NCBI RefSeq assembly: GCF_005960665.1
Contig: NZ_CP040676.1
Coordinates: 568,501 to 632,500 of the forward strand
Direction: 5' to 3'
Origin: Exiguobacterium mexicanum
GTDB lineage: Bacteria; Bacillota; Bacilli; Exiguobacteriales; Exiguobacteriaceae
DNA length: 64,000 nt
This document shows positions 1 through 64,000 of the stretch, in pieces. A model generated the notes under the pieces. That model saw only the letters and a list, made by a program, of their open reading frames with translations, made no database searches and was not told the DNA's origin. Numbering within the stretch: position 1 is the first letter of the stretch; every line of letters starts with the position of its first letter. The position numbers and the translations under genes were made by a program.

Positions 1-931
1 GGATCAACAGGAACGCCGGCAAGAAGATGGCAAGCGTGGCGAGCAGTCCGCCCGGGACGCCATTGATGACCGTCCCGAGATAAGACGCGAATGTGAAGAG
101 GGGTCCCGGTACGGCTTGGGCGGCCCCGTAACCGGCGAGGAACGCCTCTTCACTTAAGAAACCGGCCGGTACGAGTTCACGCTCGAGCAGCGGCAAGACG
201 ACGTGGCCGCCGCCGAAGACGAGGGCCCCCGCGCGGTAAAAGCTATCGAACATGGCGACCGATTGACTCTCGATCGTCTCCCGTAAGATCGGCAAGATGA
301 CGAGGAGCGCCCCGAACAGGCCGAGGAGCGTCGCCCCGAGTCGTTTCGAGAGCGGGAACGAAGCCGACTTGACGTCGAGGTTTTGCGGTTTGAACAGCAA
401 GAACCCGGCAAGTCCGGCGAGCAAGATGACGAGCACTTGGCTATAGGTCGTCTGCCATAACAGGACTCCGGCGAGTGCGAAGAACGCGATTGTCCGCGTC
501 TTCGCGTCCGGCGTCAATTTACCGGCCATTCCGAGAATGGCGTGGGCGACGATGGCGACGGCGACGACTTTCAATCCATAAAGCCAGCCCGCGTCTGAGA
601 CGTCGAGTCCCGATACCAATAGGGCGAATAAGATGAGGGCGATGACGGACGGGGCCGTGAACCCGATGAACGACGTAATCCCGCCGAGGATGCCGCCACG
701 GACGATACCGATGCCGATACCGACCTGGCTGCTCGCCGGACCCGGCAAGAACTGACAGAGGGCGACGAGGTCGGCATAGGCGCGTTCGTCCATCCATTTG
801 CGACGGCGGACGTACTCCTCATGGAAATAGCCGAGGTGGGCGACCGGTCCGCCGAACGAGGTCAGGCCGAGCCGGGTCGATACGAATAAAATCTCAAGTA
901 ACGTTTTGAACGTTACGCGTTGGTTGGACAT
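1..931 (-). CDS. chrA: Chromate transporter ChrA (3' end missing)
   Basis: This is a polytopic membrane protein of the CHR family, which moves chromate across the cytoplasmic membrane. The visible 310 residues start at an ATG preceded by AAGGAGTG. They contain the N-terminal CHR signature (FGGPVAHLGYFHEEYV near residue 25) and LCQFLPGPASSQ near residue 57. A second CHR-like half follows, with GGGHVVLPLLERE and AVPGPLFTFASYLG, so this is the long two-domain form. The stop lies beyond the left window edge. The start is 5 bases after the stop of the PadR gene upstream, so the two are almost certainly co-transcribed and the exporter is probably derepressed when PadR releases DNA. That chromate is the substrate follows from the family, not from this sequence. 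Confidence 0.9.
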   Translation of the reverse strand, partial: MSNQRVTFKTLLEILFVSTRLGLTSFGGPVAHLGYFHEEYVRRRKWMDERAYADLVALCQFLPGPASSQVGIGIGIVRGGILGGITSFIGFTAPSVIALILFALLVSGLDVSDAGWLYGLKVVAVAIVAHAILGMAGKLTPDAKTRTIAFFALAGVLLWQTTYSQVLVILLAGLAGFLLFKPQNLDVKSASFPLSKRLGATLLGLFGALLVILPILRETIESQSVAMFDSFYRAGALVFGGGHVVLPLLERELVPAGFLSEEAFLAGYGAAQAVPGPLFTFASYLGTVINGVPGGLLATLAIFLPAFLLI

Positions 932-936
932 GTGCT

Positions 937-1254
937 TCACTCCTTAATTTCTTTGAATAGTTCATACGCTTTTTGACGGGCTTCCGCCAAGACGACGAGG
1001 CCTTTTTCGGTCGTCGTGTAATTCTTCCGGATATGACCCTCGACGAGCTCGTTCGTCCGGACGAGCAGACCGTCTTGCTCCATCGAGTGCAAAATCGGAT
1101 AGAGCGTGCCGGCGCTAATCGAGTAGCCGTGCTCGCGGAGCTCCTCGACCATCCATGCTCCGTACACCGGGTGTTCAGAGGCGTGGTGCAAGATATGGAT
1201 ATGGATAAAACCGAGAAACAGTTTTCGAAGAACGCGGTCTTCCACGTGCATCAT
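937..1254 (-). CDS. PadR-family transcriptional repressor upstream of chrA
   Basis: A 105-residue protein with the PadR winged helix: a recognition region around SAGTLYPILHSMEQDGLL, then the wing (VEGHIRKNYTTTEKG) and a short C-terminal helix for dimerisation. It starts at the first of two consecutive ATGs after AAGGAG; the second is equally possible. It is the first gene of a two-gene operon with chrA. Two 11-bp direct repeats containing the CGATAT-type core typical of PadR sites lie 10 bases upstream of the start, so autorepression is likely. PadR proteins paired with chromate transporters are known in Bacillales; the inducer here cannot be read from the sequence. Confidence 0.9.
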   Translation of the reverse strand: MMHVEDRVLRKLFLGFIHIHILHHASEHPVYGAWMVEELREHGYSISAGTLYPILHSMEQDGLLVRTNELVEGHIRKNYTTTEKGLVVLAEARQKAYELFKEIKE

Positions 1255-1263
1255 CTCCTTAAA

Positions 1264-1287
1264 ATCGGTTTTCGATATCGGTTTTCG
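1264..1287 (-). promoter_or_regulatory. Probable PadR operator (two 11-bp direct repeats)
   Basis: ATCGGTTTTCG occurs at 1264-1274 and again at 1277-1287, a 13-bp period. The junction forms the palindrome CGATATCG (1273-1280). It sits just upstream of the padR start, where an autoregulatory site would be. The CGATAT half-site recurs in front of the second padR gene (59541-59559). Binding is inferred, not shown. Confidence 0.55.
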
Positions 1288-1360
1288 TAATTATACTAAC
1301 AATCGAGATGGGGAGGTGCAAGCCGAGAGGTGTCATTTACAAAAACTTAATGTGCGCATA

Positions 1361-1389
1361 TTGGCGAGAATCGATTCGGAAAATATAGG
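1361..1389 (+). promoter_or_regulatory. Possible sigma-A promoter for the GGDEF/HD-GYP gene
   Basis: TTGGCG (1361-1366), a 17-bp gap and TATAGG (1384-1389) lie about 60 bases upstream of the GTG start. Both hexamers are only partial matches to the consensus, so this is tentative. Confidence 0.35.
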
Positions 1390-1446
1390 GAATTTGTAAG
1401 AAATGAGGTAAACTGAAAAGTAGAATTGAACGGAGGAGGGACCGAC

Positions 1447-4131
1447 GTGGCAGACTTAGACCAGACCAAATTTCAATCCTTGTTGCGCCATATGCCCCAA
1501 GGCTACGTCGAGTTTAAAGTGCTCTACGATGAGGCGGGGGAGCCCGTCGATTACGAATTTCATGAAGTGAACGAAGCGTTCGAGCGCATCATGAAAGCAA
1601 AGCGCGAACAGTTTCTCGGTGGACGGATCACCGACAAGTTGAAAGATTTTGAATACAGCGAACGGGAATGGATCGTCCAAGTCGCGCGTGCTGTCAGTAG
1701 TGGCGAAGCCATCAAGTTCGAACATTTCTCACGTCGCAACAAGGCCTGGTATGAACTGTCTGTCTTTAGCGAGCGTCCGGGTCATGTGTCGACGCTGTTC
1801 CACGACATCACACCGCACGTCCAAGAGAACAATGCGCTGAAACAACTCGTCAACGTGTCGCACCGCTTCGTGACGACCGGACGAGAATTGTTGATGAACC
1901 AACATTTCCTAGACCAGATTCGAGGGTTCACCGGTGCCAAGGCCGTGACGCTCAATTTAGTCGACGATGATGGACAGACGTACTCGACCGTGGCGCTCTC
2001 GGGCATTGATGAACTGCTCGAGCGCAGTCTCGATGTGCTAGGCTTCCATCCAGTCGGCCGCAAATGGCCGATGAGCCCGAAACGGTCCAAGTTACTCGAG
2101 GCACCGAGCCCAATCGTGTTCGACGACATTTTACCGCTCGTCGACGGGGTGTTGCCGAAACGACTGATCAAAAATATTTTACGGATTTTTGACCTTGGCC
2201 AAGTCGTCTTGTTTAAAATCGAGAAGGACGGTGTCTTTTACGGGGATTTGACGATTGTCATGCAAGGAAATAAAGAGGCGAGCCGCCTTGGGCTCGTCGA
2301 ATTGTATATCGTGCACATCCTCGAACAGATGACGAAAGCGGACCGGCAAATCGGGGATGCGAAAGAGTCGATGTTCGAAGGGTTCGCGACCGTCGACTTG
2401 GAGTGCATCATGTCCCTGACCAATCATGAGATTTTCCATTTGAACGTGGCGTGGGAGCGTGTGCTCGGGTTTCCGCTCGAAGAACTCGAGAACATGGACT
2501 TCACGAGCCTGATTCATCCCGATGACGTCGGGAAGACGAATGAAGCATTCGCCTTGCTCGAAGAAGGGAAGGACATCTTCCGTTTCGTCAACCGATACCG
2601 GACGATCGATGGAGACTATCGATCAATCGAGTGGCATTCAAAAGTCCACGGCAACTATATTTACGCCGTCGCCAAAGACGTGACGGAACGCGTCCAACTC
2701 GAGGAAGAACTCGCCGAGCGGGACCGATTGCTCACGAAGCTGTCCGATCAAGTGCCCGGTGCCATCTATCAGTTCGAACGGCGCCCGGACGGCAGCTTCC
2801 ACTTCCCATTCTTTAGCCGAGGATTCGAGGTGCTGACCGGTATCACGTTCGAGGAGATGAAACAAAACCCGGGTCTCGTGTTCTCAAAAATCCATCCCGA
2901 AGATTATCCGAACGTGATGGCAAGCATTGAGACGTCGTACGAGAACTTGACGATTTGGGATGCGGAGTTTCGTGTCCTGACGCCCGAAGGCCGGACGACG
3001 TGGATCTTAGGATCGTCGCGTCCAGAGAAGCTTGATGAAGGGCATGTCCTTTGGCACGGCTATATCGGTGACGTGACCGAGAAGAAGAAATATGAGATGG
3101 AAATCGAGTATTTGAGTTATCACGACCAGTTGACCGGGGTGAAGAATCGCCGTTACTTCGATGAGGCGCTCATCACGTACGACGAGCCGGACTATTATCC
3201 GCTCGCCTTGATCGTCGTCGACGTCAACGGGTTGAAGCTGACGAACGACGCGTTCGGTCATCTCGTCGGGGATCGCTTGTTGATCGAGGCGACGTTGACG
3301 CTCAAACGTGAGATTCGAGGAAAGGATACGGTCGCTCGAATCGGTGGGGACGAGTTTGTCATCATCATGCCGAATACGTCACTTGAAGAGGCGAACCGCT
3401 TGTCCGATCGCCTGAGCCAACTGTTCCTCGCCAAATCGATCGAAGGGCTGCCGATTTCGGCATCGTTCGGGGAAGCGGTAAAGGAAGATGACGCGCTCTC
3501 CATCGCGGAAGTGTTCAATTTGGCCGAGGACCGGATGTATCACCATAAAGTGTCTGAAAAACAAAGTCGGAGGCATTACTCGATTCAGCTCATCATGCGA
3601 ACGCTTTATGAGAAAATCCCGCGCGAAGAAGCACATTCGCAACGCGTCGCCGAGCTGTCGCGGCAACTCGGACAGGCGATGGGCTTCACGAGTGCCGATG
3701 TGAACGAACTCGTCACGGCGGCGACACTGCATGATATCGGCAAGGTCGCGATCAGCAATGAGATTTTAGACAAGCCGGGCACGTTGACCGAGTCCGAATG
3801 GCGTGAAATCAAACGTCATCCCGAAGTGAGCTACAACATCTTGAGCACGGTGCCGGAGTATGGGCCACTGTCCGAAATCGTGCTCGCCCACCATGAACGA
3901 TGGGACGGGAACGGTTATCCGAAAGGGATCAGCGGAGAGCAGATCCCGCTCGCGTCACGCATCATCTCGATTGCGGACACGTTCGACGTCATGATGACGG
4001 GACGCCCGTATCGGAAAGCGAAGACGCTCGACGAAGCGCTCGCGGTCATCGCAGAAGAAGCAGGCCGGCAGTTCGACCCGGAACTCGTCGAGGTGTTTTT
4101 CAAGAAAGTCGTGCCGACGTTACAGAGGTGA
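1447..4131 (+). CDS. PAS-PAS-GGDEF-HD-GYP cyclic-di-GMP turnover protein
   Basis: A soluble 894-residue sensor protein that carries both a diguanylate cyclase (GGDEF) and a cyclic-di-GMP phosphodiesterase (HD-GYP). Order: an N-terminal PAS-like domain (about 5-115), a less clear GAF-like region (about 125-300), two further PAS domains (about 305-420 and 430-550), GGDEF (about 555-700, intact RIGGDEF motif near 632), and HD-GYP (about 710-890) with HDIGK near 760 and GNGYP near 823. There is no EAL domain and no membrane segment. The GTG at 1447 is chosen because GGAGGAGGG lies 7 bases before it; an in-frame TTG at 1426 has no such site. All key residues of both catalytic motifs are present, so both activities are possible; the PAS ligands are unknown. 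It is transcribed alone and ends at a strong terminator. Confidence 0.93.
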   Translation: MADLDQTKFQSLLRHMPQGYVEFKVLYDEAGEPVDYEFHEVNEAFERIMKAKREQFLGGRITDKLKDFEYSEREWIVQVARAVSSGEAIKFEHFSRRNKAWYELSVFSERPGHVSTLFHDITPHVQENNALKQLVNVSHRFVTTGRELLMNQHFLDQIRGFTGAKAVTLNLVDDDGQTYSTVALSGIDELLERSLDVLGFHPVGRKWPMSPKRSKLLEAPSPIVFDDILPLVDGVLPKRLIKNILRIFDLGQVVLFKIEKDGVFYGDLTIVMQGNKEASRLGLVELYIVHILEQMTKADRQIGDAKESMFEGFATVDLECIMSLTNHEIFHLNVAWERVLGFPLEELENMDFTSLIHPDDVGKTNEAFALLEEGKDIFRFVNRYRTIDGDYRSIEWHSKVHGNYIYAVAKDVTERVQLEEELAERDRLLTKLSDQVPGAIYQFERRPDGSFHFPFFSRGFEVLTGITFEEMKQNPGLVFSKIHPEDYPNVMASIETSYENLTIWDAEFRVLTPEGRTTWILGSSRPEKLDEGHVLWHGYIGDVTEKKKYEMEIEYLSYHDQLTGVKNRRYFDEALITYDEPDYYPLALIVVDVNGLKLTNDAFGHLVGDRLLIEATLTLKREIRGKDTVARIGGDEFVIIMPNTSLEEANRLSDRLSQLFLAKSIEGLPISASFGEAVKEDDALSIAEVFNLAEDRMYHHKVSEKQSRRHYSIQLIMRTLYEKIPREEAHSQRVAELSRQLGQAMGFTSADVNELVTAATLHDIGKVAISNEILDKPGTLTESEWREIKRHPEVSYNILSTVPEYGPLSEIVLAHHERWDGNGYPKGISGEQIPLASRIISIADTFDVMMTGRPYRKAKTLDEALAVIAEEAGRQFDPELVEVFFKKVVPTLQR

Positions 4132-4148
4132 TTGAAGCATTATAAAAA

Positions 4149-4175
4149 GGAGAGCCCGCGATGGCTCTCCTTTTT
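4149..4175. terminator. Bidirectional rho-independent terminator
   Basis: GGAGAGCC (4149-4156) and GGCTCTCC (4163-4170) form a perfect 8-bp stem, flanked by A-rich and T-rich runs, so it can serve both the gene ending at 4131 and the convergent ABC permease gene. Confidence 0.9.
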
Positions 4176-5274
4176 ATGTGAGCGGCCGTTTCTTCAACGC
4201 CCAGGCGCTGAGGAGAAAGACAGCGAGCGCCATCCCGAGCATGATGAAGACAGATTGGAGTGGGAAATGGTCCTCGTACATTTGGGCGACCCCGTAATTG
4301 AACCAGTACGTCGGCAAGAAGCGTCCGACGACCTGGAGCGTATCAGGCAGCCACGTCAGACTGATGAAGGCGCCGCCGGTGATGGCAGCGGCCATCGTGA
4401 CGGACGTCTGCCAAATGTTCGCTTTCTCCCGGTTCGTCGCCAGGATGGCGATGAGCGACCCGATGGCGAGACAGACGAATAAATAGACGATAAACAACAG
4501 CGTGAGGACAGGTAGGTACGCGAGTATGTCCTGTCGATAGAGGACAGCGCTGAAGGCGAGCAACATGAGCACGTAAAGCAGCCCGACCGCGCAAAACGAC
4601 ACGAACAGCGAACCGATGTAACGCCGGGGCGTGACCGGGGCCGCAAATAGGCGCGAATAAATCTTCTCGTCCCGGTCGTCGGCGACGAACAACGGGATGA
4701 ACTGAAGGAACGCCGACATCATGACGAACGACAAGAGGCCGAGGAACGCCTGCGTCCGCGCCGTCGTAGCCACGCTCTGTTGGAACGGCTCACTCGAAAG
4801 GGTATAGCCGTTTTCCGTCTCACGTTCGGCGAGCTCGGTGAACCGTTCCTCGTCAAACTCACTTGCAATCAATAGTTGTCGCTCACGGGACAAGTGTGAA
4901 TTGAGCGCTTGTTCGATCAATGCGGCGTCACTCCCTTCGGTCGCACTGAACGACAATCGCGGCGTCTCGCCATCCAAGAGCGCCTCGCTGAATCCGTCCG
5001 GAATCACTAAGACGATGTCTTGTCCTTGTAGCAACGCCTCGTCGGTCTCATCCGTCTCAAGCGGTGTCACCGCTCCGAACCGTCCCGCCTCTTCAATCAC
5101 GCGACCGGCGAGTGTTCCGCCGTCGCGGTCGAGAATACCAATCGAGGCGTTCAAGGCGGACGTCGAACTGAGGAACGACAGGATGAGGGCGAACCCGAAC
5201 ACGGAGACGAACGTGAACACCCATAGCCCTTTTTTCCGGAGCATACGTTTGGCGACATGTCTAAATAGCACCAC
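4174..5274 (-). CDS. ABC-2 type exporter permease (second permease of the operon)
   Basis: A 366-residue membrane protein of the ABC-2 permease type. One N-terminal membrane helix (about 15-40) is followed by a large extracytoplasmic domain (about 40-180), then five helices in the C-terminal half, the layout of exporters that pair with a separate ATPase. The start is a GTG with AGGGG upstream, and it overlaps the last 14 bases of the upstream permease gene, so translation was probably coupled. The intended partners are the ATPase at 8777-9709 and the permease now split by an insertion sequence. With that partner broken and a mobile element inside the operon, this intact gene may be poorly expressed or without a function. 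Substrate is unknown. Confidence 0.85.
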   Translation of the reverse strand: MVLFRHVAKRMLRKKGLWVFTFVSVFGFALILSFLSSTSALNASIGILDRDGGTLAGRVIEEAGRFGAVTPLETDETDEALLQGQDIVLVIPDGFSEALLDGETPRLSFSATEGSDAALIEQALNSHLSRERQLLIASEFDEERFTELAERETENGYTLSSEPFQQSVATTARTQAFLGLLSFVMMSAFLQFIPLFVADDRDEKIYSRLFAAPVTPRRYIGSLFVSFCAVGLLYVLMLLAFSAVLYRQDILAYLPVLTLLFIVYLFVCLAIGSLIAILATNREKANIWQTSVTMAAAITGGAFISLTWLPDTLQVVGRFLPTYWFNYGVAQMYEDHFPLQSVFIMLGMALAVFLLSAWALKKRPLT

Positions 5275-5724
5275 GGCGGTTCACCCCTTTCCATAACAAC
5301 AGGCTGATCCCGGCAAAGACGAACAGATGGATGGCGAGCCAACCGAGACTTTGCCAAAACACGGACGTGTCTCCACCGCGCAAGAGCACCTGAAGCATCC
5401 CTTCCCGCATGAAAATCGGCATGAAGACGTACTTAGCCCACGGCACGACGCTCAGCGTCACTTGGTCGAAACCAGGGACATAGCCGCCAGAGAGAATCAT
5501 GATGATGGCCACGAACCCGTTGACGATCGCGTCTTTCGTCGCGCGCGAGATACGGGGTAAGCTCGAGATGAAGAAACCGAACGCCGTACCGTATAAAGCG
5601 AGGGCGAGCCAAGAGACGAACAATAGACTGAAGTGGACATAATCGAGCGAGAAGCTGCGATAGACGAAGTGACTGAACCAAAACACGAGCACAAGTTGCA
5701 GGAAGATAAGGGTTGTATTTTGCA
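5261..5724 (-). pseudogene. ABC-2 permease, 3' fragment cut off by the IS21-like element
   Basis: This is the C-terminal part (about 155 codons) of the permease whose N-terminal part lies at 8063-8771. It encodes four hydrophobic helices and the typical ABC-2 stretch ILSGGYVPGF, and ends by overlapping the next permease start. The reading frame continues to 5740 into the mobile element and gives an accidental ATG there, but no ribosome binding site precedes it. Joining the two fragments across the shared 9-bp TGCAAAATA restores one uninterrupted frame, with LCV-x-QN from the first half running into QNTTLIFLQ from the second. The interruption therefore looks recent, with little decay. Confidence 0.85.
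5716..5724. repeat. Left copy of the probable target-site duplication
   Basis: TATTTTGCA here matches 8063-8071 exactly. On the minus strand the pair extends to a 13-bp repeat with one mismatch (GTATTGCAAAATA against GTAATGCAAAATA). Typical IS21 duplications are shorter, so part of the agreement may be chance or target preference. Confidence 0.6.
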
Positions 5725-5778
5725 ATACAAATGTGCACAATAATGCAACGAAAAGTACAGAACTTTGCCAGCTGGGTT

Positions 5779-6495
5779 TTAGTGTTTCGACAACGCATGC
5801 GTGACACGATAACTGTCACCTGTAAAGTTTAGTATGTGAGCGTGATGGATGACGCGATCGACGAGTGCCGCAGTCAAGCGCGCGTCGCCAAAGATGCGAT
5901 TCCATTGGCTGAACTCAAGGTTGGATGTGATGATCAGGCTCTTTCGCTCGTACCAGTCGGTGATGAGATGAAACAGAAGTTCCGCAGATTCTTTTGTGAG
6001 AGGGAGATATCCCATCTCATCTAAAATAATCATATCTGCCGACTCGAGACGAGAATGGAAGTTGCCTAGTTTTCCATCCCGCCAGGCCTTGTTAAGTTGC
6101 TCGACGAGTTCAGAGACCCGGAAGAACCTCACCTCATAACCTTTGTGACAAGCTTCTCTCCCGAGCCCGATGGCCAAATGGGTCTTTCCTGTACCCGGGG
6201 ACCCTGTCAGAACGACGTTCTGTGAGTGCTCGACGAAATTCAGTGAGGTCAGTTCGTCCTTATCTAAATGCTTTGGGAAGTAGATGTGATTGCCCCAATG
6301 ATAGTCGTCTAGTGACTTATTGTTGATGAATTTTGCCTTTTTGATTAACCGTTGCGCTTTCGCTTCCTCGCGGAGGCGCATTTCCATCGAGAAAAGCTCC
6401 GTGAGAAACTTTTCAGGGGATTCCGTTGGAATCGATTCATAGATTTCAGCGACATAGGCAAGGCGGAGCGATTTGCACATTTCTTTTAGGCTCAT
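5779..6495 (-). CDS. istB: IS21-family helper ATPase IstB
   Basis: A 238-residue AAA+ ATPase related to DnaA/DnaC that assists the IstA transposase in target selection and strand transfer. It has a Walker A motif GSPGTGKT near residue 100 and a Walker B motif MIILDEMGYLPL, followed by sensor-type residues (ITSNLEFSQW) and the conserved C-terminal RLTAALVDRVIHHAHIL. The start used here gives an ATGA overlap with the istA stop, the standard translational coupling of this family; an upstream in-frame start would add seven residues that do not belong to it. Full length, with no frameshift. Confidence 0.95.
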   Translation of the reverse strand: MSLKEMCKSLRLAYVAEIYESIPTESPEKFLTELFSMEMRLREEAKAQRLIKKAKFINNKSLDDYHWGNHIYFPKHLDKDELTSLNFVEHSQNVVLTGSPGTGKTHLAIGLGREACHKGYEVRFFRVSELVEQLNKAWRDGKLGNFHSRLESADMIILDEMGYLPLTKESAELLFHLITDWYERKSLIITSNLEFSQWNRIFGDARLTAALVDRVIHHAHILNFTGDSYRVTHALSKH

Positions 6496-7919
6496 ACTGC
6501 ACCACCTTCTCCCCAAGGCCGATTCAGGCTATCGTACTTGCTCCAATCCACATCATAAGGATGGTCCTCAACCACGGCTGGATCGTCGTCCTCGCTCAGT
6601 AGCTCGTATAGGCGTTCATTGATCTCGAGGATTGGATAGAGTGCGAGCTTGGCTCGGATCCAGGCCAGTCTTTCCTGCCGAACGAGTAAGTTGGGTACGC
6701 CCAGGTACTCTTTGATTCTACCCGGCAGATATTCGGAATAACGGGAGTGCCCGAAGCTTCTCGGCTTCTTGTGCCAAGTGCTGATGATGTTTTCCCATGG
6801 GAGCGCACGCTTTGTCATCATGTAGGGACGTTTTTCTTCGTAGAGGATTTCTCCGTGAAGTGAGAGAATCTTCATCGAATCCCACCTTAAGATGGCGCGT
6901 ACTTGCCCATGACGAGCCCCTGAAGGGATCAAGACTTTCGTCTTATCGATCGTTATTTCGCCGTACTTGTTCACCTTGAACAGTTCTTCTTTGAAGACGG
7001 GGAAGTCTTCTTGCGGCAATCGCAATAGATGTCTCTGCTCTTCTTCGAACAACTCACGGATCAGCACATGCTTTTCGTAATGCACTCTCTCCATGTCATC
7101 CCGTAGGGAAGCTGCGAGTTGCCGGTTCGTCGAATCGTAATCATGCATGACAGGGGCTGGGACAAGAAAATTGTACCGAACGTATCCTACCTTGTTCTCG
7201 ACACTTCCTTTCTCGTTACCTCTGTAAGGATTACAGCTTTGAACTTGGAAGCCGTAATGTGCCATGAACTGCAGGAAAGCATCTGTATAGATCGCCTCTT
7301 CTTTTGTCGTTCGTGGTTGGATGACTGCGGCGGGGAGATTATCGATTCTGAGCTGTTGCGGTACACCACCGATTTCTTCAAAAAGCATTTTGAGTCCCGT
7401 CAAAAAGCACTCTTGGTTTTCTGCGGGCAGGGCGACAGCTGCTGTGCGGTTACTGAAGGGCAGGCTCATGACGAGGCATTTTACATCGACCGCATGACTA
7501 TCTTTGACGACTTCCATCGTCCCGAAATCTACCTGTGCCTCACCCGGAGGGTGTTGCAATCGTTCTTGCCTTGTGTCGTTTTCCTCCTCGCTCGTCATAT
7601 GCCAGCTCTTGATGAAATTGCAGACCGTCCGGTAAGAACCCTCGAATCCGTTCGCCACCAGCGTTTCATAAAGCTTTTTATTCGTTCGTCTTAACTTTTT
7701 CTGAAGCATTTGATCCTCGGTCAACCAATCCTCGACCATCTCGCCCCATTTCGTTCCGTACATCATGCCTCTCTTGGGGCGAATGGTTTCACTCGGCAGT
7801 TGAGCTGAATCCGCGTATTTTTTTACCGTCCTCCAGTTGAGGTCTAGATTTTTAGCGATTCGATTGATCGAATGTGATTTGTGGTTTCTCAGATATTTGA
7901 TACAATTGATATCGGACAT
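6492..7919 (-). CDS. istA: IS21-family transposase IstA
   Basis: A DDE transposase of about 475 residues. It begins with a helix-turn-helix region (SINRIAKNLDLNWRTVKKY) that binds the element ends, followed by the RNase H-like catalytic core: first Asp in GEAQVDFG, second Asp in LRIDN, and the Glu in KGSVENKVG, all present. The C-terminal part is the beta-rich region usual in IstA. The ATG at 7919 is preferred because AAGGA lies 9 bases before it; in-frame ATGs at 7928 and 7937 are alternatives. The gene runs into istB through an ATGA overlap. It appears intact. Confidence 0.93.
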   Translation of the reverse strand: MSDINCIKYLRNHKSHSINRIAKNLDLNWRTVKKYADSAQLPSETIRPKRGMMYGTKWGEMVEDWLTEDQMLQKKLRRTNKKLYETLVANGFEGSYRTVCNFIKSWHMTSEEENDTRQERLQHPPGEAQVDFGTMEVVKDSHAVDVKCLVMSLPFSNRTAAVALPAENQECFLTGLKMLFEEIGGVPQQLRIDNLPAAVIQPRTTKEEAIYTDAFLQFMAHYGFQVQSCNPYRGNEKGSVENKVGYVRYNFLVPAPVMHDYDSTNRQLAASLRDDMERVHYEKHVLIRELFEEEQRHLLRLPQEDFPVFKEELFKVNKYGEITIDKTKVLIPSGARHGQVRAILRWDSMKILSLHGEILYEEKRPYMMTKRALPWENIISTWHKKPRSFGHSRYSEYLPGRIKEYLGVPNLLVRQERLAWIRAKLALYPILEINERLYELLSEDDDPAVVEDHPYDVDWSKYDSLNRPWGEGGAV

Positions 7920-8011
7920 TGCTAGCATTCCTTCCATCTCCTAACGTTCTTGTGTCGCAACTTAAACGTTAGGGTGAGATTATGGTTGCTGGCAAGTCCT
8001 TTTTCTTTTCT

Positions 8012-8068
8012 AAAATAGGAGTGCAGAGTTGTGTACGTTTCCGTTGCACACTTCTGCACTCCTATTTT
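8012..8068. repeat. Long near-perfect hairpin at the right end of the IS element
   Basis: The two 15-bp outer arms AAAATAGGAGTGCAG (8012-8026) and CTGCACTCCTATTTT (8054-8068) are perfectly complementary, and the pairing continues inward with few mismatches to a short TTTC loop. The last six bases of the outer arm overlap the presumed target duplication. It could block transcription reading into the element or mark the transposase binding region. Confidence 0.7.
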
Positions 8069-8771
8069 GCATTACACAAAGGGTGTATCGGCTCAGGCTG
8101 CGGGCCAGGCGATATTCGATTCGTTTGACGGGAGCGACTTGGATCCGAAGGTAGCTTCCGGTCATCGGTTGCTCCTCACTGAGCATGCCCGTGATGTAGA
8201 ACGCACCGAACAGCGCTGTCATGATGGAAATCGTGACGGTGAAATATTCGAGTGACGTCGGGGTCCGACCCGACAAGTCGACGCTCTCACTGTCGATGAA
8301 CGACTCAGGCGTAAACGGGGCGGAGACACCCGTCTCAGCGAGTGTGATTTGCTGATTGGCGACGTCCGTATATTGCCAGAGGATGGCCTCGATGACGTCG
8401 AACTCGATCGTCGACGGTTCCTCGTATAGCAGACGGACATCGGGACCGTCCAAATGAAGGATGACATCGGCGTCGCCATCGTTCACGCCGGTTTCAGCAG
8501 CGGCGATACTATCGTACGGGACGAGATTGATGAATGCTTTGATATCATCGTCGGCGAGGAAAGACTCGAGCGGCACCCGATAATCATCCGTCGACTGTTC
8601 GACGTAGGCGACATCCGTGACCGGAAGCGAAAAATTGCTATTGAAGATGGCCGATAGCATCGTCCCGAGCCCGAAGATAAGGATAATTGGGAAGATGAGC
8701 ATCCAAAAGATGGTCGAGCGATCACGCAGTTGCTGTTTGACATCGTATTTGATGAACGTCCATAGTTTCAT
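8063..8771 (-). pseudogene. ABC-2 permease, 5' fragment cut off by the IS21-like element
   Basis: The N-terminal part (about 236 codons) of an ABC-2 exporter permease. It has a first membrane helix (FWMLIFPIILIFGLG), an extracytoplasmic domain, and a second helix (SIMTALFGAFYITGML) followed by the conserved cytoplasmic stretch before the break. Translation would run on into the element and stop at 8010 after about 20 foreign residues. The ATG at 8771 has AGGGAG 8 bases upstream; a GTG at 8780 overlaps the ATPase stop as GTGA and is the other option. The remainder is at 5261-5724. Confidence 0.88.
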
Positions 8772-8776
8772 CGGAC

Positions 8777-9709
8777 TCACTCCCTAAGTGTCTTGCCGGT
8801 CAGGGCCAGAAAGACGGTATTCAAGGACGGACGGTCGACGGTGATCGAGGTGAAACGGACCCGTTCGTCATGGAGCACGTCAAGGAGCGGGGCGAGCGGG
8901 GTGTCTTTCTCGAGTGACACTTCGAGGAACGGTTCCTCGTAATCGACTTTCTTCACTCGCTCGAGCGATTCGAGACGTTCGAGGAGGCCTGGGGTGAGAG
9001 CGTCGACTTTGATGCGGGCCGTCTCGAGCGTCATGACTTGGTCTTTCAGTTCGTCTTGCGTCCCTTCGGCGATAATCCGCCCTTCATCGACGATGGCGAC
9101 GCGGTCGCAGAGCATCTCGACTTCTTCCATATAGTGGGACGTATAGATGATCGTCGCCCCGCGTCGATTCAACTCGCGGATGTTCTCGAGGATGGTGTTG
9201 CGCGACTGTGGATCGATGGCGACGGTCGGTTCATCCATGAAGATGAGTTCGGGCTCGTGCACGATGCCGCAGGCGATGTTGAGACGACGAAGGAGCCCCC
9301 CGGACAGTTCCGGCGGACGTTTCTTTTGGTGTGCGGTGAGTTCGACGAAGTCGAGGGCAACCTCGGTCTTTTGTTTCGCTTCAGACGGCTTGAAGCCATA
9401 TAGCTCAGCGAAAAATTGGATGTTTTCAAAGACGGTCAGCTGATCGTACACGGAGACGTGCTGCGGCACGATGCCGACGCGCCGTTTGATCGTCAGTTCG
9501 TCTTTAGGCATCGATTGATCAAAAATTCGAATGGTGCCGCTGTCGGCGGGATATAAGTTCAGCATAACGGAGATGGCGGTCGTCTTCCCGGCCCCGTTCG
9601 GACCGAGTAAGCCGAACAGCTCGCCGGCCTCGACGTGAAGTGAAAAGTCGTTCAAGGCAATCGTCTCACCGAACCGTTTTGTGACGTGATCGAGGGCGAT
9701 GATGGACAC
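8777..9709 (-). CDS. ABC exporter ATP-binding protein
   Basis: A 310-residue nucleotide-binding subunit. It has Walker A GPNGAGKT near residue 38, the signature ELSGGLLRRL, Walker B LIFMDEPT, and an H-loop (YTSHYMEEVEMLCDR). The C-terminal extension (about 220-310) is typical of drug, antibiotic or lipid exporters of the DrrA/CcmA group. In the signature region ELSGGLLRR replaces the usual LSGGMKRR, and Walker B is followed by TVAIDPQSR rather than TVGLDPQSR; both are mild changes. The GTG at 9709 has AAAGGAG 10 bases upstream; an upstream in-frame ATG at 9754 lacks one. It is the first gene of the operon whose next gene, a permease, is broken by the insertion sequence. Confidence 0.9.
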   Translation of the reverse strand: MSIIALDHVTKRFGETIALNDFSLHVEAGELFGLLGPNGAGKTTAISVMLNLYPADSGTIRIFDQSMPKDELTIKRRVGIVPQHVSVYDQLTVFENIQFFAELYGFKPSEAKQKTEVALDFVELTAHQKKRPPELSGGLLRRLNIACGIVHEPELIFMDEPTVAIDPQSRNTILENIRELNRRGATIIYTSHYMEEVEMLCDRVAIVDEGRIIAEGTQDELKDQVMTLETARIKVDALTPGLLERLESLERVKKVDYEEPFLEVSLEKDTPLAPLLDVLHDERVRFTSITVDRPSLNTVFLALTGKTLRE

Positions 9710-9855
9710 GTGGACGCAACTCCTTTCAACTCCAGAACGTGAAATAGCGTACAAGGTTTTGTTCCCGTTTGCAGGAACTTCCGAACCCGTTGCCGAATGA
9801 AATATAATAGTCGAATTATTCAGACAATTAATGGAAGTCGAAGTGAGGGATCGCG

Positions 9856-10254
9856 ATGAAAAAGTGGCAGTTCAATAAAGAAGAGTCGAGTGAGAAGTTT
9901 CCGGACGAGATGGCGTGGGCGTTGTTTTGTACGGTCGAGCCGAAACGGATGGACACGACACTCCCGTTTTATTACGACGAGTCGGTGTTCCGTTTCTCGA
10001 ACGGGGCAGAGTCGTTCTACTTCAAAATCTCACCAAGTTATCACGAGTTCGAGGTGAACGTGAAAAACGCGACGGGGGAGTTGCTGTATTATCAGCTCCT
10101 CCGCACGGTCGGGAAAGTCGAGGTGCTCGAAGATCGGCGCGACCACGGCGAGCTATTGATCGTCATGAACGAGGATCGTAACCGCACGGTGACGACGATC
10201 GAGCTGACCGTCCGACCGCGTTTCCGGGTGCTCGTCAAAGAGCACTATGTTTGA
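9856..10254 (+). CDS. Uncharacterised 132-residue protein
   Basis: A soluble protein with no signal peptide and no membrane segment. It is rich in aromatic and charged residues with many predicted beta strands (FYYDESVFRFSNGAESFYFKISPSYHEFEV). I do not recognise a family. It is divergent from the ABC operon, with the starts about 150 bases apart and a TATAAT-like box upstream near 9804. GAGGGATCG precedes the ATG. The codon use matches its neighbours, so it is very likely real. The downstream CsbD-like gene is on the same strand 55 bases away but seems to have its own promoter. Confidence 0.7.
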   Translation: MKKWQFNKEESSEKFPDEMAWALFCTVEPKRMDTTLPFYYDESVFRFSNGAESFYFKISPSYHEFEVNVKNATGELLYYQLLRTVGKVEVLEDRRDHGELLIVMNEDRNRTVTTIELTVRPRFRVLVKEHYV

Positions 10255-10274
10255 GTTTTTCTCACAGTGGTACA
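10249..10274 (+). promoter_or_regulatory. Possible sigma-B-type promoter for the CsbD-like gene
   Basis: GTTTGA (10249-10254) is close to the sigma-B -35 element GTTTAA. A GGTA core at 10269-10272, 13-14 bases further on, resembles the -10 element GGGTAT. CsbD-like genes belong to the general stress regulon in Bacillus, which makes this plausible; the match is imperfect. Confidence 0.35.
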
Positions 10275-10309
10275 TGAATTAGACATGATATCACGAGGAG
10301 GAGATTCAC

Positions 10310-10507
10310 ATGAAAGACGGACTTAACAAAAAAGTTGATGGCTTAATCGATAAGGCGGCAGGCAAAGCGAAAGAAGCGGTCGGCAAAGCGTCGGACAATC
10401 AATCGCTCAAACGTGAAGGACAAAAAGACCAAGTGAAAGGGACGGCCAAGGAGAAGACGGGCCAGGCCCAACAAAACCTTGAAAGCCTGAAAGACGAACG
10501 CCGCTAA
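10310..10507 (+). CDS. CsbD-family small stress protein
   Basis: A 65-residue, highly charged, alanine- and lysine-rich protein with the CsbD pattern: a helix with KKVDGLIDKAAGKAKEAVGKA, a short break, then EGQKDQVKGTAKEKTGQAQQ. Such proteins are small, probably disordered or helical in solution, and are induced by general stress in Bacillus; their molecular role is not established. The ATG follows AGGAGGAG at good distance. The gene ends at a strong terminator shared with the convergent CAP-domain gene. Confidence 0.88.
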   Translation: MKDGLNKKVDGLIDKAAGKAKEAVGKASDNQSLKREGQKDQVKGTAKEKTGQAQQNLESLKDERR

Positions 10508-10509
10508 AA

Positions 10510-10547
10510 AAACCGGGAAATCGCGATCAATGCGACTTCCCGGTTTT
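10510..10547. terminator. Bidirectional terminator
   Basis: AACCGGGAAATCGC (10510-10523) pairs with GCGACTTCCCGGTT (10531-10544) with one mismatch. A-run before and T-run after serve the two convergent genes. Confidence 0.9.
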
Positions 10548-11468
10548 TCATTTCGTCAAAAAGACTTGGACGTGAATCGTCGACCCTTGCGCGTTCTTGG
10601 CGGCGCCGACACCGAGATGCGTGAAGTTTCCGTTCAAGATGTTGGCGCGGTGACCGCTCGAGTTCATCCAGGCGTTCACGGCTTGAGCCGGATCACTCGA
10701 CCCCATATAGATGTTCTCGCCCCAACCGCGATAGCTGACATTGTAGGCATCGAGCGTGTCTCCCGGGCTCCCGTTCTCACGGAGCTGATGTGAGAACTGT
10801 CCCGTCCGTGCCATCTCGTCGGCCCGGACCTGGGCGACGCGGTTCGCCTCGCTCGATGCTGCGAGTTGCGATAAGCGAGCCGTCTGACGCTCTTCGTTCG
10901 TCTCGGCCAAGACACCGCTCGTCGGTGCTCTGAACGTGATGTGTTTGGCCAAAATATACCCGGTCTTCGTACCGATGTTCACTTTATACCAACGCGTCGT
11001 GCCCGTGTATCGATACGAGATCGTCTCGAGCTTCATCCCTTGGCGCAAGAAGACGACATTCGACGAGGTCGTGAGCGGACGTGACTTCAAGTAGACGCTT
11101 GACGGGGCGACATACGTCGTCTTCGTGAACGCGACTTCGGCTGTCGACAGCTTGACATAGGCAGCCGGGACATAGCCATAGCCCGTGCCCCATTGGATTT
11201 TGTACCAGCGGGTGCCATTCGTCGTGAATGACGTCCGGACCATCATCGTGCCGTCCCGAACAATTTTACCTACACTTGACGCTGAGCTTGACGGTGTTTT
11301 GCGGACGTTGATTTGACTGATGCCCGTAACGGAACCTTTCGTGTTGACGGACGTCTCGTAATAGGCGGCCTCCACCGTTGTCGGTTCGAGCGTGAGCAGG
11401 GTCGGCGGAGTGAACGTGAGTGTGACCGCAAGCGCGGACGTCACGAGGGCTGAGGCGATTTTTTTCAA
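10548..11468 (-). CDS. Secreted SH3b-SH3b-CAP domain protein
   Basis: A 306-residue exported protein. It has a signal peptide (KK start, hydrophobic core to about residue 33, AAxxA-type region TVEAAYY), then two bacterial SH3 domains (about 45-105 and 115-180; INVRKTPSSSASSVGKI and VYLKSRPLTTSSNVVFL) that would bind the cell wall. A C-terminal CAP/SCP domain (about 190-306) follows, with the motifs NEERQTARL, RADEMARTGQFSH, WGENIYMG and NSSGHRANILNGNFTHLGVGAA. The His and Glu positions of the CAP cavity are present. It resembles YkwD-type proteins of Bacilli; function is unknown, but wall binding outside the cell is well supported. It stands alone between two terminators. Confidence 0.9.
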   Translation of the reverse strand: MKKIASALVTSALAVTLTFTPPTLLTLEPTTVEAAYYETSVNTKGSVTGISQINVRKTPSSSASSVGKIVRDGTMMVRTSFTTNGTRWYKIQWGTGYGYVPAAYVKLSTAEVAFTKTTYVAPSSVYLKSRPLTTSSNVVFLRQGMKLETISYRYTGTTRWYKVNIGTKTGYILAKHITFRAPTSGVLAETNEERQTARLSQLAASSEANRVAQVRADEMARTGQFSHQLRENGSPGDTLDAYNVSYRGWGENIYMGSSDPAQAVNAWMNSSGHRANILNGNFTHLGVGAAKNAQGSTIHVQVFLTK

Positions 11469-11544
11469 AATGGGAAGCTCCTTTTTCGATCATATAACCA
11501 TATAATATATTGAATAGGGCGATAATGGGTATTACCATTTGATT

Positions 11545-11576
11545 ACAAAAGCAGGCAGACTCCGTGGAGCCTGCCT
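11545..11576 (-). terminator. Terminator of the AT-rich lipoprotein gene
   Basis: AGGCAGACTCC (11553-11563) and GGAGCCTGCCT (11566-11576) form an 11-bp stem with one mismatch. On the minus strand it is followed by GCTTTTG. Confidence 0.7.
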
Positions 11577-11627
11577 CTATTTCTAGATGTAGAAGATAGT
11601 TAAAAAATATTTAGGCTTGAAATCAAA

Positions 11628-12404
11628 TCATAACTCTGAAAATACAAGTCTTGCGTCATCAGAAGATGAACCATAGTCAGTATTATCGTAAGAAATTGAA
11701 ATGATTTCACCTTCTTTTAAACTTACAGCTACATCATTATTGGTAGCTGTAAACATCTGATCTCTACTATCACCAGTTTCATCATTGTAGATGGAAATTC
11801 GCCATCCTAGATTATCATATTCAGGGTCTAATTTTACATCCGTAGAAAGTTTATAATCTCCAGGCTTAATGTCTCGTCCGACTATAAACTCACCAATGCC
11901 TAACTGATTAGAAGGTGTGACTGTTTCCGGAACTGCGTTAAATTTGACTTTAGAAATGTTGGTGAATTCAAGAATATCATCCTCAAAAAGTATCATACGA
12001 ATTTTTGAGGGGTATCCACCAGTATTTCCTTTTGCTCCTCCAACCCAATTTATAAACAATGAAGAAACAGAGGAACGCTCCCCAAGTATATTTCCAGACC
12101 CTCCTATAATTTCTAAATCATATATGCCTGGTTTTACATCCTGGTCTTCTCCTACAACAATGTTATCTGTAACATAAAGCTCTTCAGTTTGAGTTGAAAT
12201 GGTTGCGAGTTGATTTAAAATATCCAAAGTCGAAACTTCTTCCCCTTCATTATTTTCTGTAGAACTTTCTGTTTTCGGGGTCTCATTTTCAGGATTCGGA
12301 GTAGCTTGATTGGTTTCACCACCGCACGCCGACAGTAAAAGGAAGGACGAAATAAAAATTCCTGTAACAAGTTTCTTTTTCGGGAGGATCTTATCAATTT
12401 TCAT
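11628..12404 (-). CDS. AT-rich putative lipoprotein with two similar domains
   Basis: A 258-residue lipoprotein precursor. A positively charged start and a hydrophobic helix lead to the lipobox LLSACGG (Cys near residue 27), followed by an Asn/Thr/Glu-rich linker to about residue 60. The mature part has two related segments: VGEDQDVKPGIYDLEIIGGSGN and VGRDIKPGDYKLSTDV each open a beta-rich unit, so it looks like a duplicated domain. No enzymatic motif is seen and I do not recognise the exact family. The gene is strikingly AT-rich (codons ending in A/T, long A/T runs in the flanks), unlike both neighbours, which suggests recent acquisition. It lies between two wall-active genes on the same strand. 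Confidence 0.85.
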   Translation of the reverse strand: MKIDKILPKKKLVTGIFISSFLLLSACGGETNQATPNPENETPKTESSTENNEGEEVSTLDILNQLATISTQTEELYVTDNIVVGEDQDVKPGIYDLEIIGGSGNILGERSSVSSLFINWVGGAKGNTGGYPSKIRMILFEDDILEFTNISKVKFNAVPETVTPSNQLGIGEFIVGRDIKPGDYKLSTDVKLDPEYDNLGWRISIYNDETGDSRDQMFTATNNDVAVSLKEGEIISISYDNTDYGSSSDDARLVFSEL

Positions 12405-12684
12405 CGTATCTCTCCTTAAACGATTGGATTCAATAGCAATATTAAATATATATTAATTGTAACATTTTAAATTTTATTAAATACATGATTTTCAATTTTA
12501 TTGTTACAAATTTGTATTTATTTTATAATTATTTATTTTTAAATCCTACAATCTACTATATTTTTACTGCTTACTTCACTTAAACATAAAAAGATGTGTT
12601 AATTGAAAATAATAGATTTATGATACTTTTATTTTTAGTAATGATAGTAATAAATAAGATTTAAATATGATGTTGATTGTCCAA
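12405..12684. other. AT-rich gap without a recognisable gene
   Basis: Nearly 300 bases of very AT-rich DNA upstream of the lipoprotein gene. It must hold that gene's promoter, but no single pair of hexamers stands out among the many A/T runs. No ORF with a ribosome binding site was found. Confidence 0.6.
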
Positions 12685-12733
12685 AATAATAAGGTAGCAT
12701 GATCCTGATTGAGGATCACGCTACCTTATTATT
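12685..12733 (-). terminator. Strong terminator of the NamZ-type gene
   Basis: AATAATAAGGTAGC (12685-12698) pairs perfectly with 12720-12733, and TGATCCT/AGGATCA extend the stem inward. It overlaps the stop codon of the gene and is followed by TTATTTTGG on the minus strand. Confidence 0.9.
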
Positions 12734-13967
12734 ATTTATACAGTAAGTACTCTTTCCGAATCGGCAAGAACGCATCGCGCTCGGCATCGACTTTCGTCAT
12801 AATCGCCTCAAGCGACTCACCGGCGAGAATCATATCTTTCACGTAGGCGTTCCCAGTCAGCTTCGTGATGAAGTCGTTTGAGAGGAACTCGAACTCGTCC
12901 GGATACAGGTCGTGCGCCGTCTTCACCATGGCGATGCCGGTCTTGACTGCTTCGAACTTCGTCGGCTCCGTGACGTATACTTCGACGCCGTGCGACAGTT
13001 TGCCCGCGTTCTTCGAGAACGTCGGCGTGAACGAGGCGGCGCGGAACGTGACACCCGGAAGCTCGAGCGCGTTCAACGTCTTGGCGTAGTCATGCGCCTT
13101 CACGTAAGGGGCGCCAAGCAATTGGAACGGTTTCGTCGTGCCGCGTCCTTCCGACAGATTCGTCCCTTCGAACAGACCGGTCGCCGGATAGACGTTGACA
13201 GTGTCCGTCGTCGGCATATTCGGGGACGGCATGACGAACGGGAGTCCCGTATCCTCGTACAGCATCGAGCGCTTCCAGCCCTTCATCTTGACGACTTCGA
13301 GATCGGCTTGAATCTGGTATTCCGTGTTGAACAAGCGGGCGAGCTCACCGACGGTCATGCCATGCTTGAGCGGGATCGGATAGAGGCCGATGAAGCTCGA
13401 ATAGGCCGGGTCGAGCACGGGACCTTCGACGCGGAGGCCGCCTTGCGGGTTCGGTCGATCGAGGACGACGAACGGGATATCGTTTTCAGCCGCGGCTTCC
13501 ATCGCATACGCCATCGTATAGATGTACGTATAGAAGCGGGTGCCGACGTCTTGAATGTCAAAGACGAGCACATCGACGTCTTTGAGCATCTCGGCCGTCG
13601 GTTTCTTCGTCGCGCCGTACAAGCTATACACCGGAAGTCCCGTCACTTCATCGATGTATGAGCTGATCGTCGATCCGGCTTGTGCATCACCGCGGACGCC
13701 GTGCTCCGGTCCGTACAGTGCCGTCAGTTCGAAATCATCGGAGTTGTGGAACAAGTCGACGATGCTCGTCATGTTGGCATCGACCCCGGTCGGATTCGTG
13801 ATCAGTCCGACTCGTTTACCCGCCAAGATTTCAGGATTGTCCATCAACCGGTCGACCCCGAACTCGACTTTCGGCTTTTTCGGGACGGACTTGGCATCGG
13901 CATCGAGCAACATGACTGATGACGTGACGAGTGTGAGGGCGGCGAGACCGCCAATCCATTTCTTCAT
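12732..13967 (-). CDS. namZ: Exo-beta-N-acetylmuramidase NamZ-like protein (DUF1343/YbbC family)
   Basis: A 411-residue exported protein of the family that includes B. subtilis NamZ, which releases MurNAc from the non-reducing end of peptidoglycan fragments. It has a signal peptide (MKKWIGGLAALTLVTS, cleavage near the ADA-K site at about 26). The Rossmann-like N-terminal domain carries GVDRLMDNPEILAGKRVGLITNPTG, then YGPEHGVRGDAQAG, VFDIQDVGTRFYTYI and DRPNPQGG, and the C-terminal part has PSPNMPTTDTVNVYPATGLFEGTNLSEGRGTTKPF. All these blocks are well conserved. The start at 13967 has GGAGGAAC 6 bases upstream; a longer frame to 14000 lacks such a site. A catabolite-control-like motif lies upstream. 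In B. subtilis the gene sits in a MurNAc recovery cluster; here it is alone but near other wall-active proteins. Confidence 0.92.
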   Translation of the reverse strand: MKKWIGGLAALTLVTSSVMLLDADAKSVPKKPKVEFGVDRLMDNPEILAGKRVGLITNPTGVDANMTSIVDLFHNSDDFELTALYGPEHGVRGDAQAGSTISSYIDEVTGLPVYSLYGATKKPTAEMLKDVDVLVFDIQDVGTRFYTYIYTMAYAMEAAAENDIPFVVLDRPNPQGGLRVEGPVLDPAYSSFIGLYPIPLKHGMTVGELARLFNTEYQIQADLEVVKMKGWKRSMLYEDTGLPFVMPSPNMPTTDTVNVYPATGLFEGTNLSEGRGTTKPFQLLGAPYVKAHDYAKTLNALELPGVTFRAASFTPTFSKNAGKLSHGVEVYVTEPTKFEAVKTGIAMVKTAHDLYPDEFEFLSNDFITKLTGNAYVKDMILAGESLEAIMTKVDAERDAFLPIRKEYLLYK

Positions 13968-13986
13968 AATAGTTCCTCCTCTAAAA

Positions 13987-14000
13987 TGTAAGCGCTTCAC
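13987..14000 (-). promoter_or_regulatory. Possible catabolite-responsive element upstream of namZ
   Basis: TGTAAGCGCTTCAC keeps the first 11 bases of the ideal CcpA site TGTAAGCGCTTACA and sits 20 bases before the namZ start. MurNAc recovery genes are plausible CcpA targets. Three mismatches at one end keep the confidence moderate. Confidence 0.45.
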
Positions 14001-14092
14001 TACTTACTCGAAAGTGTACCATTTTGTATTTTTAATTCAATAATATGTAACATAAATAGGAAATTATATTTCTTAATTTGATTCGTTGTACC

Positions 14093-14121
14093 TAAAAAGC
14101 CATCGGAATTTTCCTATGGCT
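14093..14121 (-). terminator. Terminator of the C39-like wall protein gene
   Basis: AGCCATCGG (14098-14106) pairs with CCTATGGCT (14113-14121) with one mismatch, followed by TTTTTA on the minus strand. Confidence 0.8.
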
Positions 14122-14127
14122 GGACGA

Positions 14128-15762
14128 TTATCGTACGGCAAGTGCTTTCCATCCCGTCGCGCCCATGACAGAGCTGACTTGGCTTTTCGGGATGACGAGG
14201 CGACCGCGGTACGGGTCGTTGATGTAGAGGTTATTCTTGTCATAGCCCGTCGCGAGCATGACATGATAATTGACGAAACCGGTGAATTTTTTGTTCGAAG
14301 CGGTGTACCAATTGAAGTGACCGTATGGCTGTTTGAAGTCGACGCTCGCCCAGACGATGACCGGGTTGCCGAGTGAGAGTTCGCGCTCAATTGAAGCTAA
14401 TCCTTGGCCGGACAAGTCTTTCACAGGCCGGTATTTGCTCGAGAAGTTGATCATGCCTTTCGGATAAATCCCGTAGTTGCGATATTTGCTGAGCTTGCCT
14501 TTCGGGTCGCCCGTGAACATGACGTTCGGGTCGACCCAGCGGTAGAGACGATTCTCATAGCGGGCGTTCCACATACTTTTTGGCATTTCCCGATATAACG
14601 TCTCCGCGCTGACGACGCGTCCTTTTTTCTCGAGCGCCATCTTGAGCGAGAAGAACTCGCAGCCGGAAGGATAGCCCATAGCAAATTGACGATAGAGCGG
14701 CACGCTCATCTTATAAGTGGAGAGTGGGTTGCTATAGGCGCCCCGGACATCGAACGCGGCGTTACCGATGCGTTTGTTCTTATACATCACGCCCGACGAA
14801 TCGAAGAAATACCATTTGCCGCTGATGACTTGCCAATCCGTCTTCTTCGTCAAAGTCGGTGCGAAGTATTCGTATTGCGTCGTATACTTCCAACCGGTCT
14901 CACGGACGCCGGTCGAGTGGAAGTAGTAATAGCGGGTCCCGACCTTGTGCTTGCCTTGCAGGCGATAACCGTAGACGGGATGGAACCCGTATACCTTACC
15001 TTCAATCGTCTGCAGACCGTAGCGACGTTTTCCGTCCGTCCCGAAATAGTAATAGCGGGCGGCGACTTTTTGGACGCCGGCCAACCGATAGCCATACGTC
15101 TCATGGAAGCCATAGACGGTCGTGCCAATCTTTTTCAAGCCGTGCTGGCGTACACCGGTTGTCCCGAAATAGTAGTGGCGCGTGCCGACTTGTTGCCACC
15201 CGGTCGCGACGCGGCCATCTTTCAAGAGCAAGTACTTCTTGCCGTTGATCGTGTACATGCCCGACCGGATCGTTCCGTTGTCGAAGATGTAATGCTTCAC
15301 GCCATTGACCGTCTGCCAACCGCTCAACCGTTTCCCTTCAAGAGAGAACAAGTAGCGTTTCCCGTCCACGGTCAAAAAGCCGGTCGCCATGACGCCGTTC
15401 GATTTGAAGTAGTAGAGCCCGTCCGAGAGCTGTTGCCAGCCTTTCAACTGCTTCCCGTCGGCGGCGAACAAGTAGGTCGGCCCATCAATCGTATAGCGTC
15501 CGGTGACGAGCACGCCGTCCGCTTCAAAATAATATGTAGCGCCATCGATGGCTTGCCACCCGATTGCCATCGCCCCATCGGCCGCGAAATAGTAGGTCTT
15601 GCCGTCAATCACTTGCCAGCCGGTCAGCACTGTACCGTCTTCTGTCGTATAGACCGTTCCCGTGGCGGTCGTTTGAAACCCGGCCGCGGCATGGACGTGG
15701 TCGTTACTGAGGATGATGCTCATACTGACGGCCAAACCGGCCACTACATGACTCCACTTCAT
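14128..15762 (-). CDS. Secreted C39-like cysteine peptidase-fold protein with wall-binding repeats
   Basis: A 544-residue exported protein. After a signal peptide (hydrophobic core to about 25, AxA-type site VHAAAG) there are about fourteen tandem repeats of roughly 20 residues with the pattern GWQxIDGKTYYFxADG (about 35-340). These are the choline/glucan-binding type that attach proteins to wall polymers. The C-terminal domain (about 350-544) belongs to the C39-like family: VPLYRQFAMGYPSGCEFFSLKMAL carries the candidate catalytic Cys, and YHVMLATGYDKNNLYINDPY carries His and Asp. The triad seems intact, so proteolytic activity is possible; the substrate is unknown. The start follows GGAGGAAC. 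It stands as a single gene next to NamZ and the CAP protein, on the same strand. Confidence 0.88.
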   Translation of the reverse strand: MKWSHVVAGLAVSMSIILSNDHVHAAAGFQTTATGTVYTTEDGTVLTGWQVIDGKTYYFAADGAMAIGWQAIDGATYYFEADGVLVTGRYTIDGPTYLFAADGKQLKGWQQLSDGLYYFKSNGVMATGFLTVDGKRYLFSLEGKRLSGWQTVNGVKHYIFDNGTIRSGMYTINGKKYLLLKDGRVATGWQQVGTRHYYFGTTGVRQHGLKKIGTTVYGFHETYGYRLAGVQKVAARYYYFGTDGKRRYGLQTIEGKVYGFHPVYGYRLQGKHKVGTRYYYFHSTGVRETGWKYTTQYEYFAPTLTKKTDWQVISGKWYFFDSSGVMYKNKRIGNAAFDVRGAYSNPLSTYKMSVPLYRQFAMGYPSGCEFFSLKMALEKKGRVVSAETLYREMPKSMWNARYENRLYRWVDPNVMFTGDPKGKLSKYRNYGIYPKGMINFSSKYRPVKDLSGQGLASIERELSLGNPVIVWASVDFKQPYGHFNWYTASNKKFTGFVNYHVMLATGYDKNNLYINDPYRGRLVIPKSQVSSVMGATGWKALAVR

Positions 15763-15823
15763 AGGCGTTCCTCCACAATCGAATTGAAAAATTGGTATTA
15801 TTTTGTAAATTAAGTATACATGA

Positions 15824-15848
15824 GAAAAGCCGCCTTGACTCGACGGCT
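15824..15848 (-). terminator. Terminator of the YxlEFG-like operon
   Basis: AGCCG (15828-15832) and CGGCT (15844-15848) form a short stem read on the minus strand, followed by TTTTC. Weak but correctly placed. Confidence 0.5.
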
Positions 15849-15875
15849 AAAGGACTATTTTGAGAAGGTGCTACA

Positions 15876-16634
15876 TCAGGACGAACGGCTTATGAACAAC
15901 AACCGTTTCGAGGCGACGAAGAGCGTCACGCCAATCAACAAGACACTACTGATGATCGGCCAAACGAGTAAACCCTCGCCCATGAGCACTTCGGCCGATA
16001 ACGAGCCGAGCCGCCACGGCATCCAGTCCCACTCGAGCCACCCAATTAGGAGCGACATGATGAAGTGGAGGGCGAGCGTGATCACGAGGGCGACGAGGCC
16101 GCTCTCGAGCAACGCCGCGAACAAGAAGAAAATCGATAGCTGGACGACGAAATGGAGCATGAGTAATCCGGTCGCGATCAAGAAATCGGTGACGTCGAAC
16201 GAATCGAACAAGACGATTGTATAGTAGGCGGCGCTCAATTGGGCGAGGCCGATGGCGACGACGGCGAGTAGCGAATAATGTCCCCATTTGCTGAGCACGA
16301 TGCGCGTGCCTGGAATCTTGAGCGACTTGAGCCAGGCGAGCGTGCCGAGCGACCGTTCGTGACTGAACGTATGCATGGCGGATAACAGCACGACGAGCAG
16401 GCCGATTTGTCGCAACTGTTCGCTCGCCGACATGAGCACTTCTTCTGGTGACGGGGTCGGAATTTCGATGACCGCCCCGTCCGGCAAGTTGCCGCCCGAG
16501 GCCAAGATGTCCGGGAGGAAATAAAGCGTGAGCGGTTGCATCGCCGCAAGCAACATCAAGGCGATTGGTACCCAGATGAGTCGCTTATTGCGCCATGACT
16601 CTTTCCCTTCTTGTTTGAAGATGGCCAGTTTCAT
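15876..16634 (-). CDS. YxlG-like ABC transporter permease
   Basis: A 252-residue membrane protein with six predicted helices. The first (LIWVPIALMLLAAMQPLTLYFLP) is followed by a short extracytoplasmic loop and five more. FSHERSLGTLAWLKSLKIPGTRIVLSKW between helices 2 and 3 is the ABC-2 coupling region. The start ATG overlaps the stop of the ATPase gene (TGATG) with GGAGGTGA upstream, so the two are translated together. Together with the preceding ATPase and the small YxlE-like protein it reproduces the order yxlE-yxlF-yxlG of B. subtilis, where these genes follow sigY. No sigY or yxlC/D is present here. Substrate unknown. Confidence 0.82.
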   Translation of the reverse strand: MKLAIFKQEGKESWRNKRLIWVPIALMLLAAMQPLTLYFLPDILASGGNLPDGAVIEIPTPSPEEVLMSASEQLRQIGLLVVLLSAMHTFSHERSLGTLAWLKSLKIPGTRIVLSKWGHYSLLAVVAIGLAQLSAAYYTIVLFDSFDVTDFLIATGLLMLHFVVQLSIFFLFAALLESGLVALVITLALHFIMSLLIGWLEWDWMPWRLGSLSAEVLMGEGLLVWPIISSVLLIGVTLFVASKRLLFISRSS

Positions 16635-17482
16635 CAGGCGTTCACCTCCAAAAAGAGTGACTCGAGCGATGGATGCCCGACATGGAGCGATTGGAGCCGG
16701 AGACCACGTTCGAGGAACAATTGGAGCAGCGCCCGTTCCGTCACGTCTTTCGCATCCGTCTCGAGTTCCCACGTCGTCCCGGAGCGGGTGACGTGACTGA
16801 CACCGGGGAGCGTCCGCCATTCCTCTTCCGTCAAGACGTCGTTGAACAGACGGACTTGGATCGAGGACTTCGAACCGAGCAAATCGGTCACGGTCCCTTC
16901 CATGAGCAGGCGCCCTTGCCGGAGCAGGAGCACCCAGTCACTCGCTTCCTCGGCGTCAGGGAGCACGTGCGTCGAATAGAGAATCATCCGCTCCCGCTTC
17001 AAGTCGCTCAATAAGTCGAGCACTTCCCGACGGCCGCGCGGGTCGAGCGCCGACACCGGCTCATCGAGCAGTAACAACTCCGGGTCATGTACGAGTGCCT
17101 GGGCGATGCCGAGCCGTTGCCGCATGCCGCCGGACAAGTGCGCTGCTGGCCGATCGACGGGCTCGAGTCCGACCCGTTTCAGCAGATGGATTGGGTCGAT
17201 ATTCGTGATGCCGGTCAACTCGGCCGCATAACGGATCGTCTCGACCGGGGTGAGCGATGGATAGAGCGCTGGCCGCTGCGGCAAATAGCCGATGCGAATG
17301 GCGTCGTGGCCGACGATTTGACCCGACGTCGGTGTCGTCACGCGGGCAATCATATTGAGCAATGTCGTCTTTCCGGCCCCGTTCTCCCCGAGGAGCGACG
17401 TGCAACCCGGTCGGAGCGAGAAGCTGACGTCGTCGAGCGCGGTGAACGTGCCGAATCGTTTCGTCAGTTTGGTGACGTTCAT
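16634..17482 (-). CDS. YxlF-like ABC transporter ATP-binding protein
   Basis: A 282-residue nucleotide-binding subunit. It has Walker A GENGAGKT near residue 38, signature HLSGGMRQRLGIAQAL, Walker B LLLLDEPVSALDPRGR and H-loop STHVLPDAEEASD. A C-terminal extension of about 80 residues follows, as in bacitracin or lantibiotic exporters. The start at 17482 overlaps the stop of the small upstream gene (ATGA). A longer frame to 17560 exists but would run across that gene. It belongs to a three-gene operon with the permease at 15876-16634. Confidence 0.92.
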   Translation of the reverse strand: MNVTKLTKRFGTFTALDDVSFSLRPGCTSLLGENGAGKTTLLNMIARVTTPTSGQIVGHDAIRIGYLPQRPALYPSLTPVETIRYAAELTGITNIDPIHLLKRVGLEPVDRPAAHLSGGMRQRLGIAQALVHDPELLLLDEPVSALDPRGRREVLDLLSDLKRERMILYSTHVLPDAEEASDWVLLLRQGRLLMEGTVTDLLGSKSSIQVRLFNDVLTEEEWRTLPGVSHVTRSGTTWELETDAKDVTERALLQLFLERGLRLQSLHVGHPSLESLFLEVNA

Positions 17483-17682
17483 CGCTTCGTCCGTCCCCAT
17501 AGGAAGTAGACGATCGGGCCGAGGATGTTGATGAACAGGATGACGAGAAGCCACACCCATTTCGGTCCGTTCGTTTCTTGTCGCTTCAGTAAATCAATCA
17601 AGGCGACGACGAGCAAGATGAGTTGCAGGATGAGGAGCGGCAATAAAATGAGCAATAAATTTGAGTCATTGGCAATATCCAA
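17479..17682 (-). CDS. YxlE-like small membrane protein (PLDc_N domain)
   Basis: A 67-residue protein with two membrane helices (LLLILLPLLILQLILLVVALIDLL and WVWLLVILFINILGPIVYFLWG), the hairpin called PLDc_N. In B. subtilis, YxlE of this type is in the sigY operon with YxlD and affects SigY activity. Here it is the first gene of the operon, and its stop overlaps the ATPase start. A regulatory or scaffolding role in the membrane is a guess from context. Confidence 0.82.
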   Translation of the reverse strand: MDIANDSNLLLILLPLLILQLILLVVALIDLLKRQETNGPKWVWLLVILFINILGPIVYFLWGRTKR

Positions 17683-17753
17683 TTATGTTCCTCCTTCATA
17701 AATGAGTTCACTGTTCCATTCCACGCATAGGACCTATTTCCTGTATGGAACAG

Positions 17754-17782
17754 AAAAAATCCCTTTCTCGGCTGAGAAAGGG
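17754..17782 (-). terminator. Terminator of the uspA-like gene
   Basis: CCCTTTCTC (17761-17769) and GAGAAAGGG (17774-17782) form a perfect 9-bp stem with a GGCT loop, followed by ATTTTTT on the minus strand. Confidence 0.92.
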
Positions 17783-17788
17783 TGACGA

Positions 17789-18202
17789 TCATTTGACGAT
17801 GATGACCGGGGCGAGAGCGCGTTTAGCAAGCTTATGGCTGACGCTGCCAAGCACGAACTCTTGGAACGTGTTCAGTCCGCGTGAACCGACGACGACGTAC
17901 TCGTACGGCTGATGGTTCGCGTATTTGACGAGTTCGACGTCGGGTTCGCCGCGAAGTTCGATATATTCATATTCTAGCCCGGCCGCGACCACTTGGCCGA
18001 ACAGGGGTTGTAACATCAATTTTCGCTTCGCTTCGAGATCGAGTTTTCCGGTCGATTTGAGCGCGGCTTCTTTCGATTCTTTGGCGCTGACGACATGGAC
18101 GATGTCGATCGATGCGTCTGATGCCTTGGCGAGCTGGATCGCTTTCTCAAGCGCTCGCTTCGAGTGGGCAGATCCGTCTGCCGCTAAAAATACCTTTCCC
18201 AT
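17789..18202 (-). CDS. Universal stress protein, UspA family
   Basis: A 137-residue single-domain protein: KVFLAADGSAHSKRALEKAI at the start, and the ATP-binding signature near the end as VVGSRGLNTFQEFVLGSVSHKL (G-2X-G-9X-G-S), so it is probably the ATP-binding type. It is cytosolic and likely a homodimer. The ATG at 18202 is preceded by AGAGGAGGA; a longer frame starting at 18310 runs through the upstream terminator and is unlikely. Downstream of a SulP transporter gene but separated from it by a terminator. Confidence 0.92.
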   Translation of the reverse strand: MGKVFLAADGSAHSKRALEKAIQLAKASDASIDIVHVVSAKESKEAALKSTGKLDLEAKRKLMLQPLFGQVVAAGLEYEYIELRGEPDVELVKYANHQPYEYVVVGSRGLNTFQEFVLGSVSHKLAKRALAPVIIVK

Positions 18203-18264
18203 AAAAACGTCCTCCTCTTTCACACAATCTACTTTTAGTATATGCGATTTTGTAGAGCCATGGA

Positions 18265-18299
18265 TAAAAAAATGGGAGTGAACGCGATTGTCCACTCCC
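18265..18299 (-). terminator. Terminator of the sulP gene
   Basis: GGGAGTG (18274-18280) pairs with CACTCCC (18293-18299), followed on the minus strand by ATTTTTTTA. Confidence 0.85.
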
Positions 18300-18311
18300 G
18301 TAGAGACCAAA

Positions 18312-19793
18312 TCAATGGCCAGCGTTTGCTTCTTGTTGTTTCAAGTGAAGCGCGAGCGTATTGAGCAGTTTCTCTGAATCTTTGTTCAAGTTTAATAGTT
18401 CCGGCTCGATCCCGACTTCGCGATACTTGAAGACGACTTTATCGATGGCACCGATGGCCGAGTCGTCCCAAAGATGGGTGTTCGAGAAGTCGATCGTGAC
18501 GTGTTTGACACCGGCTTCGGCGTCTTCGGTCACATCGAACTGATTGACGAACTCAGACGTCGAGGCGAAGAAGAGCTGACCGTTCACGATGTAACGAGCA
18601 CGATCGGCGTCTACACTGCGATCGAGTTCGACTTTCGAGATTTTTGCGGCGAAGAGAATCGCTGCCGTCAAAATCCCGGCGAAGACACCGAGTGACAAGT
18701 CGTGGGTGACAACCGTGACGAGCACCGTCACGAGCATGACGACCGTATCTGATTTTTGAGCGGTGCGCATCGCCTTAAGCGAGCCCCAGTCAAACGTCGC
18801 GTACGAGACGAAGAACATGACACCGACGAGGGCGCCGACCGGGATGAGCATCAATACATCGCTCATCGTCATGATCATGATAAATAACGCGAGTCCGGCG
18901 ACGAACGTCGACAGTCGGCCGCGAGCACCGGACGAGACGTTGATGACCGATTGACCGATCATCGCACACCCTGGCATCCCGCCGAAGAGACCGGCGATGA
19001 TGTTGGCGATACCTTGTCCTTTTGATTCTCGGTTCTTGTTCGAATCCGTGCCCGTCATGTCATCGACGATTTGTGCCGTCAACAGCGATTCGATCAATCC
19101 GACGAAGGCGAGGGAGATCGAGTAGGGGAGGATGATCATCAACGTCTCAAACGTCAACGGGACGTTCGGGAATAAAAATTCCGGGAGCGTTGCTGAAATC
19201 GTACCCATGTCGCTAATGTTTTTCGTCTCGAGCCCGAGCGTGACCGCCAGAATCGTCATGACGACGATGGCGACGAGCGGTGCCGGGATGACTTTGTTGA
19301 TGCGTGGGAACAAGAAGATGATGGCGAGCGATCCAATGACGAGCGCCCAGATAATCCAGCTCTCACCTTCAAAGTTCGTCAACTGTGCCTGGAAAATCAA
19401 AATCGCGAGCGCGTTGACGAAGCCGACCATGACGGCGCGCGGGATGAACTTCATCAAGCGGGCGATGCCGAAATAGCCGAGCGCAATTTGAATGATTCCG
19501 GCGAGAATCCCCGCGGCGAGTAAATATTGTAACCCGTAGTCCGCGACGAGCGAGACGATGACGAGCGCTATCGCCCCGGTCGCAGCCGAAATCATGGCCG
19601 GACGACCACCGGCAATCGAGATGACCATCGCGATGATGAATGACGCATATAACCCGACCATCGGATCGACTCCAGCGATGAGCGAGAACGCAATCGCCTC
19701 AGGGATGAGGGCGAGTGCGACGACGAATCCAGCTAGGACGTCGGCCCGGACGTTGCCGAGCCAATCTTGTTTAATCGTATTCAATTTTTCCAA
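18312..19793 (-). CDS. SulP-family anion transporter with STAS domain
   Basis: A 493-residue membrane transporter. The N-terminal 14-segment SulP core (about 1-375) includes the signature [28 protein letters not shown] and [26 protein letters not shown]. The C-terminal STAS domain (about 385-480, [23 protein letters not shown]) is complete. SulP proteins carry sulfate, bicarbonate or dicarboxylates; bicarbonate transport is common for bacterial members with GxSARGR-like cores, but the substrate cannot be fixed here. It is monocistronic, divergent from the ars operon. Confidence 0.92.
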
Positions 19794-19967
19794 AAGAACA
19801 CACCTCTCTATATATTTTTTGACTTTGATCTCCGAGTCTCACGAAGATCAAACGCCGCATTATATGAAAGAAGTCGTTCGACCGACACATGTTTTCACAA
19901 CGTGTTTCATCATACCGAACTTTTTATGAGAAGACAATTGCTCCGCATGAGAAACTATGGTATTTTC

Positions 19968-19999
19968 ATAACGTAAAGGTTATATAACGGATTTGTTAT
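19968..19999 (+). promoter_or_regulatory. Probable ArsR operator: two abutting 16-bp dyads
   Basis: ATAAC-N6-GTTAT occurs at 19968-19983 and again, immediately adjoining, at 19984-19999. Both dyads have exactly the same half-sites and spacing. They lie 20-50 bases before arsR. SmtB/ArsR repressors bind dyads of this kind over their own promoters. The hexamers of the promoter itself could not be fixed with confidence. Confidence 0.65.
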
Positions 20000-20018
20000 A
20001 CAGAGGAGGAGAATGACG

Positions 20019-20336
20019 ATGCATACGGTAGATGATTTAAGTAAAGTGCTCAAAGTGCTCGCCGACCCGACCCGTTTGACGATGCTCAAACAAATGCAAG
20101 GCGGTGAGCAATGTGCCTGCAGTTTTGTTGATTGTTTCGACATTTCGCAACCGGCAATCAGCCGCCACTTGAAGATGATGCGGCAAGCAGGGCTCCTGTT
20201 AGAGCGCCGCGACAAGCAATGGATTCACTATCGGTTGAATGAGACGAGCCCGTTCTATGCGATCGTCGTCGAGTTGCTCGACAACATCGAGACGGTCGAG
20301 GCGAATTGTGATTGTGAGACGGACTGTGCGATTTGA
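20019..20336 (+). CDS. arsR: Arsenic-responsive repressor ArsR
   Basis: A 105-residue ArsR/SmtB winged-helix repressor. The helix alpha-3 motif is ACACSFVDCFDISQPAISRHL-like: Cys residues CxC plus a third Cys six residues on, the As(III) sensor position, followed by the recognition helix SQPAISRHLKMM. The tail ends NCDCETDC, giving three more cysteines, which may form a second metal(loid) site. The ATG at 20019 is preferred because AGGAGGAG lies at the right distance; an ATG six bases earlier is too close to it. First gene of the ars operon, with two dyad operators upstream. Confidence 0.92.
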   Translation: MHTVDDLSKVLKVLADPTRLTMLKQMQGGEQCACSFVDCFDISQPAISRHLKMMRQAGLLLERRDKQWIHYRLNETSPFYAIVVELLDNIETVEANCDCETDCAI

Positions 20337-20345
20337 GGAGGAAAG

Positions 20346-20468
20346 ATGTTGAACGTCACGAAGTGGACATCCACTTCGCTCTTCTTAGGATTAGGTAAAA
20401 CGGTTAATCAAATAGAGAATTATTGGAGGAACTCATTGTGCAGTGGATTGCTAGTATCATTTTTTTAG
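20346..20468 (+). CDS. Candidate 40-codon small ORF between arsR and arsB
   Basis: An ATG with an excellent ribosome binding site (GAGGAGGAAAG) opens a frame of 40 codons ending at TAG 20466-20468, overlapping the start of arsB in another frame. The peptide is [11 protein letters not shown] followed by [16 protein letters not shown] and a hydrophobic end. It contains the perfect hairpin CGAAGTGG-ACAT-CCACTTCG (20359-20378). It may be a leader peptide coupling arsB translation, or the start signal may be only apparent. No homologue is known to me. Confidence 0.35.
20359..20378 (+). other. Perfect 8-bp hairpin between arsR and arsB
   Basis: CGAAGTGG and CCACTTCG flank an ACAT loop. The following CTCTTCTT is not a clean U-run, so this is more likely an mRNA stability, processing or attenuation element than a full terminator. 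Confidence 0.5.
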
Positions 20469-21724
20469 TGACGCTTTTCCTCATCATCAAGCAACCGAAA
20501 GGCCTCGGCATCGGTTACTCGGCGATGGGGATGGCGGCGCTTGCCCTCATCACCGGAGTCGTCAATTTGGATGACGTCGGTACTGTGTGGGGCATCATTT
20601 GGAACGCGACGTTCACATTCGTCGCGCTCATCGTCATCTCGCTCATCTTGGACGAGATTGGCTTCTTTGAATGGGCGGCCTTACATATGGCCCGCATCGC
20701 CAAAGGCGGCGGCGTCAAGCTGTTCGTCTATATCACGCTACTCGGTGCGCTCGTCGCGGCGTTGTTCGCGAATGACGGGGCGGCGCTCATCTTGACGCCG
20801 ATTGTCCTCGCCATGGTGCGGGCACTCAAACTTCCGGATGCGGTCGTTTTGGCATACGTCATGGCGTCTGGGTTCATCGCTGATACGGCGAGTCTGCCGT
20901 TCGTCGTCTCGAACCTCGTCAACATCGTCTCGGCCGACTTCTTCGGCATCGGTTTCGCCGAATATGCGGCGCGGATGGTGTTCGTCAACGTCTTCGCCGT
21001 CGCCGGAAGTTTGCTTGTCTTGTATTTGTATTTCAAAAACGACATTCCGAAGCAATACGATTTATCGAAACTCGTCGAGCCGGCCTCGGTCATCAAAGAC
21101 CATAAAATGTTCCGCTTGTCGTGGGTCGTGCTCGCACTTCTCGTCATCGGATACTTCACAAGCGATATCGTCGGCATCCCGGTCTCTCTCGTCGCGGGGA
21201 TTATCTCGTTGTTCTTCCTGATCATGGCGAACCGTTCACCGGCCGTGCCGACCCGGTCCGTTCTACGCGGGGCGCCTTGGGCAATCGTCTTCTTCTCGCT
21301 CGGGATGTATATCGTTGTCTACGGTCTGCAAAACGCGGGACTGACGCAAGTGCTCGCCAACTTCATCGATTGGTTCGCTGTGAATACATTCAGCGCCACG
21401 TTCGGGATGGGCTTCTTGGCTGCCATCTTATCGTCGGTCATGAACAATATGCCGACCGTCATGATTGATGCGCTCGCCATCGATTTGACGACTACGACCG
21501 GCCAGATTCGGGAAGCACTCATCTATGCGAACGTCATTGGGTCCGACCTCGGTCCGAAAATCACACCGATTGGGTCACTCGCGACGTTGCTATGGCTCCA
21601 CGTGCTCCGCTCGAAAGGCTTGCGCATCGGTTGGGGTCAGTACTTCAAAGTCGGCATCATTTTGACGATTCCCACGCTCGCCATCACGTTGCTCGGACTA
21701 TATATCAGCTTACTACTTTACTAA
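20438..21724 (+). CDS. arsB: Arsenite efflux permease, ArsB family
   Basis: A 428-residue membrane protein of the ArsB/NhaD superfamily with about eleven hydrophobic segments. The conserved [12 protein letters not shown] and the mirrored [12 protein letters not shown] mark the two ion-translocation repeats. It exports As(III)/Sb(III) across the membrane using the proton gradient. The GTG at 20438 is preceded by TGGAGGA at 7 bases; an upstream TTG (20423) is not. It lies downstream of arsR and upstream of the CoA-disulfide reductase gene, which starts 13 bases after its stop. No arsC or arsA is present in the window, so this operon alone handles arsenite; an arsenate reductase would have to be elsewhere. 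Confidence 0.92.
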
Positions 21725-21736
21725 GGAGTGTTTATT

Positions 21737-23395
21737 ATGAAATTGGTCATCATCGGTTCGGTCGCCGCTGGTACATCGGTCGCGGCGAAAGCACGTCGGA
21801 ACAATGAAGACGCCCGAATCACCATCTACGACCGGGATTATGATATTTCTTATTCAGGATGTGGCATCCCGTACTATGTCGGCGGCGAAGTCGAGTTGCG
21901 CGACGATTTGACGCCTCGCGATGCGGCATTCTTCAAGAAACGCTACAACATCGACGTTATGACACGTCATAACGTGACGGCAGTCGATGCCGACGCAAAG
22001 ACGGTCACGGTCGAGAACCTTGAGACGGGTGAATCGTTCACGGACAGCTATGATTCGTTAGTCCTCGCGACAGGTGCCTCGAGCATCATCCCGCCGATTC
22101 CGGGTGTCGATTCGGACAACGTGTTCCCAATCCGTAACATTCAGAATGCGGAAGCGACACGTAACTTCGTCGATGCGACGAACCCGAAACATGCAACGAT
22201 CATCGGCGCCGGATTCATCGGTCTTGAGATGGCCGAGCAGCTCAAACTACGTGGCGTCGATGTCACCGTCATCGAGCGTTTCCCACAAGTGATGCCGCCG
22301 CTTGACAAAGATATGGCGTGCCGCGTCGAGGATCACCTCGAGAAGAACGGCATTGAGCTCATGCTCGGTGAGACAGTGACCGAACTCGTCGGTGATGGTC
22401 ATGTCGAACGTGTTGTCACGGGGAGTGGCAAGACGATTGATACGGACCTCGTCATCCTCTCCGTCGGTGTCCGTCCGAACACGGAACTCGCGAAGTCGAT
22501 TGGTGTCACAATTGGCGAGACGGGTGCAATCGCCATCAATGAGCGGATGGAGACAAACGTGAAGAACGTCTATGCGGCCGGCGACGTCGCCGAAAGTTTC
22601 TCGCTCGTCACGGGCAAACCGATTTGGCGTCCACTCGGTTCGACGGCGAACAAGATGGGTCGTGCCCTCGGGGACCTCATCACAGGAGGCGACCTTGAAC
22701 ACCGTGGCATCCTCGGCACAGGCATCTTCAAAGTGTTTGGCCAAGCCGTCGCCCAGACCGGTCTATCGGAACGTGAGGCCCGCGAGCTCGGGTATGACGT
22801 CGAAGTGCTCCATAACACGAAGCCGGACAAGCCGGCTTATATGGGCGGGAAAGACTTGACGATTAAAGCAATCGGCGACCGGGCGACACGTCAATTGCTC
22901 GGCGTTCAAATCGTCGGGTTCGAAGGTGTCGACAAGCGCATCGACGTATTCGTCACTGCCATCACGTTCAAAGCGAAGGTCGATGACTTGTTCCATCTCG
23001 ACCTCGCGTACGCACCACCGTTCTCGACGACGAAAGATCCGGTCATGTACACGGGTATGGCACTCGCGAATAGTATGAACCTATCGGCGCGTCTGATTAC
23101 ACCGGCTGAGCTGCAGAAGCGAATCGATGCAGGTGAGGACATGCAGATTATCGATACGCGCAAAGCTTCGCAGTTCGAGAAGGCGTGCGTCGACTGTGCG
23201 GTCAACATTCCGCTCGGTAACTTGCGCGAAGCTGCCAAGGACATGGACAAAGACAAGCCGACGGTCGTGTACTGCAACGGCGGGGTGACGGGAAATGCGG
23301 CTCAAAACGTGCTCCGCAACCTCGGATTCACTGACGTCTACAACTTGTCGGGTGGGAACAAGAACTATCAGCTGTTCAAGAAATATGGTAACTGA
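21737..23395 (+). CDS. cdr: CoA-disulfide reductase fused to a rhodanese domain (CoADR-RHD)
   Basis: A 552-residue flavoprotein. The FAD-binding GSVAAGTSVAAKARR and the single redox Cys (SGCGIPYYVGG, Cys42) mark the CoA-disulfide reductase group. The NAD(P)H site is IIGAGFIGLEMAEQLKLRG, and the second FAD motif is VYAAGDVAE. From about residue 455 a rhodanese domain follows with active-site loop YCNGGVTG (Cys near 513). Such fusions act on CoA persulfides, polysulfides or disulfides. Start ATG with AAGGAG 8 bases before it. It ends the ars operon at a strong terminator. The linkage with arsenite export suggests a role in thiol or persulfide repair during arsenic stress, which is inference. 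Similar genes occur in ars clusters of Firmicutes. Confidence 0.92.
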   Translation: MKLVIIGSVAAGTSVAAKARRNNEDARITIYDRDYDISYSGCGIPYYVGGEVELRDDLTPRDAAFFKKRYNIDVMTRHNVTAVDADAKTVTVENLETGESFTDSYDSLVLATGASSIIPPIPGVDSDNVFPIRNIQNAEATRNFVDATNPKHATIIGAGFIGLEMAEQLKLRGVDVTVIERFPQVMPPLDKDMACRVEDHLEKNGIELMLGETVTELVGDGHVERVVTGSGKTIDTDLVILSVGVRPNTELAKSIGVTIGETGAIAINERMETNVKNVYAAGDVAESFSLVTGKPIWRPLGSTANKMGRALGDLITGGDLEHRGILGTGIFKVFGQAVAQTGLSEREARELGYDVEVLHNTKPDKPAYMGGKDLTIKAIGDRATRQLLGVQIVGFEGVDKRIDVFVTAITFKAKVDDLFHLDLAYAPPFSTTKDPVMYTGMALANSMNLSARLITPAELQKRIDAGEDMQIIDTRKASQFEKACVDCAVNIPLGNLREAAKDMDKDKPTVVYCNGGVTGNAAQNVLRNLGFTDVYNLSGGNKNYQLFKKYGN

Positions 23396-23400
23396 TTATG

Positions 23401-23432
23401 ACGACGTCCGGAGCATTCGGGCGTCGTTTTTT
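23401..23432 (+). terminator. Terminator of the ars operon
   Basis: ACGACGTCCG (23401-23410) pairs with CGGGCGTCGT (23418-23427) apart from one mismatch, followed by six Ts. Confidence 0.88.
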
Positions 23433-23459
23433 GGTATGCTGAATCATGAGGTGAATCAG

Positions 23460-24029
23460 ATGAACTATAAGCTGTTACATGAGAAGTACGAACGGAGAAA
23501 GCAGTGGCTCGTCTTTGAGAAGGAGGAGGTCGTCCGTCGGGTGATGGTCCGCTATAAGGCACGCGTCATCCCAAAAGAAGACATCATGGACTTAGTGAAC
23601 GATGATCAACTGTCGTATGAACACATCTTCTGTTGCTTGACGATCGATGACCCGCGCATGATTGACAAAATCTTCACGGCGAAAGAAAAAAAGGACCACC
23701 GATGGGAACGGGAAGATAACGCGCGACGTGGGATGGTATATAAACATAAGGATGAGGAACACCGACGCTACAATCAATTGATTCTCGACGAGATGGAAGG
23801 ACGTCGCCTCGACATCATATTCGAGAGCAAGGACGGAAAGTTCGTGACCGGATTTTTGACGAGGGATATGTCAACGCAAGTTGTCTCTTATATCTATGCA
23901 CATACCGGCGCAGCGAAATTCACCGGGCTCATCCCGCGCTCGTTGTGGCCGGCGGATGTGACGGATGAAGAGTTTAAACTGAGCTATCGCTGGTACTTAG
24001 AGTCGTTGGAAGAGTGGGGAAAGTTATAA
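23460..24029 (+). CDS. Uncharacterised 189-residue protein
   Basis: A soluble, highly charged protein with no signal peptide or membrane segment. It is strongly basic and acidic in the middle (TAKEKKDHRWEREDNARRGMVYKHKDEEHRR), with probable helices at the N-terminus and a beta-rich C-terminal third (RLDIIFESKDGKFVTGFLTRD). No catalytic motif is evident and I do not recognise the family. The ATG at 23460 has GAGGTGA upstream; a longer frame beginning inside the cdr gene is not credible. Codon use fits the host. Probably a single-gene unit ending at a weak terminator. Confidence 0.72.
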   Translation: MNYKLLHEKYERRKQWLVFEKEEVVRRVMVRYKARVIPKEDIMDLVNDDQLSYEHIFCCLTIDDPRMIDKIFTAKEKKDHRWEREDNARRGMVYKHKDEEHRRYNQLILDEMEGRRLDIIFESKDGKFVTGFLTRDMSTQVVSYIYAHTGAAKFTGLIPRSLWPADVTDEEFKLSYRWYLESLEEWGKL

Positions 24030-24039
24030 GAGAATGTCG

Positions 24040-24069
24040 AGACGACCTACTAGCAGACCGTCTTTTTTA
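24040..24069 (+). terminator. Weak terminator
   Basis: AGACG (24040-24044) and CGTCT (24059-24063) form a short stem followed by TTTTTT. The loop is long and the stem short. Confidence 0.5.
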
Positions 24070-24139
24070 TATGTAATTCGCTATCACATTCCAGTCCCAG
24101 GCAAGAGATAGGAGTACTTCCCTATTGTTTAGAAAAAGA

Positions 24140-24168
24140 TTGTATTTCAAAAAGGAAACGTTTACAAT
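24140..24168 (+). promoter_or_regulatory. Probable pullulanase promoter
   Basis: TTGTAT (24140-24145), 17 bases, then TACAAT (24163-24168). The -10 is a 5/6 match. Two catabolite-control-like motifs overlap or follow it. Confidence 0.5.
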
Positions 24169-24187
24169 TTTTGTGTAAGCGTTTTCC
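24153..24187 (+). promoter_or_regulatory. Two catabolite-responsive-element-like motifs
   Basis: TGTAAGCGTTTTCC (24174-24187) matches the CcpA consensus TGWAANCGNTNWCA at 13 of 14 positions. AGGAAACGTTTACA (24153-24166) matches at 12 of 14 and overlaps the -10 box. Repression of a starch enzyme by CcpA in the presence of glucose fits this arrangement. Confidence 0.7.
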
Positions 24188-24215
24188 TGAAATTATGCTA
24201 CAAGGAGGGACCCAC

Positions 24216-27137
24216 ATGGTCAACAAGCGATGGAAACAGGCATGGGCAGTTGTGCTAACGTTTGCACTAGTGTTCTCAATGTTTCCGATGTCATCGTCCG
24301 CTCTCGAGAAAGACAAGTCGACACTCGTCGTCGTGCACTATCAAGAGGCACCGGACAATCAAATGGATTGGAACTTATGGCTTTGGGCGAATAACCCAGA
24401 TTATTTCCCGAACAAACCGTTCGCCTTCAATGGCGAAGACGACTTCGGAAAGGTGGCGGCCTACGAATTCCCGGTCGATGCACCAGAAAAGCTCGGTCTC
24501 ATCGTCCGAACGGACAACTGGGAGAAAGATAAAGGGTCGGAGAACGACCGCTTCATCACGAGCGATATGATTAAAGACGGCGTTGCCGAAGTGTGGATCA
24601 AGTCAGGGGACTCGAAGATCTATACGTCGAACCCGGACGGGGAGACGGCAGCAACGGACGTGGATATGAAAGTTCATTACTTCCGTTACGACAATACATA
24701 CACGGACTGGGGTCTTTGGACATGGCCAGACGGTGGAGACGGTCAAAGCATCAACTTTGATGAAACGGACGCATTCGGCGGTGTCGCGAACGTGAAGTTC
24801 GCCAACCCGGACGCGAAGAAGCTCATCGGACTCGTCACGAAAAAAGGCGAATGGGCCGAAAAAGATGGGCCAGACCGGTTCGCACTCAGCACGGCGAAAG
24901 AGATTTGGCTCGTCGAAGGAGATTCGACGATTTACTACTCAGAACCTGAAATCGATCGCTCACCGAAAATCATCTCATTCGAGGCGGACACGTTCCGCCA
25001 AGCGGAACTCAAGCTCAACCGCGTCATCGATGACAAGTTCTTGAGCGAATTGACGGTCGAAGGCGCAACGGTCGAATCTCTCGAGAAGTCAGGCGACAAG
25101 TCGGTCACGGTCCGCTTCAAGGCCGACATCGACTTGGCGGCGGTCATCACGGCGAAGCACCCGACGTTCGGAGACAAAGTGCTCCAAGCGGGCGACGTGC
25201 TCCGGTCACCGGAGTTCGATGCGAAGTACGCCTATGACGGCAAGCTCGGTGTGACGTACAAACACTCAAAATCACAATTCGTCCTCTGGGCCCCGACGGC
25301 ACAAGACGTGAAACTCGAACTATGGAACATGCCGAAAACGCGTCCAGCTTCAGATAAAGATTTGAAGAAGACGATCTCAATGAAGCGTGGCGAACGCGGC
25401 ACATGGGTCGCGGATGTCCGCGGCGACTTGGACGGCATCGGCTACACGTACAACGTCAAGCACGCGTCAGGCAGCGTCCGCGCGGTCGATCCGTATGCGA
25501 CGGCAGTCGGTGTGAACGGGGATCAAGGCGTCGTCGTCGACTTGAACGAGACGAAACCGAAACGTTGGAACTCGATGAAGCCGAAATTGGCGAAACGGAC
25601 AGATGCCATCATCTATGAGACGCACGTCCGCGACTTGTCGATTTTCGACGTCACGTCAGACAAGTACGACTCAGGCATCAAACACAAAGGCAAATATCTT
25701 GGCGTCGTCGAGCCAGGCACACGCCTTCTCGTCAACGGCAAGAAGACGGCGACGAAGACGGGTCTCGACCATATGAAAGACCTCGGTGTCACGCACGTCC
25801 AGTTCATTCCGGTGTACGACTATAACACGGCCTCGGTCGATGAGACGAAACCGGATGCTTCGTACAACTGGGGCTATGACCCGAAAAACTATAACGCGCC
25901 GGAAGGCTCGTACTCGACGAATCCATATGACGCCAAAGTCCGGATTCGCGAGATGAAACAAATGATTCAAGGGCTCCATGACAACAACTTGCGCGCCGTC
26001 ATGGACGTCGTCTATAACCACATGTTCGATGCGCAAGCCTCGAACTTGCATAAGATCGTTCCAGGTTACTACTACCGCTACACAGAAGGCGGCGACTTCG
26101 CGAACGGAACGGGCGTCGGCAACGACACCGCGTCGGAACGCAAGATGATGCAGAAGCTCATCGTCGACTCGGTCGTCTATTGGGCGCAAGAGTACCATTG
26201 GGATGGGTTCCGTTTCGACCTCATGGGCATTCATGACGTCAAGACGATGAACCAAGTCCGTTCGGCGTTGAACAAGGTCGACCCATCCATCCTCGTCTTC
26301 GGCGAAGGATGGGACCTCAGCACGCCGCTCGACCCGGCGAAAAAAGCGAACCAAAAGAACGCCTATAAGATGCCAGGCGTCGCGCACTTCAACGACAACA
26401 TCCGCGACGGGCTGAAAGGCAGTGTCTTCATCGACACGGACAACGGCTTTATCAACGGAAAAGCCGGCCTTGAGAACCGCATCAAGACAGGTATCGTCGG
26501 CGAGATTGATTATAGCGCCGACATCAAAGGCTTTACGAAAGAACCGACGCAAGCAATCACGTACGTCGAGGCGCACGACAACCACACGCTTTGGGACAAG
26601 CTCGAACTCACAAACGCGAAAACGTCGGAAGCAACGCGTACGAAAATGCACCGTCTCGCGTCAAGCATCCTCTTGACGAGCCAAGGGACAACGTTCATCC
26701 ATGCCGGTCAAGAGTTCATGCGGACGAAAGAAGGCGACCACAACTCGTACAAATCGCCAGACCGCATCAACCAAATGGACTGGAAACGGGCAGCCGACCG
26801 TAAGGCGGACGTCCAGTACATGAAAGGCTTAATCGAAATGCGTAAAGACAACCCAGGTCTCCGCATGACGAAGGCAGTTGACGTGAAGAAAAACTTGAAA
26901 TTCTATAAAGCTGAAGCGAACGTCATCAGCTACTCGATCGATGACAAAGCGCCAGGCCAGAAGAAAGACTTGTTCATCACACACAACGCCAACGCTAAGA
27001 CGGTCAAAGTAAAATTGCCGAGCGGGCAATGGAACCTCATCGTCGATGGGAAACAAGCGGGCACGAAGGCGATCAAACGCGTCTCGGGCACGGTCGATGT
27101 ACCAGCATACAGCTCGGTCGTCGTGAAACAACGTTAA
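24216..27137 (+). CDS. Secreted type I pullulanase with starch-binding domains
   Basis: A 973-residue extracellular enzyme that cuts alpha-1,6 branches in pullulan and starch. Signal peptide to about residue 30 (SSSA-LEK). Two CBM41-type domains follow (about 35-135 and 140-245, with the paired WNLWLW and WGLWTW patches), then a linking domain and a CBM48 (about 345-430, FVLWAPTAQDVKLELW). The GH13 barrel carries the pullulanase signature YNWGYDP, VMDVVYNHMFD, nucleophile Asp in GFRFDLMG (about 667), acid/base Glu in VFGEGWDL (about 695), and the third Asp in EAHDNHTLWDK (about 787). A C-terminal beta domain closes it. All three catalytic residues are present. No sortase or wall anchor is seen, so it should be released. 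Start ATG after AAGGAGGG. Confidence 0.95.
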   Translation: MVNKRWKQAWAVVLTFALVFSMFPMSSSALEKDKSTLVVVHYQEAPDNQMDWNLWLWANNPDYFPNKPFAFNGEDDFGKVAAYEFPVDAPEKLGLIVRTDNWEKDKGSENDRFITSDMIKDGVAEVWIKSGDSKIYTSNPDGETAATDVDMKVHYFRYDNTYTDWGLWTWPDGGDGQSINFDETDAFGGVANVKFANPDAKKLIGLVTKKGEWAEKDGPDRFALSTAKEIWLVEGDSTIYYSEPEIDRSPKIISFEADTFRQAELKLNRVIDDKFLSELTVEGATVESLEKSGDKSVTVRFKADIDLAAVITAKHPTFGDKVLQAGDVLRSPEFDAKYAYDGKLGVTYKHSKSQFVLWAPTAQDVKLELWNMPKTRPASDKDLKKTISMKRGERGTWVADVRGDLDGIGYTYNVKHASGSVRAVDPYATAVGVNGDQGVVVDLNETKPKRWNSMKPKLAKRTDAIIYETHVRDLSIFDVTSDKYDSGIKHKGKYLGVVEPGTRLLVNGKKTATKTGLDHMKDLGVTHVQFIPVYDYNTASVDETKPDASYNWGYDPKNYNAPEGSYSTNPYDAKVRIREMKQMIQGLHDNNLRAVMDVVYNHMFDAQASNLHKIVPGYYYRYTEGGDFANGTGVGNDTASERKMMQKLIVDSVVYWAQEYHWDGFRFDLMGIHDVKTMNQVRSALNKVDPSILVFGEGWDLSTPLDPAKKANQKNAYKMPGVAHFNDNIRDGLKGSVFIDTDNGFINGKAGLENRIKTGIVGEIDYSADIKGFTKEPTQAITYVEAHDNHTLWDKLELTNAKTSEATRTKMHRLASSILLTSQGTTFIHAGQEFMRTKEGDHNSYKSPDRINQMDWKRAADRKADVQYMKGLIEMRKDNPGLRMTKAVDVKKNLKFYKAEANVISYSIDDKAPGQKKDLFITHNANAKTVKVKLPSGQWNLIVDGKQAGTKAIKRVSGTVDVPAYSSVVVKQR

Positions 27138-27145
27138 GTAGTTCA

Positions 27146-27175
27146 CCAGAGGCCAAACGACCTCTGGTTTTTTTT
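27146..27175 (+). terminator. Pullulanase terminator
   Basis: CCAGAGG (27146-27152), loop of eight, CCTCTGG (27161-27167), then eight Ts. Confidence 0.93.
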
Positions 27176-27336
27176 ATATGTCCATCCGGTTCGATGTGCG
27201 ATTCCGAAAAATCATTCCCATGCTTGTTCAATCGAACAGCCCGCACATCGTCCTGCTTTTTTATCACGTCCGGGTAGAAAACGGGTGTGGTTTCCCTTAA
27301 GATGGGAGGGACAGAACGAAAGAGGAGATACATGAG

Positions 27337-28410
27337 ATGGAGATTCAGGCAGCCCGACACTTTTTCTCACAACTAAAAGGCGATCAGACGGACCGGCTCG
27401 ATGAGATTGCGAAAGAAATCGACCGTACGGGAACGTATACGCTCACGACCGACGAGTTGACCGAGGGCGCGAAACTCGCCTGGCGGAACTCAAACCGATG
27501 CATCGGCCGTCTGTTTTGGCAGACGCTCACCGTCCGGGATGCCCGCGGCGCGGAGACGTTCGACGATGTGTTCGAAGCACTCATCGACCACTTGCGTTAC
27601 GCGACGAACGGCGGGAAAATCCGCTCGACGATGACGGTGCTCCCGAACGAGTTCCGTCTCTTGAACACGCAACTCATCCGGTATGCGGCATATGAGACAG
27701 AAGACGGCATCATCGGCGATCCACTGTCTTTGACGATGACGCGTCAGGCCGAACGGCTCGGTTGGAGCGGGGCCAGGACTGCGTTTGACATCTTGCCGCT
27801 CCTGATCACGGATGGGAGTGACGTTCGGCTCTATGAATTGCCGGACGATGCGGTACTCGAGGTCGACATTCAGCACGAGGCGTACGACTTGTTCGGCGGA
27901 CGGCCGATTAAATGGCACGCTGTTCCGGCCATCGCCGACATGGAACTGGAAATTGGTGGGCTGCGCTTCACCTCGGTCCCGTTCAACGGCTGGTATATGG
28001 AGACCGAGATTGGGGCGCGCAACTTGGCCGATACGGACCGTTATGACCTGTTGCCGCTCGTCGGCGCATCGCTCGGGCTCGACACGTCGAAAGAGCGGAC
28101 GCTTTGGCGCGACCGGGCCCTCGTCGAATTGAACGTCGCCGTCTTGCAGTCGTTCGAACGGGCCGGCGTGACGATTGTCGACCACCATACGGCGGCGAAA
28201 CAGTTCAAACGGTTCGAGAAGAACGAGCAGGACGCCGGGCGCGACGTGACCGGGCAATGGAGCTGGCTCATCCCACCGCTGTCTCCGGCCGCGACGCACG
28301 TGTTCCACCGCCACTATGATGACAAAATTGTGACGCCGAACTTGTTCGCGCGCTCGGGTTGTCCGTTTTCGGCGTTTCAAGCGAAGGCAAAAGAGGAATC
28401 TAAAGCCTAG
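27337..28410 (+). CDS. nos: Bacterial nitric oxide synthase oxygenase
   Basis: A 357-residue haem protein homologous to the oxygenase domain of animal NOS, converting L-arginine to citrulline and NO. The haem-ligating Cys is in AWRNSNRCIGR (about residue 55). The substrate helix has the Glu of NGWYMETEIGARN, and the pterin/dimer region has FHRHYD near the C-terminus with PNLFARSGCPFSAFQ. As in other Bacillota there is no fused reductase; electrons must come from cellular flavodoxin or ferredoxin reductases. ATG with GAGGAG 9 bases upstream. The next gene, for an RDD membrane protein, follows after 24 bases on the same strand and may be co-transcribed. Bacillus NOS protects from oxidative stress and antibiotics. 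Confidence 0.95.
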   Translation: MEIQAARHFFSQLKGDQTDRLDEIAKEIDRTGTYTLTTDELTEGAKLAWRNSNRCIGRLFWQTLTVRDARGAETFDDVFEALIDHLRYATNGGKIRSTMTVLPNEFRLLNTQLIRYAAYETEDGIIGDPLSLTMTRQAERLGWSGARTAFDILPLLITDGSDVRLYELPDDAVLEVDIQHEAYDLFGGRPIKWHAVPAIADMELEIGGLRFTSVPFNGWYMETEIGARNLADTDRYDLLPLVGASLGLDTSKERTLWRDRALVELNVAVLQSFERAGVTIVDHHTAAKQFKRFEKNEQDAGRDVTGQWSWLIPPLSPAATHVFHRHYDDKIVTPNLFARSGCPFSAFQAKAKEESKA

Positions 28411-28434
28411 AACCGAAACGAGAGGATGATGAAC

Positions 28435-28845
28435 GTGGCAGTCCCAATTTGGAAACGTGCCGTCGCCAGTCAAATCGACCAACTCATTTTTCAAACACCA
28501 GCGAAACTTGTCGAGAAGACGATTCGGAAGAAGTTGTTTCCTGGAAAAGAAGTGAAACGTTACTATTTACCGACGCTCGTGACGATGGCCGGGGAAGTAT
28601 ACTTCCTGCTCAATAAAAATGGCCAAACAATCGGCGACCAGGTCGTCGGGATTAAAGTCGTCAGTCAAGACGGGCGCTCGCTCTCGCTCGAACAAGTCGT
28701 GAAGCGGACGCTATATAAAGACGTCGTCTATCCGGCCACGCTCGGTCTGCCGCTGTTAAAAGCGCTGCAACAGATCAAGTCGGGCAAGAACATGGAATTG
28801 CCGCATGATGAGTTTGCTCATACGAAACTGATTTCGACACGATGA
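28435..28845 (+). CDS. RDD-family protein
   Basis: A 136-residue protein. RDD features are the N-terminal WKRAVASQIDQLIF (R and D of the name), NGQTIGDQVVGIKVV, and LSLEQVVKRTLYKDVVYPA. Membrane segments are weaker than in typical RDD proteins. The GTG at 28435 has AGAGG 9 bases upstream; in-frame ATGs at 28426 and 28429 lie too close to that site. Placed 24 bases after nos, so probably in one transcript with it; the strong terminator follows this gene. Role unknown. Confidence 0.75.
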   Translation: MAVPIWKRAVASQIDQLIFQTPAKLVEKTIRKKLFPGKEVKRYYLPTLVTMAGEVYFLLNKNGQTIGDQVVGIKVVSQDGRSLSLEQVVKRTLYKDVVYPATLGLPLLKALQQIKSGKNMELPHDEFAHTKLISTR

Positions 28846-28855
28846 GTCGAAGCCG

Positions 28856-28890
28856 AAGACAGCGCGACGACGAGTCGGGCTGTCTTTTTT
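28856..28890 (+). terminator. Terminator after the RDD gene
   Basis: AAGACAGC (28856-28863) pairs with GCTGTCTT (28879-28886), with more pairing inside (CGAC/GTCG), then a T-run. Confidence 0.92.
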
Positions 28891-28978
28891 CGTGCGAATG
28901 AGTCGGAAAGGAACGAATCCGGAAAATAAGGTATAATGAGAAAGGAAAAAATTGAACGACCATTGGAGGATTTTTGTT

Positions 28979-29830
28979 ATGACCAAAATCGCATGGATTA
29001 CCGATAGTATGGCCAATTTCTCGAAGGAAGAGGCGGCCCGTCTCGGTGTCGATATCGTCCCGATTCAACTGATTGTCGACGGCAGCGGCTATAGCGAAGT
29101 CGACTTGTCGCTCGAAGACTTGCACCGCTATATGATCGACCAAAAGAAAGAGGCGAAGACGTCACAGCCGATTTTCGGCGACTTCATCGCCCGCTATGAA
29201 CGTTTGAAAGAAGAAGGATATGATTGCGCCATCGCCGTCCATTGCTCGAACGGCTTGAGTTCGACCGTGAAGAACTCGAGTGCAGCGGCCGAAGCGGCCG
29301 GCTTCAAAGTATATACGGTCGATTCGCACGCAGCGCTCGAGGCGCAGCAAGAACTCGTCCGTCTCGGTCTTGCCGCCGAAGCTGAAGGCAAGTCGGTCGA
29401 AGAGATTGTCGCCTTGCTCGAAGCGTGGCGCGATAAGAAGAACTTCTTCATGATTATCGGCAACATGGAAACGATGCGCCGCGGCGGCCGCGTCTCGTCA
29501 GGCGAGATGTTCCTCGCCAACATCCTCAACATCAAACCGATTATCACGCTCGATGAGACGGGGAAAGTCATCCCGTTCAAAAAAGCACGCTCGCTTAAAA
29601 AAGCATACGCCGAGATGGTGACCGAGCTCGAACGTCGCCACGCCGCGAACGGCATCCACAACAACCGCGTCTTCGTCCAAACGGCGCTCGCGCCGGAGAT
29701 GCAAGACAATATCGTCGCGCTCATCCAAGCAAAATTGCCTGACATTGAAATCGTCAAGACGCGTTTCTGTCCGTCGATCGCGGTTCACGCAGGGTTTGAG
29801 ACGGTCGGGATTCTCTGGCTCAACGCGTAA
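28979..29830 (+). CDS. DegV-family fatty-acid-binding protein (first copy)
   Basis: A 283-residue DegV protein. These bind a fatty acid and, as FakB, present it to the FakA kinase for phosphorylation and use in membrane lipids. N-terminal IAWITDSMANFSKEEAA carries the TDS motif; KTSQPIFGDF, AIAVHCSNGLSSTVKNS, VDSHAA and MRRGGRVSSGEMFLANILNIKPII are all FakB-type. ATG at 28979 after TTGGAGGA; a TATAAT box is seen near 28932. A thioredoxin-like gene follows 19 bases downstream on the same strand. A second DegV gene is at 35219-36049. Confidence 0.92.
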   Translation: MTKIAWITDSMANFSKEEAARLGVDIVPIQLIVDGSGYSEVDLSLEDLHRYMIDQKKEAKTSQPIFGDFIARYERLKEEGYDCAIAVHCSNGLSSTVKNSSAAAEAAGFKVYTVDSHAALEAQQELVRLGLAAEAEGKSVEEIVALLEAWRDKKNFFMIIGNMETMRRGGRVSSGEMFLANILNIKPIITLDETGKVIPFKKARSLKKAYAEMVTELERRHAANGIHNNRVFVQTALAPEMQDNIVALIQAKLPDIEIVKTRFCPSIAVHAGFETVGILWLNA

Positions 29831-29849
29831 CCGTAAAGGAGGGAGTTTG

Positions 29850-30173
29850 ATGGAAGCTGTCACCACACTCACGGCGCTACAAGACCGGATTGCGGACTCG
29901 GACCAATTGCTCGTCTACGTGTCGCATCCGACCTGTAGCGTCTGCCACTCGCTCAAACCGCAAGTCGAAGAGATGTTGACGGAGTTCCCCGATATCGAGG
30001 CGATTGCCGTCGATTCGGACGAGGTACCGGAAATTGCCGGCGCCTACTCGATTTTCACCGTCCCGGTCGTCCTGTTTTTCCTCGACGGCAGAGAGACGCT
30101 CCGCCGGGCCCGGTTCGTCCCCATCGGCGAGCTGACCCATCAACTCGAGCGTCTCCAAGAGATGCGCGGTTGA
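29850..30173 (+). CDS. Thioredoxin-like protein with CSVC site
   Basis: A 107-residue thioredoxin-fold protein. The active site is HPTCSVCHSLKP (Cys29 and Cys32), with the cis-Pro in IFTVPVVLFFLDG. It has no signal peptide, so it acts in the cytosol. CxxC with SV between the cysteines differs from the GP of classical thioredoxin, so a more specialised reductant or thiol-disulfide role is likely. ATG after GGAGGGAG, 19 bases after the DegV stop; the pair shares one terminator. Confidence 0.9.
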   Translation: MEAVTTLTALQDRIADSDQLLVYVSHPTCSVCHSLKPQVEEMLTEFPDIEAIAVDSDEVPEIAGAYSIFTVPVVLFFLDGRETLRRARFVPIGELTHQLERLQEMRG

Positions 30174-30203
30174 ATCCACAGACACTCGTCTGTGGATTTT
30201 TTT
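30174..30203 (+). terminator. Terminator after the thioredoxin-like gene
   Basis: Perfect 10-bp stem ATCCACAGAC / GTCTGTGGAT with an ACTC loop, followed by a T-run. Confidence 0.95.
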
Positions 30204-30279
30204 GGTTGTTTGCGTCGAGGACAGGGAATCAGGGGAGTAGCTGCGTCACTTGTTCGAATGAAGAAATGAGGAAACGCTG

Positions 30280-31173
30280 ATGGAAATCATACGCCACTCC
30301 GAATGGGCGGACACGAAGCTCACACTACATCTGTTGTCGCAAATATTAGGGAAAATCAAACTCGGGCTCGCCCCGCAAGAACCGCAATGGGCCCACGTCA
30401 CGTTGCCGCTCACCGTGAACGGGTTTTCGACCGGACCGCTCTGGAGCGGGGAGACGTTGTTCGAGCTGGACATCGATGTCGCGGCTGGAATCATCACAGT
30501 GCACGTCGAGTCCAATCGGACAATGTTTCCGCTTGAGGACGGAAAATCGCTCAAAACGTATTACACAGAAATCATCGGCACGCTTCAAGCGTCCGGCGTT
30601 CGACTCGAGTTCAATCCGAAGACGCAGGAGATGCGAGAACTCAGATACTTGGACCGGGATGAGGCGCCGCTCGCTTACGATGCCGATGCCGCGCTGAAAG
30701 GGCTGCGTTTGTTCCAATACGCCGCACGGGAACAAGCGGCGTTTCTTGCCCCGCTCCGGTGCCGGAAAGTGAAACCGGCCTTGTTTTGGGGCACGTTCGA
30801 CGTCTCGTCGATGATTGTCTACGGGAAGTCCGAGCCGTTCCTGGAAGACAAACTGATTGAGAAGGCGGCGTTCGATGAGCACATGATTGAGTTCGGGTTT
30901 TGGCTCGGGGATGCGTCCGTCGACGTGCCGACGTTCTTTATCTTGCCGTATCCGTTTCAATACACCGAGCTCGCCTCGGAACGGCTTCAACCTGCGGACG
31001 CCTACTATGACGCCAACATGAGCGAGTGTTTTCTGTCGCTGGAGAAAGTAGACCGGTCAAGTGACGTCCAAGCGTTCTTCCGGACATCGTTCGACCTGTT
31101 GAGTGAACAGCTCGGTTGGGAAGGGTGCACACATTATTTCTTGCCGCTCGATATGCCGCCGCAACCAAAATAA
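30280..31173 (+). CDS. DUF5996-type protein
   Basis: A 297-residue cytosolic protein resembling the DUF5996 family by its opening pattern WADTKLTLHLLSQILGKIKLGLAPQEPQWAHVTLPL, followed by FELDIDV, and by the later FWGTFDVSSMIVYGKSEPF. Members are of unknown function and lack known catalytic motifs. The start has GAGGAAACGC upstream. No co-transcribed partner; it ends at a bidirectional terminator facing the next gene. Confidence 0.75.
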   Translation: MEIIRHSEWADTKLTLHLLSQILGKIKLGLAPQEPQWAHVTLPLTVNGFSTGPLWSGETLFELDIDVAAGIITVHVESNRTMFPLEDGKSLKTYYTEIIGTLQASGVRLEFNPKTQEMRELRYLDRDEAPLAYDADAALKGLRLFQYAAREQAAFLAPLRCRKVKPALFWGTFDVSSMIVYGKSEPFLEDKLIEKAAFDEHMIEFGFWLGDASVDVPTFFILPYPFQYTELASERLQPADAYYDANMSECFLSLEKVDRSSDVQAFFRTSFDLLSEQLGWEGCTHYFLPLDMPPQPK

Positions 31174-31206
31174 GGGCCCACAGACGAAAGTCTGTGAGCC
31201 CTTATT
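31169..31206. terminator. Bidirectional terminator
   Basis: AATAAGGGCCCACAGAC (31169-31185) pairs with 31190-31206 with one mismatch, around a GAAA loop, serving two convergent genes. Confidence 0.93.
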
Positions 31207-31207
31207 T

Positions 31208-31936
31208 TTATTCTGCTGCGACTTGTGGCACGAGGTAAATCAAGCCGAACGGGTTATGGAGCAAGTTGTCGATGGACGTCCGCTCGTCTTCACCCATCTC
31301 GACCGTGAACGTTTTGCCGTCCTCGAACGTGAAGCTGTCCCCGTCCCCGAACATCGATCCACCCGAAATGAGGTGGAAGTTGAACGAATGGACGACGTGA
31401 ATCGCGTCTTCAATTTCGAGCGTGGCCGGTACGGCGACGTCGGCGTGACCGAACGCTTTCATGCCCCACGAGACGTAGGCGTCTTCTTCTTCCGTGATGG
31501 CTGTGAGAAGCGAGTAGTCGAGGGCGAGGTCTTCTTCTTTCGACTCTTGCCATTCGTCTTTCGAGTAGGCGACCCCAGCCGTCTCGACCATGACGCCGAG
31601 TCCGCCGGCGTTCAAGATGGCATTGGCCGCACGGCGGGCCGCCGCGATGTCCGTCACGTCATTGACGTCGACGATCAAATAGACGATGTGCGTGTGGCGG
31701 GTAAGCCCTTTCGCGATTTTCGGCGTGAAACCGCCCGAGCTGGCATGAATCATCGCTTCGGCGAGAGCCGGGTCGCGCTCGACGACTTCGACCGTGAATG
31801 CTTTTCCGGTCTCATCTTCTAACAGCAGTAGGCCAGCCATCGTGTAGCCTTCGCTATGTAAACTGATTTGTTCGCTGACTGCCTCGGCCGATGACCAGTT
31901 TCCTGGAATGGCGAGCAACACTTGTGTACGGTTCAT
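31208..31936 (-). CDS. Uncharacterised protein, possibly DUF4261-like
   Basis: A 242-residue soluble acidic protein. The N-terminal half starts with VLLAIPGNWSSAEAV; the central part has GGLGVMVETAGVAYSKDEW and the C-terminal part SWGMKAFGHADVAVPATLEIEDAIHVVHSF. These are reminiscent of the DUF4261 fold, but I am not certain. No catalytic motif or membrane segment. It is a single-gene unit, convergent with the DUF5996-type gene and downstream of an ABC permease gene on the same strand with a gap of about 90 bases. Confidence 0.6.
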   Translation of the reverse strand: MNRTQVLLAIPGNWSSAEAVSEQISLHSEGYTMAGLLLLEDETGKAFTVEVVERDPALAEAMIHASSGGFTPKIAKGLTRHTHIVYLIVDVNDVTDIAAARRAANAILNAGGLGVMVETAGVAYSKDEWQESKEEDLALDYSLLTAITEEEDAYVSWGMKAFGHADVAVPATLEIEDAIHVVHSFNFHLISGGSMFGDGDSFTFEDGKTFTVEMGEDERTSIDNLLHNPFGLIYLVPQVAAE

Positions 31937-32024
31937 ATAAGAATCATCCTCTTCTTCAAATAGTCAGGCCCCTCACAGGGAGAGGCCTGGTCTCTTCTCT
32001 TATTATGCCCTATTTGGCGAAAAA

Positions 32025-34346
32025 TTATTCTTGATACGTCTTCAATACTTCTTGGAGCGGAATCTGATCGATCTTGCGACGGCTGATGAACGTGCTTGCA
32101 AAGAAGAGGAGCGTCACCGCACCCAGTGTATAAAGCAGATAAATCCACTCGAACTCGAGCGGCAAGACGAGTCCATAATCTTCCGCGAACACGACGATGA
32201 TGACCCGCAAGATGACGAGGGCGATCGGGATGCTGAGCAGGGCCGAGATGAGCGCGTAGATGAAGTAGCTATTGAGAATCATCGAGCGGACCTCGCGCCG
32301 GTCGTAGCCCATCACTTTCAAGAGCGAGATGACGTAATAATTTTTCTCGACCGTGAGTGCGGTCAAGACGAACAGGATGCTGAAGGCGATCAAGGCCGAT
32401 CCGCCGATCATGACGTTCATCATCAAGTTCATGTACTCATTGATCGATTGGGACTGCTCAATCAGACCGCTTCGTGAGATGACCGTCAGATAGTCCGTCT
32501 CGTCCGGCCGTTCGGTCGCATAAATCCCGTTGAACAAATCACGTGTCGTCCCGCCCGATAATTGTTCGCTGAGCGTTGCCCGAGGCAGGTAGACGACATC
32601 GCCCGCATATTCGTCGGCGATACCTCCGATCGGGTACGACAACGTCTCGTTGTCGAGTTCGATGTCAAGCGTGTCCCCGGTCTCGAGGCCGAGCTTCAAG
32701 GCGAGTGAGGCGTTGACGATGATCTCATCCGCTTTCGGTACCAGTTCGTTCCCGTCTTCGTCTTCGAGAGGGTAGAGTGTGTTCGTCGCATCGAGCCCTT
32801 TCAACGTGACAAGGTTGTCTTGAGCGAAGGCGAACGGGTAGGTGAGGAACGGCTCTTGTCCATCTTCGAGCACGGGTTGCGTCGTCGTGTACGCCTCATA
32901 TTCATAGTCGGCCTCGTTCAACTCGCCGACCGTCATCCGGTCGACCGCCCCGTTCATCATGAGGGCGAAGACGATGAGGAGCGTCGAGAACAGGATACCG
33001 AAAAAGAAGATGATGAAGCTACCCGTGCTTTTGACGGCGTATAAATATTTGAATTTCGTCTTGCCGCGGGCGTTCCGGAGCAGACGGCTGACGATGCGGC
33101 TCAGTCGATTGAGTGAGGCGTTGTCTCGAGGCGACAGCAAAGCGAGAACGCTCTCGCCCATGATTTTATAGATGACGGCTCCCGCCACGAGCGCGAAGAA
33201 CAGGAGCGGGGCGAAGACGGCCGTGAGAAAGACGAGCGGGCTTTGGGCGATGGTGATGGACGGCAATAGATAGAAATCGAGGTAAAGGTTTTTGAGCGGC
33301 TCGGCGAAGTAGAGCCCGAGGAAATAGCCGATGACGAGCATGAGCGTCGCGAACAACAAGATGAAGACTAGGTACGGGACCGCGATTTGGCGGCGGTTGT
33401 AGCCAATCGCTTTCAAGAGCCCGATTTGTCCGCGCTCGGCCTCGAGCATGTTCGAAATCAGGATGGCGACGATGATGACGGCAATCGAGACGATGAACAG
33501 GCTCAAGCCGAGCGCCATCGCTTTACCAGATGAGATCTCGCTATAGATGGCGCCGCTGCGCATGATGTTTTCCGTTTCCATGACCGAGATGACGAACGGG
33601 AGCTCGACGTCGGTCACGACCGTCCCGTCAGTGACACCGGCAAGGCGGAACGATTCGGTTCCAATCACCTCGTCGTAGGCGGCGTCCGTCATCAAAAGGA
33701 GTGTCTGCGTGCCGGGATCCAAATTGAAGAAGTTCTCATCAAACAGCGGGAGCGTGTAGTCCGGGAACAAGACGAATCCGCTCACCGTGAAAGGGGTACC
33801 GAGGTCGAGCGAATCACCGATTTCAATCCCGTTCTTTTCGGCGTATTTCGCATTGATGGCGATCTCATCGTTTTGCTCAGGCCGCTTGCCAGCCTCGAGA
33901 TAAGACACGTTGATCGTGTCCGCTTCTTTCAAGACGAGTCCGCGGTGTTCGCTCGAGCCGAACGGGTAGGTCAAAAGCTTCGAGGCGCGGAGCTCAAGCG
34001 TCGCGCCGTCCATCTCGCCCTCGACGGCGTCGATGCGTGCCGCGATCAAGTCATCGAACGCCGCCTCGTCGACACGTCGCAAGTCCGAGAGCGTGTAGCG
34101 GCCGGAGGCGATGAAGTCCGCCAACTCAGGCAAGGCCGCCTCTTCTTCCGTGACCCGGTTCAGCATCTCGACGGCAAAATCCTCTTGATTCGATGAGGCG
34201 AGATACTCCTCGGTCGGCACTTCGATGCCGCTGATGCCATAAAACATCATCGTATACGTGAGCGAGCTCATGACGATGATGACGGCGATGGCAAGGAGCT
34301 GCATCCATTTGCCAGCGAGCGTCTTCCATACGTTTTTATACAGCAT
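32025..34346 (-). CDS. FtsX/MacB-type ABC transporter permease
   Basis: A 773-residue membrane protein. An N-terminal helix and large extracytoplasmic domain (about 40-275) are followed by the first three-helix FtsX block (about 285-405), another helix (about 440-460), a second extracytoplasmic domain (about 470-640) and the last three-helix block (about 645-765). This is the long fused form with two FtsX domains. ATG at 34346 has GGGGGTG upstream; a GTG at 34355 overlaps the ATPase stop as GTGA and could be used instead. It is encoded directly after its ATPase partner. Substrate is unknown; peptides or lipoproteins are typical for the class. Confidence 0.9.
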   Translation of the reverse strand: MLYKNVWKTLAGKWMQLLAIAVIIVMSSLTYTMMFYGISGIEVPTEEYLASSNQEDFAVEMLNRVTEEEAALPELADFIASGRYTLSDLRRVDEAAFDDLIAARIDAVEGEMDGATLELRASKLLTYPFGSSEHRGLVLKEADTINVSYLEAGKRPEQNDEIAINAKYAEKNGIEIGDSLDLGTPFTVSGFVLFPDYTLPLFDENFFNLDPGTQTLLLMTDAAYDEVIGTESFRLAGVTDGTVVTDVELPFVISVMETENIMRSGAIYSEISSGKAMALGLSLFIVSIAVIIVAILISNMLEAERGQIGLLKAIGYNRRQIAVPYLVFILLFATLMLVIGYFLGLYFAEPLKNLYLDFYLLPSITIAQSPLVFLTAVFAPLLFFALVAGAVIYKIMGESVLALLSPRDNASLNRLSRIVSRLLRNARGKTKFKYLYAVKSTGSFIIFFFGILFSTLLIVFALMMNGAVDRMTVGELNEADYEYEAYTTTQPVLEDGQEPFLTYPFAFAQDNLVTLKGLDATNTLYPLEDEDGNELVPKADEIIVNASLALKLGLETGDTLDIELDNETLSYPIGGIADEYAGDVVYLPRATLSEQLSGGTTRDLFNGIYATERPDETDYLTVISRSGLIEQSQSINEYMNLMMNVMIGGSALIAFSILFVLTALTVEKNYYVISLLKVMGYDRREVRSMILNSYFIYALISALLSIPIALVILRVIIVVFAEDYGLVLPLEFEWIYLLYTLGAVTLLFFASTFISRRKIDQIPLQEVLKTYQE

Positions 34347-34351
34347 CTGTC

Positions 34352-35050
34352 TCACCCCCAGTGGATGTCGCGAGCGGCTTTTCGGACCGGGTTGTGCGTA
34401 TACTCCACGATCCGTCCCGAGTTCATTTTGATGACGTCATCGGCCATCTCACTGATGCCCGTGTTGTGCGTGATGACGACGACCGTCTTGTTGTACGTCT
34501 CGTTCAAGCGCTCGAGTAGTTCGAGCACCCGTTTTGAATTGTCCTCATCGAGCGAGCCCGTCGGTTCGTCGCAGAAGATGATGGACGGATTTTTGGCGAG
34601 ACTCCGGGCGACCGAGACGCGTTGTTGTTCGCCGCCCGACAATTGGTACGGGTATTTGTCGCGGGCAGCCGCTAACCCGACTTGATTCAACAACTCTTCG
34701 ATTGGGAGCGGGTCGGTCGATAAATCGGCCCCGATTTGAACGTTCTCGTAGACGGTCAAGTTTTGGAGTAGATTATATTGTTGAAAGATGAAGCCGAGAT
34801 GGTCGCGTCGAAACGCTGTCATCTGCTCGGACGATAAGTCCGTCAAGACGGTGTCACCGAACGTGATCGTCCCGGACGTCACCGTGTCGAGGCCACTGAT
34901 GACGTTCAACAGCGTACTCTTGCCGCTCCCGCTCGGGCCGAGGATGACGACGAAGGCCCCGTCATTGATCGTCAAATCGATGTCTTTCAACGCCGCGGTC
35001 TCGACGTCCCCGGTCTTATAGATTTTATTGACGTGCTGAATGTGAATCAT
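34352..35050 (-). CDS. MacB/LolD-type ABC transporter ATP-binding protein
   Basis: A 232-residue ATPase: Walker A GPSGSGKST near residue 38, Q-loop FQQYNLLQNLTVYENV, signature QLSGGEQQRVSVARSL, Walker B IIFCDEPTGSLD, H-loop VITHN. These are typical of the MacB/LolD group, which power mechanotransmission permeases of the FtsX type rather than import. ATG with GGAGGAATCG upstream. The stop overlaps the permease start region, so the pair is translationally coupled. Divergent from the second DegV gene. Confidence 0.94.
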   Translation of the reverse strand: MIHIQHVNKIYKTGDVETAALKDIDLTINDGAFVVILGPSGSGKSTLLNVISGLDTVTSGTITFGDTVLTDLSSEQMTAFRRDHLGFIFQQYNLLQNLTVYENVQIGADLSTDPLPIEELLNQVGLAAARDKYPYQLSGGEQQRVSVARSLAKNPSIIFCDEPTGSLDEDNSKRVLELLERLNETYNKTVVVITHNTGISEMADDVIKMNSGRIVEYTHNPVRKAARDIHWG

Positions 35051-35218
35051 ACCGATTCCTCCTTTGTCCGATGTTATCTTTTACCCGTTTCGAGCACATC
35101 GCGGACGGGAATATGTGAAACTTCATAGGATTTCAATTTTGAAAAAATAGTGAAACCGCTTCACCTGTGATAAAATAATATTACCAGGTACTAATATTGA
35201 TTGAAGGAGAATCCTACT

Positions 35219-36049
35219 ATGAAAATTGCTTATATTACGGACAGCACGGTCGTCCTTCCTGATTCGATTCAACACCACCCGGACATCCATATCGTTCCGC
35301 TCTACGTCGTCAAAGGCGACCAGCCGTATAAAGACGGGGTCGAGGTCGATGCCAAGACCGTGTACGAATGGATTGACGCAGGTGAACGCGTCTCGACGAG
35401 CCAACCGGCCATCGGCGACTTCGTCACTTTGTATGAGAGCATCAAAGATCAATATGATATGGGCATCGCCGTCCACTTGTCGTCGGACTTGAGCGGGACG
35501 TATTCGGCATCGGTTCAAGGTGCAGAGATCGCCGAGTTCAAACTGCTCGCTATCGACTCACGGGCCGGCATCTACACGATGGGGCTCATGCTCGAAGGGT
35601 TGATTGAACGCGTCGAGCGTGGGGATACGCTCGAGGACATCGAAGCGTATATGAAACAACGAGTCGAGGACGTCCACATCGAATTGATTTTGCAAAACTT
35701 GACGCAAATGCAAAAAGGCGGCCGGATCTCGAAGTCGAAAGCGCTCATCGGGAATATGTTGCAATTGAAGCCGGTGCTTCGCTTCGAAGACGGTCTTATC
35801 GTTCCGTATCAAACGGTTCGGACGTATAAGAAGGCGCAAGCCCAGTTGTTCGAAGCGCTCCGTCAAGTCATCGATTCGGGTGAGTGCACGGACGTCTCGA
35901 TTTTCCACGGGAACGTGCCAGAACTGGCCGAGTCGTGGAAACGTGAACTCGGCGATAAAGCCAAAATTCGGGTCGACACACTCGCACCGCTCCTTGGGGC
36001 CCACACGGGGTCAGGCTCAATTGGTTTTTCGTTCTTAAAAGCAAAGTGA
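35219..36049 (+). CDS. DegV-family fatty-acid-binding protein (second copy)
   Basis: A 276-residue DegV/FakB protein. KIAYITDSTVVLP carries the TDS motif; VSTSQPAIGDF, GIAVHLSSDLSGTYSAS, IDSRAG and MQKGGRISKSKALIGNMLQLKPVL are the family blocks. It differs markedly from the copy at 28979-29830, suggesting preference for a different fatty acid. ATG after GAAGGAGAA. It is monocistronic, divergent from the ABC pair, with a dyad GTGAA-N5-TTCAC at 35150-35164 in the shared upstream region, and ends at a strong terminator. Confidence 0.92.
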   Translation: MKIAYITDSTVVLPDSIQHHPDIHIVPLYVVKGDQPYKDGVEVDAKTVYEWIDAGERVSTSQPAIGDFVTLYESIKDQYDMGIAVHLSSDLSGTYSASVQGAEIAEFKLLAIDSRAGIYTMGLMLEGLIERVERGDTLEDIEAYMKQRVEDVHIELILQNLTQMQKGGRISKSKALIGNMLQLKPVLRFEDGLIVPYQTVRTYKKAQAQLFEALRQVIDSGECTDVSIFHGNVPELAESWKRELGDKAKIRVDTLAPLLGAHTGSGSIGFSFLKAK

Positions 36050-36055
36050 TGACAG

Positions 36056-36084
36056 GATCGTGACGCGAGTCGCGATCTTTTTTT
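36056..36084 (+). terminator. Terminator of the second degV gene
   Basis: GATCGTGAC (36056-36064) pairs with GTCGCGATC (36069-36077) with one mismatch, then seven Ts. Confidence 0.9.
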
Positions 36085-36170
36085 ATTGTCACAACTTTCA
36101 AACAACGGCTGGAATCTTCCACCAAAACCCTTCATACTATGTAGGAATGATAAAGAAAAGGGGGGAGACG

Positions 36171-37853
36171 ATGCGATTTCGGAAGTACCTCATCAGAAGC
36201 TGGTTCTCGTGGTCGCTCGTCTTCATGGGAATCCTCGCCTACATGTGGCTCGGCATCGGTACGTTTGATTGGTCGTTATTTTGGTTCATCTTCACGCTCG
36301 GCGCCCTGTTCGTCATGAACCCGCTCAAGCGGCGGCACCTTCACTTTACGTTCCATGAGATGTTCGTCTTCATGACGTTCTTCTTGTACGGCCTGTTGCC
36401 GGCCTTGTTGATGGGACAGCTCCTCTTACTCACGTTTCAGGCCCGGACGTTCACGAACAAAGTCGGACGTCGGCGTTTTTTGCATTTCTATCCGCTCAAT
36501 ACGTTGATCGAGGCGATGCTCCTCGTCTTGCCGGGGCTCGTCTATTTGCGGCTCGGCGGACAGATTGGACCGAACGTTCATTTGCTCGAACAAGGTACGG
36601 CGCTGATTGGCTTCTTTGCCGTCTTGTTCCTCGTCCTCGGCTTCAGTTTCCTGCTATCGCGGTTCTTGATTGGGGAACGGATCCCGCTCCCGATCATGTG
36701 GCGCCTGCTCCGCTTTGACTGGCTCGTTATCTCGCTCGAGCTGTTGTTCACGATGGTCGCCATCGAGGCGTTCCAACAGTTCGGATACACGGGGCTGATG
36801 GCGACGTTCCTCATCCTATCGCTCCTCAAGATGGGGTTATCGAAAGCGACGGAGACCGAAGAGACGCAGTCGAAGATCGATCAAGTCGAACGGTTGAAAG
36901 AGCAACTGTACCGCGTCGACAACGAGCAACTGCTCATCGAGAAGTTTTGGAACGGGCTCCGGGAAGTCGTCGAGCTCGAGCGCGGCTGGCTCCAAGTCAA
37001 TCGGGACGGGCACCGGACGTTTTATGATATCGGCGGCCGTACGTCCACCCCCGTCGCCGACGCCTCCACACTCGAACGGCACCGCGACGCGGAAGAACCA
37101 TACTTTGTGTATGATTCGCTTCATGAGTGGCATCCCGACCTGCAGGCACATCAAACCGAGCTCCATCATTCGGCACTCGTCATCCAACCGGTGTCGAGCA
37201 CGACGAACGCGGTCAGCTGTATGATCTCGACGACGGCGAACGGGGCTTATGACGGGGCGATCGCCGTCGAGCTCCATCGCCTGTTGAAGACACTGTCCTG
37301 GTCGCTCGAACGGATCGACGAGCGGAACCGTCTCCAACATGAAAGTTTGACCGATCCGATGACGGGACTCCCGAACCAGCGGGCGCTCAAGCGGTGGACG
37401 AAAGAGCGGTTGAACGATGTCGCATCATATCCGTTGTCGGTGTTCTTGGTCGACCTTGATCATTTCAAGGCGATCAACGACACGTACGGTCATGCGTTCG
37501 GTGATGAGGTGTTGATCGAGGCTGGGGCGTTGTTCACGCGTCTCATCCGAAGCGGGGATCTCGTCACGCGGTACGGCGGCGAAGAGTTCGTTTTCGTCTT
37601 CCCACGCATGGATGAGGCTGCTGCTATCGTGACGGGGGAGAAGATTCGTCAAGCGCTCCGCAACCATCCGTTTGGCTCGGAAGGAATTCGCGTCCAGGTG
37701 ACGGCGAGCATCGGCATCGAGACGATCCACGAGTACGAGGATCTCGATACATTGCTCCGCCACGCCGACCGGGCCATGTACGTCGGTGCGAAATTCAATG
37801 GACGGGACCGGGTCGCCCATTACCGCGACACGTCGACGGAACGGATTCAATGA
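36171..37853 (+). CDS. Membrane diguanylate cyclase (GGDEF domain)
   Basis: A 560-residue protein. The N-terminal 230 residues hold about seven or eight membrane helices (for example SWSLVFMGILAYMWLGIG and FFAVLFLVLGFSFLL), a MASE-like membrane sensor. A short coiled coil (about 240-275) and a GAF-like region (about 275-385) follow, then the GGDEF domain (about 395-555) with an active YGGEEF motif near 468. The RxxD inhibitory site is not obvious. Product: cyclic-di-GMP. ATG at 36171 has GGGGGGAG upstream; an ATG at 36147 is less well placed. Single gene ending at a strong terminator. It complements the GGDEF/HD-GYP protein at 1447-4131. Confidence 0.9.
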   Translation: MRFRKYLIRSWFSWSLVFMGILAYMWLGIGTFDWSLFWFIFTLGALFVMNPLKRRHLHFTFHEMFVFMTFFLYGLLPALLMGQLLLLTFQARTFTNKVGRRRFLHFYPLNTLIEAMLLVLPGLVYLRLGGQIGPNVHLLEQGTALIGFFAVLFLVLGFSFLLSRFLIGERIPLPIMWRLLRFDWLVISLELLFTMVAIEAFQQFGYTGLMATFLILSLLKMGLSKATETEETQSKIDQVERLKEQLYRVDNEQLLIEKFWNGLREVVELERGWLQVNRDGHRTFYDIGGRTSTPVADASTLERHRDAEEPYFVYDSLHEWHPDLQAHQTELHHSALVIQPVSSTTNAVSCMISTTANGAYDGAIAVELHRLLKTLSWSLERIDERNRLQHESLTDPMTGLPNQRALKRWTKERLNDVASYPLSVFLVDLDHFKAINDTYGHAFGDEVLIEAGALFTRLIRSGDLVTRYGGEEFVFVFPRMDEAAAIVTGEKIRQALRNHPFGSEGIRVQVTASIGIETIHEYEDLDTLLRHADRAMYVGAKFNGRDRVAHYRDTSTERIQ

Positions 37854-37857
37854 TGAA

Positions 37858-37891
37858 GGAGAACACCGGCTCATCGGTGTTCTCCTTTTTT
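37858..37891 (+). terminator. Terminator of the membrane GGDEF gene
   Basis: GGAGAACACCG (37858-37868) and CGGTGTTCTCC (37875-37885) form a perfect 11-bp stem followed by Ts. Confidence 0.95.
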
Positions 37892-37931
37892 GTCTGATCG
37901 ACATGAACGATGCTTGGGCCGATGCGCTCCG

Positions 37932-38009
37932 TTCCTGGGGCGATGCGGATGCCTCCGCAGCGCGTGCCGCGCTTTACGGGGTCATCCTTGCATCGCTCTC
38001 CCCTAGGAG
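37932..38009. repeat. Imperfect palindromic element, about 78 bp
   Basis: The left arm TTCCTGGGG-CGATGC-GGATG matches the reverse complement of the right arm CATCC-TTGCATCG-CTCTCCCCTAGGA with small gaps, centred on the GC-rich GCGCGTGCCGCGC (37959-37971). No coding signal in the stretch. Resembles the short interspersed palindromes found in many Bacillaceae genomes. Confidence 0.55.
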
Positions 38010-38059
38010 TTCGGGCACCGGCCTAGGCGCCGTTGAACGAATGTTAAATCGAATTCGAT

Positions 38060-38178
38060 TCGCTCGTCCCTCGGCGCCCCGACTCTTGCAGGACAGCAAT
38101 CCGACGGAGACCCAGCAGCGTAAGCGATGCGGCTCCGGGATTGCCTGCAGAAAGCGTGGGCGCCGAAAGGACGAGCGA
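38060..38178. repeat. Second, larger imperfect palindrome, about 119 bp
   Basis: TCGCTCGTCCCTCGGCGCCC (38060-38079) is nearly the reverse complement of GGGCGCCGAAAGGACGAGCGA at 38158-38178. Pairing continues inward through TTGCAGGACAGCAATCCG (38087-38104) and CGGGATTGCCTGCAG (38136-38150). The sequence AAAGCGTGGGCGCCGAAAGGACGAGCGA is reminiscent of widespread Bacillus non-coding repeats. Together with the palindrome upstream it fills the gap between two genes at 37.89-38.20 kb; I see no gene in it. Confidence 0.6.
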
Positions 38179-38199
38179 CAACGGTACACCTACAAAATA

Positions 38200-38231
38200 A
38201 AGGAGGACACCGGATACCCGGCGTCCTCCTT
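38200..38231 (-). terminator. Terminator of the repeat-protein gene
   Basis: AAGGAGGAC (38200-38208) and GTCCTCCTT (38223-38231) pair perfectly, with CGG/CCG inside; TTTATTTT follows on the minus strand. Confidence 0.88.
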
Positions 38232-38243
38232 ATGAATGAAAGA

Positions 38244-38885
38244 TTATAATTTCTGATTGAAGATGTCTGACTCGACCGCGTGAATCGCCGCCGACCACGA
38301 GCCGTAACGATGAAGGATGGCTTTCGTGGATGGTTTGTTGTTTCGTTTTGCCCATTCGCGATACGCTTCAAAGGAAAGAGAGAAGCCCATCTCGTGAATC
38401 GCTTCACGGAGTGCGTTCGAGAGCTCGGATTTGGAATAGGTCACACTCGCTTCAAGTCCGGCCTCGGCACACGCATCGTGCCATGAGCCGAACGTCTTGA
38501 CGATATGGTAATGGCTCGGTGCTTTCGGATGAAGCTTGCGCCATTCCTGATATTTTTTGAGCGTGATAATCGATCCCATGTCACGCGAGTAGAGGGCAAG
38601 CGTCTCGATGATATCTTCGCGCGTGTACTTCGGCATTTTATCCGGGAGGTCGACGGTCGCCTCTCCATGCCATTCGTAGCCGGCGATGGCGAGCGCCTCG
38701 GCCCATGACCCGAACTGTCGGATAATCGACTCGGGAGATGGCCAGCTTTGTTCCATCGCGAAGCGACGATACACAGAGCGACGTGGACGTTCCTTCAACA
38801 AGTCGCCGAGTAGACGGATACAGTGAATCATCCTCTGTTGCTCGGTGGACAAGTGGTGGGATTTAGTGGATAGCGTTTGACTCAA
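38244..38885 (-). CDS. Protein with three homing-endonuclease-associated repeats, no nuclease domain
   Basis: A 213-residue basic protein made of three copies of a repeat of about 55 residues, each ending in an FGSW-like block: RQFGSWAEALAIAGYE, KTFGSWHDACAEAGLE and HRYGSWSAAIHAVESD. This matches the homing-endonuclease-associated repeat (HNH_repeat), a small helical DNA-binding unit found next to HNH or LAGLIDADG nucleases. Here no nuclease motif is present, so it may be a free DNA-binding protein. The TTG at 38885 is preferred, with AAGGAGG 8 bases before it; the upstream in-frame ATG at 38912 precedes the ribosome binding site itself. Flanked by the palindromic block and by an AT-rich gap. 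Confidence 0.78.
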   Translation of the reverse strand: MSQTLSTKSHHLSTEQQRMIHCIRLLGDLLKERPRRSVYRRFAMEQSWPSPESIIRQFGSWAEALAIAGYEWHGEATVDLPDKMPKYTREDIIETLALYSRDMGSIITLKKYQEWRKLHPKAPSHYHIVKTFGSWHDACAEAGLEASVTYSKSELSNALREAIHEMGFSLSFEAYREWAKRNNKPSTKAILHRYGSWSAAIHAVESDIFNQKL

Positions 38886-39147
38886 TGATGGTTCCTCCTT
38901 CCATGGACTCATATCTGAACCGACAAAGATTACGAAATTGCTTCTACAATCATACTATCGGCCAGTTTTTACAATTTATAAGTGCATTTTTCAAGTTTTT
39001 CATACCAAATTTGAAACGGGATAGGTCTAAGGTCTGGTATGAAATTAGAAAAAATGGTAACAGTTCTATTACAAATTTAATAGTAAATGGGTTCAATTGT
39101 AAACAAAAAGTTTTATGGTGACTGAAATGTCATATTCTGTACGAAAA
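38886..39147. other. AT-rich gap, no gene seen
   Basis: The region upstream of the repeat-protein gene, facing uppP. A-rich and T-rich runs give several possible promoter hexamers in both directions, none clearly better than the rest. No ORF with a ribosome binding site. Confidence 0.6.
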
Positions 39148-39196
39148 AGTACCCAACTGGCCAATGGGGTCATCACCGTTGCACCAGTTGAGTACT
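39148..39196. other. Nested 49-nt hairpin upstream of uppP
   Basis: AGTACCCAACTGG (39148-39160) pairs with CCAGTTGAGTACT (39184-39196) with one mismatch, and inside it CAATGG pairs with CCGTTG. It is not followed by a U-run on either strand, so it is not a simple terminator; it could be a leader structure or a remnant of a mobile element. About 140 bases before uppP. Confidence 0.55.
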
Positions 39197-39335
39197 CTTC
39201 TATAATAAATTTAATTTTCAGACTAATCAATGAAAGTTTTGAAAATAACGAATTTTTTTGAAAGGGTGGTCAGTGGAATAGGTGGTCTGCTAAAATAATG
39301 GAATTGATGTAAAAACGAAAAGAGGATATTATGAT

Positions 39336-40148
39336 ATGACAATATGGTTGTTCTACTTACTGCTCGGTTTGATTCAAGGCTTCACGGAGCCGATCCCAAT
39401 CTCGTCAAGCGGTCACTTGGTCATCTTCCAAGAGCTGTTTGATATCCAATTACCGGGACTCTCGTTCGAGATTTTCGTGAACTTTGCCTCGCTACTCGCT
39501 GTCTTGACGATTTATCGCAAAGACGTCGTCCGTCTCATCGCGAGTCTATGGACGTTCTTATTTAAGAAAGATCGCAGCGACGAGACGATGATTGACGTCA
39601 AGTTCATCGGACTCTTGCTCGTCGCGACCGTACCGGCCGGTTTGCTCGGCGTCTTGTTCGGCGATTGGATCGGGGAAACGCTCGGCGGTGTCGCCACGGT
39701 TGGTTACACGCTCATCTTGACCGGCCTCGCGCTCTGGTTCATCCGCAACATGCGTGGGAACAAAGGTGACGGCGGCATCACGCTCCGCGACGCGATTTTA
39801 ATCGGTCTTGCCCAGGCGGTCGCCCTCATCCCAGGAATCAGCCGCTCCGGCGCCACGATCGTCATGGCGATGCTCCTCGGCATCAAACAAGAGTCGGCGC
39901 TCCGTTTCTCGTTCTTCTTATTCATCCCGGTCAGTCTCGGGACGATGATTTTAGATGGACCGGCGCTGTTCACGAATCCGGAAACGCGCGAACTGTTCGG
40001 ACCGCTCATCTTGGCGTTCATCGCCTCGTATGCGCTCACGGCCATCTCGCTCAAATGGTTCCAACACATCATGGCAAAAGGCGAACTCAAATATTTCTCG
40101 TTCTATTGCTGGATCGTCGGTCTCCTCGTCGTCCTATTCTTGGCATGA
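39336..40148 (+). CDS. uppP: Undecaprenyl-diphosphate phosphatase UppP (BacA)
   Basis: A 270-residue membrane enzyme that recycles undecaprenyl diphosphate to the monophosphate used as carrier in wall synthesis, giving bacitracin tolerance. The two inverted half-motifs are QGFTEPIPISSSGHLV (about 14-29) and LIPGISRSGATIV (about 165-180), which hold the catalytic Glu, Ser, His and Arg. About eight hydrophobic segments. In most relatives the first motif reads QGLTEFLPVSSSGH; here EPIPIS replaces EFLPVS, as in several Bacillus paralogues. ATG after AGAGGATATT. Single gene with its own terminator. Confidence 0.94.
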   Translation: MTIWLFYLLLGLIQGFTEPIPISSSGHLVIFQELFDIQLPGLSFEIFVNFASLLAVLTIYRKDVVRLIASLWTFLFKKDRSDETMIDVKFIGLLLVATVPAGLLGVLFGDWIGETLGGVATVGYTLILTGLALWFIRNMRGNKGDGGITLRDAILIGLAQAVALIPGISRSGATIVMAMLLGIKQESALRFSFFLFIPVSLGTMILDGPALFTNPETRELFGPLILAFIASYALTAISLKWFQHIMAKGELKYFSFYCWIVGLLVVLFLA

Positions 40149-40153
40149 TTCTG

Positions 40154-40184
40154 AAGGCGCTGCTCAAACGAGCGGCGCCTTTTT
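40154..40184 (+). terminator. uppP terminator
   Basis: AAGGCGCTGCTC (40154-40165) and GAGCGGCGCCTT (40170-40181) pair with one mismatch around AAAC, followed by Ts. Confidence 0.92.
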
Positions 40185-40196
40185 GCGCATTTCGTT

Positions 40197-40225
40197 TTGC
40201 CATCGATTTATTTTTGCGCTAAAGT
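40197..40225 (+). promoter_or_regulatory. Promoter of the riboflavin operon
   Basis: TTGCCA (40197-40202, 5/6 match), exactly 17 bases, TAAAGT (40220-40225, 4/6). It lies about 20 bases before the riboswitch. Confidence 0.65.
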
Positions 40226-40244
40226 GGAATCGTACAAACAAATA

Positions 40245-40382
40245 TTCCTTCGGGGTCGGGTGAAAGTCCCAACCGGCGGTGATAGGCGCGAGCCTTAAGT
40301 CCGTGACCCGGGCGCATGTGTGCGAACGGTGGATCTAGTGCGATTCTAGAGCCGACAGTATAGTCTGGATGGGAGAAGGAAA
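40245..40382 (+). ncRNA. FMN riboswitch (RFN element)
   Basis: The aptamer core is unmistakable: TTCGGGGTCGGGTGAAAGTC, then CCGGCGGTGATAG, AGTCCGTGACCC, GGTGGATCTAGTGCGATTCT and GGATGGGAGAAGGAA, in the correct order with the P1 stem ends ATTCCTT/AAGGAA. FMN binding favours the downstream terminator and so lowers ribDEBAH expression. Confidence 0.97.
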
Positions 40383-40387
40383 CAGAA

Positions 40388-40405
40388 CAGGTCCGCGCGA
40401 CCTGT
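40388..40405 (+). promoter_or_regulatory. Hairpin in the riboswitch expression platform
   Basis: ACAGGTC (40388-40394) and GACCTGT (40399-40405) pair. Its AGGTC could alternatively pair with GACCT of the terminator arm at 40480, so it may be part of the antiterminator switch. Confidence 0.5.
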
Positions 40406-40479
40406 AGTTCGTCGTACGTTTTTCTGTAAAGAAAACGCTTATTTGGCTTGACCAAATGACGACCGACACCTCCCACTGA

Positions 40480-40510
40480 GACCTTGAGGATCATTCCTTG
40501 AGGTCTTTTT
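40480..40510 (+). terminator. Riboswitch-controlled terminator
   Basis: GACCTTGAGG (40480-40489) and CCTTGAGGTC (40496-40505) pair over ten positions if two G-U pairs are allowed, followed by a U-run. It lies 27 bases before ribD. Confidence 0.85.
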
Positions 40511-40536
40511 GTTTGTGCGAAACAAGGAGGGAGATT

Positions 40537-41616
40537 ATGAATCAGTACATGCAACAAGCCATCCAATTGGCCAAGTTCGCCTCATCGACCGGCATCAACC
40601 CGCGCGTCGGCGCCGTCGTCGTCAAGGACGGCCGGGTCGTCGGGTTCGGTGCCCACTTGAAAGCAGGAGAAGCGCACGCCGAGGTGCACGCCATCCGCAT
40701 GGCCGGCGCTGCCGCGTACGGTGCGACGATTTACGTCACGCTCGAACCGTGCTCGCATCACGGCAAGACGCCACCGTGCGCCGATCTGCTCGTCGAGTCC
40801 GGCATCAAGCGTGCCGTCGTCGCGATGGAAGACCCGAACCCACTCGTGTCAGGGCGCGGCATCGCCCGATTGAAAGCGGCCGGGATTGACGTCGAGGTCG
40901 GACTGCTCGAAAGCGAGGCGCGAGCGCTCAATACGGCGTTCTTGCGGTCGCTCGAGACGAGACGACCGTACGTCATCTTGAAGACGGCGACGAGCCTCGA
41001 CGGCAAAGTCGCGCTCGATCACGGTGACAGCAAGTGGGTGACCGGGACAGTAGCGAGACGGGACGTCCATGAACTGCGGGCGACGGTCGACGCCGTTTTG
41101 ACCGGTGTCGGCACCGTCCTCGCCGACGATCCGGCACTCACCGTCCGGCTCGACCGTGAGACGACACAACCGCTCCGAATCGTGCTCGACCGTGAGTTGC
41201 GTACGCCGCTCTCGAGTCAGCTCGTCCGAACGGCGACCGACGTACCGGTGCTTCTATACACGACTTCGGACGACCAAACAAAACGTGACGCGCTGACAGC
41301 GAATGGCGTCGAAATCGCCGACTACACGTCGCTCGAAGCTGTCCTGCAAGACGTCTACGCACGCGGCATCGGTCGTATGCTCGTCGAAGCGGGACCGACA
41401 CTCGTCACTTCACTCTTGGACGGACAGTTCGTCGACGAGTGGGTCATGTACCAGTCGCCACGCGTATTCGGCGGCAAGGGCGGTTTCTACCGCTCGCATC
41501 ATGATGGGCCGCTCGATGCGGTCGAACGGTATGAGGTTCAATCGGTCGAGACGGTCGGCACCGACATCAAACTGATCATGCGAAAGGAGGAGTCCGATGT
41601 TCACGGGAATCGTTGA
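40537..41616 (+). CDS. ribD: Bifunctional riboflavin deaminase/reductase RibD
   Basis: A 359-residue enzyme for steps two and three of riboflavin synthesis. The N-terminal deaminase domain (about 1-145) has the zinc site HAEVHA and PCSHHGKTPPC. The C-terminal reductase domain (about 145-359) has KTATSLDGKVAL, DAVLTGVGTVLADDPALTVR, and MLVEAGPTL. Both sets of residues are intact. ATG at 40537 has GGAGGGAG upstream; the frame extends back to 40498 over the terminator and is not used. First gene of the operon; its end overlaps ribE by 20 bases. Confidence 0.96.
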   Translation: MNQYMQQAIQLAKFASSTGINPRVGAVVVKDGRVVGFGAHLKAGEAHAEVHAIRMAGAAAYGATIYVTLEPCSHHGKTPPCADLLVESGIKRAVVAMEDPNPLVSGRGIARLKAAGIDVEVGLLESEARALNTAFLRSLETRRPYVILKTATSLDGKVALDHGDSKWVTGTVARRDVHELRATVDAVLTGVGTVLADDPALTVRLDRETTQPLRIVLDRELRTPLSSQLVRTATDVPVLLYTTSDDQTKRDALTANGVEIADYTSLEAVLQDVYARGIGRMLVEAGPTLVTSLLDGQFVDEWVMYQSPRVFGGKGGFYRSHHDGPLDAVERYEVQSVETVGTDIKLIMRKEESDVHGNR

Positions 41617-42238
41617 AGAGATTGGCAGTGTCAAGGCAGTAAAGCGGAACGGTCCGTCTCTCCGGCTCACGCTCGCCGGACAGGTCGTCCTCGAGGATGT
41701 GAAGCTCGGTGACAGCATCTCCGTCAACGGCATCTGTCTCACCGTGACGACGTTCGACCGCGACAGTTTCTCGGTCGACGTCATGCCGGAGACGCTCAAG
41801 GCGTCGAGTCTCGACGGGGTCTGCCCCGGTACGAGCGTCAACTTGGAGCGGGCCATGCCCGCGAACGGACGCTTCGGTGGCCATTTCGTCTCGGGTCACG
41901 TCGACGGGGTCGGACGCATCGTCAAAAAACGGTCGCTCGCGAACGCCGTCTATGTCGACATCAGCTGTGAGCCGTCGCTCCTCCGCTATATCGTCCCGAA
42001 AGGTTCGATTTCGGTCGACGGGACGAGCTTGACGGTGTTTGATGTCACCGAACGCGGATTCACGTTGTCGCTTATCCCGCATACTTACAGTGAGACGGTG
42101 CTAGGGATGAAACAGGCAGGAGACGCGGTCAATTTGGAATGTGACATGTTAGCTAAATATATGGAAAAACTCGTAAGTCAAAAACCGATGACGCTCGAAT
42201 CGCTGGCGTCGCAAGGGTATGGAAAGGCGGGATGGTAA
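41597..42238 (+). CDS. ribE: Riboflavin synthase alpha chain RibE
   Basis: A 213-residue trimeric enzyme that makes riboflavin from two molecules of 6,7-dimethyl-8-ribityllumazine. It starts with the family signature MFTGIVEEIG and has two lumazine-binding repeats: SVNGICLTVT with NLERAMPANGRFGGHFVSGHVDG, and SVDGTSLTVF later. The start lies inside the ribD end with AAAGGAGG upstream, so translation is coupled. The stop overlaps the start region of ribBA. Confidence 0.96.
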   Translation: MFTGIVEEIGSVKAVKRNGPSLRLTLAGQVVLEDVKLGDSISVNGICLTVTTFDRDSFSVDVMPETLKASSLDGVCPGTSVNLERAMPANGRFGGHFVSGHVDGVGRIVKKRSLANAVYVDISCEPSLLRYIVPKGSISVDGTSLTVFDVTERGFTLSLIPHTYSETVLGMKQAGDAVNLECDMLAKYMEKLVSQKPMTLESLASQGYGKAGW

Positions 42239-43422
42239 TGTTCCACACGATTGAAGAAGCAGTCGAAGACTTGAAGATGGGACGACCGATTATCGTCGTC
42301 GACGATGAGGACCGTGAGAACGAAGGGGACTTCGTCGTGCTCGCGGATAAAATGACCGCAGAGACGATGAACTTCCTCATCACGGAAGGGAAAGGACTCG
42401 TCTGCGCCTCCCTCGCCGAAGAAGTGGCCGTCCGGATCGACTTGCAGCCGATGGTCGCAAACAGCACCGATCCACACGGGACGGCGTTCACGGTCAGCGT
42501 CGATCACATCGATTCGACGACGGGCATCTCGGCGAGCGAACGGGCGCATACAGTGCGCGAACTCGCGAACATCAACGCCCGTCCGGCTGATTTTCAACGT
42601 CCGGGACATATCTTCCCGCTCATCGCGAAAAAAGGCGGCGTCTCGGTACGACGTGGACATACAGAAGCGTCGGTCGACTTGGCGCGACTCGCCGGAAGTG
42701 AACCGGTCGCCGTCATCTGTGAGATTATCCGCCCGGACGGCGAGATGGCCCGGGTGCCGGACCTTGAACGCGTCGCGGAAGCGCATGGTTTAAAGTTCAT
42801 CACGATCGAGGCGCTCGTCCGCTATATGGAGACGGACCTCGCCAGTCGAGAGGCGGACGTCTCGCTCCCCTCGGTGAAAGGGGACTTCCGATTGATCGGG
42901 TATCGGAACGTCCTCGACCGGGAAGAGCACGTCGCACTCCTGAAAGGTGAACTCAAACATGCGCCGCTCGTCCGCATCCATTCCGAGTGTCTGACCGGCG
43001 ACGTGTTCGGCTCCTATCGTTGCGATTGCGGGCCACAACTCGACACAGCGATGGCGAAAGTGGAAGCCGAAGGCGGTGTCATCTTGTACATGCGACAAGA
43101 AGGGCGCGGCATCGGTCTGCTCAACAAGTTGAAGGCGTACGAACTACAAGAACAAGGGCTTGATACGGTCGAGGCGAACGTCGCGCTCGGTCTGCACGCC
43201 GATTTACGCGATTACCGGGTCAGCGCGGCGATGCTTCGTGACCTCGGGATCACGAACGTCCGGCTCATGACGAACAACCCGGAAAAAGTCGACGCCTTGG
43301 AAGCGTGCGGGATCACGGTCATCGAACGTGTCCCGATTATCGTCGGCGCCCATGCAGCGAACGAGAAGTACCGAATGACGAAACAACAAAAAATGAACCA
43401 CTTTGGAGGAGAAAAATCATGA
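42238..43422 (+). CDS. ribBA: Bifunctional DHBP synthase / GTP cyclohydrolase II RibBA
   Basis: A 394-residue enzyme providing both precursors of riboflavin. The N-terminal DHBP synthase (about 1-200) has [13 protein letters not shown] and [11 protein letters not shown]. The C-terminal GTP cyclohydrolase II (about 205-394) has the zinc triad in [20 protein letters not shown] and the GRGIGL loop. The ATG at 42238 shares its first base with the ribE stop and has AAGGCGGG at good distance; an ATG six bases before is closer to it and less likely. Confidence 0.95.
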
Positions 43423-43883
43423 TGCATACATTTGAAGGAAACTTGGTCGGAAAAGGCTTGAAAGTCGGAATCGTCGTCGGACGGTTCAATGATTTCATCA
43501 CGATGCGCTTGCTGGACGGGGCGAAAGATGCGCTCAAGCGCCACGGCGTCGAACAAGATGACGTCGAGATCGCATTCGTCCCGGGAGCGTTCGAACTCCC
43601 CCTCGTCGCCAAAAAGATGGCGATGAGCAAGAAATATGACGCCGTCATCACACTCGGTGCCGTCATCCGCGGGGCGACGCCGCACTTCGACTACGTCTGC
43701 AGCGAAGCGGCGAAAGGTGTCGCCCAAGCAAGTTATCAGTCAGAAGTACCGGTCATCTTCGGCGTCTTGACGACCGAGACGATCGAGCAGGCCATCGAGC
43801 GCGCCGGTACGAAAGCCGGAAATAAAGGGTGGGAAGCAGCGACGGCGGCCATCGAGATGGCGAACTTGATGCGCGCGTTTTAA
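43419..43883 (+). CDS. ribH: 6,7-dimethyl-8-ribityllumazine synthase RibH
   Basis: A 154-residue enzyme that forms lumazine from the RibBA and RibD products and assembles into icosahedral capsids in bacilli. Family blocks: [32 protein letters not shown] (with catalytic His), [25 protein letters not shown]. The ATG overlaps the ribBA stop (ATGA) with GGAGGAG upstream. Last gene of the operon, followed by a strong terminator. Confidence 0.96.
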
Positions 43884-43892
43884 TAGTATGGA

Positions 43893-43919
43893 GGAGAGCG
43901 AACCGGCTCTCCTTTTTTT
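43893..43919 (+). terminator. Riboflavin operon terminator
   Basis: GGAGAGC (43893-43899) and GCTCTCC (43906-43912) with a six-base loop, then seven Ts. Confidence 0.93.
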
Positions 43920-43977
43920 GTCGTTAGCAACGCGTGTGTCCCGGGAAAAGAATAAGGTGAAAAGGGGGGCGACGGTG

Positions 43978-44793
43978 ATGTGGGAATGGGTGGCTCAACT
44001 GAGCCCGGCCATGCAGGCACTGCTCGGGACGATGTTCACGTGGGGGATGACCGCGCTTGGGGCGGCCATCGTCTTTATGACGAAGTCGATCAACGCGCGG
44101 TTGATGGACAGTATGCTCGGGTTTGCCGGCGGGGTCATGATCGCCGCTAGTTTTTGGTCACTCCTTGCGCCAGCCATCGAGATGGCGGAGCAAGACGCGA
44201 TGCCGGCTTTGTTGCCGACCACCGTCGGCTTTTTAGCGGGCGGTCTGTTTTTGGCGGTCGTCGATAAACTGATCCCGCACGTGCATCCGACATCTCCGAT
44301 TGAGGACGCGGAAGGTATCCGCCCGCAAAAACGAAAGCGGAGCACGTTGCTCGTCTTGGCGATCACGCTGCACAACATTCCGGAAGGACTGGCCGTCGGC
44401 GTCGCCTTCGGGGCGGTCGCGGCCGATTTCCCGTCCGCTTCGCTGACGGGTGCCATCGCGTTGGCCATCGGGATCGGCATTCAAAACTTTCCGGAAGGGG
44501 CTGCCGTGTCGCTTCCGCTCAGGCGGGACGGCCTCTCTCGACGCCGCAGCTTTTTCTACGGCCAGTTATCGGGCATGGTCGAACCAGCGGCTGCCTTGGT
44601 CGGTGTCTGGGCCGTGCTCGTCATGGAGCCGCTGTTGCCGTTCGCGCTCAGCTTTGCCGCCGGGGCGATGATTTTCGTCGTCGTCGAAGAGGTCATCCCG
44701 GGGTCGCAAGAGAACGGACATAAAGACATGGCGTCGATGGCGCTCATGCTCGGCTTCACGATCATGATGATTTTAGATGTAGCGCTCGGGTGA
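43978..44793 (+). CDS. ZIP-family metal transporter (GufA type)
   Basis: A 271-residue membrane protein with eight predicted helices. The metal site motifs are HNIPEGLAVGVAFG in helix 4 and QNFPEGAAVSLPL in helix 5, with Glu in the second, as in the GufA branch; HVHP lies in the loop between helices 3 and 4. It most likely takes up zinc or related divalent metals. ATG at 43978 has GGGGGGCG upstream. The frame begins further back, at 43888, inside the riboflavin operon terminator, and that start is rejected. Single gene. Confidence 0.9.
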   Translation: MWEWVAQLSPAMQALLGTMFTWGMTALGAAIVFMTKSINARLMDSMLGFAGGVMIAASFWSLLAPAIEMAEQDAMPALLPTTVGFLAGGLFLAVVDKLIPHVHPTSPIEDAEGIRPQKRKRSTLLVLAITLHNIPEGLAVGVAFGAVAADFPSASLTGAIALAIGIGIQNFPEGAAVSLPLRRDGLSRRRSFFYGQLSGMVEPAAALVGVWAVLVMEPLLPFALSFAAGAMIFVVVEEVIPGSQENGHKDMASMALMLGFTIMMILDVALG

Positions 44794-44803
44794 GGGGATG
44801 ACA

Positions 44804-44838
44804 AAAGGAGCGCTGACGGTTGCGTCGGCGCTCCTTTA
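44804..44838 (+). terminator. Terminator of the ZIP transporter gene
   Basis: AAGGAGCGC-T-GACG (44805-44818) pairs with CGTC-G-GCGCTCCTT (44823-44836); TTT follows. Confidence 0.88.
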
Positions 44839-44848
44839 TGTAGTGAAC

Positions 44849-44872
44849 AGCCCGGCTCAAATGAGCCGGGCT
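44849..44872 (-). terminator. Stem-loop after rocA
   Basis: A perfect 10-bp stem AGCCCGGCTC / GAGCCGGGCT with loop AAAT. On the minus strand no clean U-run follows, so termination may rest on the next stem (44804-44838) read in this direction. Confidence 0.6.
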
Positions 44873-44878
44873 GATGGA

Positions 44879-46423
44879 TTAAAACGTCTCAGACGTCGTT
44901 TTTGCTTGCATGTGGAGTTGGATATAATCCGGTCCGCCTGCTTTTGAGTCTGTGCCTGACATGTTGAACCCGCCGAACGGCTGATAGCCGACGATGGCGC
45001 CTGTGCAGCCACGGTTGAAATACAAGTTGCCGACGTGGAAGTTCTGACGCGCGTACTCTTGGTTTGAGCGGTCACGCGTGAGGACGGCACCCGTCAAGCC
45101 GTATTCCGTGTTGTTGGCGATGTCGATCGCTTCTTTGAAATCTTTCGCTTTCGTGAAGGCGACGATCGGTCCAAAGATCTCTTCTTGCATGAGACGTGCT
45201 TTCGGTGCGACGTCGGCGACGACCGTCGGCTCGACGAAGTAGCCTGTCGAGTCGTCAGCTTTTCCGCCGGCGACGATCTTGCCTTCTTCTTTGGCGACAT
45301 CGAAGTATGATGTGATCTTCTTGAACGCGGCCGCATCGATGACCGGTCCCATGAAGTGTTCGTTCTGCTCCGTGTTGCCGACCGAGAGTTCGTTCGTCAA
45401 TTCGACGACGCGATCGAGCACCGTGTCATACACGCTGTCGACGATGACGGCACGTGAACAAGCCGAACATTTTTGACCTGAGAAACCGAATGCCGATTTG
45501 ACGATCGATTGGGCCGCGAGTTCGAGGTCCGCTGATTCGTCGACGACGATCGTGTCTTTTCCGCCCATCTCAGCGATGACGCGTTTGAGCCAGATTTGGC
45601 CGTCGTTCAATTTCGAAGCGCGCTCGTTGATGCGCAAGCCCACGTCACGTGAACCTGTGAAGCTGATGAAGCGTGTCTTCGGATGGTCGACGAGGTAGTC
45701 ACCGACTTCAGCGCCTGGTCCTGGGATGAAGTTGAGGACACCTTTCGGCAAGCCTGCTTCTTCCATGACCTCGACGAATTTCGCAGCGACGATCGGTGTC
45801 GTCGAAGCTGGTTTCAAGAGGATCGTGTTACCGGCGACGATGGCCGCGACGGCCGTCCCTGCCATGATCGCGAACGGGAAGTTCCAAGGGCTGATGACGA
45901 TCCCGACCCCGAGTGGGATGTAGTCATAGCGGTTGTATTCGCCCGGACGGCTCTCGACTTTTTTACCTGGTTTGAGTTCGAGCATTTGACGTGCGTAGTA
46001 CTCCATGAAGTCGATCGCTTCCGCTGTATCCGCGTCTGCTTCGTTCCACGGCTTGCCTGCCTCTTTGACGAGGTAGGCCGAGAACTCGTGCTTGCGTTTG
46101 CGGACGATGTTCGCCGCTTTGAACAAGACGTCGGCACGGACGGCCGGGTCGACGTGACGCCATGAGTCGAACGCAGTGAGCGCTTCTTGCATCGCACGCT
46201 CCGCGAGCTCTTGGTTCGCTTTCGAGACGTGTCCGATGACTTCTTCTTTGTTAGCTGGGTTGTAAGACGTGATTTTGCTTTCCGTCGTAACTTTTTCCCC
46301 ACCGATTACGAGCGGATAGTCTTTCCCGAGCTCACCGTTCACTTTCTCGATTGCCGCTTGGATGGCTGCGGCATTCTCTTTGTTTGTAAAGTCTGTGAAT
46401 GGTTCATGTTTGTATGGAATCAT
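44879..46423 (-). CDS. rocA: 1-pyrroline-5-carboxylate dehydrogenase
   Basis: A 514-residue aldehyde dehydrogenase converting glutamate semialdehyde to glutamate in proline and arginine breakdown. Typical blocks: [76 protein letters not shown] (catalytic Glu), [13 protein letters not shown] (catalytic Cys near 318), and [16 protein letters not shown]. The RocA/PutC2 type is indicated by length and the MIPYKHEPF start. ATG with AAGGGGGAA upstream. A catabolite-control-like palindrome lies about 30 bases upstream. No proline dehydrogenase or arginase gene is in the window. Confidence 0.95.
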
Positions 46424-46453
46424 TCTCGTTCCCCCTTAAAAAGTGATCAAGCA

Positions 46454-46467
46454 GTTAAGCGCTTACG
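46454..46467 (-). promoter_or_regulatory. Possible catabolite-responsive element upstream of rocA
   Basis: GTTAAGCGCTTACG contains the palindromic core TTAAGCGCTTA and matches the ideal TGTAAGCGCTTACA at 11 of 14 positions. Amino-acid catabolic genes are common CcpA targets. Confidence 0.45.
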
Positions 46468-46595
46468 TCTGTATTGTATCGAAAATCTTGGTGAAATCCT
46501 AGTGAAACAATTTTCCAGAAAAGCTTGTCGTTTTCGCTCGAAATCGAGTCGTGGTAGGATGAGGGTACAGGACGACTTGCGAAGGGAATGATTGA

Positions 46596-47411
46596 ATGAA
46601 CAAGTGGATGATGCCGCTCGCGCTGACCGTGTTGCTCGCGGGATGCGGGACGGCAGACGAAACGCCGACGGAAGAGGCGGCCGAAGAGACGAAAACGCCG
46701 CTCCCGGAAGCGGTCGAGACCTTGTATACGTCATACCAACAAGCGCTCGAAAACGGTGATGCGGCGGCACTCAAAGCCATCGACTATGCGGGCGAGTTGA
46801 CTGACATCCCGGCGACCGGTGCCGAGATGCGTGGCCTCACGCCAGGCGATATGTACGAGAGCTGGGTGAACGAGGACGGGGACGTCGCGTTCATCGTCCA
46901 TGAGATGGAGGACGCGGACGGCAATGAACTGCCGAACCGACTCTCGAAAGTCGCTATCAAAGAAGGGGGGGACTGGAAACTCGTCGTCACCCCGGCTCTT
47001 ATCCCGGCCGACGTGATTGGGGAAGTTGGCGACATGTTGACGGGAATCGAGGCGAACGAGTACGGCGTGAATGCAGAAGCGAACGCCCGTCTCGCCGAAG
47101 TGCCGGAAGACGAGGCTGGCCCGATTTATGACCAAGTGAACGCCCAGACCGACTACGTCGCGCTCGAGGCCGACAATAACGTCTTCTTGCTCATGGCCGA
47201 GACGCTCACGGTGCCGGAGAACCAAGACACGATGGCCAACTACTTCGAGGCGTACCGGACGTGGTATACCGACAATGAGGCGGCACTTAAAAAGGCCGCT
47301 GCAACAGAAGATCCGGTCGAGTATCTCGAAGTGCTCGAACCGCTCAAACAAAAATTAGAACAAGCGATCGACGGTTATGACGAGAATCTCGTCGACCCGT
47401 CGTTCGGATAA
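46596..47411 (+). CDS. Putative lipoprotein of unknown function
   Basis: A 271-residue lipoprotein precursor: short charged start, hydrophobic helix and lipobox LLAGCGT (Cys17), then a Thr/Glu-rich linker to about residue 38. The mature domain is acidic and mostly helical; the region to about 135 (YTSYQQALENGDAAALKAIDYAGELTD, DGDWKLVV-like VKIKEGGDWKLVVTP pattern) resembles NTF2-like/DUF4878-type folds, but this is uncertain. Followed after 12 bases by the Bcp gene, so the two are probably co-transcribed. Divergent from rocA. Start follows GCGAAGGGA. Confidence 0.85.
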   Translation: MNKWMMPLALTVLLAGCGTADETPTEEAAEETKTPLPEAVETLYTSYQQALENGDAAALKAIDYAGELTDIPATGAEMRGLTPGDMYESWVNEDGDVAFIVHEMEDADGNELPNRLSKVAIKEGGDWKLVVTPALIPADVIGEVGDMLTGIEANEYGVNAEANARLAEVPEDEAGPIYDQVNAQTDYVALEADNNVFLLMAETLTVPENQDTMANYFEAYRTWYTDNEAALKKAAATEDPVEYLEVLEPLKQKLEQAIDGYDENLVDPSFG

Positions 47412-47423
47412 GGAGGAAGCAAC

Positions 47424-47861
47424 ATGTTAGCACCGACATTCACATTACCGAACCAAAATGGGGACATGATCTCGCTCGAGGACTACCGGGGCCAGAAAGT
47501 CGTGCTTTATTTCTACCCGAAGGACGCGACACCGGGTTGTACGACCGAGGCATGTGACTTCCGCGATGCGACACCGCGATTGAACGGGGCCGTCGTCCTC
47601 GGCATCTCGGCCGACAGCCAGAAGAAGCACCAAAACTTCATCGCCAAACATGAGCTGCCGTTCGATTTGCTCGTTGACGACACGCATGAGGTGTCGGAGC
47701 TATACGGCGTTTGGCAATTGAAAAAGAATTACGGGAAAGAGTACTATGGCATCGTCCGTTCGACGTTCCTCATCAACGAGGACGGCTATATCGAACAGGA
47801 ATGGCGTAGTGTGAAAGTGAACGGACACGTCGACGAGGTCGTCGCGGCGCTCACGACATGA
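47424..47861 (+). CDS. bcp: Thiol peroxidase Bcp (atypical 2-Cys peroxiredoxin)
   Basis: A 145-residue thioredoxin-fold peroxidase reducing hydroperoxides in the cytosol. The peroxidatic Cys39 is in PKDATPGCTTEACDF, and the resolving Cys44 is five residues on, as in BcpA-type enzymes. Other blocks: FTLPNQNG, LGISADSQKKHQNF, RSTFLIN. Full length. ATG with AAGGAGGAA upstream, 12 bases after the lipoprotein gene. Confidence 0.95.
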   Translation: MLAPTFTLPNQNGDMISLEDYRGQKVVLYFYPKDATPGCTTEACDFRDATPRLNGAVVLGISADSQKKHQNFIAKHELPFDLLVDDTHEVSELYGVWQLKKNYGKEYYGIVRSTFLINEDGYIEQEWRSVKVNGHVDEVVAALTT

Positions 47862-47867
47862 AACGAG

Positions 47868-47896
47868 ACGGCTTCCAAAACGGGGGCCGTTTTTTT
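47868..47896 (+). terminator. bcp terminator
   Basis: ACGGC (47868-47872) and GCCGT (47886-47890) with extra CC/GG pairing inside, then seven Ts. Confidence 0.85.
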
Positions 47897-47945
47897 GTGC
47901 GCCTCGCATTACAATTTTATTTCAAATACTAAATTCAGAATTAGG

Positions 47946-47973
47946 TTAAGATAAAGCGCAAAAGTGGTATATT
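47946..47973 (+). promoter_or_regulatory. Probable promoter of the alanine symporter gene
   Basis: TTAAGA (47946-47951), 16 bases, TATATT (47968-47973). Confidence 0.5.
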
Positions 47974-47990
47974 ACAAAAATATTACACGA

Positions 47991-48061
47991 CACCGGACCG
48001 GATTAATGCCTTGTCAACTTGACGAAGTTGAGAATGTTCTGAAAAATATGAAGGGACGGTG
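47991..48061 (+). other. Possible structured 5' leader of the alanine symporter gene
   Basis: CACCG (47991-47995) can pair with CGGTG (48057-48061). Next to it a tandem G-A/A-G mismatch and CC/GG pairs extend the outer stem, and the perfect hairpin CAACTT-GACG-AAGTTG (48015-48030) lies inside. It does not match the glycine riboswitch core, and I cannot assign it to a known class. Confidence 0.35.
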
Positions 48062-48092
48062 AACACCAGATTTACATAGGGGGCAGAGTAGC

Positions 48093-49469
48093 ATGGAGCA
48101 ATTTGAAGCGGTCTTGACGAGTCTATCGAATCTCGTCTGGGGACCACATTTGTTGATTCTATTGATTGGGACCGGGATTTACTTGACGTTCCGGCTCGGC
48201 TTTATCCAAGTGACACGTCTCGGTGTCGGTTTGAAAGAAGCGTTCATCCCGAAACAGCAGACGGACGCAGAGGTCGCGAAACAGAAGCGGCAGCGCGGGG
48301 ATATCTCACATTTCCAAGCACTCATGACGGCGCTCGCGGCCACGGTCGGGACCGGCAACATGGTGGGCGTCGCGACGGCGGTCGTCCTTGGGGGACCGGG
48401 CGCCATCGTCTGGATGTGGCTCTCCGGTTTCATCGGAATGGCGACGAAGTATGCCGAGGCGATTCTCGCCGTCAAATATCGTGTCGTCGATGAGCGGGGC
48501 GAGATTGCCGGCGGGCCGATGTATTATTTGGAGCACGGATTGAAGAAAAAATGGCTCGGTATGACGTTCGCCTTGTTCGCTGCGATTGCCGCGTTCGGTA
48601 TCGGTAACGGCGTCCAAACGAACTCGATCAGTATGGCGCTCAATACGTCATTCGGAATTCCGATGCTCGTGACGGGTATCGTGCTCATGGTACTTACAGG
48701 ATTCGTCATCCTCGGTGGCGTCAAATCAATCGGGAAAGTCGTCAGTGTGTTCGTACCGGTCATGATTATCGGTTATGTCGGGGGCGGACTCGTTATCCTC
48801 GTCATGAACTTCGAGTTGATTCCGTCGGCATTCGCGACCATCTTCTCGAGCACGTTCAGTGCGGAGGCCATCGGCGGCGGGGCGCTCGGTGCGGCCATAC
48901 GTTACGGAGTTGCCCGAGGCGTGTTCTCGAACGAGGCGGGTCTCGGTTCGGCGCCGATCGCAGCTGCTGCCGCGAAGACCGATTTCCCGGGACGGCAAGC
49001 GCTCGTCTCGATGACGCAAGTATTGATCGATACGCTCATCGTCTGTTCGATCACCGGATTGACGATCGTCATGAGCGGTCAATATACGGGCGGGCTCCAA
49101 GGTATCGAGTTGACGCAAGCGTCATTCGCTTACTTCCTCGGCCCGATCGGGGAACTCATCGTCACGATCTCGCTCGTCTTCTTCGCTTTCTCGACGGTCA
49201 TCGGCTGGTGCTATTACGGCGAACGGTCGGTCTATTATCTGCTCGGGGAGAAAGCGATCGTTCCGTATCGGATGATGTATATCCTCGTCGCTGGACTTGG
49301 TGCGATGACGACGAACTTGAATCTGATTTGGGCGATCTCGGACGTCTTCAACGGACTGATGGCGATCCCGAACTTGATTGGTCTCTTGTTCTTGTCGGGT
49401 GTCGTCGTCGCCGAGACGAAGCGCTTCGAATTGGAACGGAAAAAAGAATTGCGGCAAGCGGCCGCCTAA
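48093..49469 (+). CDS. Sodium:alanine/glycine symporter (AGCS family)
   Basis: A 458-residue membrane transporter with about eleven helices. Family blocks: ATVGTGNMVGVATAVVLGGPGAIVWMW, GGPMYYLEHG, RGVFSNEAGLGSAPIAAAAA, and GWCYYGERSVYYLLG. It takes up alanine or glycine with Na+ or H+. A 120-base leader with possible secondary structure precedes it. ATG with AGGGGGCAG upstream. Monocistronic, ending at a bidirectional terminator with the chemoreceptor gene. Confidence 0.94.
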   Translation: MEQFEAVLTSLSNLVWGPHLLILLIGTGIYLTFRLGFIQVTRLGVGLKEAFIPKQQTDAEVAKQKRQRGDISHFQALMTALAATVGTGNMVGVATAVVLGGPGAIVWMWLSGFIGMATKYAEAILAVKYRVVDERGEIAGGPMYYLEHGLKKKWLGMTFALFAAIAAFGIGNGVQTNSISMALNTSFGIPMLVTGIVLMVLTGFVILGGVKSIGKVVSVFVPVMIIGYVGGGLVILVMNFELIPSAFATIFSSTFSAEAIGGGALGAAIRYGVARGVFSNEAGLGSAPIAAAAAKTDFPGRQALVSMTQVLIDTLIVCSITGLTIVMSGQYTGGLQGIELTQASFAYFLGPIGELIVTISLVFFAFSTVIGWCYYGERSVYYLLGEKAIVPYRMMYILVAGLGAMTTNLNLIWAISDVFNGLMAIPNLIGLLFLSGVVVAETKRFELERKKELRQAAA

Positions 49470-49472
49470 TCA

Positions 49473-49509
49473 AAAGGAAGCATCCTCATGCGAGGACGCT
49501 TCCTTTTTT
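49473..49509. terminator. Bidirectional terminator
   Basis: AAAGGAAGC-A-TCCTC (49473-49487) pairs with GAGGA-C-GCTTCCTTT (49492-49506) around ATGC; it serves two convergent genes. Confidence 0.93.
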
Positions 49510-51212
49510 CATACTTTGAATTGACCGATCAATTCGTTCAACTCATCCATTTTTTGTTGGGACATCTCGGTGGCCCGGTTCAACTCACTGAACCGGTCGA
49601 CGGACATCGTCACTTTCTCGGCGATTTCTTGTGTGCCGAGCGCCCCGTTGTTGACCGTGACGGCGACATCTTGGATGACCCCGATCATGTTCGACGTCAA
49701 CTGTTCGAGTTCGACGGCGGCATCGGCGAATTCTGATGCGGTCGTCTCGAATCGGCCGGCGTCCTCACTGTAATGCTCGGCCGCTTCCTCAAGCTGATCA
49801 TAGTCTTTCAACACGTTCGTATCGAGGAAACCGAGCATCTCGCTCGACGTGTCATTTAAATGGTCGACGGAGTGGAGCACGGTCGTCGAGATGGCTTGAA
49901 TCCGTTCGACGGTCGTCCGGCTCGTCTCGGCGAGTTTCCGAATCTCATCGGCGACGACGGCGAACCCGCGTCCCGCTTCACCGGCCCGAGCGGCTTCGAT
50001 CGAGGCGTTCAAGGACAGGAGATTCGTCTGGGCGGCGATGTCGAGGATGTCATTCGTGAGTGTCGCGATTTCCCGGACGGCTTTGGCGTCCTGCATCGCT
50101 TTCTCTAAATTGACACGTGTCGATGACAGGACACTGAGTGCGGACGCTTTCGCCTCGACGGCATGGTCACGCAGGGCGACGGCACGGGCATCGACTTGTG
50201 CGGCCTCGGCTTTTCGCTCGGCGGCCATCGTCACGATGTGGTGAAGCGTCCGTTCCATGTCGGAGGCCGACGCGTTCATCTCTTGTGCACTCGCGGCCGT
50301 CTGTTGCATGCCGGCTGTCAAGTCCTCTGTCGTCGCGGCGGTCGTCGTCATGTACGTATCAAGCGCTTTCAATTCGTCGTACATGTGAGCGGATTGTTCG
50401 GTCACCCCGCGTGACACACCGTTCACTTGAAGGATCAATTGACGGAGGTTGGCGAGGAATTGGTTGAAGTCGCGGGCGAGTCCCGAGAACTCGTCGCGTC
50501 GCTTCACCGGGATGGCGGTCGTCAAATCGCCTTGACTCGTGGCGAGTTCGCGCATCTTCAGTTTGAACTCGTTGAGCGGTTCGAAGATCGAGCGGAAGAT
50601 GAATACCATCATCAATACTGTAAAGACGACAGCCGCAGCCATGATGACCATGAGTGTGAACTGGACTTGCTCGAACAGCGCCGCACCGGATTCCGTGTCA
50701 GACCGAATCGCGTCGCGGTTCAAGTTGACGAGCAGACCGAGCGTGTTCGAGAGGGCGTCGGCGGCAGGTGTCGCCGTGTCCCGGATATAGGCATCGGCTG
50801 CGGCTTGACCGTCCGTGTTCGAGATGCGGACGAGCTCCTCGATATTCGTTTTAAATGTCGTCCATTGGTCCGTCGCTTGATCGAACAGATCCTGGTCGGC
50901 TTTCGTGATGATGGTCGACTCATAACCGCTCATCTGTTGCTCGAGAATCGTGATGCCCGTGTCGAGGTTCGTTTCGACATTTTGCTTCGTCACCTCGTCT
51001 TCGACCAAGGCGTGACGCATCATCTGTTGGCGAATCTCAAGCAGCTGTTTATCGACTTGATGAATTTGGTCCATCCCCGGCACCCACGAGACGTTCATAT
51101 CTTGCTGGGCGGCCTTGGACGCGTTCAATGCATAGAATGAGTAGCCGCTCACCCCGAGCAACAACACGAGCAAGACGGTGAAGGCGACGATCAGTTTGTT
51201 ACGGATTGACAT
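49509..51212 (-). CDS. Methyl-accepting chemotaxis protein
   Basis: A 567-residue membrane receptor. One helix at the N-terminus (about 7-30), an extracytoplasmic four-helix-bundle sensor domain (about 32-185, starting [13 protein letters not shown]), a second helix (about 190-212), a HAMP domain (about 213-265), and a cytoplasmic coiled coil with the signalling tip [39 protein letters not shown] (about 400). Ligand unknown. Start ATG after GAGGATCC. A stand-alone gene; no chemotaxis operon is near. Confidence 0.93.
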
Positions 51213-51430
51213 AGGGATCCTCCTCGAAAAAAAGAATGCTTCTTTCTAAGCATAATGAGATTGAGGGACGGGCCGAATAGGGGTTTTGGGAAACGAGTCA
51301 ATAGTGTAGGCGGATTTCCTAACTTTTCAAAAAAGACATCAAGATTGGCGAGATGGGATTTTCTTTTTTGTCTTTTAAAAAAGTGGTATGATAATGGACG
51401 ATGTATTGAAAACTGTTGGAGGTGGAACCT

Positions 51431-51721
51431 TTGGCTCGAATCACAGAAGCTGAAGTTCGGCACGTCGCCGGACTCGCCCGACTTGCGATCACAGAAGATG
51501 AAGTGACGCACTTCACGGAGCAATTGACAAAAATCCTCGAGTTCGCTGAGCAACTCGATGAACTCGATACGACGGGCGTCATCCCGACGACCCATGCCCT
51601 AGATTTGAAAAACGTACTACGCAAAGACGAGGTTCGTCCTTCACTTCCACGCGAGGAAGTCGAACGGATGGCACCTGATTGGGAAAACGGCCAAGTTCGT
51701 GTCCCAGCGGTCTTTGAATAA
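51431..51721 (+). CDS. gatC: Glutamyl-tRNA(Gln) amidotransferase subunit C
   Basis: A 96-residue subunit that holds GatA and GatB together in the amidotransferase making Gln-tRNA(Gln) and Asn-tRNA(Asn). Blocks: [31 protein letters not shown] and [16 protein letters not shown]. The TTG at 51431 has TGGAGGTGG just upstream; the frame also opens at a TTG at 51416, which lies before the ribosome binding site. First gene of the gatCAB operon. Confidence 0.95.
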
Positions 51722-51732
51722 GGAGGCCCTTC

Positions 51733-53175
51733 ATGAGTTTATTTGATCACGGTGTAGCCAAGCTGCATACGCTTATAAAAGAAGGCGAAGTCACGGTATC
51801 CGACCTCGTCAAAGAATCATTTGACCGCATCGAGGCGACCGACGAGAAAATCGGTGCCTTCTTGACGCTCAACGAAGACGCGTTCGAACAAGCGAAACGG
51901 ATGGACGAGCTCGCCAAGACCTCGGACAACCCGCTCTTCGGTTTGCCGATCGGCGTCAAAGACAACATCGTCACGAAAGGGACACGCACGACGTGTGCCT
52001 CGAAGTTCCTCGAGAACTTTGTCCCGGCCCATGACGCGACGGTCGTCGAGCGTCTCCACGACGCCGGTGCCGTCACAATCGGGAAGTTGAACATGGACGA
52101 GTTCGCGATGGGTTCATCGAACGAGAACTCGGCGTTCAAAGTCGTCCGTAACCCGTGGGACACAGACCGTGTACCAGGCGGTTCGTCAGGCGGTTCAGCG
52201 GCAACGGTCGCGGCCGGCCAAGTCCTGTTTAGCCTCGGCTCGGATACGGGTGGCTCGATTCGTCAACCGGCGGCCTATTGTGGCGTCGTCGGGATGAAAC
52301 CGACGTACGGTCTCGTCTCACGTTACGGCCTCGTTGCATTCGCCTCGTCGCTCGACCAAATCGGTCCGCTCACACGTACGGTCGAAGATAACGCCTACTT
52401 GTTGAACGCGATTGCCGGTCATTGCGACATGGACTCGACGTCAGCGACGGTCGACCTTCCGGATTACACGAAATCGCTTCACGGCGACATCAAAGGCATG
52501 AAGCTCGCGCTTCCAAAAGAGTTCATGGCCGAAGGCGTGTCAGACGGTGTCCGCAAACAGATTGAAGAAGCGGTCGAGACGCTTAAGTCGCTCGGTGCGA
52601 CGGTCGAGACGGTCTCGCTCCCGACGGTGAAATATGCGCTCCCGACATACTACTTGCTCGCGTCATCGGAAGCGTCTTCGAACCTCGCCCGGTTTGACGG
52701 CATCCGTTACGGACGCCGCGCCGAGGCCGATGCGCTCGAAGAAGTGTTCACGTACTCGCGCGAACAAGGTTTCGGGGAAGAAGTGAAACGCCGCATCATG
52801 CTCGGTACTTATGCACTCAGCTCGGGTTATTACGATGCGTTCTACAAAAAGTCACAACAGGTCCGCACGCTCATGAAGCAAGACTTTGCGAACGTATTCG
52901 CCGACTACGATGCAATCATCGGACCGACTGCGCCGACGGTCGCGTTCAAACTCGGTGACCAGCTCGAAGACCCACTCACGATGTATGCCAACGATATTAT
53001 GACGATTCCGGTCAACTTGGCGGGCATCCCGGCCATCTCGGTACCGGCCGGCTTGTCAGAAGGCCTCCCGGTCGGTTTACAGATCATCGGGAATCATTTC
53101 AGTGAACCAACACTCTACCGCGTGGCCCATGCTTTTGAACAAGCAAACGGCGGTTTCAAGATGCCACAGCTCTAA
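51733..53175 (+). CDS. gatA: Glutamyl-tRNA(Gln) amidotransferase subunit A
   Basis: A 480-residue amidase that releases ammonia from glutamine. The Ser-cisSer-Lys triad is visible: Lys in [12 protein letters not shown], cis-Ser in [15 protein letters not shown] and the nucleophile Ser in GGSSGGSAA. Full length without unusual changes. ATG after AAGGAGG, 11 bases after gatC. Confidence 0.97.
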
Positions 53176-53187
53176 GGAGGACGTACG

Positions 53188-54618
53188 ATGAACTTTGAAA
53201 CGATCATCGGGATCGAGGTGCACGCCGAGCTGAGCACGAAGTCGAAGATTTGGTGTGGCTGCTCGCGCACATACGGTGCCGAAACGAATACACAGACGTG
53301 TCCGATTTGTCTCGGACACCCGGGCGTCTTGCCTAAATTGAACGAAGAGGCGGTCAATCTCGCCATCAAGGCCGCGATGGCACTCAACTGCGAAATAGCG
53401 ACCGACACGAAGTTCGACCGCAAGAACTATTTCTATCCGGATACGCCAAAAGCGTACCAAATCTCGCAGTTCGACCAGCCGATTGGTTTCAACGGTCACG
53501 TCGACGTCGAAGTCGACGGTGAGATGAAGCGGTTCCGCATCGAACGCGTCCATCTCGAGGAAGATGCCGGGAAGATGAACCACACGGGCGAGAAACACTC
53601 GGTCGTCGACTTCAACCGGACCGGGTCACCACTCATCGAGATCGTCAGTGAGGCCGACATGCGCTCACCGAAAGATGCTGTCGCTTACCTCGAGCGCTTG
53701 AAAGAAGTGCTCTCGTTCGCGGGCGTCTCGGACGTCAAGATGGAAGAAGGGTCGCTTCGTTGCGACTGTAACATCTCGGTCCGTCCGTTCGGTCAAGAGC
53801 CGTTCGGCACGAAGACGGAGCTTAAAAACTTGAACTCGTTCTCGAACGTCTTGAAGGCGCTCGAGTATGAGGAAGACCGTCACCGCAAACTCCTCATCAC
53901 GGGCGGCGTCATGCGTCAAGAGACGCTCCGTTTTGATGAGGCGGCGAAGAAGACGATCCTCATGCGTGTCAAAGAAGGAGCGGCCGATTACCGCTACTTC
54001 CCAGAGCCGGACCTCGTCCGTCTCGAGATCGATGAGGAATGGAAAGAACGCATCCGCGCCACGCTTCCGGAACTTCCGGTCGCACGTCGCGAACGTTATA
54101 TGAACAACTACGGGCTGTCGGCGTATGACGCCAAGGCGCTCACGTCGACGCGAGAGTTCTCGGACTTCTTCGAAGCGACGACTGCTGCCGGTGCCGAACC
54201 GAAAGCGGCCGCGAACTGGCTCATGGGCGAAGTGCTCGGTCACTTGAACAAATCGGACGATACGATCGAGACGATGAAATTGACGCCGAGCTCGCTCGCG
54301 GAGTTGATTCGTTTGATTGGAGAAGGTACAATTTCTTCGAAGATCGCCAAACGCGTGTTCACAGCCATGATCGAAGAAGGCGCCGAGCCGAAGGCGTACG
54401 TCGAAGCGAACGGTCTCGCCCAAATCTCGGACGAGAACTTGCTCCGCGGCTACATCCTCGACTTGTTCGAAGCGCATCCGCAGATGATTGAAGACTTTAA
54501 GAACGGGAAAGACCGTGCCAAAGGCTTTATCATCGGGCAGATCATGAAGCAGACGAAAGGGATGGCGAACCCGGCACTCCTCGATGGCTTGTTCCACGAA
54601 GAGATCGCCAAACGCTAA
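53188..54618 (+). CDS. gatB: Glutamyl-tRNA(Gln) amidotransferase subunit B
   Basis: A 476-residue kinase-like subunit. The N-terminal cradle domain has [20 protein letters not shown] with the Zn Cys pattern and [13 protein letters not shown], then [19 protein letters not shown]. The YqeY-like tail (about 325-476) ends in [12 protein letters not shown]. Third gene of the operon, 12 bases after gatA; a weak stem-loop follows it. Confidence 0.97.
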
Positions 54619-54625
54619 ACAAGCG

Positions 54626-54649
54626 GCGAGGCACTTGTGTCTCGCTTTT
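54626..54649 (+). terminator. Weak stem-loop after gatB
   Basis: GCGAG (54626-54630) and CTCGC (54641-54645) with a ten-base loop and TTTTC. Read-through into the kinase gene is likely. Confidence 0.4.
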
Positions 54650-54679
54650 CGCTCGACTTGAGCATGGGGAGAGAACATT

Positions 54680-55681
54680 ATGCAACGAAAACGCGCACGG
54701 GTCATCTATAACCCGACATCTGGAAAAGAAGTGATCAAACGGGAACTCCCGTACATTTTGAACCGCCTCGAAGATGCGGGTTATGAGACGTCGACGTACG
54801 CGACGAAAGCAATCGGCGACGCGACGCTCGAAGCCGTTCGAGCCGCGGAGGCCGAGTTCGACTTGATTATCGCGGCCGGTGGGGACGGGACGCTGAACGA
54901 GGTCATCTCGGGACTCGCCCCGCTCGACACGCGTCCGACAATCGGGCTCATCCCAGTCGGAACGACGAACGACTTTGCCCGAGCGATGCGGATTCCGCTC
55001 AACGTCGTCGGTGCCCTCGACGTCATCTGTGACGGATTCGAGATGCCGGTCGACCTCGGTGAGATTGAAGGGGAGACAGGGGATATCCACTACTTCATCA
55101 ATATCGCCGGTGGCGGCATCATGACGGAGCTGTCGTACGAGGTGCCGTCGAAACTGAAGACGGCGCTCGGTCAGCTCGCCTATTACGTCAAAGGGATGGA
55201 GAAACTTCCACTCATCAAGCCGACGTATATCGAGCTTGAGCACGACGAGGGCACGTTCAGTGGCGAGGTCATGATTTTCCTCACGTCGAACTCGAACTCG
55301 GTCGGTGGCTTCGAGAAGATTTCACCACACGCCTCACTGAACGACGGACTGTTCGACTTGTTCATCTTGCGCAAGTGTAACTTGTTCGAGTTCATCCACG
55401 TCGTCCGTTTGTTGCTCCGTGGCGAGCACTTGTCGAGTCCGCTCGTCGAGCACGTCAAGACGGGACGCGTCAAGATGAAGACGACGACGGAACGGATGAG
55501 TCTCAACATCGACGGTGAATACGGCGGCGAATGCACGGGCGAGATGCGAAACTTGTTCCGTCACTTGACGGTGCTCGCACCGAACGCGCGCATCCGTGAG
55601 ATGGAAGACTTGAACGCCCAGTATGAACGCGAACAGATGATCAAACAGCTGTTCAACGTGTCAAACGAGAAAGCAGAATGA
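54680..55681 (+). CDS. dagK: Diacylglycerol kinase (DgkB/YegS family)
   Basis: A 333-residue soluble lipid kinase of the DgkB type, phosphorylating diacylglycerol to phosphatidic acid in the lipoteichoic acid cycle. Blocks: RVIYNPTSGKE, AAGGDGTLNEVISGL (nucleotide loop), LIPVGTTNDFARAM, and NIDGEYGGE near the end. The position after gatB and before rlmCD is that of dgkB in B. subtilis, which supports the assignment. ATG after GGGGAGAG. Confidence 0.95.
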   Translation: MQRKRARVIYNPTSGKEVIKRELPYILNRLEDAGYETSTYATKAIGDATLEAVRAAEAEFDLIIAAGGDGTLNEVISGLAPLDTRPTIGLIPVGTTNDFARAMRIPLNVVGALDVICDGFEMPVDLGEIEGETGDIHYFINIAGGGIMTELSYEVPSKLKTALGQLAYYVKGMEKLPLIKPTYIELEHDEGTFSGEVMIFLTSNSNSVGGFEKISPHASLNDGLFDLFILRKCNLFEFIHVVRLLLRGEHLSSPLVEHVKTGRVKMKTTTERMSLNIDGEYGGECTGEMRNLFRHLTVLAPNARIREMEDLNAQYEREQMIKQLFNVSNEKAE

Positions 55682-55685
55682 TTCG

Positions 55686-55714
55686 GCTCGGCGTGGCGCA
55701 CACGCCGAGCTTTT
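55686..55714 (+). terminator. Terminator after the kinase gene
   Basis: Perfect 10-bp stem GCTCGGCGTG / CACGCCGAGC followed by TTTT. Confidence 0.85.
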
Positions 55715-55777
55715 CGTTCGCTTGGAACGGGTATGAACCAATACACACTATTTTTTGAATCGGGAAAGGAGAGACTC

Positions 55778-57142
55778 ATGTTACCAGTCCAAAAAAATGA
55801 CCGTCTCGACGTCCACATCCACGACCTCACACACGAAGGCGCGGGCGTGGCACGCGTCGACGGTTACACGTTGTTCGTCCCGAACGCACTTCCGGGAGAG
55901 ACCGTGGAGATCGTCGTGACGAAGACGAATAAACAGTACGGGTTCGCCCGCTTGATCGATGTGAAGCAAGCGAGTGCGGACCGCGTCGAGCCACCGTGCC
56001 CGATTTTCTATCAGTGCGGGGGCTGTCAGCTCCAACACTTCAGTTACGACGGCCAGCTCCGTCAAAAACGGGACCGTGTCGTCGATGCGTTGAAGCGACT
56101 CGGTCAGTTCGACGTGCCCGTCCACGAGACGATCGGCATGCCGGAACCATGGCGTTACCGCAACAAGGCACAAGTGCCGTTCAAAGACGAGGCCGGTCGC
56201 CTCGTCGCCGGTTTCTATCGTCCACGTTCGCACGATATCGTCGAGATGAAGGAATGTCTCATCCAAGACGAGCGCAACGATGAGGCCGTCCAAGTCGTCC
56301 GTGACGTGCTCGCGGCGCACGGTGTGCCGGCATACGATGAGAAGACCGGGCGCGGCGTCATCCGCCACGTCATGGCCCGTTACGGCTACCATTCGGGTGA
56401 ATTGATGATCGTCCTCATCACGAAGACGACGAAAATCAAAGGCGTGAATGAGATTGTCGCCGACATCTTGAAACGTCTGCCGAACGTGACGTCAATCATG
56501 CAAAACGTCAACCCGGACAAGACGAACGTCATCTTAGGGTCGACGAACAAACTGCTCTACGGACATGAGACGATTGAGGACAAAATCGGCGGACTGACGT
56601 TCACGATTTCCCCGCACTCGTTCTTCCAAGTCAACCCGGTCCAGACAGAAAAACTGTACGGCAAGGCACTCGAGTACGCACAACTCACCGGGACCGAACA
56701 AGTCGTCGACGCCTATTGCGGCATCGGGACGATCAGTCTGTTCCTCGCTCGGAAGGCGGCGCACGTATACGGTGTCGAAGTCGTACCGGAAGCGATCGAG
56801 GACGCGAAACAGAACGCGCTCGTCAATGAGATCGACAACGTGACGTACGCGTGTGGCGCAGCAGAAGATGTATTGCCGCAGTGGAAGAAAGATGGCATCA
56901 ATCCGGACGTCATCGTCGTCGACCCGCCGCGTAAAGGCTGTGCCGAGTCGTTCCTCGAGACGATGGTCGAGATGGCACCGAAGCGGATCGTCTACGTGTC
57001 GTGTAACGTCGCGACGCAGGCGCGCGATATGCGCTATCTTGCGGACCGTGGCTACAAATTAGTCGAAGTCACACCGGTCGACATGTTCCCGCATACGGCG
57101 CATGTGGAGACGGTGGCGTGGTTAGAGAAACAAACTATGTAA
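55778..57142 (+). CDS. rlmCD: 23S rRNA (uracil-5-)-methyltransferase RlmCD-like
   Basis: A 454-residue SAM-dependent m5U methyltransferase. An N-terminal TRAM domain (about 5-60), the Fe-S cluster cysteines CPIFYQCGGCQLQHF plus a fourth in MKECLIQ, the SAM site VVDAYCGIGTISLFLA, VVDPPRKG, and the catalytic Cys in VYVSCNVAT. The position next to dgkB matches YefA (RlmCD) of B. subtilis, which methylates 23S U747 and U1939. ATG at 55778 after GAAAGGAGA; the frame extends to 55733 without a site. Confidence 0.93.
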   Translation: MLPVQKNDRLDVHIHDLTHEGAGVARVDGYTLFVPNALPGETVEIVVTKTNKQYGFARLIDVKQASADRVEPPCPIFYQCGGCQLQHFSYDGQLRQKRDRVVDALKRLGQFDVPVHETIGMPEPWRYRNKAQVPFKDEAGRLVAGFYRPRSHDIVEMKECLIQDERNDEAVQVVRDVLAAHGVPAYDEKTGRGVIRHVMARYGYHSGELMIVLITKTTKIKGVNEIVADILKRLPNVTSIMQNVNPDKTNVILGSTNKLLYGHETIEDKIGGLTFTISPHSFFQVNPVQTEKLYGKALEYAQLTGTEQVVDAYCGIGTISLFLARKAAHVYGVEVVPEAIEDAKQNALVNEIDNVTYACGAAEDVLPQWKKDGINPDVIVVDPPRKGCAESFLETMVEMAPKRIVYVSCNVATQARDMRYLADRGYKLVEVTPVDMFPHTAHVETVAWLEKQTM

Positions 57143-57148
57143 GTTAAA

Positions 57149-57196
57149 AAGCGAGAAAGTTGACCCCTAAACAGGTGTTGATTTTCTCGCTTTTTT
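57149..57196 (+). terminator. rlmCD terminator
   Basis: AAGCGAGAAA (57149-57158) and TTTCTCGCTT (57183-57192) pair perfectly across a 24-base loop with some internal pairing, then a T-run. Confidence 0.85.
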
Positions 57197-57647
57197 GATT
57201 CTTATTAATATTAAGTGGTGATTAATCATATATATCAAAAAGAGGATTTATTGCAAAAAGAATAAACGACAAAAAACTATTTATTCAATGTGATAAATTA
57301 GATTTCAAAATTTGTGGATTGAACGTAGTATAAAAAGAACAAGATGAAGATTTTTAATTGTACTAATGTCAAATAAAGTCTTGAAATAAAACATAAATAT
57401 ATTCAAAAAATGGTAATACAGGTTTTGTAAAGTATAATGAAATAATAAATAAAATTGTTTTATCGATGGGAATAAAACTTTCAAGCTAAGAACTATTTAG
57501 GAAGTGAATCTATAAGCCTAAAAAATTATAGGTGAGTGGGGTCGCCAAATAGTACTAAAACAAGCTAGATTATAGAAATATCAAAAAAATGAAAATAAAG
57601 GAAAAAATAATATAATAAATATTTGAAATGAGAAAGAAGGTAAAAAA
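57197..57647. other. AT-rich upstream part of a probable acquired insert, no gene seen
   Basis: About 450 bases that are far more AT-rich than the surrounding DNA. A TATAAT box at about 57434 may start a transcript. A small hairpin CTATAA-N10-TTATAG lies near 57509-57534. The 5' side is short of ORFs with ribosome binding sites. It could hold the leader of the two small genes downstream. Confidence 0.6.
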
Positions 57648-57974
57648 ATGAATAAAAATGATAAGAACGAATTATCAGTATTAGAAAGTGATTTTCATAA
57701 TAAGGTTTCTGATTTAATGTTAAATTCTCAACAAAATTATAAAATGATGAGTCGTGTAGACGGTACTACTTTAGCTCAAACAGTAAAAAAAGAACTGGAA
57801 ATAGACATGAAAGCTTTGAATATATCAGCAAATGAAATGATTGCGGAGAACGAAGAAGCATCGGATGAAGAGATTGCAATTAAATTGCTAAAAGAGTTTT
57901 CAAAAGATAACACTAACAGACTTCTAAAGAAGATATCGACAGAAATGATTAAAGAAGAATGGTGGAAAAAATAA
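57648..57974 (+). CDS. Uncharacterised 108-residue protein of the AT-rich insert
   Basis: A small, charged, probably all-helical soluble protein (MNKNDKNELSVLESDFHNKVSDLMLNS start; the middle part is rich in Glu and Asn; it ends IKEEWWKK). No signal peptide or membrane helix. Codons are strongly A/T-ending, unlike the neighbours. GAAGG lies upstream of the ATG. I know no family for it. It overlaps the next small gene by its stop codon, so they form one unit; a paired-function (for example toxin and antitoxin, or bacteriocin and immunity) is possible but only by analogy. Confidence 0.7.
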   Translation: MNKNDKNELSVLESDFHNKVSDLMLNSQQNYKMMSRVDGTTLAQTVKKELEIDMKALNISANEMIAENEEASDEEIAIKLLKEFSKDNTNRLLKKISTEMIKEEWWKK

Positions 57975-58150
57975 TGTTTAATCTGTTTCAAGTCATTTTA
58001 AAATTTGTAAAAGGCTTCTTGTTAAATAATAAAGAGCATATAAAAGAAATACTATGGGAACTTCTAATAGATGTGATTAAATATGCAAGAGAAAATCGTA
58101 ATGATGAAAAAAGCGACGCTCAATCAGTTAATCGGGCAAGCAATAAATAA
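57974..58150 (+). CDS. Uncharacterised 58-residue amphipathic protein of the AT-rich insert
   Basis: The ATG overlaps the stop of the preceding gene (TAATG); an in-frame ATG at 57959 is an alternative. The peptide is MFNLFQVILKFVKGFLL followed by NNKEHIKEILWELLIDVIKYAREN and a polar tail. This gives an N-terminal hydrophobic or amphipathic helix that could sit in a membrane, plus a second amphipathic helix. It has no cleavable signal. Size and pattern recall holin-like or small membrane-active peptides, but I cannot assign it. Confidence 0.6.
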   Translation: MFNLFQVILKFVKGFLLNNKEHIKEILWELLIDVIKYARENRNDEKSDAQSVNRASNK

Positions 58151-58380
58151 AAGTTAAGAATGCTGAAAATCATTTTAGGTAATCTATTAAGTAATTAAAT
58201 GAAATAGTAGCATGTAGCCTGGTAGAGGATATTCAAGAAAGTTCACTAATTCTTTTGTGCATCCATATCACAAATCAACATCCGAGAACTGAACAGTTCA
58301 TTGATTTTAATAAGAATCCCATCGTCCTCTTCAAAATAATTGCTTTAAATGTATTGTATCCGATCTGTTGGGTGAAACAG
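58151..58380. other. AT-rich downstream part of the insert, no gene seen
   Basis: About 230 bases with no ORF bearing a ribosome binding site. The composition returns to normal at the dus promoter. No direct repeat marking an insertion boundary was seen by eye. Confidence 0.5.
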
Positions 58381-58409
58381 TTGATACATTCCCGCGTCCA
58401 TAATAAGAT
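58381..58409 (+). promoter_or_regulatory. Promoter of dus
   Basis: TTGATA (58381-58386), exactly 17 bases, TAAGAT (58404-58409), about 50 bases before the start. Confidence 0.65.
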
Positions 58410-58456
58410 AGATAAAGTGATTTTATTGGATTAACTACGAAAGGGAATGATTTGAC

Positions 58457-59464
58457 ATGAAAGAAAACTTCTGGCGCGACTTGCCGCGTCCATTCTTTAT
58501 ACTTGCCCCGATGGAAGACGTGACCGATGTCGTCTTCCGCCACGTCGTCGCCCATGCCGGCCGACCTGACGTGTTTTTCACCGAGTTCGCCAACTCGGAC
58601 AGCTATTGCCATCCAGAAGGGAAAGGCAGCTTGCGTGGACGCTTGACGTTCACCGAGGACGAACAGCCGATGGTCGCCCACATTTGGGGTGACAACCCGG
58701 ATTACTTCCGTGAGATGAGCATCGGCATGGCCGAGATGGGCTATAAAGGCCTCGACATCAATATGGGTTGCCCGGTCCCGAACGTGGCCAAGCGTGGGAA
58801 AGGGAGCGGCCTCATCCTCCGTCCTGACGTCGCAGCCGAACTCATTCAAGCGGCGAAAGCCGGCGGCATCCCGGTCAGCGTCAAGACGCGTCTCGGTTTC
58901 GCGAAGCTCGACGAGTGGCGTGACTGGTTGACGCATCTTTTGAAGCAAGACATCGCCAACTTGTCGATTCACTTGCGCACACGCAATGAGATGAGTAAAG
59001 TCGACGCGCACTGGGAGATGATCCCGGATATCGTCAAACTGCGTGACGAGATTGCACCGGACACGCTCATCACGATTAACGGTGACATCCTTGACCGTCA
59101 AATGGGATTAGAACTCGTCGAGAAATATGGCGTCGACGGCGTCATGATCGGCCGCGGGATTTTCAAGAACCCGTTCGCGTTCGAGAAAGAGCCGCGTGAG
59201 CACTCGATGGAAGAGTACCTCGACTTGCTTCGTCTCCAACTCGATTTGCAAGACAAGTTCCAAGAAGAGGTGCCGCGTTCAATCTCGAACTTGCACCGCT
59301 TCTTCAAGATTTACGTGAAAGGGTTCCGCGGGGCGAGCGACCTCCGTGTGAAGCTCATGGACACGAAATCGACAGACGAAGTGCGGGCGCACCTTGATGC
59401 GTTCGTCGAGAACTATCATAAAGAAGAAGCTGCGCTTGCCGAGGCGGCGTCGACAGTTGAATAA
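58457..59464 (+). CDS. dus: tRNA-dihydrouridine synthase
   Basis: A 335-residue FMN enzyme that reduces uridine in tRNA D-loops. Blocks: [63 protein letters not shown] (active-site Cys) and [13 protein letters not shown]. The RGKGSGLIL stretch replaces the usual G.GAALM but is also seen in other Bacillota Dus proteins. ATG at 58457 after GAAAGGGAATG. Single gene with its own promoter and terminator. Confidence 0.93.
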
Positions 59465-59471
59465 GTTTTTG

Positions 59472-59504
59472 AAGGGATTCAGTGTATACTGGGTCCCTTT
59501 TTTT
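59472..59504 (+). terminator. dus terminator
   Basis: AAGGGA (59472-59477) and TCCCTT (59494-59499) with CAGT/ACTG inside, then seven Ts. Confidence 0.88.
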
Positions 59505-59540
59505 CTTGTAGTCATCCACCAATTTTTAGGATATACTAAT

Positions 59541-59559
59541 TATATCGGAAGTCGATATA
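59541..59559 (+). promoter_or_regulatory. Probable PadR operator (TATATCG-N5-CGATATA)
   Basis: A perfect 7-bp dyad TATATCG / CGATATA with a 5-base gap lies between a TATACT box (59532-59537) and the padR start at 59587. It shares the CGATAT half-site with the operator region of the other padR gene. Confidence 0.65.
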
Positions 59560-59586
59560 TCGTTAGACGAAGTAAAGGGGACAACT

Positions 59587-59913
59587 ATGGCACAATCAGC
59601 TGGAAGCATCGCCTTGACGGAAGCGGTTTATTACATTTTACTGTCGCTACAAATTCCTAGACACGGATACGGCATCATGCAGTTTGTACAAGAATTGAGC
59701 CACGATCGCGTTCAATTGGCGGCGGGGACCTTGTATGGGGCACTCAGCAGCCTGGTAGAAAAGGGATGGATTGAGGCGGTCGAAGGAGCAAGCGGACGAA
59801 AGAAGGAGTATGTCATCACCATAGATGGACAATCAGTGCTCGAAGCCGAACTTGTTCGCCTTGAAGAGCTCGTCGCAAACGGGAAACAGTGGATTGGAGC
59901 AAACCGATCATGA
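59587..59913 (+). CDS. PadR-family transcriptional regulator
   Basis: A 108-residue PadR winged-helix protein: LTEAVYYILLSLQIPRHGYGIMQFV, recognition region QLAAGTLYGALSSLVEKGWI, wing EGASGRKKEYVITIDGQ, and a short dimerisation helix. The ATG follows AAAGGGG. It overlaps the downstream gene (ATGA). PadR-DUF2812 pairs are common in Bacillota, where the regulator represses the pair and is thought to respond to membrane or antibiotic signals. Confidence 0.93.
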   Translation: MAQSAGSIALTEAVYYILLSLQIPRHGYGIMQFVQELSHDRVQLAAGTLYGALSSLVEKGWIEAVEGASGRKKEYVITIDGQSVLEAELVRLEELVANGKQWIGANRS

Positions 59914-60440
59914 AAACAAAAACAGTTTATCGTGTATATGTCGATTATGAAAAAGAAGAGAAATGGTTGAATAAAATGGCGGCACAAGGATGGTTTCTCG
60001 AACAATTTAAGTTAGGTCGTTATGAGTTTAGGCGGGGGAATCCGAATGAGTACACGTATCGGATTGAGTTACTTGAAGAATTGCCTAACAGCCCGAAGTC
60101 AGATGCTTACTTTGAGTTATTAGAGGAGATGGGAATTACGATTGTGGCGACCTCGTATCGTTGGATTTACTTAAAAAGACGAACCGAGGAAGGTCCGTTC
60201 CAGCTCTATTCGGATATTGATTCGAAAATTCGTCATGAAAAACGTATCTATCAACTATATAGTTTTGTGCTGTATCTCAACTTATTTGTGACATTTCTTA
60301 ATATAGCGAACGATGCCGTCCCGTTCATATGGATTTTGAATTTCACTGTAAGTGTACTGTTTATTGTATTCGTGGTGAAACAATATCGAAAACTAGTAAA
60401 GTTGAAAGAAAAACGACAGCTGGTCGAGCGTGATGTATAA
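59910..60440 (+). CDS. DUF2812 membrane protein
   Basis: A 176-residue protein: an N-terminal soluble part with the DUF2812 pattern (EEKWLNKMAAQGWFLEQFKLGRYEFRRG, YTYRIELLEE), then two membrane helices (SFVLYLNLFVTFLNI and FIWILNFTVSVLFIVFVV) at the C-terminus. It has ATGA overlap with padR. Function unknown; the soluble domain may work in partnership with PadR. Confidence 0.9.
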   Translation: MKTKTVYRVYVDYEKEEKWLNKMAAQGWFLEQFKLGRYEFRRGNPNEYTYRIELLEELPNSPKSDAYFELLEEMGITIVATSYRWIYLKRRTEEGPFQLYSDIDSKIRHEKRIYQLYSFVLYLNLFVTFLNIANDAVPFIWILNFTVSVLFIVFVVKQYRKLVKLKEKRQLVERDV

Positions 60441-60464
60441 ATTAAAACATGAGGAGGTTTTTTC

Positions 60465-60956
60465 ATGAGTGAATTCCAATTTATAACGAGCGACCGGCTG
60501 CTGAAAGAAGTCGAAAATCCCTACATCAAGTTCTTATCCATCAACGAGGCCATCAAAAAAGGTGTCATCTTGCCTGACATGCTCACAGACGACGAAGACC
60601 TCGATCGTGACGAAAAGATATTGATGAACGTCGAGTCGGAAGAGCAGCTCGACGAGATCGAGATCAAGCGAGACTTGTACTATGACGTGGAGAACGTTAA
60701 GGCGTACTCGGAAAAACCGCACGTCGTGGAGTTGCGTTGGCGCTATTCCGATGCGAGAGCCGAACAGCTCGTTAAGTATATCGTCGATCATCTCGAGACC
60801 GCGGATGAGGTCGAAATCTGGAAAGTGTGGGTCGATGAACAGACGAAACCAAGCGTCAAGACGATCGCGCGCGACGAGTTGACAATTGATGCGCTGCGAT
60901 TTTTAGGAGACGTCGGATTCGAACGACCGGAGTGTCTTCGGGTGACAAAAGCATAA
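60465..60956 (+). CDS. Uncharacterised 163-residue protein
   Basis: An acidic soluble protein (LPDMLTDDEDLDRDEKILMNVESEEQLDEIEIKRD). The C-terminal two thirds look alpha/beta (HVVELRWRYSDARAEQLVKYIVDHLETADEVEIWKVWVDE). I do not recognise the family. ATG after GAGGAGG, 24 bases after the DUF2812 gene. It could be in the same transcript; it ends at a strong terminator. Confidence 0.75.
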   Translation: MSEFQFITSDRLLKEVENPYIKFLSINEAIKKGVILPDMLTDDEDLDRDEKILMNVESEEQLDEIEIKRDLYYDVENVKAYSEKPHVVELRWRYSDARAEQLVKYIVDHLETADEVEIWKVWVDEQTKPSVKTIARDELTIDALRFLGDVGFERPECLRVTKA

Positions 60957-60960
60957 TCTG

Positions 60961-60989
60961 ACCGAACGAGTCCTTTCGTTCGGTTTTTT
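60961..60989 (+). terminator. Terminator
   Basis: ACCGAACG (60961-60968) and CGTTCGGT (60977-60984) form a perfect 8-bp stem, followed by TTTTTTG. Confidence 0.92.
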
Positions 60990-61052
60990 GTTTTGTCTCC
61001 TCACTTGAAAAAGACTGATATATTATGAGAAGAAGGGTCAGGAGGGAATACC

Positions 61053-61733
61053 ATGCATATTTTAATCGTCGAAGACGACCGGACGATCGCATCCGGTCTC
61101 CAATATTCGCTCGAACAAGAACAATTCACGACGACGTTGTGCCATAATGTGACCGACGCCACACGTTTGATCGAACAGCAGTTACATACGATCGACCTGT
61201 GTCTATTCGACTTGTCGTTGCCGGACGGGAGCGGCTATGACTTATGTCGGCTCGTGAAGCAAAAACAGGATACGCCCGTCATCTTTTTGACGGCGTTCGA
61301 TGATGAAGTGAACGTCGTCATGGGACTCGATATGGGAGCGGACGATTACATCACGAAACCGTTCCGGGTCCGTGAACTTATCTCGCGGATTCATTCGGTG
61401 TTGCGCCGCTACCATAAACAGGTCAGCTCGCCCGTTTTGACAATCGGGTCGGTCGAAATCAACACGCAAGACGCGAAAGTCAAAAAAGATGGAAGCGAGA
61501 TCCTGTTGACAGCGCTCGAGTATCGTTTACTGCTCATCTTCGGGAAACATACGGGCCAAGTGTTATCACGGACCCAGCTGCTCGACCAGATTTGGGACAT
61601 GGGCGGGGATTTCGTGAATGACAATACGTTGACCGTCTACATCAAACGGTTACGCGAGAAGCTCGAGGATGACCCGCAGCGGCCGACGTTGATTAAGACG
61701 GTTCGCGGGATTGGCTATAAGGTGGAACGCTGA
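61053..61733 (+). CDS. OmpR/PhoB-type response regulator
   Basis: A 226-residue regulator. The receiver domain (about 1-115) has ILIVEDDR, phospho-acceptor Asp53 in CLFDLSLPDGSGY, FLTAFDDEV and ITKPFRVREL. The winged-helix output domain (about 128-226) ends VYIKRLREKLEDDPQRPTLIKTVRGIGYKVE. ATG after AGGAGGG. It is followed by its kinase and by an ABC transporter, an arrangement used for detoxification of antimicrobial peptides (BceRS-BceAB-like). The probable binding site is the GTCAC array before the transporter. Confidence 0.94.
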   Translation: MHILIVEDDRTIASGLQYSLEQEQFTTTLCHNVTDATRLIEQQLHTIDLCLFDLSLPDGSGYDLCRLVKQKQDTPVIFLTAFDDEVNVVMGLDMGADDYITKPFRVRELISRIHSVLRRYHKQVSSPVLTIGSVEINTQDAKVKKDGSEILLTALEYRLLLIFGKHTGQVLSRTQLLDQIWDMGGDFVNDNTLTVYIKRLREKLEDDPQRPTLIKTVRGIGYKVER

Positions 61734-61734
61734 T

Positions 61735-62739
61735 ATGTTGCGCAATCGAGAAATCCGTATCTATTTAGTCAGTCTGTTGCTGCTGATTGGGGTGGCTTCT
61801 ATCGTCGCAGCTTTGTTCCTATCGATGGAGGCCGTCATTCTCGTCCTCCTTTTGTCGGTTGCGTTCTTGATCGTGACATATCGGTTCACGGCGTGGCGCT
61901 ATCGGGAGATCGATCAGCTGTCGAGCTACCTGCAAGAAATCAGCAACGGTAACTATAAACTCGATTTCCGCGACAATCGTGAAGGCGAGCTCAGTCTATT
62001 GAAGAGCCAAATCTATAAAGTGACGAAGATGCTGTCCGAGCAAGGGACGCATCTCGAAGAAGACAAGCAGAAGCTGACGGATGCTATCTCCGACATTTCC
62101 CATCAGCTGAAGACCCCGCTCACCTCGATGACCGTCATGGCGGATTTGCTCAGTGACCCACGGCTGTCAGATGACAAGCGGCAAGAGTTCACGCATAACG
62201 TACAGGTGCAGCTCGAGCGGATGGAGTGGCTCGTCTCGTCACTGCTCAAGCTGTCTAAAATCGATGCCGGGACGATTCAGTTCAAACGGGAACCGGTGTC
62301 CGTCCCCGCACTCGTTCAAGCCGTGACGGAACCGATGCTCGTGCCGATTGATATTAAAATGCAACGGCTTCAGATCGCGGGTGAGGATGATGTCATGTTC
62401 GAAGGCGACTTGAAGTGGACGACCGAGGCGCTCATCAACATCTTAAAGAATTGCGTCGAACATTCACCGGAACAAGGCGAGCTGTTCATCGATTACAGCG
62501 AGAACACACTGTACACGGAAATCGTCATTCGCGACACGGGGAGCGGCATCCCCAAGCAAGACATCCCGTATATTTTCCAACGTTTTTATAAGGGTATGAA
62601 TGCGAGTGACGACAGCGTCGGCATCGGGCTCGCCATGGCCCACAGCATCATCACAAGCCAACAAGGTGAACTGACCGTACGTAGTGAACGCGGAGCTGGG
62701 ACTGCGTTTCAAATTCGATTCTACAAAGCAATCGTCTAA
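61735..62739 (+). CDS. Sensor histidine kinase with short membrane sensor
   Basis: A 334-residue kinase. Two close N-terminal membrane helices (about 8-55; LVSLLLLIGVASIVAALFLS and AVILVLLLSVAFLIVTYRF) with almost no external loop, as in intramembrane-sensing kinases that rely on an ABC permease for detection. HisKA with phospho-His in DISHQLKTPLTSM (about 123). ATPase domain with N-box ILKNCVEHSP, G1 RDTGSGIPKQD and G2 SVGIGLAMAHSII. The ATG follows the response regulator stop by one base. Confidence 0.93.
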   Translation: MLRNREIRIYLVSLLLLIGVASIVAALFLSMEAVILVLLLSVAFLIVTYRFTAWRYREIDQLSSYLQEISNGNYKLDFRDNREGELSLLKSQIYKVTKMLSEQGTHLEEDKQKLTDAISDISHQLKTPLTSMTVMADLLSDPRLSDDKRQEFTHNVQVQLERMEWLVSSLLKLSKIDAGTIQFKREPVSVPALVQAVTEPMLVPIDIKMQRLQIAGEDDVMFEGDLKWTTEALINILKNCVEHSPEQGELFIDYSENTLYTEIVIRDTGSGIPKQDIPYIFQRFYKGMNASDDSVGIGLAMAHSIITSQQGELTVRSERGAGTAFQIRFYKAIV

Positions 62740-62777
62740 GTGACGAAACAGTCACTTTCGAGTCACGGACGTGTCAC
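62740..62777 (+). promoter_or_regulatory. Four GTSAC boxes at 11-bp intervals: probable response-regulator binding array
   Basis: GTGAC (62740), GTCAC (62751), GTCAC (62762) and GTCAC (62773) start exactly 11 bases apart. This is one helical turn, the spacing typical of OmpR/PhoB dimers binding in tandem. It lies between the kinase stop and the ABC ATPase gene, about 50 bases before its start. TACACT (62789-62794) may be a -10 box lacking a good -35, as expected of an activated promoter. Confidence 0.7.
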
Positions 62778-62824
62778 ACTCGCTCGGTACACTCAAAGTA
62801 GATCAAGTACTGGAGGGTGCAACC

Positions 62825-63508
62825 ATGAATATATTAGAAGTGCAAAATTTATCAAAAGTATACGGGAAAGACGAGATGGAAGTGCGGGCGCTCGATGACG
62901 TGTCGTTCACGGTCAAAAAAGGCGAGTTCGTCTGTATCGTCGGACCGTCGGGCTCGGGAAAGTCGACGTTGTTACATTTGCTCGGCGGTGTCGACGTGCC
63001 GACGAGTGGACAGGTGTTCATCGATAACACGGATATTTACAAGTTGGACGAGACACAGCTCGCCATCTTCCGGCGTCGCCAAATCGGGTTGATTTATCAG
63101 TTTTACAACTTGATTCCGATTTTGACGGTCGAGGAGAACATTACGTTGCCGATGTTGTTGGACGAACAAAAAGTCGACGCCGCCCATTTGGAGCGCATCA
63201 TCGGCATCCTTGGACTGTCGAACCGGTTGACGCATCTGCCGAACCAACTGTCTGGCGGGCAGCAACAACGCGTCTCCATCGGTCGGGCGCTCATCAGCAA
63301 CCCGGCCATCATCTTGGCCGATGAGCCGACGGGGAACTTGGACAGTCAAAACAGTGAAGAGATTATGAGCCTCCTGAAACTGTTCAACAAGAAGTTCAAT
63401 CAGACGCTCATCATCATCACGCACGACGAACGAATCGCCTTGCAGGCCGACCGGATCATCTCGATCGAGGATGGGAAAATTGCGAAGAACGAGGTCGTCC
63501 GCTCATGA
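62825..63508 (+). CDS. ABC transporter ATP-binding protein (BceA/MacB type)
   Basis: A 227-residue ATPase: Walker A GPSGSGKST near residue 42, Q-loop YQFYNLIPILTVEENI, signature QLSGGQQQRVSIGRAL, Walker B IILADEPTGNLD, H-loop IITHD. Of the type that powers MacB- or BceB-like permeases. The ATG at 62825 has CTGGAGGGTG upstream. The stop overlaps the permease start as ATGA. Confidence 0.94.
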   Translation: MNILEVQNLSKVYGKDEMEVRALDDVSFTVKKGEFVCIVGPSGSGKSTLLHLLGGVDVPTSGQVFIDNTDIYKLDETQLAIFRRRQIGLIYQFYNLIPILTVEENITLPMLLDEQKVDAAHLERIIGILGLSNRLTHLPNQLSGGQQQRVSIGRALISNPAIILADEPTGNLDSQNSEEIMSLLKLFNKKFNQTLIIITHDERIALQADRIISIEDGKIAKNEVVRS

Positions 63509-64000
63509 ACATCATCAATAAAATGACGCTTCGCCACTTGCGCGAGAACAAGCGGCGCTCGCTCGTCACCATCATCGGGGTCATCATCTCGGTGGCGATG
63601 ATCACGGCCGTGACGACACTGGGTTCATCGTTCCTGGACTTGATGATCCGTCAAGACATCGCGGATAACGGGGAATGGCACGTCCAATACATCAACACGA
63701 ATGAGGAGCAGGTCGAGGCGATTCGGAATGATGCATCGACGAAGGACGTCATCCTATCGAGTGACGGCTATGCGACATTAACGGATTCGCAGAATGCGTA
63801 TAAACCGTACTTATACGTCCGGAACTATAACACGTCGGGGCTGAAAAACTTCCCCGTCGAGTTGACGGAGGGACGCTTGCCGAACAAAGAAGGCGAAGTC
63901 GTCATTTCCGAGGCCATCCGTCAAAATGCGCAAGTCACGTACAACATCGGGGACGAGTTGACGCTCGAGATCGGCGAGCGCATGGACGAATCGTCGGGTC
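63505..64000 (+). CDS. FtsX-type ABC permease (3' end missing)
   Basis: The first 165 codons of a permease that continues past the right edge. It starts MNIINKMTLRHLRENKRRSLVTIIGVIISVAMITAVTTLGSS, with a first helix near 20-42, then the beginning of an extracytoplasmic MacB-like domain (WHVQYINTNEEQVEAI). The ATG overlaps the ATPase stop. BceB-type permeases are about 620-670 residues; this first part does not tell whether it is BceB-like or a shorter FtsX protein. Confidence 0.9.
   Translation, partial: MNIINKMTLRHLRENKRRSLVTIIGVIISVAMITAVTTLGSSFLDLMIRQDIADNGEWHVQYINTNEEQVEAIRNDASTKDVILSSDGYATLTDSQNAYKPYLYVRNYNTSGLKNFPVELTEGRLPNKEGEVVISEAIRQNAQVTYNIGDELTLEIGERMDESSG

Follow-up and report, generated by a model that had tools for sequence, protein, structure and literature searches.

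What reads an array of four GTCAC-like boxes lying between a sensor kinase gene and an ABC transporter gene, and which way do the boxes face? In the window (the whole stretch of 64,000 nucleotides of Exiguobacterium mexicanum DNA that was analysed), positions 62740-62777 read GTGAC-GAAACA-GTCAC-TTTCGA-GTCAC-GGACGT-GTCAC, the box starts being exactly 11 bp apart. A first-pass annotation had described four GTSAC boxes with an exact 11-bp period before an ABC ATPase gene, and the sequence confirms the period and the place (starts at 62740, 62751, 62762 and 62773). The positions and letters of that description stand, but its degenerate spelling hides that the GTGAC of box 1 is the reverse complement of GTCAC.

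The array and its gene block

The four boxes lie within the 85 bp that separate the kinase gene from the ATPase gene, the first of them directly after the kinase stop codon. Box 1 (62740..62744) reads GTGAC on the plus strand and GTCAC on the minus strand, and comparison with its relatives marks it as an inverted half-site. Boxes 2 (62751..62755), 3 (62762..62766, the most invariant of the four) and 4 (62773..62777) read GTCAC on the plus strand, and box 2 pairs with box 1 in the inverted repeat AAGTGAC-N6-GTCACTT (62738-62757). The array is followed on the same strand by TACACT (62788..62793), a probable −10 element 10 nt 3' of box 4, and by GGAGGG (62812..62817), the ribosome-binding site ahead of the ATG of the ATPase gene, whose leader is kept in 11 orthologues. 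A promoter scan found no sigma-70-like −35/−10 pair on the array strand.

All genes of the block lie on the plus strand. The presumed binder is an OmpR-family response regulator of 226 aa (61053..61733; Pfam Response_reg and Trans_reg_C) with the recognition helix NDNTLTVYIKRLREKLE, as placed by a helix alignment. It is followed by a sensor histidine kinase of 334 aa (61735..62739; HisKA, HATPase_c), in which the hydropathy profile has a single hydrophobic block, at residues 5-54, with no space for a large outside sensor. The kinase matches BceS at E 2.2e-11 over residues 15-329, and a CovS/VicK-like kinase scores better (5e-28). The first gene 3' of the array encodes an ABC transporter ATPase of 227 aa (62825..63508; ABC_tran), and the next an FtsX/MacB_PCD permease that starts in the window (63505..63999) and extends past its end (L033:4506-7076), to 856 aa in all. 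This permease contains the FtsX domain twice together with MacB_PCD, includes two extended non-hydrophobic regions, one of about 225 aa and one of about 235 aa, and matches PsdB only at E 0.0027, over residues 735-853. Upstream of the regulator-kinase operon, an alignment of 11 orthologues shows by eye an extended −10 element, TGaTATATT (61016..61024, plus strand); the same alignment, also by eye, has no GTCAC-type boxes before this operon, and hence no sign of autoregulation through the motif.

Two other places in the window deserve mention. A second ATPase is paired with a 776-aa FtsX permease at 32025-35050 on the minus strand, without the exact three-box array, and a PadR-type regulator gene followed by one for a DUF2812 protein (59587-60440) is likely to be a small regulatory pair.

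Chance controls and survey of related loci

The exact three-box pattern matches the window twice, both times at the array and with 0 mismatches. When up to two mismatches are allowed, shuffled windows give a mean of 0.56 matches, and because 14 of 100 shuffles reach two or more, the count in the window alone is not striking at this loose setting. In the 2.69-Mb genome of the organism, the exact pattern occurs at the array only and the reversed-pattern control gives 0 matches; with up to two mismatches, three GTCAC boxes yield eight matches at seven places (reversed-pattern control, one), namely two placements on the array, one of them matched also on the reverse strand, and five other places.

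Conservation is a stronger test than such pattern counts. An orthologous kinase, with 82-100% identity, is found in 11 of 19 genomes of the genus, and all 11 loci carry the four boxes at the same spacing, with GTGAC as box 1; a record of an Exiguobacterium sp. (L066) has the same locus with an ATPase 97.8% identical. Across the 11 orthologues, all 20 box columns are invariant, whereas change is seen in 9 of 18 columns of the spacers and, in the ATPase gene, in 68 of 81 fourfold-degenerate columns, which shows that the boxes are under selection.

The survey beyond the genus brought the total to 79 loci chosen by protein similarity, that is, the 11 of the genus, 19 and 20 from a permease search and 29 from an ATPase search. 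The permease search covered 398 genomes of the class, with some match, mostly weak, in 315 of them; the 19 come from 30 loci, the remaining 11 of which (L156-L166) duplicate the genus set, and the 20 are upstream pieces hand-picked from the next rows. The ATPase search covered 391 genomes from the class to which an Oscillospiraceae MAG belongs (Clostridia, to judge by the record name), with matches at E up to 1e-88 in 102 of the 391. The 29 belong to its best 30 loci, with L208 dropped because its genome had been reached through a pattern match; L206, L207 and L209-L213 were left out on the same ground. The centre of this Clostridia-type class, G398, was itself reached through a pattern match, and the ATPases read there are the best-scoring ones only. 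Four genus operators are letter-identical to the pattern matches L066 or L131, with no further overlap between the two sets.

Each locus was scored, within 260 bp of the ATPase gene, against a grid of four boxes and a −10 element, one-base gap shifts being allowed at a small penalty. A score of at least 18 was reached by 72 of the 79 loci and by 1 of 1580 dinucleotide shuffles (at 19.0), and a score of at least 20 by 61 of the 79 and by 0 of 1580; these scores are not fully independent, because the first loci were already known when the grid consensus was drawn up, and because it has GTGAC for box 1 and TATAAT for the −10 built in. Eleven positives with diverged boxes (L191-L198, L203-L205) score just 18-19, no better than the best shuffle; their position counts for as much as their letters. 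A regular expression written from the operators, when run over the reverse strands of this DNA (140,262 bp), had 0 matches.

Overall, the operator is carried by 78 of the 79 loci, a count that, like all counts over these loci, is not independent of their kinship by descent. It stands directly before the ATPase gene in 72 loci and before an additional gene ahead of the ATPase gene in six (L186, L188 and L318-L321, the latter covering L176, L178, L184 and L185), whereas L233 keeps half an operator, consisting of boxes 3-4 and the −10 only. In 6/6 cases the intervening gene is VanZ-like (PF04892; L186:1250-2206 (-), L188:1136-2077 (-), L318:723-1679 (-), L319:2128-3084, L320:2130-3086 and L321:717-1652 (-)), which hints at cell-envelope antibiotic resistance, to glycopeptides or peptide antibiotics. 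The array is thus conserved together with the module, in agreement with the tie between two-component system and transporter that had been drawn from the sequence of this locus.

A scan of public genomes with a pattern whose first box could be GTGAC or GTCAC returned at least 117 loci, and a cognate ATPase was defined by at least 60% identity and a start within 250 bp downstream. Fifteen of these matches precede a cognate ATPase, and 15/15 have GTGAC as the first box and, downstream of box 4 at a distance of exactly 10 nt, TAnnnT; the other 102 matches listed comprise 89 with GTCAC first, many of them plain tandem repeats, and 13 with GTGAC first (Fisher p 1.2e-11). By name, 11 of the 15 are one Exiguobacterium, two Paenibacillus, seven Oscillospiraceae or Clostridia and one Anaerolineaceae MAG, the last of which may be mis-binned. 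The existence of simple 11-bp GTCAC tandem repeats in other genomes (L042, L073 and L082, for example) could suggest that the array is a chance or structural repeat devoid of a regulatory role; given its presence in nearly all related loci, boxes that are frozen while the spacers change, and the result that 0 of the 89 GTCAC-first matches listed precede a cognate ATPase, we attach a negligible probability to this reading. Taken together, these data suggest that the array is a genuine and deeply conserved regulatory switch ahead of a gene for a membrane transporter.

In unrelated genomes, plain tandem repeats of GTCAC with an 11-bp period (L042, L043, L062, L073, L080, L082, L141) are a separate phenomenon; three of them, L042, L043 and L062, lie in one Dehalococcoidia chromosome. 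Bacteroidales-type loci (L041, L109-L111, L129) carry a GTGAC-first four-box array with similar flanks and no related ATPase nearby, as judged from the open reading frames listed for L109 and L129; in L109 the array is at 349-386, and the first long forward open reading frame after it (936-1460) is of UpxY/NusG type by eye.

Geometry of the operator and orientation of the boxes

The spacing was compared across 67 distinct operators, drawn from Bacilli and from a Clostridia-type class. Box 1 is separated from box 2, and box 3 from box 4, by 6 bp in 67/67, and gap 2-3 is 7 bp in 37 operators and 6 bp in 30, so that the exact 11-bp period, which had been taken as the key feature of the array, is not essential. 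The distance from box 4 to the −10 element is 10 in all 67 operators, and all 67 have TAnnnT, in a grid scan that favours a TATAAT-like match.

The boxes themselves differ in where they tolerate change. Box 3 is GTCAC almost throughout. Boxes 2 and 4 vary most at their last base (C38 T19 G10 and C25 T37 G5, respectively), and to some degree at the third. In box 1, by contrast, the most variable base is the first (G50 A13 C4), followed by T, then G63 T4, A and C, and T[GT]AC with a 6-bp gap to box 2 is present in 67/67 operators. The third base is C in 0/67; when box 1 was left unscored in anchoring, 68 of 73 loci had nTGAC and 0 had GTCAC, with C at the third base in 0/73. With C absent from its third base and most of its variation at the first, box 1 amounts to a mirrored GTCAn, so that boxes 1-2 form an inverted repeat and the direct order is confined to boxes 2-4. 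As a point against the pairing of the first two boxes, their covariation is not strict, box 2 often being GTAAT or GTTAT opposite GTGAC.

A uniform head-to-tail arrangement, in which tandem dimers of the OmpR/PhoB type would occupy every one of the four boxes and box 1 would be a weak variant of GTCAC, would be in keeping with the 11-bp pitch of about one helical turn, with the 4/5 letters common to the boxes, and with the statement, in PMC3128592, that direct repeats are the usual targets of this family. However, the base composition of box 1 is that expected of a mirrored site, CTTAC stands at box 1 opposite GTAAG in three distant loci (L203-L205), and CTTAC-N6-GTAAG recurs in eight further loci (L249-L256). 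We accordingly consider the uniform head-to-tail arrangement unlikely; of the original proposal of head-to-tail OmpR-type dimers, the direct order of boxes 2-4 survives and that of box 1 does not.

An inverted repeat could also act as RNA, boxes 1-2 being a hairpin that serves as attenuator or terminator of the regulator-kinase transcript, with protein bound at boxes 3-4 only. AAGTGAC-N6-GTCACTT does fold into a 7-bp stem, the palindrome at boxes 1-2 is longer in L203-L205, and pairing outside the core exceeds the expected 25% (38/67 at the second position out and 27/67 at the first). Nevertheless, pairing is not at all constant beyond the 5-bp core, the z-score of the 97-nt fold is only -1.20, with 27 of 200 shuffles folding as well, and no terminator-like site is called at the array on the same strand. 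Moreover, the fixed 6-bp loop and the phase with boxes 3-4 and the −10 suit a protein site, and a hairpin function is in our view quite improbable.

Related operators and a model of activation

Four half-sites at a pitch of one turn recall the PhoP boxes of Bacillus subtilis, which are four TTAACA-like direct repeats with a pitch of about 11 bp, located near −20 to −60, and thus in the same place relative to the −10. Assignment to the PhoP boxes was rejected, the core being GTCAC rather than TTAACA-like and box 1 being inverted. The contrast with PhoP made in the first-pass annotation is therefore fair, but a nearer precedent is the inverted repeat of GraR (PMC3128592).

GraR of Staphylococcus aureus acts on AAGTGACA-N4-TGTCATTT, at the end of graS and before vraFG, and VirR and BceR have been shown to bind inverted repeats (PMC3128592). 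The GraR operator (vraFG, mprF, dlt) is near-identical to AAGTGAC-N6-GTCACTT, and both are located at the end of a kinase gene. In L. paracasei, PsdR and ApsR share the consensus AnnTTACnAnnnnGTnAG with the core TNAC-N6-GTNA (PMC10858260). This core is common to Bce/Psd/Aps-type operators and fits the present array (TGAC-GAAACA-GTCA at 62741-62754), which adds two downstream half-sites to its TGAC/GTCA core. The Bce/Gra-type operator is also defined by a distal half-site, some two turns beyond its inverted repeat, and BceR-type operators of B. subtilis have a main-plus-secondary-site layout. Box 4 starts 22 bp after the start of box 2 here, and 22 or 23 bp in the relatives.

Comparison loci with the inverted repeat fit this pattern in part. 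In the Gra-type loci L287-L291 (apparently staphylococci) and L295, a half-site follows box 2 at 21 nt, near the place of box 4 here, and box 3 is missing, with a further match seen in L288, L289 and L295; no half-site stands at +21 in the two Paenibacillus-type sites L292 and L293, so that 6/8 comparison loci have one. The ATPases of L287-L291 are 39.6-43.9% identical to the one here, and in L295 the inverted repeat precedes a regulator gene rather than an ATPase gene. The bare inverted repeat is a weak marker, because it is found in 47 of 398 genomes against 20 of 398 for the reversed control, and because 20 of the 42 inverted-repeat loci that were read have no related gene, compared with 14 that belong to this module and 8 with related two-component/ABC genes (L287-L293, L295).

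Over its whole length the regulator is 31-33% identical to the Gra-type regulators, and its recognition helix, NDNTLTVYIKRLREKL compared with SDNTLTVNVNRLRKKL in the Gra type, is GraR-like by sequence. A helix of the form NTL[TS]V...RLR is present in 17/17 module regulators aligned, NTLTV in 5/5 aligned of the six Gra-type regulators (as SDNTLTVNVNRLRKKL or NDNTLTVNITRLRHKL), and NTL[TS]V in 0/10 other OmpR-type regulators of the same genome; the alignment took in the regulators selected except those of L105 and L290. In a third group (L249-L256), the four-box array precedes the ATPase gene in 0/8 loci, and CTTAC-N6-GTAAG is found higher up in 8/8, before an extra gene preceding the ATPase gene (a gene order read in L249 alone); the permease of L249 has 662 aa, and the two regulators aligned have the helix DENTLSVYIKRLRDKV. 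From the module, the Gra-type loci and this group, it follows that helix and repeat go together in three groups.

The resemblance does not extend to the transporter. Bce-type permeases are about 650 aa long and have ten helices and a single large extracellular loop, compared with the 856 aa, duplicated FtsX and MacB_PCD of the protein here. YsaB, for example, has ten helices and a 233-aa loop (PMC7438565). The kinase of a Bce-type module is a short intramembrane sensor with two helices, to be set beside the 334 aa, the single hydrophobic block and the matches to BceS and to a CovS/VicK-like kinase given above. Since the permease, by its length, its domains and its marginal match to PsdB, is not of the Bce type, assignment to a Bce-type transporter module was rejected.

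Given the sequence, spacing and orientation of the boxes, the fixed distance to the −10, the deep conservation with the module and the GraR-like recognition helix, the array is very probably the operator through which the neighbouring response regulator activates transcription, a Bce/Gra-type variant in which an inverted pair and a direct pair in the −35 place would drive the ABC transporter operon. This makes the switch, as far as sequence can tell, a four-part version of one from the peptide-resistance systems of staphylococci and relatives. No description of this four-box operator was found among the titles and abstract beginnings that the literature searches listed.

Under this model, the kinase, or the kinase together with the transporter, would sense envelope stress, for which antimicrobial peptides are a plausible inducer, and would phosphorylate the regulator in response. 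Two regulator dimers would then bind cooperatively, at the inverted pair 1-2 first and at boxes 3-4 next, and the direct pair 3-4 would reach up to the −35 region and substitute for it in a promoter that has a −10 only. The complex of regulator and DNA would recruit RNA polymerase, and ATPase and permease would be made. To judge by the −10, transcription would start near 62800, which places the boxes at about −60 to −23. Since the regulator-kinase operon is preceded by a separate extended −10, likewise conserved, and by no boxes that the eye can see, we propose that the regulator-kinase pair is constitutive and the transporter is made on demand.

A broader proposal, for which we see about even odds, is that one OmpR-family regulator would use both geometries on one promoter, the inverted pair nucleating binding and the direct pair replacing the −35. 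Under the same proposal, this layout would have persisted in Bacilli, in Clostridia and in at least one Anaerolineaceae MAG, and would mark a large and little-characterised resistance module, made up of a two-component system and an FtsX transporter, which has its DNA code in common with GraR and BceR, but not the Bce permease. The operator can be written as a one-line DNA signature, nTGAC-N6-GTNAn-N6/7-GTCAC-N6-GTNAn-N10-TAnnnT, which can help to locate this transporter module, together with its promoter, in the genomes of Gram-positive bacteria. The shared DNA code links this module to known peptide-sensing systems, and the mixed inverted and direct layout raises the question of how dimers of OmpR-family regulators pack on DNA.
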